From assembly GCF_021917145.1 (NCBI RefSeq), contig NC_061067.1, positions 928,449-992,448 on the forward strand: a stretch of 64,000 bases of DNA. The letters run 5' to 3'. Under the pieces are notes generated by a model that saw only the letters and a program-made list of their open reading frames with translations, had not been told where the DNA came from and searched no databases. Of the stretch, positions 1 to 64,000 are shown piece by piece (position 1 is the first letter of the stretch; each line of letters starts with the position of its first letter). The stretch is from Hypomesus transpacificus. Taxonomy: Eukaryota; Chordata; Actinopteri; Osmeriformes; Osmeridae. The position numbers were made by a program, and so were the translations under genes.

Positions 1-75
1 TTGATCACCCGCACAGGGAAACTTTCCCTGATGAAATATTCAGAACCTTGCAAGTCTTGCTTTCTCACCAAGGAA

Positions 76-106
<31 letters not shown>

Positions 107-176
107 GGGAGAGGGAGAGGGAGAGGGAGAGGGAGAGGGAGAGGGAGAGGGAGAGGGAGAGGGAGAGGGAGAGGGA

Positions 177-220
<44 letters not shown>

Positions 221-587
221 CAGAGAGAGACAGAGAGAGAAAGAGAAAAAAAAGTTAGAAACAGAGAAGAGTAGTTGTGGAAAAAAAAGGGCAGAAATGT
301 AGACAGATAAATGGTAGCGGTGATGGGTTTGGAGAATCTACTATACAGAAGTGAGGTCGGTAAGGATGGACAGACTAGTAGGTGCTGTGTGATGGAACAG
401 ACCCCGGGCAGCACCTCACTAGACCTGCACAGGGGGCCAGCCTGGGGGCCTGTTAGACATCCCACCTTGGCACTCTTCCATACTCTACCTGTATTCATAG
501 AAAGGTCAACAGGGGTCACCGACAGTAGCCCCCGCCCCCTCTCCTGGTCGTCAGGGCGATGTCCCCCCCCCCACCCTGGCCTGGCAG
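1..587. repeat. (GA)n/(GAGGGA)n low-complexity tract and ccdc191 intron sequence
   Basis: Positions 70-250 are an almost pure GA purine tract with GAGGGA units. Long open frames through it on both strands are composed of this repeat and are not genes. The rest, up to the splice acceptor at 586-587, looks like intron of ccdc191. I could not place a further upstream coding exon here. Confidence 0.7.
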
Positions 588-2317
588 GTGACGCGTCGCC
601 ACGCGGAGCTGACCCCCCGGGAGCTCCGCCGTACGCAGCAGAGGGGGAAGGAGGGCGCGGCCAGCGCCCCCCGGAGTCGGAGCGCGGAACTGCGCGGCGG
701 CGGGTTCCACCATCGCCACGCCAACCAGCAGCACACCATCCAGGAGCAGAGGAGGCTGCTGCGGGAGCAGGAGGAGCAGATCGCCAGGCTGCAGGAGGAG
801 AAGAGCATGCTGGGACTGAAGCAGGAGCTCCAGAGAGCCGCGCTGACGCTCCCAGTGTCTAAAGGCCCGCCCTCTGATCCCGAGGAGCCGAGGTAAAGCC
901 CCATGCAGCAGGAACAGAGGTAAAGCCCCATGCAGCAGGAGCAGAGGTAAAGCCCCATGCAGCAGGAGCAGAGGTAAAGCCCCATGCAGCAGGAGCAGAG
1001 GTAAAGCCCCATGCAGCAGGAGCAGAGGTAAAGCCCCATGCAGCAGGAGCAGAGGTAAAGCCCCATGCAGCAGGAGCAGAGGTAAAGCCCCATGCAGCAG
1101 GAGCAGAGGTAAAGCCCCATGCAGCAGGAGCCGAGGTAAAGCCCCATGCAGCAGGAGCCGAGGTAAAGCCCCATGCAGCAGGAGCCTCACGTCGCGTGTG
1201 TGAGCGTGGGTCTGTGCTCTCAGGCCCTGACTGTTGGCTGTTTATCGCCTGCCAATTCAACCAGGCCGCTAGGTGTATCCCGAGATTGAATTGGCCCTTA
1301 TTGTATTTAACTAGCTCCAGTATATTGGTTTCGATTGTGAAGGCTTCCAGCCTGTGGATGTTCTGACTGTGTCCTGCTTTGGGGGCCTGTGTGGGGAGGG
1401 ATCCCAAACGGACCTTCCCTGGCGTGCCTGGACTTGCATCAGCTTACTCTGGTTAGAAGTTAGTCTTTTGAAGACACAAAAGGATATCAGTGTGAGAGCT
1501 GTAATTATAAATGAACATTGCGGTGATGGTTTGACTGAAATCAAGCGTCGGCCTCGTCGGAATAAATACACCAGGGAGAAGTTATATTAAAACAATAAAG
1601 CATCGCGTCCTAATATGAATGCAGCTCACTGTGTCCTTATTCTAGATTTACTGGGGTGATAACGGTAAACTGTACCATGCATTTAAATAAACCCCTAAAA
1701 CGTGCCCACTGAAAGCTCTCACTAATTAAAAGTGATGCATTGATTTGGAATGAGGGCTCCGGGCGTGTGTTCCACTGGAGACGAGTTTCAGACGGGCTGC
1801 CTGTGGGGTCGACAGGGATCGTTGTAGAGAAGGGTGAATCTATAGAGGGTGAATATTTCATGATTTGCATTCCTGGTTTCAGGGTGAAGTCTGTTTTCTC
1901 TCTGTTCCAGAGCTTGCGGCATCTCGAGGGACCACGCCGGCCTCTGCTTGCCCCGCCGGAAACCACCTGTCCGTCATCCCGGCCCACATCTCGCCGTCAT
2001 GGGTCAGGCCTCACATTCCCCTCCTCCTGATTAGAGATGAACAACAAACACACACACACGCTACACACACGTGTACACTAGGCGTTCCGATTGGCTGGTC
2101 ACAAAACTTCCAGTCAGGGTTTTTTTATTTATTTTTTATAATGGGAACTAAATAAAAGTAAGTACATAAAAAAGTAAATACTAATTTCATGGTTGTGAGT
2201 CTGATGTATAGCTGCAGCCTTTGCAGTGCAATAAAACAAGATTTAAAGTTTTACTCTCTGTTGAACTCCATTTGGCTTAAATTACAACTGTGGGAGGAAT
2301 AGGAAGAGACAGACCCC

Positions 2318-2366
<49 letters not shown>

Positions 2367-4309
2367 CTCTCTTCTTTCTAAAGCCTCAGAGGAACACGAA
2401 CACACCATAATGTATTCGCCCAGATCTGTGTCTTCATCACCCCTTCTCTCTCTCCACACAGCGATGGAAGAGCGGGCTCGTCTGCGCGCCGAACGCAGGA
2501 GGGAGGTGGAGGAGATGAAGAGAACAAGGGAGGAAGAGAGACTGGTGAGAGGTGGAGGAGATGAAGAGAACAAGGGAGGAAGAGAGACTGGAGAGAGGTG
2601 GAGGAATTAGATGAGAGGCAGGCCAGCAGGGTGGTGCAAAACAGAAGTGCTCAGTGGGTCTACAGGAAAGCGTCCAGCTCTCATGAGGATACGTCAGGAG
2701 GTTGTGTATCTGGAGGTTGTGTATCTGGAGGTTGTGTATCTGGAGGTTGTGTATCTGGAGGTTGTGTATCTGGAGGTTGTGAGGGTGACAATTAACTGTT
2801 GCCTGGAGTGTATTAATACAGCCCACGGGGGGTGGGGGGGTGTGGGGTTGAAGACACAGCTGTTCACCAAAGCCAGTGTGGGCTCGTGTTCTTCAGCATT
2901 GTGAAAGGATGACATGTCCTGTCCAGGCCCAGATGAAGGCAGCACAGGATGAGAGACAGAGGGAAGAGGAGGAGGAGAGACGCCGTGCGGTGGAGAGGAG
3001 GAGAGAGGAGAGGACGCAGGAGAAAGAGGTGAACAACCTTTCTACGTTTCATTACAGCAACCAGCCACAGCCTCCACATTCAGACACATGAATCAGAATC
3101 CATGAAGCCGTCGTCTTCTGTGTGTGTGACTCATGGAAGTTCGTCCCTGTGACAACTCTCAGTACTTGCAAAGTGAGAAAGTATGTGTACCGTTTGCGTG
3201 CGTGCGTGCGTGTGTGTGTGTGTCGACAGAGGGAACAGGAAAAACACAGGCGTTTGGAGCTGGAACGCCAACTTCAGGTAGAGGCCCAGCAGCACTACCA
3301 CCGAACCCTGTTACTACGGCGAGGCCTGGCGCCATGGAAACGCCTCGTCAGCCTGGGCCGAGACAAAGCACAGGTAATCAGACACACACACTGTACAGGG
3401 GACTGAAGAGCAAAATAAGAACAAAAACAATGCTACATTGACTATACAGACAAAACGCAACTGGAATCAGACAGTGCTTTGATGATGTTTACAGAGCGGA
3501 GGCTTCAACACCTGCCTGAGAACTGAAGGAATGGGGAAATGGACAGAAGGATAGAAAATGAAAGGGGAATGTGTGCGTGTGTGTGTGTGGGGGGGGGGGG
3601 GGGGGGGGGGGGACTGTGTGGGTAAAAGGAGCTGGGGGAGAGAAATGATTGAGCAGATTAATTGAGGCCGAGGATTTCAAGATGGTGGAACTTCTCAGGA
3701 ATATTTTTCCAGCTCTGCAACCTTGAGAATTCATTGCTTGTTAAATATCAATTTTTATATCAGCAACTCCATTGTTTGTTTTTTTGAGCAATTTGTATGG
3801 TTACTGGATGGTAAAACAAATTATTGAACAAAATCTGCACCCAATTTGGATAAGAAAATGTTGATTTTGGCTCCACAGGCTTTTGTGCTATCCCATAATT
3901 GTCTTTACCTGGCACCAGAGTACAGGTCTAGACATGGTCAAAATGTGCATGAAGCTTCAGTATTGTCTTTCAATCCTTTCCAGCTGGCAGTGAGCCATTA
4001 TGGGCATGCTCTCTTGAGACAGTGCATCCTGTCCTGGCAGCAGGTCGCAGGCGAGGCCCAGGCTCAGAAACGGGCCTCTGCTGACCAACTGCATCAGCAC
4101 ATTCTGCTACGCAGGAGCCTGTGCAGCTGGAAGAGGGTACGCACCACACACACACACCTGTCTGTTTAATACACACACACACCTGTCTGTTTAATACACA
4201 CACACACCTGTCTGTTTAATACACACACACACCTGTCTGTTTAACACACACACCTGTCTGTTTAATACACACACACATCTACTGTCTATTTAACACATAA
4301 AACACAGAC

Positions 4310-4383
<74 letters not shown>

Positions 4384-5736
4384 TGTGCGCGCGCAGCTAA
4401 AGGACCAGCGTGAGATCCTGGCGGGTCGGGCGGAACGCTTCCACCGCACACACACTCTGAGGAGGGTTTTGACACTGCTGCTGGATCATGTGACCCAGGA
4501 GAGGCTGAGGGACTGGGACCAGCAGCAGCAGGCTAACCAGCACAGTGACAGGTCTGTTGTCCTATTCTGTTGTCCTGTCTGTTGTCCTACTCTGTTGTTC
4601 TAGTCTGTTGTCCTATCTGTAGTCTTGGTCTGTATTCTTATCTGTAGTCTTGGTCTGTAGTTATGTCTGTAGTCTTGGTCTGTAGACGTCTCTGTAGTCC
4701 TGTTTGTTGTCCTGGTCTGTGGAAACTTGTAGAGGGTTTCCTTCAGCTCTCCATACTAGCCTGACAGGAAGGTTCTTTCAGCTCTCCATACTAGCCTGAC
4801 AGGAAGGTTCTTTCAGCTCTTCATACTAGCCTGACAGGAAGGTTCTTTCAGCTCTCCATACTAGCCTGACAGGAAGGTTCTTTCAGCTCTTCATACTAGC
4901 CTGACAGGAAGGTTCTTTCAGCTCTCCATACTAGCCTGACAGGAAGGTTCTTTCAGCTCTTCATACTAGCCTGACAGGAAGGTTCTTTTAGCTCTTCATA
5001 CTAGCCTGACAGGAAGGTTCTTTCAGCTCTTCATACTAGCCTGACAGGAAGGTTCTTTCAGCTCTTCATACTAGCCTGACAGGAAGGTTCCTTCAGCTCT
5101 TCATACTAGCCTGACAGGAAGGTTCTTTTAGCTCTTCATACTAGCCTGACAGGAAGGTTCTTTCAGCTCTCCATACTAGCCTGACAGGAAAGTTCTTTTA
5201 GCTCTTCATACTAGCCTGACAGGAAGGTTCTTTCAGCTCTTCATACTAGCCTGACAGGAAGGTTCTTTCAGCTCTTCATACTAGCCTGACAGGAAGGTTT
5301 CTTTAGCTCTTCATACTAGCCTGACAGGAAGGTTCCCAGTGAAGGACACCTGCTGCTAGACCTGATCAAACTAGAGGCCGTTCAATGGAGGCAGAATTAT
5401 TTTCCGATTGGCCGCCCTAAGCTTCTCACCACACGCCATTTCATTAGATCATTATAGTATTTACTGTATAAGGATGTTCTGCCTCAAAAGTTAGATTTCT
5501 TTGACATTCCCCTGAATGTTTGATTTCCAATATCTTGCCTTTTTAATGTGTCACTGTGTGTGTGTGTCAGACGATCGTTGCAGAGCTGCTTCCAGGCCTG
5601 GCGGAGGTTTCCACGGCAGCAGCGTGAGGAGAGAGAGAAGGAGTTCCGTCGGCAGCAGTTGAGACGCAGAGTGGCTGAGGTCCTCCCTGACTTCCACTGC
5701 TCCCGTCTGCAGAGCCTCTGGGAACCCCCCACCTGA
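588..5736 (+). CDS. ccdc191: Coiled-coil domain-containing protein 191 (3' part of gene, 8 exons)
   Basis: The gene enters from the left, so the N-terminal half lies outside the window. Phase-consistent exons are 588-892, 1911-2002, 2462-2544, 2927-3028, 3230-3373, 3984-4136, 4397-4551 and 5571-5736 (stop TGA), giving about 399 codons. The protein is charged and coiled-coil rich. It contains HAMEERARLRAERRR-like, HYHRTLLLRRGLAPWKR-like and RRQQLRRRVAEVLPDF-like blocks that I recognise from vertebrate CCDC191 (KIAA1407), a protein with SFI1-like Arg/Trp repeats of poorly known function. The 92-nt exon at 1911-2002 is needed to reconcile the phase-2 end of the first exon with the phase-1 entry of the third. 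AATAAA at 6000-6005 is the likely poly(A) signal. Three introns carry minisatellites at or near splice sites. Family and exon calls are strong; the first listed exon is not the gene start. Confidence 0.88.
891..1187 (+). repeat. 27-bp minisatellite, 11 copies, containing the ccdc191 splice donor
   Basis: The unit begins aggtaaagccccatgcagca and is 27 bp. It repeats 11 times from 891 to 1187 with very few substitutions. Its first two bases are the last two bases of the exon ending at 892, so each unit repeats the AG|GTAAAG donor. A donor after the first would bring an in-frame TAA into the message. Confidence 0.95.
2505..2602 (+). repeat. 46-bp direct duplication of exon end plus donor
   Basis: The segment 2505-2550 covers the last 40 bases of the ccdc191 exon 2462-2544 and its GTGAGA donor. 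It is repeated at 2551-2596, and a third partial unit starts at 2597. In the second copy the donor has lost its T (actggagaga instead of actggtgaga), leaving only the first copy able to splice. Confidence 0.9.
2698..2787 (+). repeat. 15-bp minisatellite in ccdc191 intron
   Basis: About six copies of gaggttgtgtatctg lie in the intron between exons 2462-2544 and 2927-3028. Confidence 0.9.
4145..4390 (+). repeat. CA-rich minisatellite and (GT)n microsatellite in ccdc191 intron
   Basis: From about 8 bases after the donor at 4137 there are repeated units of cacacctgtctgtttaata with variable (AC)n. A pure GT/GC run at 4312-4394 follows and leads straight into the acceptor at 4396, so the intron is essentially all repeat. 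Confidence 0.9.
4552..5335 (+). repeat. Ctgt-rich repeat and 35-bp minisatellite (about 17 copies) filling the last ccdc191 intron
   Basis: The donor at 4552 is followed at once by variants of tctgttgtcct up to about 4720. From about 4740 to 5335 a 35-bp unit (core ctagcctgacaggaaggtt, then ctttcag) repeats about 17 times. Every unit pairs a branchpoint-like ctgac with a ttctttcag acceptor-like end. The true acceptor is at 5569-5570. Confidence 0.92.
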
Positions 5737-5883
5737 CAGGACCCACAACCACACACACACACACTCTCACACACACACACTCACACACACGCATACACTC
5801 TCACACACACACACTCAATCACTCACACACTCAATCACTCACACACTCACAACACACACTCACACACACACAACACACACACA

Positions 5884-5927
<44 letters not shown>

Positions 5928-6861
5928 CTCTCACTCACACCCAAAATGCTGTTGTGATGAGCAGGGTACCCCCTGCTTTTAAATTTTTCCATCACTGTAA
6001 ATAAAGTTATAAAGTGTAGGATTGTAAAGCGGTCTTGCCTTTCATTGTCCAATCTACTTTTCAAACCATTACATGTATTTGTGTGTTTTGTTTTTTTCGA
6101 AACTATTTAATTCTAATTCAGTTTGACAAACCTTGAGAGCATAAAACATAATTACGCTTTGTTTGTTTAGCCTTCTGTTCTCTCCTTTTTTGTCATGTTT
6201 AATGCAACCGCACACTTTCCAAACACAAATCATCCAGAACAAACCGCTTCTCCAGAGGTCAATCAATGTGATTCTGTTTGTGACAAAAACACACAACCTG
6301 TTTATTTCTGATGAGAGCGCAGACTTCACATGAATCCTCAGCTACACCTTCATGCAGCAGCATTAATCAGTCTTTAAAAGAACCCTGGGGCTCTATTTTT
6401 GGTCACAAACCTAACAAGGCACCCAGAACTCAGGGAGAAGGAATGTGGCCATGAATGATGAGGAGCTGGTGTGTGGAAGATGGAGAGATCGATGGAGAGA
6501 TAGGTGAACGGTGCGGGGAGAGGAGAGTAGAGGAAAAGGTCAGTAGGACAGACAAAGATGGAGGCTGGAGATTGCAGGTGTCAGTCATTCCTGTAACCGG
6601 TGGCAGATCATTATGGTCTGTTGTCGTGTGGTTCAAGGTCACGGACAGACGTGCTGGCTAGTCTTCACAAGACAGTGTTGGCCTGGCCTTAGCCTATAGT
6701 GTCTCATGTGGTGTAGCTGTATGGGCAGTCTGGCCAAGCTGGAGGAGGGTGGACAGGCATCCCTGCTATGCTGCCATGCTGCCACCCTGTGGTGATAATC
6801 AGAACTGCAGCAACAGCTCAAAAAAAAGGTCTGGTCCTTTCATCACTCCGGTCACAATTCT
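5737..6861. other. Convergent 3' UTRs and intergenic spacer (ccdc191 / zdhhc23)
   Basis: Positions 5740-5935 are the (CA)n-rich 3' UTR of ccdc191, with AATAAA at 6000-6005. TTTATT at 6301-6306 is a possible minus-strand poly(A) signal for zdhhc23. I see no further gene here; the open frames at 6069-6642 lack family features. Confidence 0.6.
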
Positions 6862-9641
6862 CTAGACCAAGTCAGTATGGCTGGGGGAGGGCGGGGGGTG
6901 GCCCATGGTTAGAAACTCCACCCAGTTGCTGCGGAAACCATGGGAGTAGACCCCGGTGTCCAGGACGAGGCCCCAGAGATGTCTGCGAGCCGTGTGGTCC
7001 CTGAGGGCCATGCGGAGCTCCCGCTCTGTGACGTTGGAGCTGACGTTCAGCAGCTGGAGGACCAGCAGGTGCAGCAGCCCTCCTGTCACCATGCTGCTGT
7101 ACCAGGCACAGGTGAAGCACAGCGCAGAGCTGCAAACAGCACATTTACATTTAGTCATTTAGCAGACGCTCTTATCCAGAGCGACTTACAGTAAGTACAG
7201 GGACATTCCCCCCGAGGCAAGTAGGGTGAAGTGCCTTGCCCAAGGACACAACATCATTTGGCACGGCCAGGAATTGATCTGGCAACCTTCAGATTACTAG
7301 CCCGATTCCCAAATCGTGCAGCCATCTGACTCCCTCACACACACACACACACACCACACACACATCATACACACACATACATTCATCATCATACACACAT
7401 CTGTTTTCTTTCTTTATTTCTTAATTTCCTCATAGAATGGGACATGTGTTAATATTTTAAATCAGTCCACACATTAATGTAATGCTGTATGTTGCTGTCT
7501 TGGAGCGAGGATTCCAGAATAATACAGTAACTAGAGCACAAATTACAAGAGGACAAAGCTGATTGAGTCAACAGTATGATAAATAAGCACTGTTGGCAGG
7601 TTGTAATCATAATCTCTTGAAGACTCAATTACAATCTCAATCAGCTCACACTGACTACCCCGATAATCTAGAGCCATCTAAAAATAGCCATGCTTTTAGT
7701 GACACTGAAGCAATTGCAAGGATCAGTTACATATTACGTGTTCTCTGGAGATTCTTAAGAGGCAATATGGCAGTGTGCCATAAGGTATTTGACTCACTAT
7801 TGATCTACTGTAAACTGGCCTATTTTCATCTGGGTAGGGATGTGTCTGTGTGTGTGTGTGCACTGTGTGTGTACCTGTATTGGTTGTAGACCCCAGGGCA
7901 GTAGAGCAAGGCGGTCAGGACGTTCTGTCGTGGACACACGCTTTGCAGTACCAGGCTGACCCCGTACAGAGAGGTCAACAGGAAGAGGACGAGCGTCAGC
8001 AGGAAGCTGCGATGATTGGCCTGTCCCACACAGTTGTTTATCCTGCCATCGGCATTGACGGACATGACACACACACACGTATAGACAAGACAGAACACTG
8101 TACTGAGACCCTAGGTTACACACACACAGCACGGCGCTTTTAACAATTGTAGTGATTCATGCAACGGTTACTGTCAGTCTATTTTTAACATACAGTTACT
8201 AATAGTTTAGACACGGTTAGAAATAATTTAATCCTAGAGCAACGAGTCATTCAGGCCAGACAGGAGCGGTCGACATGACATTAACTTCACACAGTAAAGC
8301 CTGCAGCTATACCGCTGCCTGTAAACAACAGTGAGGAAATGAAGGAGGTAGACGGTTCAAGTCTGACCCACCAGACACAGTGGTGGTCCATCCTCAGGAC
8401 GCAGAGCCCACAGATCCTGCAGTGGCCTGCCCTGGGAGGGCGGAGCAGCCTGCAGACGGAGCACCAGCCCCCCTGCCCCTCCGCCCCCTCCTCCCTCTGC
8501 TTCATCTCCTCCTCAGGCCGCTCGGACGACCCTGCCCGATGGGCGATCACGACCTCATGAGCTCCGTTGAAGGCGGGATCTCTGTCCGGCGGAGGGCTGT
8601 GATAGGTCACCGTGCTGTGTGCGTGGGCGGGGCTTGGCCGTACGTAGCCTGGCTGTCTCTTGGTGTGGTGCAGGGCCACCAGCGTGAGGACCATCCCCAG
8701 AGTCACCACCCCCAGCTGGAGCAGCCCAGTGTCCCCTCGCCAGTACACCTCCGAGAGGAACAGGAAGTACATGTAGGCCAGGGAGAACAGCGCCAGGCTT
8801 AGGAAGAAGAGGGTGCGGCCCTTCTTGCGGTGGGTGATGTAGTAGTACCACAACACCAGTACCGGCAGGGCAGTCAGTACTATCACCCCCAGCAGTGGGT
8901 GAAGGGCTGCCAGGTGCAGGAAGACAGGAAGTAACACGAGGGGCGGGACCACGGACAGGTCTGCCCGCCTGGCTCCGCCCCACAGCCAGGGAACACGGAC
9001 GCGGTCGGAGACGGTGTTCATCAGATGGGACATGGAGTCTGGCTTCTGAGGCTCCCTCTTTAACCATCTGAGGGAAGATAAAGAAAGCAAAGAAAGAACT
9101 CTGAATCATTATGTACACTGTTGCTCCCAAGAACCCAACAGCATATTTCTTCCCAAGCCCAATCGGAGAAAGCAATGGAAAATCAAGAGTATGTTTAGAA
9201 AAGTTGATAGGACTCTGGAGACAGTTCCATCATTTTACTGGGCTATTCATATTTAGTCATTTGGGAGGCATATATTGGAAAGGATAAGTTGGAGCCTTGA
9301 AGGCTACTCAGAGCGCAACCCTATTACAGCGCAACTATCACAGCGCAACCTATCACAGGGCAACCTATCACAGGGCAACCTATCACAGGGCAATCAATCA
9401 CCATGATACGGAGTGCATGTGCTACCCATCACAGCGGCACCCATTGTCAGGTGACCAAACATGATAAATGGGTGAATCTAGAAGGTGTCCCTCACCTGTC
9501 ACAGGCCTCATCCAGCTCCTCACATTCACAACAGCAGGCTGCCACGTGGCTCCGCCTCCCGTGGCTGTCCACATACTCACAGCAGCACAGAGACTCCTCC
9601 TCCTCCAGCACCTTATTGGTCGATTTGGCTTGTTTCTTCAT
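6862..9641 (-). CDS. zdhhc23: Palmitoyltransferase ZDHHC23
   Basis: Four coding exons on the minus strand: 9641-9496 (ATG at 9641), 9067-8372, 8042-7875 and 7129-6862 (TAG). Phases agree and give about 425 aa, close to mammalian ZDHHC23. The first exon encodes a Cys-rich [12 protein letters not shown]-type block. The second carries several hydrophobic membrane segments and most of the DHHC cysteine-rich domain ([20 protein letters not shown], then DHHCVW at about residues 276-281). The domain continues as [13 protein letters not shown] in the third exon. The catalytic DHHC cysteine and the zinc-binding Cys/His pattern are intact. ZDHHC enzymes transfer palmitate to cytoplasmic cysteines of target proteins at Golgi/ER membranes. 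A SINE lies directly upstream of the last exon. The 5' UTR continues to an acceptor at 9701-9702. Confidence 0.93.
7143..7335 (-). mobile_element. tRNA-headed SINE, copy 1 (zdhhc23 intron)
   Basis: Read on the minus strand it starts gggagtcagatggctg (A-box-like) and has a degenerate B-box. It then has the body with gccttgcccaaggaca and cgaggcaagtagg, and ends with the tail agcgtctgctaaatgactaa. The same sequence recurs four more times in this window. The tail ends about 12 bases before the acceptor of the last zdhhc23 exon. The fish family name (possibly V-SINE type) is an inference. Confidence 0.88.
9300..9395 (+). repeat. Short minisatellite, unit about 17 bp
   Basis: About five copies of cacagggcaacctat-type units lie in the zdhhc23 intron between coding exons 1 and 2. 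Confidence 0.8.
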
Positions 9642-10862
9642 GACGGATAGCCCGTCAGCCAATTAATGATGTCACGGCCTTACTGAAGATGTTCAGTCTC
9701 CTGGGAATTAACAGAGGGCTTGGTTACCATTAGTGTGTGTGTGTGTGTGTGTTGAGAAAAAGAGAGATACAAACAGAATGAGAGAAAGAGAAGGTGTATG
9801 GAGTCCATTCTCTTATGATGAATTCATTCCACTTAATGACCAGTGCAGGCAATAACGACATTGGAAACAAGAGTTTCTATTTGCAGCGCCAAATCAGATG
9901 CCAGCTCTTGATTATTCCAGGTATTTTTCATATGTAAATGTCACATTACTCATAAAAATGTCAGGAATATTTTGCTTAAGCATTCAGTAGTGACGCAACC
10001 GGTAATTTTCTAGTGTACCCCATTCCCCTGTATGCTCTCAATAATAAGAAGTAAGGTTAATGTGTCCCCAGTGATTCACCAACCAATGACTTATTTTTGT
10101 GATCACCATCTCTATGTCCCTGGCTTGTAGAATATCAGATGGGAGAGGAAAGGGAGACAAATACAAACATGTTTTAAGAAGTGTAGGAGAGGTTATAGTC
10201 ACAGAAAGAAACATAATATTCTTTAAATATGTACGATAGTCGATAGGAGATTCAGTAGGGTACCCTATGGGCATGCAGTATTGTTCACAAATTAAATTCC
10301 TTAAATTACTCAAGTGTGACTTCTAACGCTACAGTTAATGGAAATAAATAACATGTCATCTTTGTTGGTAAATTGATATCGCTGCAGAATTTTGCTATAG
10401 TCGAAAACGTAGTCTTGAGGCTATATCCTTGTAAAGCCTTCCTGGATGTAACTTGAGACAATGCTACACTGTTCTGAAAGTTAAGTAGCCTGTTGCTTGA
10501 AGAAGAAGCAGGATATTTCCGTTTATCTTCCTACATTTAACCTCGTCCTCTAGTCTACACCGACAAACATCGGCATAGACTTGAACATGTTCCAGTTCAA
10601 AAGGCGGCACTCAACTGTATGCGATGTTCTACTTCCTTGAAAAACAAAAACAGACAGAAACCAACCCTCGCCGCTAACGTCCAACCGCAATACATAAAAC
10701 GAATGAAAGTGGCAAATAGTATGTTTCCTACCTGCAAAACAAACTAGTTACATGTTGATACTGTTGAAAAGCCATGGATTTCGATTGATGCAATTTTCGG
10801 TGGATTCCGTCCACCCGGTGAGGTCGAGCGTGGGCTGTCGCTGCCTGGACGCATTCACTGGA
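9642..10862 (-). promoter_or_regulatory. zdhhc23: zdhhc23 5' UTR, first intron and probable promoter
   Basis: The 5' UTR of the ATG exon spans 9642-9700 behind a minus-strand acceptor. A cag|gtagga donor at 10730-10731 suggests a noncoding exon 1 of roughly 10732-10860, which would place the promoter near 10860. A (GT)n run lies near 9733. These are splice-signal inferences without transcript support. Confidence 0.5.
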
Positions 10863-12414
10863 CGGTGACTTTTCCACACGTCACTGATGTGGAAGTTACT
10901 AGAACACCACCTCTACCCTGTCTGATATATTGCATAATAATTTATATAGATTAGGCTATATGCAAATACGTGACCTCCTGACAACGTCGAGAAACAGAAA
11001 ACCAGTAGATACAAAATTTGACATAGGCCTACATCTATGAGCGCAGCGTTGTTTTTGGAGACGAATAGATCACCATTTGGGTGAAGTAAGAGGATTGTCA
11101 CGCTTATAACAGCCGGATGAACACATTTGAAGGTACAATGACAAGCCTGTGTCAGGAAAGTTTCTTTATTCATAACATTTACATACATTACATATTCGTA
11201 GGCCAAATGGAAGCAACAGTAAAAACCCAATTGATAGTGAAAACTCATTGTCCAACGACACCCACAGAAACAACTGATGTACAGAACAACAGACACCGTA
11301 CAATAGACACTGAACAACCATGTTCTTAAATCAACATTGACAGCACCAAAAAGGCACCTGTGTAGAGGCAGAATTTACGAAACATATTCTCAATCGAACC
11401 GTGTTAAATATAAAAGTGTGTTCCAGTAGAAGTAGGTGATTCCCTGAAGGTACCGTCTCTTTTTTGTTGTTTTTCAGAGATCAAAAGAATTAACTTCGAA
11501 GATGAACCGTGGCTTGCCATGACACTTATGTGTCGTGTTACTCTCTTTTGGATTGCATTATAACGTACAACTCGGTCACTGATCTAAAATCTTCAAATAA
11601 AAAAGGTATCCTAAGTGCAACTTATTAAAATATTACTATCTCAACCTGGCTGAAAGGCTCCTGAGAAAGGTTTTTTTAAATATTCAAATGGTCTAATGTT
11701 TATCACAAACCAGCTGTAAAACCACAAACCAGATACAATTTAAATAAGTCTGTAGAAGGAAAAATGTAATAAAAATACACTTATATTTTCTAAAAAAGTA
11801 GAAGAAACCCGCACTCAGTTACCAATATGAAATAGAAATTCGTTCTGACAAGAAGCAAGCAAATTGTGCAAAATGTGAAATTAAAAAATTATAAATTAAA
11901 TACTAATTTTTCTATAAGTTTGTACACATTTTACAGGTCCTAACCTTAGCTCTCGAGTAAAATGTTTTAACTGCCATTTGCACGCCCACTAGTTGAGAGG
12001 CCTATAGCAGATTACCATCCCAGACAGCATAGGAGAATCCAGTATCCACATACAAGAAAGGGAAAAACATAACTGTGAACATAATAACTTATCTGAACCG
12101 ACCTGACAAAATAATTCTCCACCTATCATTCATCCATGTTGGAAATGGTTCTGGAACCTTTCACCTTATATGACAACAATGCCAGCAGCATTTAAAAACA
12201 TCCACAAAAACACCTGGTACCAAAGGATCAAAGGCCCTGGGATTTGTTGGCCTTAGTGACAGGATGTTGGCCTTAGTGACAGGATGTTGTCGCTTTGATG
12301 CTGAAGACAAGGCTACGACAACTTCCCAGGAGTCTGTGCCTAGCGTCTTGTAGCCCCCCGGAGGCACACCTCAGAGTCAAAAATGGCGTCCTGTGACCAC
12401 AAGGTGCGCTGGCG
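10863..12414 (-). other. gramd1c: Intergenic spacer and gramd1c 3' UTR
   Basis: The AT-rich stretch from 12414 down to about 11145 most likely is the 3' UTR of gramd1c. A minus-strand poly(A) signal (TTTATT on the plus strand) lies at 11165-11170. The rest, to about 10860, separates it from the zdhhc23 promoter. I see no other gene. Confidence 0.5.
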
Positions 12415-20899
<8,485 letters not shown>

Positions 20900-22049
20900 T
20901 TCTGTGGGCTGTATTCTACTGCTGGAAGGATACCTATAGATGACAGATGATAAATTACAGTTATATTCATGTAAGGATGCTGTTTTTTGGCCACCCCAAA
21001 CATGTGATCTGGTTTGCTAAGGGGCACATACAGACCTAAGGTATACTACGACAGGGTAACAGGTCAGAATGGCAAACTGCACCGCGTTAGGTACAAACGG
21101 GTTTATCCTGCCCTGCTACCCAGGAGAAACTGTAGCCAAGGCAACTCCCATCGAGTATCATATACAAGACAATTCACTGAATCTGAATGTGAAGTGACTT
21201 GTTGTTAAAGCATGAAGACGTTGTAAATATTATGGGCTTAGCCCAGCTTAGTACCTAGTCAAGTTTTTTATCTGAGCAGAGATCGACTTCCACAGGTATC
21301 GAAATATTTTGGCATTAATTTGAGCGCAAATTCGTTTTGGAGCTTTATATGTAATATAAACGTTACGTTAGACTCAAGGTTCTATTTTCTGAAAATGACA
21401 AGACACATTTTTACCTAAAAGATTCGGGGCTTTAGCCCCAGAAGCCCGCATGTTTGGGCCACTGACTTTGCATGCAACTCAGCTCAAATAACTAATGCAT
21501 TCACTCATTCAGTGAATGCATTCACTTAATTCTATGTCCAGAGTGCAATATGCACGTGAGACGGGAAAACATTTGACCAGTGGATGTTGAATCTACTACT
21601 ACACGATAAAGTGACCAAACAAAATCTGTTTTAATTTACTAGTTGATGCTTTAACGTAGACTTGACGTGTCAAACTATTATAAACAACATCTTAGCCTAT
21701 TCTAATGGTTATAATCGGTATAGCCACTGCTGCATAAAGATGATCGGTTCGTTGCGCAAATAGCTGGCAAAGGTCACGGAGGGCAACCCTGTGGCTAAAA
21801 TGCCACCTCGACAACTGGTTCCGAGTAATAAGGTTTCACATCATGTTCATTGGTATAAATGTGCTATGAAAACATACCTTTTGTTTCACCCAGGTGAAGA
21901 CCAGACCTGAGATGGCTATCTTCTGCAAATTTTAAGTGAGTCTTGGATGACACATTTCTTAAATCTTGCGCTCGATTCAGATCCCGTTTCTTCGATGACT
22001 TGCGTCACATAAAGTGTGGTCTCATTAGTGGAACTAGCTTTCCGTTCAC
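20900..22049 (-). other. Putative gramd1c 5' region
   Basis: Sequence upstream of the proposed gramd1c ATG. It is AT-rich, and I see no confident exon, CpG-rich island or repeat in it. Confidence 0.4.
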
Positions 22050-22489
22050 CTGGTAACAAGCGTCACATGGGGAACCAGTTTGTTAATATGGGAGCTGCAT
22101 ACCTTTAAAGCTGTTGTCATCGGGGCTGTGCTCACCCTATTAGCATTTGCATACTTAAACTGATAGCAGACTAGCGAGTCTAAAAATACACCCTCTCGAT
22201 CGATACGTGATACCTTTGAGTTGTCATCCAGATGAACATCAATCTTTACAGTATATTCATTAATGAGTCGGCAATCAACCAAAAATGACAACGTAGAGGA
22301 ATTACAAGTTAAAATTGTAGATTGAATACGATTATCTCCGTCATTGAGGCCGTGTAAGCACTCTTTGAGTAGAGGAAGGCTTGGCATTGAGGCCTGAGAT
22401 TCCACAGATGTATGTGTGACAGGAAGTAAGACCAGTTCATCCAGCACCACAAGAAGAACCATCTTTAACCCCATCTCCATGTCTTTCAT
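22046..22489 (-). CDS. Hypothetical secreted-type ORF, 147 aa, possibly a first exon
   Basis: I do not recognise this open frame. It starts MKDMEMGLKMVLLVVLDELV, which resembles a signal peptide. A polar region follows with five cysteines after the leader and little low complexity, unlike most chance frames in this window. Its stop overlaps an AG|GTGAAC donor at 22048-22049, so it may be a first exon ending in phase 2. It begins just beyond the proposed atp6v1a poly(A) signal (TTTATT at 22530-22535) and lies upstream of gramd1c on the same strand. It could be a fast-evolving secreted protein, a remnant or chance. Confidence 0.25.
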   Translation of the reverse strand: MKDMEMGLKMVLLVVLDELVLLPVTHTSVESQASMPSLPLLKECLHGLNDGDNRIQSTILTCNSSTLSFLVDCRLINEYTVKIDVHLDDNSKVSRIDREGVFLDSLVCYQFKYANANRVSTAPMTTALKVCSSHINKLVPHVTLVTR

Positions 22490-22499
22490 GTGTGTTAGG

Positions 22500-22954
22500 A
22501 TGACAAGCAGGGAGGTTTTTTTTCAACATTTTATTCTTTGAGACTCAAAACACTATCACATGAGCAGTGAGCAATCAGGGGAAAAACCCAACCCTTACAC
22601 GCACAGCAAGAACACTGACAGCACAGGCTAGAACATAATCATAAGAAAACACACAACGAAAAAGGCGCTTGTGTCAAACGCTTGCAATAAATATAGTCAC
22701 TCTTTTTTTTTTTTTATCATCATCAAGTTTCTTCAACAATCTTCTGTACAGAGGGAAGATTAACGATAATTACATCAACTGAAGTATTCCGATACACAGC
22801 TAGGGTCAGAGATGAGGTGGTGACCAGGATGGGGGCAGTGGAGGGGTCGATGACATCTCTCACACCAAGTTCTACCTACTAGGGTGAGTATGTCCAAGTA
22901 CTGGAAGTAACATAAAACATGAACACAGAACATCCCTTTATCCATCCATCCCTC

Positions 22955-22988
<34 letters not shown>

Positions 22989-23113
22989 AACATTCAGCAG
23001 TGGAATGTGAGGTTGCGGTGAGGGAGAGATTACAGAGAGAAAGAGATGGGTGACATTGACATGCACTGCCCCCAGGGGTCAAGGGTCAAAGGTAAACGTT
23101 GAGGGTTGAATGC
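22500..23113 (-). other. atp6v1a: atp6v1a 3' UTR
   Basis: The region between the stop codon at 23114-23116 and the minus-strand AATAAA (plus-strand TTTATT, 22530-22535). A (CA)n run occurs at 22956-22983. Confidence 0.65.
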
Positions 23114-27989
<4,876 letters not shown>

Positions 27990-28079
27990 CCTAACAGACT
28001 ACAACTGACTGAGAAGAGAATGCACAAATCAGCCTCTGAAAACGTTTTATTGGAGATACTCCAGATACAACCATTGAGT

Positions 28080-28330
28080 TTGGCACCCCATCTACACACC
28101 GATTGATTAATGTTTTCATGGCTCACTTCATATGGAACATCCCAGGGAAAGTATTGACCTACACTGACGATGGCTTAGGCCGAAACGCGTCTGTCAACCT
28201 AATAAACTGGTCAAAGAAGCTACGAGCAAGCTTGAGAGTGCGTTTTTTTCTACTTTAAGTTACTTGTCTTTTTTCACTCACACCCGAAATCACCTTTTAT
28301 TTATTTTGGAAGCAGAGCGCGCCTATCCTT
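28080..28330 (+). mobile_element. Probable Penelope-like element remnant with hammerhead-like motif
   Basis: Positions 28164-28191 show CTGACGA, a short GGC/GCC hairpin and GAAACGCGTC. This order resembles hammerhead ribozyme cores reported in Penelope-like retroelements. An aataaa-like stretch and a tttttt-containing tail follow. I see no reverse transcriptase frame, so it would be a short non-coding remnant. Confidence 0.45.
28164..28191 (+). ncRNA. Candidate hammerhead ribozyme core
   Basis: CUGANGA core at 28164-28170 and GAAA at 28182-28185. Stem III ACG/CGU is at 28185-28190 and the expected cleavage site follows C28191. Stem I can form from ACA (28161-28163) with TGT (28192-28194), and from TTG (28154-28156) with CAA (28195-28197). 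One extra U (28171) before stem II departs from the canonical core. Confidence 0.35.
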
Positions 28331-28889
28331 AGTAATAAAGTATTGACCTCGTCATTACCTGGTCAATGAACTTGCCCTTACACAATCCCACACATCCATC
28401 CACACACCAATTACTTGATCTTGCAACCTTTCATTTCTCCCAAACTTACACACTCTACCAAGACTAAATTGCATCAGTATTTACAAAGAGATGATGTAGG
28501 CTTGACATCCATCTGTCTCTAAATCATGTTGTTACTATGGTAATGTCACCTTCTCTCTACTCTCTGTAGACTAGTAACTATGGCAATATCCTCCCCATGA
28601 AACTACAGCCCAACATGACAACTCACAGTCGGTATCCAACTGCATAAACCAGAGCACACACACGTCCCTCCATCTCTCTATTCACCTCACCCTCTCCCCT
28701 CTCTTTTGTATCCCTTCTCTACCTCCACTCACTAACTCTACCGCCCCTCCCCCTTTGTTATCCTTCACACTGGTGAACCGCAGGGTACGATGCAGCCGTA
28801 TGCTAACATTAGTGAGGGGATCCCCGGCAAGCGTCCCTGCTGTGCTTATCCTCCATCACACACCAGCCGGACTCACATGCACCTCCCTC

Positions 28890-29160
28890 TCATTCTCTAT
28901 CTCTCTCTCCCTCTCTCTCGCTCTCTCTCTCTCCCTCTCTATCTCTCTCTCGCTCTCTCTCTCGCTCTCTCTCTCGCTCTCTCTCTAGCTCTCTCTATCT
29001 CTCTCTCCCTCTCTCTCTCGCTCTCTCTCTCGCTCTCTCTATCTCTCTCTCGCTCTCTCTCTCGCTCTCTCTCTCGCTCTCTCTCTAGCTCTCTCTCTCT
29101 CTGCCTCTCTCTCTCTCGCTCTCTCTCTAGCTCTCTCTCTCTCTGCCTCGCTCTCTCTCA
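28890..29160 (+). repeat. (CT)n microsatellite
   Basis: Ctctctcgctctctctctag-type pyrimidine repeat. Long frames reading Ser-Leu repeats across it are spurious. Confidence 0.95.
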
Positions 29161-31210
29161 TTGTCTTTCTCCCTCACATCCAATGATGACTAGGCCAAAC
29201 CCCACCCCCGGACTAAAAAAGACAACTGCGCACACGCAGCCGACAGTCGTGACGCGTCTGAGGCAGCAGCATCAGACTGCAGAGACTCTGCAGACGCTGA
29301 AGACCAGCTACAGCATCGGGGTGATCCCCTCAGGGTGATCCCCTGTTCTGCTCCAGGCTGGCGTGTAACGGCCCTCGTCGATGAGTCTCTCTCACGTATT
29401 TGAAGGTTGACGTATTTAGACAACCTTCAAATTATGTATATACAAACAGAGCTGATACACAAAACCCCACACGTGTAGCTATTCTACTGTTTACTCTTTT
29501 TGTTCTTTCTGGTGATCGAAGGCTTTTCTCTTTGTGATAAACTGGCCAAACGATGATGAAATCCCAGACACCTGCCTCAGATCTTCAGGGACCCAGAACA
29601 AGTGTTTACAGCAGGACATTTGACAAATAAAACCATGCAATATCTCTTTATTGTTTATTCTATTATCTATAATCATATGTTTCTTGAGTAGCCCCATATC
29701 CACTTGTATATTTGGCACCGTATGCTTTGTTGCTGTATGTGTCATGTCAAGAGTTGTCTAAGCCTTTACCATTACAACAGGACACACACAAATACCATTC
29801 TGGGGTCAGGATGAATATAACCTAACTGTTATCTGGGTCTACCCATTATTTTATTCCTAGTTCTAATTCTAACTAAAAAACTAATAACGCTTCAATGGAT
29901 TATGAATTGGGCATAGCCAAAGAATGAATGTGGGAATAGTTCAGCCAACTCAAGGCAGCCCATCACATGATCCAGGCACATGACGGGCTGGGCTATATGG
30001 AGTTGATTTAAGGAAGTGGAAAATATGGTGTGTGGTAAGATTAGGAAGTCACACAGTCACAGACTTATGAGTAGCCTATTAGTTAATAACCATCTGTGAG
30101 ATTGCAGCCAAGGCTAAATGTATATATGAATAAAAGAAAAAAAAGTAGCATAATATACTCTGTGTAGCCAGTATAGTAGTATTTACTGTTAAGTGAAACT
30201 AGTAAATCGACGGTCTCGTTTGTCTTCTATGCCAATTAACCTGCAGCCATAGATAAAGATTATGCATAGTCCAAATGGTTGTCCCTATCAGTTCCCTTTA
30301 ACATTAGACATCTGTGAAGGGAAAACCTCGAGACTGTTCAGCACTTCCATAAGAATCCTCGAGGCCACGGATCCTGCCCCCTGAAATGTTTCGTGGAGGT
30401 CATAACGAGTCAGGTTCACGTTCTTCTACACATAGGTGTTACATTGTTTGGCTAATGAATATTACCTCTAACCCCATCACGGTTCTAAAAGAAAACTACT
30501 CACGTATTTGTGCCTACGTGGGCTAATGACCAAGGCACCTTGATACTGATATCGATTAAATAAAAACAGCATTTTATCTTCAAGCTTAGGCCACAGTGAT
30601 CACATGATCGTCAGCTTCAGAGCGTGAATACTCACGCGCCACATAGAGGATAGCTAGCTAGCTAAATACATTCGCTTGCATGTTTCAAAGCCTAAATCGT
30701 TTTAAAGAACACACAATATAACATGTATACTGGAAATTATAAGCCCGTCAAAGACCTGCACACGCAAAACCTTTTCTACAAATGTACATTTTGATAACAG
30801 CGATCAACACAGCTCGGTGCAGACGATCTCAAAATGGAACAACATTTCATCCAAATTAGCGCAGTATAGTTCACGTTATACATTTCCATACTTGACAAAA
30901 CACCACCTAGGGATTACACAAAGAACTGTAATACATTTTCATTATATAGCCAACTATAGTGATACGCAGGTTTAATCTTGACAGCTTGCGCAAACTGAGG
31001 TCATCTATCAGAATTGCAGGCAGTGCCATTTTGATGCATATTGATACAGTAAAAACGTATACCTATATACAAAACATTACATTGAATGAATTAAAAAGAA
31101 AAAAACAGACTACCTTATCGAAGCGAAAAGGTAGATCCAGTATCGCGGTCCTCTGCCTAGAAGAAATGAGAGGCGATGCGAAAGCAAAGATCAGCTGACT
31201 TCATTCAGTC

Positions 31211-31893
31211 GTAGTTTTTACAGACCGAGCTTTCACAAATGCAACTGCGTCCATTTTGGCTCAGGCTTGGGGCAAAGATGTGCATTGAGAAGTTTAACTG
31301 TTACAGAATATTCGACTTTAGTGTCATTATTTAATAGAATTACATGATACTGGTTTGTGAACAAATTATATTGTAGCTTTGATATGAAACTCAATAGCGA
31401 GTAAATCTGACAAGTTTTAGACTTGGTCATGCAGCGTCTGTTTTTGCCTTTGGAAAAGTTGAACATAATTTTACTGCAACATCTTGCCCGGACTCTTGAG
31501 CCAAAATGGCAGCTCACTAAAGCTCGAATGTAGTCAAATGACAATGTCTATATCGACATTACAGAGAATTACACACATATATGTGTGTGAAAGAAAAAAA
31601 CATGGAAACGAAATACATTATTCATTCATTTATAAGTCATAAACTGGTAAAATATATGTCTGGATTTAAAATATCCTGTTGTGCGGTATTGCGCAAGTGC
31701 GCATGCGGGGTCAGAGTTGACACCACGGCGGTGGAAGGAGTGTGGTGGCTAAACTAAGCTAGCAGCGTAGCTACATGTGGAGGGTAGAACGGGAGGCAAC
31801 CCCGACCCAAACTCTGTCAAAATTTCAACACCCAAACCTATAACTACTCAGAACTTTAATCACATCGAAACTAAGGAATAAAAGCAGTTTACA
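31211..31893. promoter_or_regulatory. Divergent promoter region of atp6v1a (-) and naa50 (+)
   Basis: The proposed first exon of atp6v1a ends near 31210 and naa50 starts at or before about 31740. A sequence matching the NRF1 palindrome (tgcgcatgcg) lies at 31698-31707 within a GC-richer stretch. Paired NRF1-type sites are common in divergent housekeeping promoters. No TATA box is evident. Confidence 0.55.
31231..31530. repeat. Imperfect inverted repeat in atp6v1a/naa50 intergenic region
   Basis: The left arm, around 31229-31285, has gagcttt, ccattttggctca and a ggcaa-gatgt-gca series. The reverse complement is at about 31475-31530, including tgagccaaaatgg at 31497-31509. The arms are about 55 bp and separated by about 190 bp, suggesting a small MITE-like element or a potential cruciform. 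Confidence 0.6.
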
Positions 31894-34793
31894 ATGAAAG
31901 GGTGAGTAAAGCCAATTGGAGTCATGTCTGAGTAGTAAGCACAAGTAAAGTTTTTCTTGTCTCTTTTTTCAACAGGACAGCCAGGGGGGCTGGTGAAGGT
32001 GGTTGCAATGCTTGCTAACATGCTAGCTAGCTAACTAAGCCATTTGCGCGGTTACGAAAACCAATCACACAACGACAGTATTAATACTCTCAGACCAGTC
32101 AGCCCTTTTCGAATAATCAGCTAATAGATAGGTGGATCGTGTTCCAAACTACCTTTGCTAGATAGTTTGCTTGTAGTTACGCTTTAGCAAGCTTATGTTA
32201 GCCAATGATGTGAGCTTAGCTATCAATCATGTAGCTGGTTTATTAGCAGCTAACTTTATGATTGGTTGTACTGCATGCGAGTGCCGGTCTCAGAAATGGG
32301 CATCGCCGACTCATGGTTAGCTACTGTAGCTGCCAACGTTAGCTAGCTTTTATGTCCATTGTCAGTATTGCTGCATTTTTTTGTTTGTCAGGTAGCTAGC
32401 TAATTGTCATATCCAGTGGAAGAGGCCGACACTAAGCTAACAAGTTAGCTTACGATACAAGCACTCATTTAAATGGTTTATAAGTTAACGTTAGCAATAA
32501 GCTACCTAGTATCCTTTTGGCTGTACGTTACTAATAGGCTTGCGAGTGTCCTCATAGTCAAGTTTATCTGCTGATAGACACGTCGTAGCTGACTAGCCAC
32601 AGCAGCTGTCAGATCACTAGTTAGCAACCCTATCTACAGAACAAATCACTCTGCCAGATTCAGAATGCAGATGTCTGAGAGATTTAAGTCCAATGTTTTC
32701 AGCCAGTTCTGAGCTGTCACACTACTCCGATCTCTGGCAGAACTACCCGGCCGATACACGTGATCCGCAGCTGTTGTTGCGAAGTAGAAGTTGAGCATGT
32801 GGAGTCACTATAAATACCTCGTGTGGTCCTTCGCAACCTCTGAGGACAAGTGGAGGCAAAAGCCATCCTCCGCGTCAACAACGTCACACTGTCCCTTAGA
32901 CATCGTGATAATATCTGAACACAACATAAACAAGCAATACTCTTGGTGTGTGTCTGCTTGTTCAACAGAACCGGAATCTTTCCCTTTATCATCTGAAGTG
33001 TTTAAGTGGCACACTTCTAGTAGTCTGGCATTGTGGTGCTTGTTTCTGTCCTCAGTTTGCAGTTGCAGGGAGGGAACCAGGGCTACAGCTGTCAGTTCAT
33101 TTGGGCTGGCTGAGACTTTCAAATATGTCCAGATGGCACACAGACAGTTGGAGAACTGACAGACTAGTCTGTTACCCAGGGGAACCATGCCATAAAGGCC
33201 TGACTCAAGTCCTCAGATTAACAGACAAACCAATATAAAAAATAACAGATTGTTAATCAGATCATACCTTTTTTATCATCTGTAGAATTGAGGTTGCTTA
33301 TTGTATGTTACAGATGCCTTTTGTTTATTAGCTGAGTCTTTGGTTTGTGTCAGGTTAAACTGCGCATGTTTGTGACACAGTTGGCATCCCTGTAGTCTTT
33401 CCGGCTGTTTGACCGTTTTGCTCTTGTTCCAGTAGCCGGATCGAGCTGGGGGACGTTACACCTCACAACATTAAGCAGCTGAAACGCCTCAACCAGGTCA
33501 TCTTTCCTGTAAGCTACAACGACAAGTTCTACAAAGACGTGCTGGAAGTAGGAGAGCTAGCCAAGCTAGGTAAGATGTTTCACTCATCTAGCCTGCATCT
33601 GACGTAAAGCGTTATTAATAAACATTTGACGTCCAACCATGTATTCAAGTGTGTACACATCAAGTCATATACCCTGCTAAAGTCTTACCCCTCTGGTCTT
33701 GTCACGGTTTCATACTGACCTGAAAATATCTGTACTCTTCTTACAACAACAAAAAAAGAACAATAATGTTGTGTTTTGCACTGTTGCTTTACCAAAGCAT
33801 CTGTCATGCCTGTGTGTTAGCTGACAATGTCCTAACATCTTTCCTGCTGTTTACTTAAAAAAAGCTCAGTGGTCTACCCATTGTATTACCCACCACGTGC
33901 GCCCCATTTAATAGTGTATCTGTCACTAACTAAAGTTTGTATTGGGGAGTCAGATGGCTGAGCGGTGAGGGAGTCGGTCTAGTAATCCGAAGGTTGCCGG
34001 ATCGATTCCCCGCCGTGCCAAATGACGCTGTGTCCTTGGGCAAGGCACTTCACCCTACTTGCCTCGGGGGAATGTCCCTGTACTTACTGTAAGTCGCTCT
34101 GGATAAGAGCGTCTGCTAAATGACTAAATGTAAATGTAATGTATTTCTCTGTCACGCAGCATACTTCAATGACATTGCAGTGGGAGCAGTGTGCTGCAGA
34201 GTGGACCACTCTCAGAACCAGAAGAGACTGTACATCATGACACTTGGCTGCCTAGCACCTTACCGCAGGCTAGGCATAGGTATAACTTTAAATGCTCGCT
34301 AGTGCTTTGAATTATTGCTATAGACTGTAGGCGAATGGGGCTTCAAACTCATTGAACTAGACTCAAAATAAAATCCTTTCCTGTCATGGTTTTGCTTAGG
34401 AACAAAGATGCTGAACCATGTGCTGAACATCTGTGAGAAGGATGGCACGTTTGACAACATTTATCTGTAAGTTTGTATCCCTGCTTAAGCACTGAGGAGT
34501 TTTCCTCTGAAAGTATATTAATTGACAAAAATGTTACATGGAGATAGATCCACCAATCCCGTCAGGGTTTTCAAGCAATTATTATCTCACGTTTTTTCTT
34601 CTTCTCTGTCAACAGTCACGTGCAGATCAGCAATGAGTCAGCCATCGATTTCTATCAGAAATTTGGCTTTGAGATCATTGAAACGAAAAAGAACTACTAC
34701 AAGAGGATAGAGCCAGCAGACGCCCATGTCCTGCAGAAGAGCCTGCGTAGCCCTTGTGCGCCCCCTGGGGGAGAGCTGCAGAAGGCAGAGTAG
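31894..34793 (+). CDS. naa50: N-alpha-acetyltransferase 50 (NatE catalytic subunit)
   Basis: Five coding exons: 31894-31901 (only ATGAAAGG), 33433-33569, 34160-34279, 34400-34466 and 34616-34793 (TAG). They sum to 510 nt, so 169 aa, the same as human NAA50. The single GNAT domain shows FPVSYNDKFY and YFNDIAVGAVCCRVDH. The acetyl-CoA-binding RRLGIGT loop spans residues about 84-90, and NESAIDFYQKFGFEIIE follows. The enzyme acetylates N-terminal methionines, usually bound to NAA15/NAA10 at the ribosome, and supports sister-chromatid cohesion. Only the last 14 or so residues, reading SPCAPPGGELQKAE, differ clearly from mammals. A SINE sits just upstream of exon 3. AATAAA at 36221-36226 is the likely poly(A) signal, giving a 1.4-kb 3' UTR. 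Confidence 0.97.
31902..33432 (+). other. naa50 intron 1
   Basis: A 1.5-kb intron between the 8-nt coding portion of exon 1 and exon 2, with many gctagct motifs. No further exon recognised; the open frames at 32717-33238 on both strands show no family features. Confidence 0.6.
33945..34138 (+). mobile_element. tRNA-headed SINE, copy 5 (naa50 intron)
   Basis: A complete copy: head gggagtcagatggctgagcg, B-box ggatcgattcc, the shared body, and tail ctaaatgactaaatgtaaatg. It is sense to naa50, with the tail ending about 20 bases before the acceptor of exon 34160-34279. Confidence 0.92.
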
Positions 34794-36245
34794 GGGCACA
34801 GCCGCCGGAAAGAGCAACGGTTGGGCCCAATCTCCTCCAAAAACGGAACTGTGACAGATGCCCCAGGGGTCGGCACATTCACAACTTTTCTTCAAAAGAC
34901 TTTAAAAAGAAAAACAAATTTAAATGACAAAAAAAAAACACAAAAAAACATGACCACGTTTATTTAGCGAAAACATTTCCCCATAATTTTGCATCGTCTT
35001 CTATTTCCCGTGTCTTTATTTAGAGATTTGAAAATGACACAATGTTCAGAATTCAGAGGTGTTCCTGTAGAAGAAGCTGCAGACGGGGTGGTGGGGTGGG
35101 GGGGGAGGGGTCTGGTTTTTTCAAATCATACTGTTTGAGTGTTTTGAGTTGTCTTAAAGCGGTTGTAAAGGTGAGAGAGATATCTTCTATGTTTGGACAA
35201 AAAGCTCTTTTGGAATGAATCTGGAACAAAGTCTTGGCTGTTAAGAGTCCCAAGCTGCCAACCTTGGAATGATGCTTCGAGTTCTCATAGTGACATGCGG
35301 AACACTCAACTTCATTCCCTCCTCACCTGTGCGCAGGGACTTACAGAACGAATTCTACTGGTGGATGAGACTTTTGGTTCTGCTTCAGGCGTTGGCAATA
35401 TGCTAAGTGTGATGCAATGCCCCCCTTCCCCCTCATGATGTCATATTCTGATGCCAGTCTAGAGGGGGGAGAGGAGAACGGTGCCTTCAGCTCAGTGGGC
35501 ATGGGAAACGTTGGAACGGTTTCAAGGTGAGCAGAAATTTGGGGAGTGGTTTCTGAACGGTTTTGTTTCTGAACCCATTAATTTAATGCCCCTATAGTTT
35601 CTTTTTGTTTAGTTTATTTTATATGAAGATGCTGAATGGCTCGAGGCTTCTTCTGGGTTTGTTACAGGTCCTACAATTCAGACCATGGTAATTTCCAGGT
35701 GGGCTGACGCGAAAGAAATCACATGTAGGGGACTGGCTTAGCTGTAACGACTGTTGACATAATACTTTTTTAATAAGTGCCAGTAGGATTGTAAAGTAAC
35801 AGCTGCCTTTGCATGTCTCTGTTTCTCTCATTGGCTTACTGTGTAAAAGGGATAGAGACACTTCTGCTCTATTTGTGCATGAGTGTACTTGGGTGTCTGT
35901 TTGGATGTGTCTGTTTACGTTGCAACTTAAGCGGTCATTCAGAATTCTCATCCAGACCAGTCTGATCCGTACACTGCTAATGTCTCTCATTACCATGTGA
36001 AGATGTCAATAGTTAGAAGGTGGTAGTGTTCATTGTTAGAAGCTGAGTCGGGTCTTCAAACAGAACATGACACCCAGGGGAAGCCTTGATCCACTGCATG
36101 CCAGGAGAGGGCCCTCAACGTTATAGAATAAAAGCATGTGTCCCCCCCCCCCCCCCCCCCCTTTCTTTTGAAGAATTTTATCTTTTCTGAAGCTCTATAT
36201 TGTAAGACTTTTTAACCTCTAATAAAATAATTACTATTTGCAGTC
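34794..36245 (+). other. naa50: naa50 3' UTR
   Basis: AT-rich 3' UTR with an A run near 34929, a C run at 36144-36162 and AATAAA at 36221. No additional gene seen. Confidence 0.65.
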
Positions 36246-37295
36246 CTTTTGTTATGAGTTTCATTCATCCATTATTTAATGTAACCTGCCTCCTTAATGT
36301 CCCGTTGTTTTGTGTGGCACGGTTTTATTATTGATTGCCATACATTCTTTGTTATGTAACAATGTGACGGTCAATGTGACAGACTATGATGGCAAAATGT
36401 CAAAAATGTTTGAACTCAATTTGCAGTGTTTGGTTAGCATAACGAGAGTCGTAGGCTAACTACAGTGGAGCTCTGACCAACACTAAAAACACTTAACTCC
36501 TGCTGTTACAGTAGCAAGTTTGATAGACTTATAGCGCTAAATACTTCTCTACTATTGGTTGTTTCCTTTTGCTCACGCCTCTTTCTCCTAACTGCTACGA
36601 ACGTTCGGTTGTGAGAGGGTAGAGAATAGCAAAGGAAATCCCAAACTTTTGACATAGACAAGGCAAGGACCCCGAAATGTGGAAACTACAGGTGAACACG
36701 GCAAGCCGTTCGTATTCGTCTATGCATGTCTTCCTATCGCAGTGATACGTAAGACTTGTTGTCTTTACAAACGGGTTTTTAGTCGCAATGTTTTGGTCAA
36801 GTCTAACCTGCTTATCGAGCTAGTAGCTAGCAATCTGTCTGTTGTTAGCGTCAACTAGCCAGAAAGCAAACTGACTGGCAGGCAAACTGGTTCAAATGGT
36901 CCGTTTTTTTCACGGAGAGAAAAGGCATCGTAGTGACAATACAGTGTAGTTTTGATATTATAATGGTTGACTATATTGTGATTTGTTTTTTTAAATATTA
37001 TCGGGTTGAGAACCTAGAGCTAGCCAAGTAGCCCGTCAACGTTAGCAAACTACTGCATCACTGTAATCGCATGGTTGCTTTGGCTTGAGAGCTGTGCTGG
37101 CGTGCGCCCATTATTTGCCTTTGTTTTGAAATGTTGTGGTTTGCCATAAGTGTCAAACTTCCAAAAAATACTGCTCCATATATAGTTCTAACGACGTGTA
37201 TGCTTTTGTTGTAGGTTAATCATAGCAGAGATTTGAGGGTCTGTCTTCGATAGTGGTTACTGTTGCTTATCACACAGGTAGCTGTGTAAAGCAGG
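36246..37295 (+). promoter_or_regulatory. usf3: usf3 promoter and 5' UTR region
   Basis: A cag|gtgaac donor at about 36691 suggests a noncoding exon 1 near 36600-36690. The second exon starts after the acceptor cacacag at 37277 with the ATG at 37296. The intergenic distance from the naa50 poly(A) signal is about 400 bases. Confidence 0.5.
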
Positions 37296-40200
37296 ATGCC
37301 AGAGATGACTGAAACCCAGGACCTTGGCCATAAACCTAGGTAAGACTAATCATTGGTTACTGGTCCATGTGCGCAAGTGTGACTAAAGAGCATAGGACTG
37401 AGAATAAATGTGTTGTTGTTATAGCTTACCCCCATGTTTGACATGCAATATGATTTACCCCATGACCTTCTTTTGCAGAAGAAGAAAAAATAAAGAAATT
37501 CACAATGCCGGTAAGATCCTGTCAGTTTGCTGTCTGTCACTCTTTTTCTACTCATTCCAGTCATGTTTATTAAGGTACCTTCTTCTCAACGTTTTATCCT
37601 GTAGTTGAGAAAAAGAGAAAGGAGAAGATCAATGCTGGTATAAACCGCATTGGGAATCTTCTGCCATGCTCTCAGGCACTAAAACAGGTATGCCCGTCTT
37701 ATTCAAGAACATAAATATATATATATATATTGTACACACACATACATGCACACACGTATCAAATACAAAACACACACTCATTTGTCCCTCTGTCTCATCA
37801 GAGTAAGAACATGATCCTCGATGAGGCCTTCCGCTACATTACTGAGCTAAAGAAACAAAACGATGCAATGCTCCTTGAAGGAGGAGACAAAGGTCAAGGT
37901 ATGAATCATTTTTCCGTGGTCCTCAGTGGACACTGTATCGTATACTCATTATTCTTCAACTTTCGTGTTTTGTGTGTTATATCTGTGAGCATCGCTGACT
38001 GTTTCTTTTTCCGCGTAGCGGAGGAGATCCGGCGTCTCCGGCGGCAACTGGAGGAGCTGAGGAAGGAGAGCGGCCATTACATCGAGCTGCTCAAAGCTCA
38101 CGACATCAACTTCCTGGATGACCCCAGCATCCACTGGAAGGGCAAGATGCGTTGCGCCAAGGTTGCCAAGGTGACGCCCAACCACCAGCCCTCCAAAGGG
38201 ATCATCGTCTACCCTAACGGGAACACGACGTGTGCCGCGGGAAAAGAGCCCGGCTCTGGGAAACAGCAAGAGGAGGCGGTCTTCATCCAGCCGTCCTGCG
38301 ACGTCATCCTCCATCATCCGCATTCCTACATCACCGTCCAGGGCCTCTGTCCCCTACCCACCGGCACCACAGCCCTGCCCCAGCCCACACCCCAAGCCCC
38401 TAGTCTGACTGCAGCGTCATCCAGCCTAGCCACCCACCTCCCATATCACTTTGTCCCTAGCCTTACAGCCCTCCCTCAGGTTGTGACTACATCCAGAGCT
38501 CTCGTCTCAGAAATCTCCACCCAGTTAAACACCCAGCCGGGGGTTGGGACCAGGAGTCAGAGCTACACCACCCCCCCCCCCAGCTCAGGCCTGCTGAGGG
38601 CTGAGGCAGCAGGCAGCACACAGACCACGTGGACCACACTACAGCTGGCAGGGAACACAGTGCAGCCAGTCTGCCAGAATCTACCCGCCCCAGAGATGAA
38701 CACTACTGGCCAGACAATGCAACAACTGACTGTATGCCCCGTGGCCACCAAAGCTACAGTTCAGCCAGTTCATATCCAGATGAGGCCTCAGCTACCCATA
38801 AAACAGGCCCCTATCACAGCCCATATCCAGGCCCAGCCCTCCATCCAGAAGCCCCCCCATCTACAGCCATCCATCATTGCCCAACCCCATTTACTGCCCC
38901 AGTGTGCTGTCCTTCCACAGACAGCCAGAGTCCCACAGCAACCTGTTCTAACCCACCCTGCCATGATGCCACAACCACAAACGACTGTGTTACAAAAGGC
39001 TTCGGTGGTTCCCCATCCCCAGACAGCTGTCCTGCCCCAGCCAGCCTTGGGCCAGCAGCCCCAGGCTGCAGTGCTGCCCCTGCTTCAGACCATGCAGGTG
39101 CTGCAGGTTAATCCTGCAGGCTCGACTGTTGCCGGGGTGACCGCTTCGCAGAACACTAACAACCCCAGCGTTGTCATCCTGCAGCAAGCCAATCCGTGCT
39201 CTACCCAGCCAGTTGCTCGAGAGGACTTGACCAATCAGACAGCTTGCCAGCACATCGTTATCATCCAAGCCCCCAATCAGACGTCACCTGTTCCTCAGAA
39301 CCCGTCGGTTGGCATGGTGACGGCTACGGTGCCTGTAGTCTCCAGTCAGATCGTCTCGACCAGTTGCACTACTTCTACCACTGGCCTCCAGACCGTCGGG
39401 GGGAAGCAGCTGGTTCACATTCTACCCCGGCCCTCCGCAACAACAACCCACACGCCCCAGCCTGCCGCCTGCCCCCCGGCTTCACCTGGCCCCTCCGCCC
39501 CCCAGACCATCACTGTAAACGGCCAGGTGTTTGCCCTGAAGCCCATGAAGACCTCCGACAAGGGCGGCCCCCAGGGAACCCAGAGCACCCTTCAGCTGGT
39601 TCAGCCCACCACCAGCGAGGAGCCCACCACCAACGTGGCCCTCAACAGTCTCGGGGCCCTTAGTAGCCTCAACCAGAGCATCTCTCAGGGCATGCCTCAG
39701 CACAGCATCTCCAGCCAGGGAAGCCTCCAGCTGTCTGGTGCCTCTCCAGCGTACTCGGTGGTGCAGCATCATCAGCTGCCTCCCGTCTCTGGCTCCGCCC
39801 CTGCCACCCCCGTCAGACAGCTCCAGTCTCCCAGTGGAGCGTCAGCCGGACGAGGGGGCGGGACGGGGAAGGCAGCCCCTAAGAGAATCCCCACAAAGAG
39901 GACCAAGACAACCAGGAGGAGAGAACCCAAACAGCGACGCAGCACGGCCGCCATTTCTACCAGACCGGTAGTGGCAGCAGAAGACAGTCCTAAACAGACG
40001 GGCGCTGTGTCTCAAGATGCCCCCCCTTTTGCTACTGTGGCTGTGGGTGCTGTTAGCGGCGTTGCTAACGCACCCTCAGTCAGTGACGCATTAAAACAGA
40101 GCATTAACTCAGACAGCGTTGTCTGCTCTGCACAGAGCACACTAAAGAATATAAATGTTTGTACTTCACAAACTGGTCTGACCACATCTGTACAGCCCGC

Positions 40201-43200
40201 GTTAACGGTTAGCGGCGTCAACTCGACTCAAGGTGAAGTCGTTGTCTGTATTGTTGGCACCAGTCCTACAGTCGGCCCTGCCGTTTCCTCCCAGAGCAAA
40301 GCACACACGGTAGTCAGTGTCCCTCAGAACAAGCGTGCCGCTTCACAGGATAGGCAGGCCGTCTCCGTGACGACCGGCACAGCACAAACCAGATCGCCTC
40401 CGTCTGCCGTCGCTTCTTCTAAACAAAGCAAACCCGGTGTCACCAGTGCCTGGGCCACAGAAACTAGACTCGCCACCGTCAGTCCGGCTACGACGGCATG
40501 TCAGCCACTTGTCGGCACAGTCACTTCCACACAGGCTGAACAGTTGGTTTCCCTCCAGGACTCTGTGCTTACTACTTCGGTTTGTCAGACCAGGCCAGAC
40601 AACATACAGGAGCACCAGTTTACCGCCCTGGCCCAGGCCCAGCCCCTGGCCCAGCCCCTGGTCCTGGCCCAGCCCGTGCCCCAGGCCCAGCCTGTGGCCC
40701 AGACCCAGCCCTTGGCCCAGCTCCAGCCCCTGGCCCTTTCCTCTGTACCCTCATCCACAGCTTCATCCTCTGCGGCTCTGTTGCCTGTTGTCCCTCCGAT
40801 CCCTGCTGAATTCCGAAAACGGACTCAAACAAACCGACCCTCAGCCCAGCAGCCAGACCAGAACAACCTTGCCTCCTCCTTGTCCTCCAATGCTGTGCTC
40901 AAACTTCCAGACGTCTCCGAGAGGGAGCCTCAGAGAGGGAAATCGAATCCCACGACGGCCATGGAAAAGGAAAGCCAGAGGAACAATACCACCCCTTCCA
41001 GAAAGATCTCTGCCCTCCCACAGCAAGTGTACTCCCTAGAACACCAGGTCACGGAACAACCAAACCAAACACACCAAACATCAAACCCGCAGACGGACTC
41101 TCCCATGTCCGCCGGAGCGGGGGGCGGGAGGGGCTTCTCCGTGGCGTCCATGCTGCCCCAAGCATTCACCTTCACCTCAGAGCAGGCTGACATCCTGGCT
41201 TTGGCTATGCTGGAGCAGGACAGCTCTGGGGGAAGAGTAGACATCCCCATCTCCGCAAACAACCCTACTTGGGAACCCCCAAAGTCACAGCAAGCCCCCC
41301 ACTGCAAAGAGAGGGTTACGGGGCCTCAGACAAAGGTTACCAAGACGACCATGGAGCCAGTGGTAGCCAAGCCGCCTTCCCAGGTGGCGGTCAGAGGTCA
41401 GGCTGGAGAGACGGGGGCCGTCAGCGGGCCCTCGGGGGCCAGACACCCGCAGAACATCAACTATGCCCAGTCTCACACCCACACCCAGTCCCACGTCCAG
41501 AGCCAGGCGCACGCTGGAACCGTGGGCACCCTCAGTGTCAACAACCTCATCAGGTCCAGCTCCAGCCAGCAGCCCTACCCTGGCTCCCCCGGCATGGCTG
41601 CTGGCCAGCAAGGCTCGGTCCCATCTCCGGTGGGCACCTCAGCGCTGGCGTCCCAGCCCTCTACCTCCGGCCACACTTCCTGCTCTGGGAACGGCCAGCT
41701 GAGTGACTATGCCCCCGTCAAGAGCTCTCTGATGAGGGCTTCCATGGGCATGGGGGAACGACACGTTAAGGACATATCCAAGCGTCCCGCCCCGGAGGAC
41801 GTGATGTTGCCTTCCAGCAACAAGCGTCCCAAGACCTGTCCGTCGGCCGCCCCCAGTGTGGGCCGTATGGAGGTGAAGGCCCAGGATCACGGGCAGAGTC
41901 AGATGATGATTGGCCAGGTTCCCCCCAGCTCCTCAACCGTCATGAGCAGGATAAACCCTGACGGAGGAGGTACCTTGTTCTCCAGTAACTCCTTCATGAG
42001 CACAGTGCTCAGGCCCATAGACAGCCACTGTGCCCCCCAGCATCAGGAACAGAGCCAGCCAGGAGTGCTGCACCTGCCCCAGGGGCATTCCCAGCACGGG
42101 GCGCCCCAGCCCGGGCAGCATCTGGGGCCAAACCAGTACCTGAAACAACAGCAGCAGCAACAACAACAGGATCACCAGAGGCATCACTTGTATCAGCTCC
42201 AGCACCATCTCACCCAGCCTGACCCTGCTCAACTGCACAGTCTCCACCAGAGGGCGTTGCAGCAGGACCCACAGCACGTCCAGAACGCCCAGAAGAAAAG
42301 GGGACTTGTCCGAGCCAATCAGAGCGGACCCCCTGTGGGGCTTCAGCAGAAACAGCATCACCTGGAGAAGGCTGGAGTGCATCAACAACAACAGCAGCAG
42401 CAGCAGCAGACACAACAACACCAACAACAACATGCCCAACAGCCATCACATCAACAACAACAACAAACGCATCAGCAGTCACAACATCAACAGCAGCAGC
42501 CGTCCCAACATCAACAAGCCCAACATCAGCAGCATCAACAACAGACACAGCATCAACAACAGTCCCAGACACAGCAGCATCAACAACAGTCCCAACAGCA
42601 GCAGCAACAACAACAGCTACAGCAGCAACAAAGCTCTCACTCCAGACACCAGCACCTGCAGCAGCACCTGCAGCAGCAGCAGCACTTTGGAGCGTCTCGA
42701 CACCAGGAGAAGAGCTGCGATGCCCAGCCAGCGGGTTCCAGGGCGCACCACAGCAGCCACCTAGCCCAGCAGGAACACCACAAGGTAGGGAGGAAGGATT
42801 CGGTTTCTTAGATTATTACATTTAATTTAAATGTTTTACTCTCAATGTACATTCAGTATATCTGGTATGTGTTTTCACTTGAACAATGACTAAAGAGGAT
42901 GAACGTTGGCTAGCATTGTGTTATTACTGTGAAGTTAACTCCTGTCCTTTCCCCAGTCTGGTCAGGAACACATGCAACGTCTGATGAGCTCTAGGACCCT
43001 GGAGCAGCAGCTGATATCCCAGCCCGGCAACAACCCCGCGTCTCGGCCTTCCGACCTGGCCTGCGCCCCCTCGCGGCAGGAGCGCCACCGCGTCTCCAGC
43101 TATTCCGCGGAGGCCCTCATCGGAAAGACCTCCTCCAGCGGCGACCAGCAGCAGCGGATGGTGGGGCTGCACTTGCAGGCCACGCGGGGCAGCACCCAGG

Positions 43201-44777
43201 AGCAGCCAGACCTGCGGGGGTACCTGGACACGTCCAGAGGGAAAGGCAATATCGGGCACAACCCCCAGAACCCCAGGCTGAGCCAGGAACACCCCGGGCC
43301 GTCGGACATCCAGCGGGGGTTGGAATGCCCCCCGTTCAAAGCCCTGGGCGGTGGAGGAGGTCATCAGCTAGGTGGCTTTGAGGTGCAAGTGTCCCGCGGT
43401 GGGGACATGGCCCCTAAATCCATCCCCCCTTCCCAGAGAGGTCCGCAGGGGCAGCAGCAGGGCGTGTTCAGGATGGGGGTCGGCTCTCCCGGGGATGGAA
43501 GACCCCGCGGGGGTTACAGTGGAGCTCACCCGGGGCCCCAGGGGGTGCAGATAGGGGCGGGGTTACCCAGGGACCAGGAGGGTTGTCACCATAGCTTCAT
43601 GCAGTCCCTTCTCTCTCCGCACATTTCAGAGCAGACTAACCACCAGAGGGCAGTGCAGTGCTGCCCTCCAGTCAGCATGGAGTACAGCTGTGTGCCGGGA
43701 GCCTCTGCAGGAGACATGCAGGCCAAGGCATCCAGCCCCAGTGTGCCTCCTACTCAGAAGACCCCAGGTATGAGGCTTGGAGAGGGAAACAAGGGCCATC
43801 TCGCCCAGGCTGGTGGGAACATGCACGGAGGTCCCGGGGTACGAGCAGGCCTCCCCCACCCTGCTACCCCTCACAGCAGCTCGGAGCCTGGCCGTAGTTC
43901 AGCCCCCTCCAGGCCCCCTGGTGCTGTCAGCCAGCGCTCACGCCACCTCGCCCCGGACGCCCAGCCTGCCAAGCTCCGTCCTGGGGACAGGCTTCGTTCA
44001 GGCACCCTGAGACCAGGCAACCCTTTTGAGCCTGAGGGACACCTTCCCCTCCCCTCTGGTGGAGGGGTGCTCCTGGGAAGACCCCAGTCAGGGGGCGAAG
44101 CACGTCGCAGCAGCATCGTCCGCTTTATGGCCGACAGCTCTCAAGTCTCCGGGGACAACAACTTGGTGCCTGACCAACACTTGGCCCAAAACTTTGGCTT
44201 CCCCCCCTTCATCGCTGAGGGAGGGATGAACCACCCGCCCCCCATCAATGCCAACTCCACCTTCATCCCCCCGGTCAGCCAGTCCAGCTCCTCCCGCACC
44301 CCTGCCCTGCTCCCCGTGGAGTCCCAGAACACCATCCCCTCTTTCTACCCCTCCTACTCCCCCGCGGCCCACCCCAGCTTGCCCAGTGACATCCCTCTTC
44401 AGTACTTCTCCAATCAGATGTTTACGAGCCCCGGCGCAGACAAGGCTAGCGCCGCTCCTCTCAACAACCGCTTCGGCTCCATCCTCTCTCCTCCGCGCCC
44501 GGTCGGGTTTGCCCAGGCCAGCTTTCCCTTACTCCCTGACATGCCGCCCATGCCCATCACCAACTCCTCGGGCATCACCGCCCACCTGTCCAACTTCAGT
44601 CTCACGTCTCTGTTCCCGGAGATCGCCGCGGCGATGCCCTCCGACGGCTCGTCCATGCCCATGTCCCCCCTCCTGTCTCTGTCCAACACCTCATCGAGTG
44701 ACTCAGGCAAGCAACCCAACCGGCCCGCCCACAACATCAGCCACATCCTGGGGCATGATGGGAGCTCTGCGGTGTAG
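37296..44777 (+). CDS. usf3: Basic helix-loop-helix transcription factor USF3 (KIAA2018)
   Basis: Seven phase-consistent exons: 37296-37339 (ATG), 37479-37510, 37605-37687, 37802-37898, 38019-42784, 42957-44777 (TAG). That is six coding segments plus the noncoding first exon, about 2280 aa (human about 2245). The bHLH region spans residues about 20-85 (HNAVEKKRKEKINAGINRIG, then SKNMILDEAFRYITELKKQN). A leucine-heptad coiled coil follows. Long Gln/Pro/Ser/Thr-rich stretches follow, with USF3 landmarks TTWTTLQLAGNTVQP, GGKQLVHILPRP, TSEEPTTNVALN, SFSVASMLP-like and NRFGSILSPPRPVGFAQ. A Gln/His tract lies at about residues 1459-1646. The C-terminus is NISHILGHDGSSAV. An ORF starting at 37730 merely reads through introns 4 and 5 into the large exon. 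It is a predicted nuclear E-box-binding protein with a conserved but little-studied role. Confidence 0.95.
42150..42700 (+). repeat. usf3: CAG/CAA trinucleotide-rich polyglutamine tract in usf3
   Basis: Interrupted CAG/CAA/CAT codons encode runs of Gln broken by His, Ser, Thr and Pro. The interrupted codon usage suggests a long-lived, moderately stable tract. Frames on the other strand through it are artefacts. Confidence 0.9.
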
Positions 44778-46115
44778 GCGGAGCCAAGTTTATCCTCAGT
44801 GAGAAGTTTAGGGATCAGTTAACAGAAGTCCAAGTTCTAGTTTTATTTGGGTGGCAAGATTGTTGAAGCTATGACTCTCAATCTGTGTTTACATTTCAGT
44901 ATTTTGATTTTCTTTACTTTCTCTGCGTGTGACATCTGGACGCTGCGAATCTGTTTGGGTTGGTCTGCTCCTGGAGTTGTGATGCACAATGAATCATTCA
45001 GGAGCAGGTTGGATGACCTGCTGTTGAGGTTGTAAACATTTTCATGAACCATAGGATACACTATACAGTATTGTGTGTTGCAGTATCCTAACAAATGTCT
45101 GTTTTATGATTTTCTCTTTGAGCCTGATAGTTTGATACACACTCAAGTTATGGACCTCAATGGGTCAGCTTTCATTTACTGCAGCTTTTAAGAGGAATCT
45201 TGAATAGAAAAAGCACTTGCACAATATCCGTAAATGTAATCTACTAACTAAATCAGGGTGGATTGGATAAAATATTTTGTAAATACAATGTTTCATACCA
45301 GTATAGTTAGTTTGTATGTATTTGTAAATACAAAGTTATTAAAGTTTTTGATAATATATTCTAGATGTTTGCTGTTTTATCTCTATGACCGTACAGAAGA
45401 TCTGGTGGTAAGGAAATATAATTTCCTCCGTTTCAACTCTTGGTAACTGGTTTATTTTTTATTTAACTAGGCAGAATCAATAAGAACAAATGATTATTTA
45501 CAGTGATGGCCTGGTAAAAAGCAGAAGCTTTCTGCGGGAGAGGGGAAGGGGCCGTGAAATACAAATCAGGTATTCTAAAACTGGTTGTTCACATCCTTGA
45601 TTGTGATTGGCTATATCGCTCCGCTTTGCGTCGTGCCTAACAACTCCCCTTACCTGTTCTAAAATCAGCGTAAACCACGGTCTCTTGGGGCTTATTGCTT
45701 AAATAAAGCACAACGGCACACAACCACAGCAGTACCCCTAATTAGATATTACTTTATGCCCTGGAGAAGAAGTTGACCCCCCCCCTCCCAATTATCATTA
45801 TATAATTCGCACTCTGGAACAAAACTAGGCAGTTGGCAACAGACAATAATGACAAACCATGGGGATGGATAGGACAACAAATACTGAGGGGAAGGGTTAA
45901 AAGGTGAGAGAGCATTTACAGAAATTGGTGAGGATGAGTGAAATGGCTTCTTTGAAGGCAGGGATAGAAATGAATGTCCAGTTTGAGGTGTTTTCACAGA
46001 GCACTCCAGTCAGAGGTGGCAGTGGTCTGAAACGATGCAAGACCGAGGGTGGATTTGTGTTTTGGTTAACTACTGTTGGAAAGAAGCTCGACAGTATGGA
46101 TAGGATTTCTTAAGC
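44778..46115 (+). other. usf3 3' UTR and intergenic spacer to boc
   Basis: ATTAAA at 45338-45343 and AATAAA at 45702-45707 are candidate poly(A) signals for usf3. The region 45720-46115 separates the convergent usf3 and boc ends. I see no genes related to SIDT1, SPICE1 or CFAP44 here. Confidence 0.5.
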
Positions 46116-47128
46116 TTTATTTACATGCAATAGTGCTCCAGCCTGTGTAACCACAACAATGGCCACATTAATAAAAGTGGGGTACAGATTCGAGGATTCC
46201 TTCATTTTGATCTCCAGTGCCGCTAGGAAAGGCTAATAATGACACACCAAACTGCATGGGACGCATAACACTGACAAGACAGTCATAATTCCCTCATTCG
46301 GCAGTCCTTTGGTGACCAGCAAAACAGTAAACAGAAGTTATTTCAGAAACAATTTAACTCCAAAATAAAAATCAGCTTATGAGTGTGTTACAGATATCTT
46401 CCAGAATCTCTCCCATTTAGTGATAACAAAAAATAAACAAAATCTGGCTCGTAAAAATAAATAACTATACAATATATACTCTTTTGTGCTATAACTACAG
46501 AGGCTGGGTGCTTTTATGTTGCGTACATTTGTTAATACATTGTTAATGATGAAGAATGCATAATATGTCACTTCTATACACAATGGGACAGTTGTACCTT
46601 GAGCACCGTGGAGAGCAGCAACAGCATCAAATCACAACAGGTACACCATTTTGTCGGAATGAAGGCGTTCTGATTCCTCTGTTGTCCACAAAGCAGGATG
46701 ATACAGAACCTACTTCATGAAATAACCCTCTGGTAAGTTTTAGTGTTTTAGATTGGAATGACTTGGAAGAGTGCATCAGATGGTGTGCATATACTGGGAA
46801 GAGAGATAGAATTTGGAAATCTATAGTTGCCAGGCATATAATTATCTTGGAGACTCTCCAAGGAATGCAGACGTAAAAGTACAATAACAGACTTGGTGCA
46901 CACACAGATGATAAAACGTGGTAACAGATCCTCCCTTTGTCTAAGTTGTATGAAGAGGACGTATCCTTTTTCTCAATATGAACATGTCCTTATAAACAGC
47001 ATTTCAAAACTCTTATGTACAAAAGCATAAATATATAAATATCTGTGATACAAAAATAAATATTTTTCTCTCGTCTTTTTTTTAAGAGCTTTTCAGGAGT
47101 CTTTTGTCCCTTTTTCCTCTGGCGACTT
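46116..47128 (-). other. boc: boc 3' UTR
   Basis: AT-rich sequence between the boc stop (47129-47131) and a minus-strand AATAAA (TTTATT at 46116-46121). No coding signal. Confidence 0.5.
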
Positions 47129-47974
47129 TCAACTTTGGAGGGAATCCACTTCCTGCAGTGGTGCATCTTGGGATAATGGCGTTGTAACTGTTGTTGTGCT
47201 GGTGGATCGGTCTTCCTCTTCCAGTACTAAAAGAGGACAGCATGGCAGACCTGTATAGAAGAGAGAGAGAGCGAGAGAGAGGGGAACAAGTGACTTTTCT
47301 GAATGTAAGTTCAAGCGTTGTGTTAAGTGCAAAGGTGGAAAGGTGTGTGTGTGCAGCATGGCGTTTAAAGGCAGAACCTTACCTTTCGTTTCCAAGATGA
47401 CCACGTTGCCAAACTCGCTCTCTCCTCCCTCGTTGAAGCACTGCATCTTGATATCGTAGGCCGTCTCTGGCTGCAGGTCAGTAATGGAGTGCCAGTAGCG
47501 GTCTCCCTCCACCACATCCTTCTTGTAGTCGCTGTCGTTGTCGCTGTCCGTGGGCCGGTAGAAGATGTAGAAGCCGTAGATGGGCGTGTTGTTTTGAGGT
47601 GTGTACTGGTGTGTGAGAGAGAGAAGCAGGGATGATTTAGTGACACGTGTCTGTCAGACTCCCAAACACACGTAAGGAACCATCTCTACACAGTAATCTC
47701 ACTCTTCAGTCACCATAAACACATTCTCTGTCTCTTTTAGTTTGTACCATATTACATATCATATACATCCCTTTCTCATTACAGACACTCTCTTCAACTC
47801 ACCGTCCATTTTAGGATGATGGTCGTCTCGTTGATCGCTTCACTGTAGATAATGTATGGTGCATCTACAACACAAACACACAGTTTTAGAGTTCAATTGG
47901 TGACCCAACGCATAATGTAATATCCAAAGAGCTAACATCAGCCAGAATTCCAGCCAGAATTCCATATTTTGTAT

Positions 47975-48033
<59 letters not shown>

Positions 48034-48268
48034 TTTTCTTTATCCCTAAGCTTGATGGACTCGTACCTCGTGCGATTTCATTTGCATGCGGTACATTATT
48101 GGAGTAAAAGTGGGCGTCCTCTTCCAGTTCCAGACAGCTGATTGGCCGGTGTGAGGTGTTGAGAAGCTGGAGGGTGGAGTCATCAGGAAGACAACAGACT
48201 TCTCCATGGTGCTCTGGACAGCTGAGGGAGACGAGATGTGTGTGAACATTGTTTACCTGTTTACCTCC

Positions 48269-48305
<37 letters not shown>

Positions 48306-51300
48306 GCGGGTATAGTTGCATACCTGTTTGAGTAGTGGTAACCAGGTGTGTGTCCGTTTGACAGTGTCTGTGGCAGCAACGTGTCACACTCCAAGCCACA
48401 CTCCATATCCTCCTGCAGGGACAGGAAAAATAACCGGGTTATACACCAGCACGTTCTCCGAAAGGAAATCAGTTTGAATCCTCCGTAGAATAACGAGTCA
48501 TCCTGAAGATCGCTCAATCTGTTTTGTGAGTTACCTGGTGCAGTCCTGGCAGGCAGTGTGTGGGGTGATAAGGTTTCCCATTGGGGGTGTATTCTCCGTT
48601 AGGGGGGTACACTGCGTGTTGGTGGGCTAGGTGGGGGTCGAGGGGGCACTGTTTGACCAGGGCCAGGCCCTGGAGGGGAACCATGGTGTACTGGCAGGAG
48701 GAGACCGGGGAAGCCACAGCAGGGAAACACAGGTCTGACGTTTGCTCTGGCAGATCAAAACAAAAACAAGTTAAGACATTTAGGATGGTTTAGCGGCTGC
48801 ACCGTTTGCCACGGATCATGTTCCGAATATGTATGGAATATAGTTGGGTATATCGGGGTTTTGTTTTGGTCCTCCTCCTCCTCACTCACTCTGCTTGGCC
48901 CATGCCCTCCACAAGCAGAAGGGGATGAAGGCTACGATGATGAAGACCAGCACTCCCAAGACCACGCCCACGATGAGGTAGGGGAGGTCGCTGGGGCGGG
49001 GCACCGGGCCCCCAGGCTGCACGGGTCGGAGCGAGGGCACCTCTGACGGAGGAGAGGGCTGGTTTGAGCGAGCTAAGAAAGAAAGATAATCAGTTCACAT
49101 GTTTAACAACTACCGGTGATTTCATATCAGTTCATATACAAGCAATTATTGAAGTGCAGTGTCAGATAGACAGAAGCATACCTTTCGTTTCCAAGATGAC
49201 CACGTTGCCAAACTCGCTCTCTCCTCCCTCGTTGAAGCACTGCATCTTTATATCGTAGGCCGTCTCTGGCTGCAGGTCAGTAATGGAGTGCCAGTAGCGG
49301 TCTCCCTCCACCACATCCTTCTTGTAGTCGCTGTCGTTGTCGCTGTCCGTGGGCCGGTAGAAAATGTAGAAGCCGTAGATGGGCGTGTTGTTGTGAGGTG
49401 TGTACTGGTGTGTGAGAGAGAGAAGCAGGGATGATTTAGTGACACGTGTCTGTCAGACTCCCAAACACATGTAAGGAAGTGATGTGAGACTTCACTCTGT
49501 CCTCACAAACACATTGGGGGCGAAAAACACTGTCACTTGTCCCCTTCCTTCCCTTCCTTCCCTTTCTTTATCTTGCTTTCTCTTCCTCCCTCCATCTCGG
49601 TTTTGATTCACTCACCGTCCATTTCAGGATGATGGTGGTCTCGTTGATGGCTTCGTTGTAGGTGATGTAGGGCCCGTCGATGGGCCTCTCGTTAGTCCTG
49701 CCACTACCCACCACCGTGTACAGCTTGGAGGGTGCACTGGGGGGGCTGGCCCCTATCACGTTCACAGCCACCACTCTGAACTTGTAGGACGTACCTAGAG
49801 CGACACAACGGATGTGGTCGGTGAACAATCTACAGCACATCTGGACGCGATTGTGATCATGACTGATTGGAAGAACAACATTAGGTCGACTATGAGAACG
49901 AGGATGACTGATGATGTCGACCGTTTTGGAAATGGCAATGATGAGGATAATTATGAGCAATAACATTCAAGTTCGCACGATGATGATGACGATAATAGAA
50001 AAAGATGATGGTGTGATCACGATACTAGCAGTGATCAGAGTATAGTGATGCCAATGCTATAGCTGAAGATGATGATGATGAAGAGTCTGACCTTTCTCAA
50101 GGCTGCTGATTTCCACAGAGAGTCTAGAAGGGGGGATGTTCGCCACGGCAACCTCCCACTCCGCTCCCTTCTTCTTGTACTCCACCCTGAACGACTGGAT
50201 GGGGAAACCGCGGTTACCGCGCGGGATCCAGGTCACGTACGCGGACGTCTCCGACGCCGTAGAGATGGTGGGTTTGTCAGGCGCTTCTGGAGCTGAGAAG
50301 CAGAAGACAGGACATCAAGCAGACGAATACAACACACACACACACACACACTGTTTCCCCATTGGCCACCCATACATGGTGCGGGCACATGCACACAACA
50401 ACAACACAGAAACCAGTAGGACACCAACAGACACTTACTGTTGGCTCATCCTTCAGTGGGAGGAGTGAAAGAGATTAGAAGATTTGGAGGTTAGTACAGA
50501 ATAGAAAGGTTATAGGTTAACGCCGTAGCCTAGGAACAGTGAGAACACAGCCGTTAAGACGGTGTAGATGTGAGTTAAACAGCTCAGATACTCTTGGCAG
50601 TGTTGTAGCTGTGCTAGGGTTAGTTACAGGATGTGAGAATGGAGAGGGATGTTTTGTAACGGTTTTTTTCCCTTCCGCAACAGGAACTCACGAGAGAGGC
50701 GAGGTGAAGGCACAGGCGGAGTCTTCGGGGGTTCGTTTGGCCCTGGGCTTCGGCGACCTATCGTCATGGAGACAACAACATGAACAAAGACGATTAATAC
50801 AAACAGGTCGGAGACGATCAATGGAGCCTTTCCAGTTCTGCAAAATAACTGACAAAAAGACTTGGAACACTCAGAGTCCCTTATATAAGAGGGTTGAACT
50901 GAACAGATGATGATGATGACCTAGTCTGGTACCTTTGCCTGTTCTGAAGGTCATCATGGCGGGCTGGCCCAGACCGGCACAGTTTTTGGCGGCCATTTCC
51001 ACCTCGTAGAGGCTGGCGGGATGCAGCTTGGCCAGGGTGAGCTTGTGGAGGGACCCTGGGATGCTGCTGGTGGCCCATTCACCTGGAGGGTCTCCGGTCT
51101 GGCACAGGGAGACAGGGAGAGAGACTGTCAGTGCTACTTTAAAAGGAAATGACACAGCCTAAAGCAGTTTGACAGTTCTAATTTTACAAATGTCTATGTG
51201 AATCGAACAAATCTCCATGTGAATAATTTGGGTTTGTGCCGACCTGTGGCAGATACCATTTGAATAACTACATCACTGCGAGAACAAGTGTATTCTGAAA

Positions 51301-53341
51301 TGAAGCTGGATGTAGCACCACCATTAAAGCAGCACAGACAGAAAGTACCTTTCTGTACTTGACGATGTATTCCTGCACAGGAGACCCTCCGTCGTGGCGA
51401 GGCTTCCAGGTCAGCTCGTAGAAGTCGGACTTGACGGTGCGCGGCTGACTCAGGATGACAGGGGCCTCTGCTGGGGAGATGTGCCCATGCAGCTCTGAGC
51501 AGTCCTGGGGGAGCAGGATACCCGTACCCCCAGGCCTCACTGGGGCCTGCTCTCGCAGGACCTTGTCTGGGCTGAGGGGTCGCAGGATGGGCAGCTTGCC
51601 GGGACGTGGTGGAACAACTGCAGGTGATCACACGGGGGGGGGGACAGGGTTGGAACTACAGGTAACTGACCACACAGAGGGAGTTCTAGGTCAAGAGACA
51701 AGCACACTCCCAAAACCTTTTTGTATTTACTTTAACGTTAGGCTTTAGGCTAGGCTAACTGGTTTCACACAGATTCGTCAGGCATATTTAAAAGATATTG
51801 GGTATATAACTGTTAAATTCGTTTTTGAATCCAAACCAAGCAGGCAGTACAAGTCTGGTGTTGGTCTCACCGGTGGGCACGGTGAGGAGGCGGGCGGCGG
51901 CCTGGGAGCTGCCCAAGCCGTTCTCCGCCAGGCATTGGTACAGGCCGTCGTCCTGAGGGCCCACGTTGAGGACGCGCAGCACGCGGGCTGACAGGCGGTG
52001 GCGCGGAGACGGGGCGAGGGGCCGGGCGTTGTGGAGCCACACCACAGAGGGGGCAGGCTTGCCCCGGGCCTGGCAGCTGAACCTCACGCTCTCGCCCCAC
52101 GCCACCTCCTGTTGCAGCAGCTCCACCACCACCTGAGGGGGCTCTGGAGGGAGGGAGGGAGATGGGGGGAGGGAGGGAGGGAGATGGGGGGAGATGGGGG
52201 GAGGGAGGGAGATGGGGGGAGGGAGGGAGGGGTGTCAATAAGAGAAAGACACATTGTCTCTGTGTGCTTACAGTGGGTTGTGTCATTGGTGGTGTGTCTG
52301 TAGATTGTGTGTTTGTGTGTGTGTGTGTGTGTGTGTAGGCAGTCTGGCCAGCCAGTTGATGGTTGGCTGCTAGGGAATCAGGGAGAGGCAGAGCTCATTA
52401 GAGCTACAGCAGCAATCCAGCTTTAATTAGGGCCAGATGCTGAGAGACAAACCCACATCACACACAGACTCACACACACACACACACACACAGAGACTCA
52501 CACAAACGCACACACACACACACACAATCACTGTAAAAACAGTCATCTGTAAATAGCCATGCTCCATCAAGCCAAGTTAACAGAGAGCTCTGTTTCCACA
52601 CACACACACACACACACACACAGTCTTACACAACCTCAACCCTCACTTAAAAAGACTCACGCACACACACACACACACAGAGACTCACACAAACGCACAC
52701 ACACACACCACTGAAACAGACACACATTCAGCCCTGTGTTCTTTCTTACCACCAAACAGGAGTCAGGCTAACCATCAAGTCTGAGACGCACACCTAAACT
52801 GCGCTCAAGATAAACTTCCAAAGAGAAATAGCTGTAGTTTAGCTCTCAGCTAATCCATAAAGCCTGGATAACAACTCTCTGATCCTGTGCCATAGAGACA
52901 CAAAGAAACCTTAAAACAGTTCTCTCAAACATCCTACGTATCTAAAACTGTTAACACACGATGTCGAAAACATATCAGTTTAAAGATTGTCCATTTAAAG
53001 ATTGTAGCGACCTTAAACACACACACGCAAGTCTTGGTTACTCACCGAACACCTGGACGTCGTAGAGCGCGGTGGCGGTGTTAGCAGAACCAACACCGTT
53101 GTTGGCGTGACACGCGTACATCCCCGAGTCTCCCTCGCCCGCCGCGTCGATCAGCAGGTTGCTGAGCAGGAAGCGCGTGTTGTTATGGAAACGCAGGTCC
53201 TGCCCGTCCTTGGCCCATGTGACCTGAGGGGTGGGGGTCCCACTAGCCACGCACTCCAGAACCAGACGCTGTCCCCTGGTCACCATGATGGAGCGCGAGG
53301 CCGGTGGGTAGATGATGCGAGCCGCCTCGGACGTGGAGCCT

Positions 53342-53373
<32 letters not shown>

Positions 53374-54969
53374 GGGGGAAGGAGGGAGGGAGAATCCTTG
53401 GTGAATACCAAAGTTAAGGTTCAAACGTGTTGCGATCTGCTATAAATACTGCCCAGAGGTGAGCTTGACTGGGTTTGTTTTCTATCGATCAGAAACAGGG
53501 TTTGTTGAGATTCTGTCAAGATTTCATTTGACTTGTTAACCTATTTCACAAAAAAATGTCCTTCAGTTGGAGCCAATTTCTAACTCTTTTTTCCCCAAAG
53601 TGGAGATCAGAAAGCTACACCAATAAGTAAGTAAGTATTTTGGTGCCAAGCTAACTAAACAGGAACCACTCGTCACCAGTATGAATGGACAAGGTTGGGC
53701 TTCATCTTCAGGTTGACCAGGGGTCAGAGGTCATGGGGACGGGTGGTGGTTACTCACGGCGTACGCGGAGGCGGTCAGTGGAGGTGGAGGTCTTCACCTC
53801 CTGGGTGACGGGGTTGTAGGCGGCACACTTGTACAGGCCCTCGTCCTCCAGCGTGGCGTTGGCAATCTGCAGGTTTCCTGACGGCATGATCAGGTAGTTT
53901 CCTGTGGCGACACAACCGGGAGAGGGGTTGGAAAAAGCCCCCATGCAACTGGAACAAACAGGGTGCTAGCTGGAGTGTGTTGAATATGTTCTTCATATTA
54001 GGTCAGGGACAAGCTAGAGCAGTGTTTCTCAAGCTGGTGTGTTTCTCAAGCTGGTGTGTTTCTCTAGCTGGTGTGGAGAGGGTTGCGTATATGTGCTTCC
54101 GCTCCTTCAAAAAAAGTAACTTTTATTTTGATAAGTTCCGATGGTGCGCTTTTATTTTGTTTTTAAAATGTAGGTTTGGAAACTCCGGTTGCTCTGATTC
54201 GAACAATAAAATTCTGATCCCAAAAATTCGCAAAAAGAAATTGAACCCATAAATATTTGAGATGAAGGATTTTCTGGTTGCAACATTTGCAACAAATATA
54301 TTTTTTTACTTTGTATATGTATATGTCTTTACTTTAACTTGAGTGAAAAGGTGTAGTCAGTAGGCCATGTCTTTTTAAACATGAGTTCTGTACTTCTACT
54401 TGAGTGAAGGATGTGTGTACTTTTGCCATCTCTGGGTTTGGTAACATAATGTTTCCTCATTTTTGGATGTAAAAACCCCCATTAAAAAGACTTGACGCTT
54501 TCAAAATATGTTTTTCTTCTATAAAGTGTTACCCGATAAGAATATGGCAGGACTTGAGTTTGGTGAGGCATAATTAACCACGCAGGGTGCACTTCTAAGA
54601 GCTGCCACTAGGTGAAGTCCTGGAGTACAACAGCTGCCAGTCAGAGAGCAGTCTCTTCCATGTGGTTGTGGTTTCACTGCCAGATAAGCTGGATATCAGA
54701 AGCTCCTGCACTTTGGATTCATCAGCTTGCCCTCCACAAAGGAGACAGGAGAACAAAATAGAAATAAATGGTTGCAATATAAACAAGTCTATTCCCATGT
54801 TTCAACATTCTCCTTATCACTGGCAGTGTTCAGATGGCAGGATTACAGCATTCCAGTAACTCAGCGAGAGTGATAGAGAGAGAGTGACAGATAACTGAGA
54901 AAAGGATGAAGAGCAGGAGAGAGAGACTACACATTCTAATGAGCATGATCTCTCTTTCATCCTAAAGAA

Positions 54970-55027
<58 letters not shown>

Positions 55028-58000
55028 AAGGGAAAGGTGCAGCACATTAACCTTTCGATGTCTCCAGCCACTCCTGCTTGACGCTGTAGCGGACCTGGGC
55101 CTTGGGCTGGCTCTCTGGGAGGTGACACTCGATGACGGCAGTGTTGCCTTCATCCACCTCAATCACCAGCTGGTCGTCTGGCTCAAAGTCACGGAGCTCT
55201 GAGATGGTCGAGAGAGCGAAACAGAGAGGGGCGGGCGAGGTTGGGGTAGACAGACACAGAGAGAGAGAGAGAAAGACATGTTGAGGACATTGACACACAC
55301 AGCAGCTTACTAACATACAAAGCTTCACTGAAGGCTCCAAACAAACACACGGATGAGTTCAATCCACATCCATCAAAGCAGCGGAATCATCATTACATTT
55401 TCCTGGTAACGGGCTGAGCGTAGGGACCTGCTGTCGCCATATTGGGTGTATACAGCAGCCTGCTACAGTTGGCATCTTTGATTCCTTCTCCAGCTATGAA
55501 TAGTGCAGTGTGACAGAGGGCCCGGGCCTGGCTCTGGTTAGGGAGCTGGTTACTGTGGGAAAGCCAGAGGGATTATAGAGGGGCCATGTGCTGTGAGTCT
55601 GGGACTCTGCTCTGTAGACACCCTGTCTGCCCGGACGCCATACTGCACAGGCACAGGGCCGACCCCTGACCCCTCGCCCCTCTCGGAGGGCCTGGGGGCC
55701 TGGACATGGGGTCAGAGGGGAGAGGTGGCCTTCCTTGAGTTTCAGGGAAAGATAACCAGTTTGGATTGGGAGGAAGTAGCAAAGGCTAGGCTTTGAAACC
55801 ATGTCTGGAGGGGGGGGACCCCCGAAACCATGCGAAGGACTGACCAGAGAGAGCGGGGGGGGGGGGGGGGGGGGAAGAGATAAACACAAGGAGGGTCGTG
55901 ACACCGAAGAGGAAACTAAACGGACGGAAAGAGTAAGAGAACATAACGCATGATAAGACCTGCAGAGTGGAAGAAGCCTGACGCCAAGATGGAACCAAAA
56001 TACAACTTCCCCAGAACCTAATTAAATGTCCAACTTTCCCATGTTGATTTATTCTTTCCAAATATGGCGTCCCTCCATATTTTCCAGAGGTGCTATGGCT
56101 TACTGTTGTTTTTGGACTCCCCGCCCTCTGCCAGACAGTTGAACATGAGCCACTAACATGCAGTCAACTCCCCGACTAGACAAACGAGACACTGTATCCA
56201 GTTGTGGCGAGATGAACAGGGGTTTAGCTAAGGCCACTTCACGCCATCTGCAGATAGAGACGCAATGCTAAACACACACCTTTCACCATGGATGACTGAA
56301 AGTGTGTGACGCGATACACATCTGATCTATTCTCCGTCAGCACAGTATTTCTGTCTGGATGGAGGCTTTAATGGGAACAGTGAGCTATGGGGGAGATTTG
56401 GCCTTGACAGGTGCCCCCCCCCCCACCCACCCCCACCTTCTCCTGCACACAACCCTTACCCCTATACCAAGAGAGATGAGAATCCCAGGACATGTCATGC
56501 TGAGTGGTGTGTGTGTGTGTGTGTGCGTGTGCGTGTGTCATTCTGGAGTGGGAGGGTGCAGTCTTGGAGAGAGACTGTGATGGTCCATTTGCTAAATCAA
56601 TCAGGTCCTGTTTTTACAGCTACCCCCTGCCTGCCCCCTCTCGTTCTTTGCCCCTCCCCCCGCCTCTCCCAAATTCCTCCAACAACACCTTTAACCCCCC
56701 CCCCCCCCCACACACACACACACACACCTCCACCCCTACATTCTTCTTCAAAACAGTCCCGCATGTGTGGCTCTCAGGTGTGCACAAACGTGTGAGTTAT
56801 AGTGTGTGTGCATGTCCGTTGTGTGTATGTGGGATGAGTGTGTGTGTGTCCTGCTGGCTCTGTGCAGTGAGACAGGGGCCAGGGACAGGATTGATGGTAT
56901 TTATAAAGAGAAGCTGGCCCCTTGTTCCAGGGCTGCTTGGCAATGCTGGTTTAAATACTTTGAGATAGACTCTGCATTCATCATCTTTATGTCTGATGGT
57001 GGGAGGGCCGTAAGAGTAGAGTGTGTAGATGTTTGTGTGTGTATTGGTCCCTGTGTCATAGCTGTCTCAGTGTTTTAGTACACGAGGGTGTGTGTTTCAT
57101 GTCTTTGTTGTGTTCATCTATTTGTGGCTGTGTGTGTTTGCAGTCTTCTGGACTCCCTGTCTGTTAAGGGGAGGCTGGCTGTCTACAAAGGAATTCAAGC
57201 AGGGAGTTTTAAATAATGTGAAAACAGCTCTGTTCCTTTGGGATAGAGTTCAGACAGATTCTTTAGAATCAGATAGCAGGAAGGGCTTGGAACCCAACTC
57301 CCTCTACATCTCTCTCTCTCTTCTCCTCTCTATAACTCATACTTTTTCTTTCACAAACACAAGCATGTTTGACACACACACACATAAAGAGGACAATACG
57401 AAGATCCACACAGCCAACAACAAAAAATGCAAAGCAATCAGGAAAACTATAATATGAATGGAAGTGGGAATAAGTCCCCTCTCTCCGCCAACCACACACA
57501 CAAATAACAAAAGAACCTCATACAGTTTATGTATGCACACACACACACTCAGTCCCTGTGGAGTCATTCCTCTGGTCGGGTTGGGGAGGGAGGGGGGCAT
57601 TATTAAATTAGAGAGAGGCTTTTGGGAGGGACAAGCCGTCTGGCTCCATATGTGGTTACATCAGCATGATTCATCCACTGTTGGAATGATCAGTGATATC
57701 TAATGCCTTATGTACATATGAGGTTTATGAAGCCACACAACGCCTGACTACCAAGACTCTATGAGAGAGGGGAAGAACAGACGACAACAGGGAAAGTAAG
57801 GAGAGAATAAGAGGGTGGGAAAGAGACACAGTTGGACTTATACTTGAATCTTCTACTACCTTACGAGAGGCTGACAGAGCAAGAGAAAGAAAGAGTTGGG
57901 GTAGAGAGGAAGACTGGAGACTGACATCACGTTTCATCTTGTGAGTGGAGACAATCCTGTCTCAACTGGTCTAAACACCTTGTATTTCTCTGTCTCTCCC

Positions 58001-58280
58001 TCTCTCTCACACACACACACACACACACCTTACACAGACTAACACACCACACACAAACTCACTCACACACACACATGCAGAAACACTGCAGGCAGGCACC
58101 TTCACAGAACGTAAATCCATTGTGACACGTTCATTTAACAATAACTTCGCAGACTATCCTATTCCACTGTGTATCCACCCTATACCCTGTCTGTTTAAGA
58201 CACACACACATACACACACACACTTGAAAAACAGCCCCTCCGCTCAATTACGGGGCCATAACTCTTGCAACCCCCCCCCC

Positions 58281-58311
<31 letters not shown>

Positions 58312-59595
58312 ACACACACACTCCTTGCTGTCATCCTCCCCCATCCCCGGTAGATGGAATGTGGTGTTGTGGGTAGCAAGGGAACAGGGGAACTGATGGA
58401 GGGATCCAGAGATGGAGGGAGGGGGGGCCCCATCCTGAAAGGGCCCTGCCCCAGGGTCCCTCCACACCAGTGGGTCAGGTTACAGCTTAATGGCCTCTCT
58501 CTGTCTCCGTCCCCTGGCACACACTAAACACTGGCTCTCTTCTCAGACTCGCACAACTCTACACTGCTAACCCAACACACAACTGTTTACAACACCATAC
58601 ACACAACAATGCACCAGCGGGTAAGAAACTCCCTCCCCAGTTCCATTTACACCCTCTCTACATTGTGAAGTGAGATAGCGCTTGTTTATTGTTTGTGGAA
58701 GGTTTGACTGGAACCAAAGTGGTTTAGTTAATCGTCTAGTTAATCGCAGTATTAGGTTTTGAGTTCGCACAATTATAGTATTTGTTTTAAGTGTACAGTG
58801 TGTTTATACCTTAGTATAGATTATATGCATATGCGTACTTCCAGGCTGAAATACGAATGAAAGTGATCTTGAGTATATCGGTATATTCATTTGGACTAGT
58901 ACTCACTAGCTGCAGTGACGTTAGCAGGCACGCTAGCGAGGGCTCCAGCCCCGGTGCTGGCCACACACTGGTACCTCCCCAGGGTCAGGTTGGTGAGGGC
59001 GGGGATGAGCAGGGCTCCAGGTGCCACCACCACGCCCAGCTCCCCGCCCGCCCCGCCAGCCAGCTCTTGGCCGTTCAGACGCCAGCTGATGTTGGCGCTG
59101 GAGGGGAGGGCCGTGCAGCGCAGGGTCACGCTGCCCCCCAGTTTCTGAACCACAGAGAGAGGCTCCTGGGTGAAGACTGGGATCTCATCTGCGGAGGGAG
59201 AGATCAGGGGGAGAAGAGAGAGTCAGGAGGGGAGGGAGAAAGGAGAGAAGGGAGGGAGAGATAATCAAAGAGAGATAAAATTGAGTTTGTTTATGGTCTA
59301 CATATGCTCTCGTGTAAATTAACGGACACAAAAACCAGGCTCTGTCAAACAACATGCTACAAGCAGAGACAGTGGCGGTGGACTGACCAGAGACAGTGAC
59401 GGTGGACTGACCAGAGACAGTGACGGTGGACTGACCAGAGACAGTGACGGTGGACTGACCAGAGACAGTGACGGTGGACTGACCAGAGACAGTGGCGCCG
59501 CTCTGCAGGCAGCAGAGCAGTACTGCACCCAGAGCACAGAGCACTCGAGCCCTTCGCTTTTTCATCCAGGGAGTCCAGTCCAGCGTTCCAGACAT
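47129..59595 (-). CDS. boc: Brother of CDO (BOC), Hedgehog co-receptor
   Basis: Seventeen minus-strand coding exons: 59595-59484 (ATG, signal peptide), 59188-58907, 55198-55052, 53901-53758, 53339-53046, 52143-51871, 51617-51349, 51098-50933, 50757-50692, 50292-50092, 49794-49616, 49404-49182, 49072-48890, 48746-48535, 48412-48324, 48221-48067 and 47250-47129. Phases agree throughout; about 1038 aa. The order is signal peptide, four Ig domains, three FN3 domains, a membrane segment (about residues 815-838) and a cytoplasmic tail. BOC-specific blocks include [66 protein letters not shown] and [15 protein letters not shown]. The protein binds Hedgehog ligands through its FN3 domains and guides axons and muscle differentiation. 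A second copy of two FN3 exons lies in the last intron (47383-47864) and is left out of this model. Confidence 0.95.
47383..47864 (-). pseudogene. boc: Duplicated FN3 exon pair inside the last boc intron
   Basis: Exon-like blocks 47864-47803 (62 nt) and 47605-47383 (223 nt) repeat the FN3-3 coding sequence found at 49794-49616 and 49404-49182. The 223-nt block differs from 49404-49182 at only about two or three positions and keeps both splice sites. The 62-nt block matches only the 3' third of its counterpart and is clearly more diverged. Phase in is 1, internal 0 and phase out 1, so inclusion would add 95 in-frame residues after the cytoplasmic tail exons. It could be an unused duplicate, an alternative cassette or an assembly error. 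Confidence 0.85.
47972..48026 (+). repeat. (TA)n microsatellite in boc intron
   Basis: Pure TA dinucleotides, between the duplicated FN3 block and the cytoplasmic exon 48221-48067. Confidence 0.97.
52144..53045 (-). other. boc intron with (GGGA)n and (CA)n repeats
   Basis: A gggagggagatgggg repeat lies at 52145-52230, with several (CA)n tracts between 52310 and 52720. No further exon recognised. Confidence 0.7.
54596..54865 (+). repeat. Dispersed repeat, copy A
   Basis: A segment including aagctggatatcagaagctc and gcttgccctccacaaaggag is repeated in inverted orientation at 60575-60815. It is an unclassified interspersed family; I see no coding frame or clear termini. Confidence 0.75.
54966..55021 (+). 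repeat. (GA)n microsatellite in boc intron
   Basis: Pure GA tract about 30 bases downstream (minus sense) of the donor of exon 55198-55052. Confidence 0.95.
55199..58906 (-). other. Large boc intron between Ig1 and Ig2 exons
   Basis: 3.7 kb of intron with G runs (55856-55874), C runs (56697-56709, 58269-58297) and scattered (CA)n. Many frames appear by chance on both strands. I found no exon that fits the phase or BOC sequence. Confidence 0.6.
59366..59500 (-). repeat. boc: 24-bp minisatellite copying the boc signal-exon splice donor
   Basis: On the minus strand the unit gtcagtccaccgtcactgtc plus tctg repeats. GTCAGT donors stand at 59482-83, 59458-59, 59434-35, 59410-11 and 59386-87. The unit is eight codons with no stop, so every donor keeps the frame into the Ig1 exon. 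Confidence 0.93.
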
Positions 59596-60061
59596 CTTCC
59601 ATACACTACCCCCTGCAGGGGCGAGAGAGAGAAGCAGAGTTAGACAACCCTCCAGCAGCATCTGAGCACCCACACATGTGCAAGGCACAGCACACAAGAG
59701 TCATGTCCCTTCGGAAGTACTAATCCTGGTGAAAACAAAGCCCCCATCTCAGCGCTGACCCCCAACACTCCTACCGCCCACACCCGCTAGCCCCGAGCTC
59801 ATCAAAGAAGCGCCCTCATTCTGCAGGCAGTAACCTGAGCCTCCCTTCCCCCACCCGCGCCCCCCAGGCCTCACTCAGGTGTAACTGATACAGGTAGAGG
59901 GGCCGAGGAGAGCAGGAGGGGGAGGGAGCACAGAGCAGCCATTCACCACTCCTGACAAAGAACAACTGAGAGGGAGGACAGGGGGTGAAACAGAGGACTA
60001 TAGTCCTGCAGTGTGTGTGAGTGTGTGTGTGAGTGAGTGAGTGAGTGAGTGAGTGAGTGAG

Positions 60062-60077
60062 TGAGTGAGACAGAGAC

Positions 60078-60174
<97 letters not shown>

Positions 60175-60200
60175 GACAGAGAGAGACAGAGAGAGACAAA
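60062..60200 (+). repeat. (GA)n microsatellite
   Basis: A GAGAGA/GACAGA tract of about 140 bases, preceded by a (GAGT)n stretch. Confidence 0.97.
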
Positions 60201-60574
60201 GTATTTGTGGTTGAGGAAAAGAGGAGCGAGCGACATAAAGAGTGCATGCGTGACAGAGGGGAGAGAGGTAACGGTCAGTCTATTAACAGTTAATACAGTT
60301 AGGGCAGCTTTTCTCTCTCCCGTGTCCCACTCTGCCAAGTTTCCCAAATTCTTTCCTGTCAGGTTAAACTAACAACTTCCCGTCAGGATGAGGAGGGTGG
60401 TCTACAGCTCCCACACTGCAAATCTCTCTCTCACTCACTCTTTCACTCTCTCTGCCAGTCTCACACACACACACTCACACATCACAAACACACATTCCCA
60501 TACAGAAACATGCACACACTGACTACATGCAGTACAGGACCAGTTATATGGGTATAATTCTAGACAGAGAAGTT

Positions 60575-60815
60575 CTCTCTCTGGAGATACTGGAATGCTG
60601 TAATCCTGCCATCAGGGCCATCTGAACACTGACAGTGATAAGGAGGCTATCTGGAGAATGTTGAAACATGGGAATAGACTTGTTTATTTTGCAACCATTT
60701 ATTTCTGCGTCCTCCTGTCTCCTTTGTGGAGGGCAAGCTGATGAAGCCAAATGCAGAAGCTTCTGACATCCAGCTTATCTGGCAGTGAAACCACAACCAC
60801 ATGGAAGAGACTGCT
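60575..60815 (-). repeat. Dispersed repeat, copy B (inverted relative to 54596-54865)
   Basis: The reverse complement of 54596-54865 with scattered substitutions (for example gcagaagcttctgacatcca). A Tc1-like terminus follows within about 15 bases. Confidence 0.75.
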
Positions 60816-60828
60816 CCATACACACATA

Positions 60829-60853
60829 CAGTACCAGTCAAAAGTTTGGACAC
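60829..60853. mobile_element. Tc1/mariner-like terminal inverted repeat remnant
   Basis: Cagtaccagtcaaaagtttg followed by gacac, directly after TA. This is a terminus common to fish Tc1-like elements. No transposase or opposite terminus is seen, but an assembly gap lies 150 bases away. Confidence 0.65.
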
Positions 60854-61000
60854 ATTTTACCATTCACTTTTAACTGGTGCTGTACATGAACCTGCATTCA
60901 ACAGCACATGGACATGATAGCCCTCTAGGCATATGTATACCTATATGTGTAAGAGTATACACAAACCTCTCTCTCTCGGTCAGATACACATGCAAACATG

Positions 61001-61500
61001 NNNNNNNNNNNNNNNNNNNNNNNNNNNNNNNNNNNNNNNNNNNNNNNNNNNNNNNNNNNNNNNNNNNNNNNNNNNNNNNNNNNNNNNNNNNNNNNNNNNN
61101 NNNNNNNNNNNNNNNNNNNNNNNNNNNNNNNNNNNNNNNNNNNNNNNNNNNNNNNNNNNNNNNNNNNNNNNNNNNNNNNNNNNNNNNNNNNNNNNNNNNN
61201 NNNNNNNNNNNNNNNNNNNNNNNNNNNNNNNNNNNNNNNNNNNNNNNNNNNNNNNNNNNNNNNNNNNNNNNNNNNNNNNNNNNNNNNNNNNNNNNNNNNN
61301 NNNNNNNNNNNNNNNNNNNNNNNNNNNNNNNNNNNNNNNNNNNNNNNNNNNNNNNNNNNNNNNNNNNNNNNNNNNNNNNNNNNNNNNNNNNNNNNNNNNN
61401 NNNNNNNNNNNNNNNNNNNNNNNNNNNNNNNNNNNNNNNNNNNNNNNNNNNNNNNNNNNNNNNNNNNNNNNNNNNNNNNNNNNNNNNNNNNNNNNNNNNN
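61001..61500. other. Assembly gap (500 N)
   Basis: Exactly 500 N, so probably a standard placeholder of unknown true length. Sequence content here is unknown; boc 5' exons or 3' exons of the atp8a2-like gene may be hidden. Confidence 0.99.
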
Positions 61501-62671
61501 ATGACTGGGTGTAGACTGGATGAAGACTGTTCCTCCTCACATCCCCTGTGGAGTCTACTCAAAACGGTCCAAGGTTGCGCCACATCTGAATACTTCCCAG
61601 GAGAAACGTCTGTCCTCTATAGTGTTCCCATTCTAAACCCTCTACCTCCACCCCCCCTCCCCATCAAATACTAACCCAGATGTGTGCTTCTCTCCTCCGC
61701 TCCACCCCTCAGGGCCCTTCCCCCCCCCCCCCCCCCCCCCCCCGTCTGGGAGCAGGGACAACCCAGGACAAGACCACTCACTTCATGGTCAGGGGCTGGG
61801 TGCCTCCCCCCCCCCCCCCCCCTCCCTGTCCACAAAACTAAACCTTATTTCCGTGTTCCAGACCTGGGAGCTGGCCCTCAACCCTGTCTTTCTGACTGAC
61901 TGAAGACCACCTGTGCTGGATTTCCAGAATCTTGCCTTGCACTCTCCAATTTGAATAAAGATGGCTCTAATCTGATGACATGAAACAAAACACAACAGAA
62001 ACACACACATGCACACACAGCGCTACTCTCTCTCTCTCTCTACCTTACAGTCACGAGCTAGAGAACACACAGTCAACACACCGAGTCCTTACAGCAGTGC
62101 AAGTTTGTCCACTTGCTGAGAGGAGAGGAACAAAAGATGGAGAGAAGGAGAGAGAAAGAGATGTTTGTGATGAGATGCTAATGAGAGCCGTGGTGAGTCA
62201 GGGAGAGAGAGGGGGATGCAGTGAGGAAGCTAGATAGAAAAGCCCTCAGGTCGTGAGGCCAAAGGTCATAGGTCACGAAGACAGGGGCGGTCAGCTCAAA
62301 CCCAGGCGCTACCTGTGTTTGTCTGTGCCCTGAGCCCACAGGCTCTATGGGACCTCAGCTTTAGCTTTGGGCCTGCGGAAGGTTTAACCAAGGGACACCA
62401 GGAAGTTAGAACAGTTATGACATCATCTCTCTCCTTTAACACTCATATAGCTTAAAAGTGAAAACTAGGAACTAATGGCTAAACTAAACATGGCTGAAAT
62501 TACACTTCCCATTTTAACTTTTCAAAGGTTGAGTATCTATAATACTCCTATTAATATGATATTGTTGGACTGAATTAGAGTCATCAATGTTAAAATCCCA
62601 CAATCCGTGATGACTAACGACCCTGCCTACGAGTAGAGGTGCAATCCCACGATGCTTTGCGGTGTGCGTAC

Positions 62672-62969
62672 CTGCGGCCGCTGGCATCTCGGAGGACAGC
62701 AGCCCCCGGGTCCACGGCCCGCGCCTCCAGCTCCTGCACCTCCTCCAGGAGGGACTTCCTCACCGTGCGACGGCCCCTACCACACACAGGAGAGCAGGCA
62801 TGAACACACCTGACCAGGATGGCTTCACATGGTGCAGGCCAAGCTCACGTGGAAACAGACAATAAGGGTCAGGTACTCACGCGTTCCACGCAAAGTCTTT
62901 GAGTAGACAAGCTGCCGGCACCAGGACCAGACCCAGCCAGAAGTGCCAGCACTGCATGACTCTCCCAGC
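62672..62969 (-). CDS. atp8a2-like phospholipid flippase, two C-terminal exons
   Basis: Exons 62969-62881 and 62776-62672 are phase compatible (phase 0 in, 2 between, 2 out). They encode [20 protein letters not shown] and then [20 protein letters not shown], ending in RDASGRR. This is the last transmembrane segment and start of the cytoplasmic tail of an ATP8A-type P4-ATPase. The HFWLG-LVP-ACL and LLEEVQELE wording is nearer ATP8A2 than ATP8A1. Such proteins flip phosphatidylserine and phosphatidylethanolamine to the cytosolic leaflet. The upstream part would lie beyond 64000. The final exon was not found and may be in the gap. Confidence 0.72.
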
Positions 62970-62975
62970 CTGCCA

Positions 62976-63262
62976 ACAACACAGCACAATGTGTTAGCAC
63001 AACGTCATGCTAGCATATTACAAACACAGCCAACATGTTAGCACGATGTCATGCTAGCACATTACAAACACAGCACAATATGTTCGCACAATGTCATGCT
63101 AGCACATTACAAACACAGCACAACGTCATGCTAGAACATTACAAACACAGCAAAACATGTTAGCACAACGTCATGCTAGCACATTACAAACACAGCACAA
63201 CGTCATGCTAGCACATTACAAACACAGCACAACGTAATACTAGCACATTACAAACACAGCAC
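62976..63262 (+). repeat. Imperfect minisatellite beside an atp8a2-like acceptor
   Basis: About eight imperfect units of acgtcatgctagcacattac plus aaacacagcaca, starting within about 10 bases of the acceptor at 62970-62971. Confidence 0.85.
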
Positions 63263-64000
63263 GATGAAGCCCAGACACAGCCTTGGCACAGTCACAGTCA
63301 GCACGGTAGGATACACAGTGAGGAGAAACGCTTCATTAAATAACCACAGGGGCTCTGTTCCCTCCTTGGCCCAGGTGCAGTCAGCCTCACTGACCTCTGA
63401 CCTCTCAACCCTAAGCCAGTCTCTAGGGCTTAATCATCCACACAACTACTCTGTACTCTGTCTTGCTTCCCTCAATCTTTCCTCCCCCACTTTGCCTCTC
63501 TCAATCTCTGCTCCCTCCTTCCCTCTATCTCAGAGACCGTTCCCTCCCTCTGTCTACACCAATCCAACCCTTCCTTTCACAATATCAGTCTCTTTCTGTC
63601 TCTCTTTCTCCAAGTCTCTCTCTCACCCTCACCCTCTCCCTATCAATCCCTCTCTCTCTTTCTCCCTCTCAGTCTCTCTCTCTCAGTCTCTCTCTCTCCC
63701 TCTCAGTCTCTCTCCCTCTCAGTCTCTCTCTCAGTCTCTTTCTCCCTCTGTCTCTCTCTCCCTCTCAGTCTCTCTCTCCCTCTCAGTCTCTCTCTCTCTC
63801 TCCCCCTCTCAGTCTCTCTCTCAGTCTCTCTCTCTCTCAGTCTCTCTCTCTCCCTCTCAGTCTCTCTCTCCCTCTCAGTCTCAGTCTCTCTCTCAGTCTC
63901 TCTTTCAGTGTCTCTCTCCCTCTACAACATGGATTCCCCCTCAGGGCAGAGTAGGAGTCTCTGTGCTGGCTCTATAAGGCTGTGACCTGAGGAGGAGAGA
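63263..64000. repeat. (CT)n-rich tract at window end
   Basis: From about 63530 to 63920 the sequence is ctctctcagtctctct-type pyrimidine repeat. Ser/Leu/Pro open frames across it are artefacts. It probably is intron of the atp8a2-like gene. Confidence 0.8.

Follow-up and report, generated by a model that had tools for sequence, protein, structure and literature searches.

An in-frame copy of the FN3-3 exons in the last boc intron, probably an old duplication partly rewritten by gene conversion

The last intron of boc carries a second copy of the exons that encode the FN3-3 domain of the same gene, lying beyond the transmembrane exon and in a phase that would allow it to enter the cytoplasmic tail without a break in the reading frame. 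The gene appears to encode BOC, a Hedgehog co-receptor in which FN3-3 is the ligand-binding outer domain, and in both BOC and CDON this domain binds Hedgehog outside the cell. The best explanation as a whole, to which we give a probability of about 0.45, is that an old duplication placed the exon pair in the intron, that gene conversion later overwrote part of it, and that the copy may now serve as an alternative cassette between the last cytoplasmic exon and the terminal exon. Coordinates below are those of the window, i.e. the whole 64,000-nt stretch of DNA analysed, and left and right follow the direction in which boc is read.

On the minus strand, the 3′ exons of boc run in the order A, B, C, D, E, F, a, b and L, with the stop codon in L. 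Exon A (49616–49794; phase 1 in, 0 out) encodes the end of FN3-2 and the first strands of FN3-3, exon B (49182–49404; phase 0 in, 1 out) encodes the remainder of FN3-3, and the joined A+B protein matches Pfam. Exon C (48890–49072), which exits in phase 1, contains a 23-residue hydrophobic stretch that we read, from sequence alone, as the transmembrane segment, and it is followed by the cytoplasmic exons D (48535–48746), E (48324–48412) and F (48067–48221). The copy comprises exon a (47803–47864, 62 nt), corresponding to the first strands of FN3-3, an intron (47606–47802) and exon b (47383–47605, 223 nt), all upstream of the last exon, L (47129–47250). The intron between b and L (47382–47251, minus strand) is 132 nt long, a multiple of three, and lacks an in-frame stop; its retention would also be frame-neutral, possibly by chance.

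A first-pass annotation had described these blocks as repeats of the FN3-3 exons, one nearly identical and the other visibly diverged, and alignment confirmed both points. Exon a (47864–47803) is identical to the end of A (49677–49616) at 51 of 62 positions (82%), and exon b (47605–47383) to B (49404–49182) at 220 of 223, with one replacement (H to Q) among the three differing sites. The coordinates and AG/GT dinucleotides given there for the two blocks contained no error. The repeat pairs, in the same order and on the same strand, extend over 300 nt ungapped at 98% identity and 63 nt at 87%, and both are far too long for chance, a judgement made on length and not on a computed chance estimate. 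Phases fit along the whole path, with F leaving in phase 1, a running from 1 to 0, b from 0 to 1, and L entering in phase 1. When exons were spliced in silico from A, the normal stop was reached after 386 codons without the copy and after 481 with a and b, adding exactly the 95 residues that had been proposed as a frame-neutral insertion, after the transmembrane segment and before the last 40 residues. Six of eight such joins reached the normal stop (A-B-C-D-E-F-L, the same with a and b, A-b-L, A-B-L, A-B-a-b-L and A-B-C-a-b-L). Out of frame were those that put a single member of the pair, a or b, into the tail, so in that position the two exons must be used together.

The 95-residue product spans an entire FN3 domain and scores 43.2 bits in Pfam fn3, above the cut-off of 25 and below the 57.1 bits of the original, which was submitted with more flank. 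Residues 2–95 of 95 match solved BOC FN3-3 structures (1x4y, E 1.3e-50; 3n1g, E 3.4e-50) ahead of CDON (3d1m, E 3.6e-46), and the name boc rests on this best match to BOC chains, in round figures 1e-50 versus 4e-46. The copied domain has a single cysteine, and would therefore have no internal disulfide to lose in the cytoplasm. Since the homologues belong to one gene, fit in phase and have splice sites, the pair shows the structural features of tandem duplicated alternative exons.

Splice sites were scored with a consensus matrix. On this scale, exon a has an acceptor of 6.7 and a donor of 10.1, and exon b an acceptor of 5.1 and a donor of 11.4, compared with acceptors of 5.1–12.8 (A, B, C, D, F and L) and donors of 6.8–10.1 (A–F) in the neighbouring boc exons. 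The splice signals had been called intact, and this holds: AG and GT are present throughout, and the scores of a and b lie within the range of the neighbouring exons or, at the donor of b, above it and above the 8.1 of the original B donor. Among the region's 611 AG sites, about 7% score higher than the acceptor of a (93rd percentile) and about 13% higher than that of b (87th), so both acceptors are ordinary. As scored here, nothing in the splice signals marks a dead copy.

The two exons differ sharply in their divergence from the originals, both overall (11/62 in a versus 3/223 in b; Fisher P 5e-6) and at third positions (8/21 versus 3/74; P 1.8e-4). Low divergence is confined to a putative recent conversion tract of 286 nt with three differences (47383–47668), which may reach a few bases further left and which takes in exon b and the last 63 nt of the a–b intron, identical to the original. 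The left part of this intron is diverged, with indels, and is homologous to the original by local alignment (score 42 against a shuffle mean of 25.4, with 8 of 2,000 shuffles as high), the method on which we relied for a region that MAFFT aligns poorly. To the right of exon b, the last clearly duplicated intron bases (47369–47382) differ at 3 of 14 sites, against 3 of 286 within the tract (P 0.0015), the donor reading GTAAGG versus GTATGC in the original. Beyond 47369, similarity to the original is weak and shifted (31 of 1,000 shuffles as high), making the right breakpoint uncertain. Left of exon a, homology to the original was not detectable (317 of 1,000 shuffles score as high), and on that ground we rejected a duplication that had also taken in the rest of exon A.

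These patterns make it very probable that a single older duplication was followed by homogenisation of its right half by gene conversion. Identity changes sharply inside the duplicate, and the tract of about 286 nt is of a typical size, since conversion tracts seldom reach 300 bp according to a review quoted in the excerpted text of PMC3484663. The intragenic duplication would have placed in the last boc intron a copy of about 500 nt, made up of the FN3-3 part of A, the following intron, B and the beginning of the intron after B; the right half, about 290 nt, would later have been overwritten by conversion between the copies, in either direction. A dS of 0.93 for exon a (NG86, 20 codons, with a very wide error) suggests that the duplication event was not recent. 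Within the same intron, about 116 nt upstream of exon a, lies a (TA)n stretch 47 nt long (47981–48027); such tracts break easily, and it may for that reason be linked to the insertion.

The first-pass annotation had offered either two events or recent conversion of one exon; the conversion is upheld here, whereas the homology of the left intron speaks against two separate insertions. Two independent duplications, with a inserted long ago and b copied later along with its 63-nt piece of intron, would account for the two blocks differing so much in identity, but they would leave unexplained why the left part of the a–b intron is homologous to the original, why order and spacing match (copy-to-original offsets of 1813 and 1799 for the two repeat blocks) and why the 14 nt to the right of b are diverged again, and we regard this history as very unlikely. 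A repeated haplotype or misassembly is more improbable still, to the point of being scarcely credible: the nearly identical right half is the sole point in its favour, set against a left half diverged with indels, an unrelated left flank and the position of the window inside its contig, at 928449–992448 of a sequence at least 992 kb long.

Whether the copy has been maintained for its protein can be asked of exon a; exon b is uninformative on selection because it was recently homogenised. In exon a, no first codon position is changed, whereas 3 second and 8 third positions are, the third positions thus taking 8 of 11 changes (binomial P 0.01), and comparison with A over the 20 complete codons gives an NG86 dN of 0.067 and dS of 0.925. 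Those 20 whole codons contain 10 changes, of which 7 are at third positions and 3 are replacements. Simulations were conditioned on 10 changes, with the original evolving at an omega of 0.02 or 0.1 (791 and 761 accepted runs, respectively, for a free copy), and an outcome was counted as coding-like if 7 or more of the changes fell at third positions and no more than 3 were replacements. Such outcomes arose in 1.9% and 1.6% of runs for a freely drifting copy, rising to 18% and 15% at a copy omega of 0.5, 53% and 37% at 0.25, and 85% and 67% at 0.1. We take this as modest evidence that exon a was kept for its protein, with free drift disfavoured; partial conversion of sites within exon a may mimic such constraint.

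If the copy is used, its likeliest role is as an alternative cassette pair, F-a-b-L, in some transcripts, a tentative proposal that we hold at somewhat less than even odds and close to level with no use at all. We place F-a-b-L first because it requires the fewest unusual joins. It would put an FN3 domain in the cytoplasmic tail, 40 residues before the C-terminus, where the copy could not reach Hedgehog and would act at most as a spacer or docking module. The pair could about as well be an unused duplicate, rarely or never spliced, that is intact only through a right half recently refreshed from B and a short left half. Exon copies inside genes are common according to the available portion of PMC9013439, exon b has no independent sign of selection, and 20 codons often stay open by chance, 73–75% of neutral simulations being without any stop over that length. 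This reading sits less easily with the third-position bias in a, for which the joint simulation P is 0.016–0.019, and with splice signals that flank both exons on both sides, including a donor of b stronger than that of B.

A membrane-free isoform, in which b (or a and b) is joined after A or B, the transmembrane and cytoplasmic exons are skipped and the copy provides an alternative 3′ end, is in our view quite unlikely. Its products would be either a secreted, complete Hedgehog-binding ectodomain (A-b-L), from a join that the first-pass annotation does not mention, or a form with two FN3-3 domains (A-B-a-b-L). Both run in frame to the normal stop, A-b-L rebuilds the full FN3-3, and extracellular use would give b a reason to stay B-like, but conversion alone explains that too; moreover, A-b skips six exons and B-a four, B-L yields nearly the same soluble product with no duplicate involved, and A-b-L leaves the retention of exon a unexplained. 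A further, rather unlikely reading is that the receptor has relocated a duplicate of its ligand-binding extracellular domain across the membrane, that this cytosolic copy is either selected for a new function inside the cell or supplies a soluble decoy isoform, and that conversion with the original couples the evolution of both copies.

A genome search with exon b only, at the DNA level and with the best candidates scored, returned three matches at E ≤0.001: the two boc copies and a third hit, 78% over 76 nt, which we take to be cdon. Comparison with cdon was aimed at an ancestral intron before FN3-3, possibly retained only in the boc copy; above the cdon-like exon, 20 kb of sequence gave no match to exon A better than E 0.2, and the cdon-like exon is cut by a run of 100 N (1577–1676 of the sequence that holds it), which may be a gap in the assembly or withheld sequence. 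Scans for relatives gave 2 pattern matches in viral contigs and 42 in genome contigs, none of them confirmed, as expected for animal DNA. Elsewhere in the window, two long adjacent open reading frames on the plus strand (37715–44777), one of 1698 aa and glutamine-rich and one of 612 aa, lie tail to tail with boc and resemble USF3; the 612-aa frame had no Pfam match. On the upstream side of boc, at 59340–59521, a 24-nt unit is repeated in tandem about six times, open on the minus strand as repeats within a 171-aa open reading frame, and at 878–1203 a further tandem array, whose unit is about 27 nt long, is open in several frames (RGKAPCSRS and AAGAEVKPH, with AAWGFTSAP on the other strand).

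Duplicated alternative exons usually exchange versions of a domain without altering its position. A domain copy that is phase-symmetric and lies beyond a transmembrane exon would offer a test of whether an extracellular fold is tolerated or co-opted in the cytoplasm, and also of whether the Hedgehog-binding original is constrained by conversion between differently selected copies. As a natural case, it is clean and testable. Among the matches listed by literature searches on boc with exon duplication, on boc with zebrafish, its cytoplasmic domain or its partners, and on exon duplication and conversion in teleosts, no title or opening of an abstract described such a copy, a weak result as subscription journals were mostly outside their scope.

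In its copies within one gene, compatible phase and splice sites, the boc pair resembles the tandem duplicated alternative exons of vertebrates, as far as these are characterised in the excerpts of PMC9741552 and PMC9013439; the latter puts such homologues at about 2% of human exonic nucleotides at 80% identity, and about 15% for UTR exons. The events described in the same part of PMC9741552 are substitutions, with one copy or the other at the same place in the protein, whereas in boc a two-exon domain has been copied beyond the transmembrane exon and three cytoplasmic exons, and the copy would lie across the membrane. A parallel for the location is integrin beta4, a single-pass receptor with FN3 domains inside the cell that act there in protein–protein binding (PMC4388270, in the portion available), which makes the folding of an FN3 domain in the cytoplasm plausible; the cytoplasmic FnIII modules of integrin beta4 are, by the same partial account, its own, unlike that of boc, which is a copy of its own extracellular domain. 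The zinc-finger exons of teleost Piccolo, as presented in the excerpted text of PMC3484663, likewise encode a domain and were gained inside a single fish gene, but as many repeat copies and not as a pair. For Piccolo, the author favours unequal crossing-over and considers conversion less likely, given the usual size of conversion tracts; the boc tract, at about 286 nt, fits the size quoted there.
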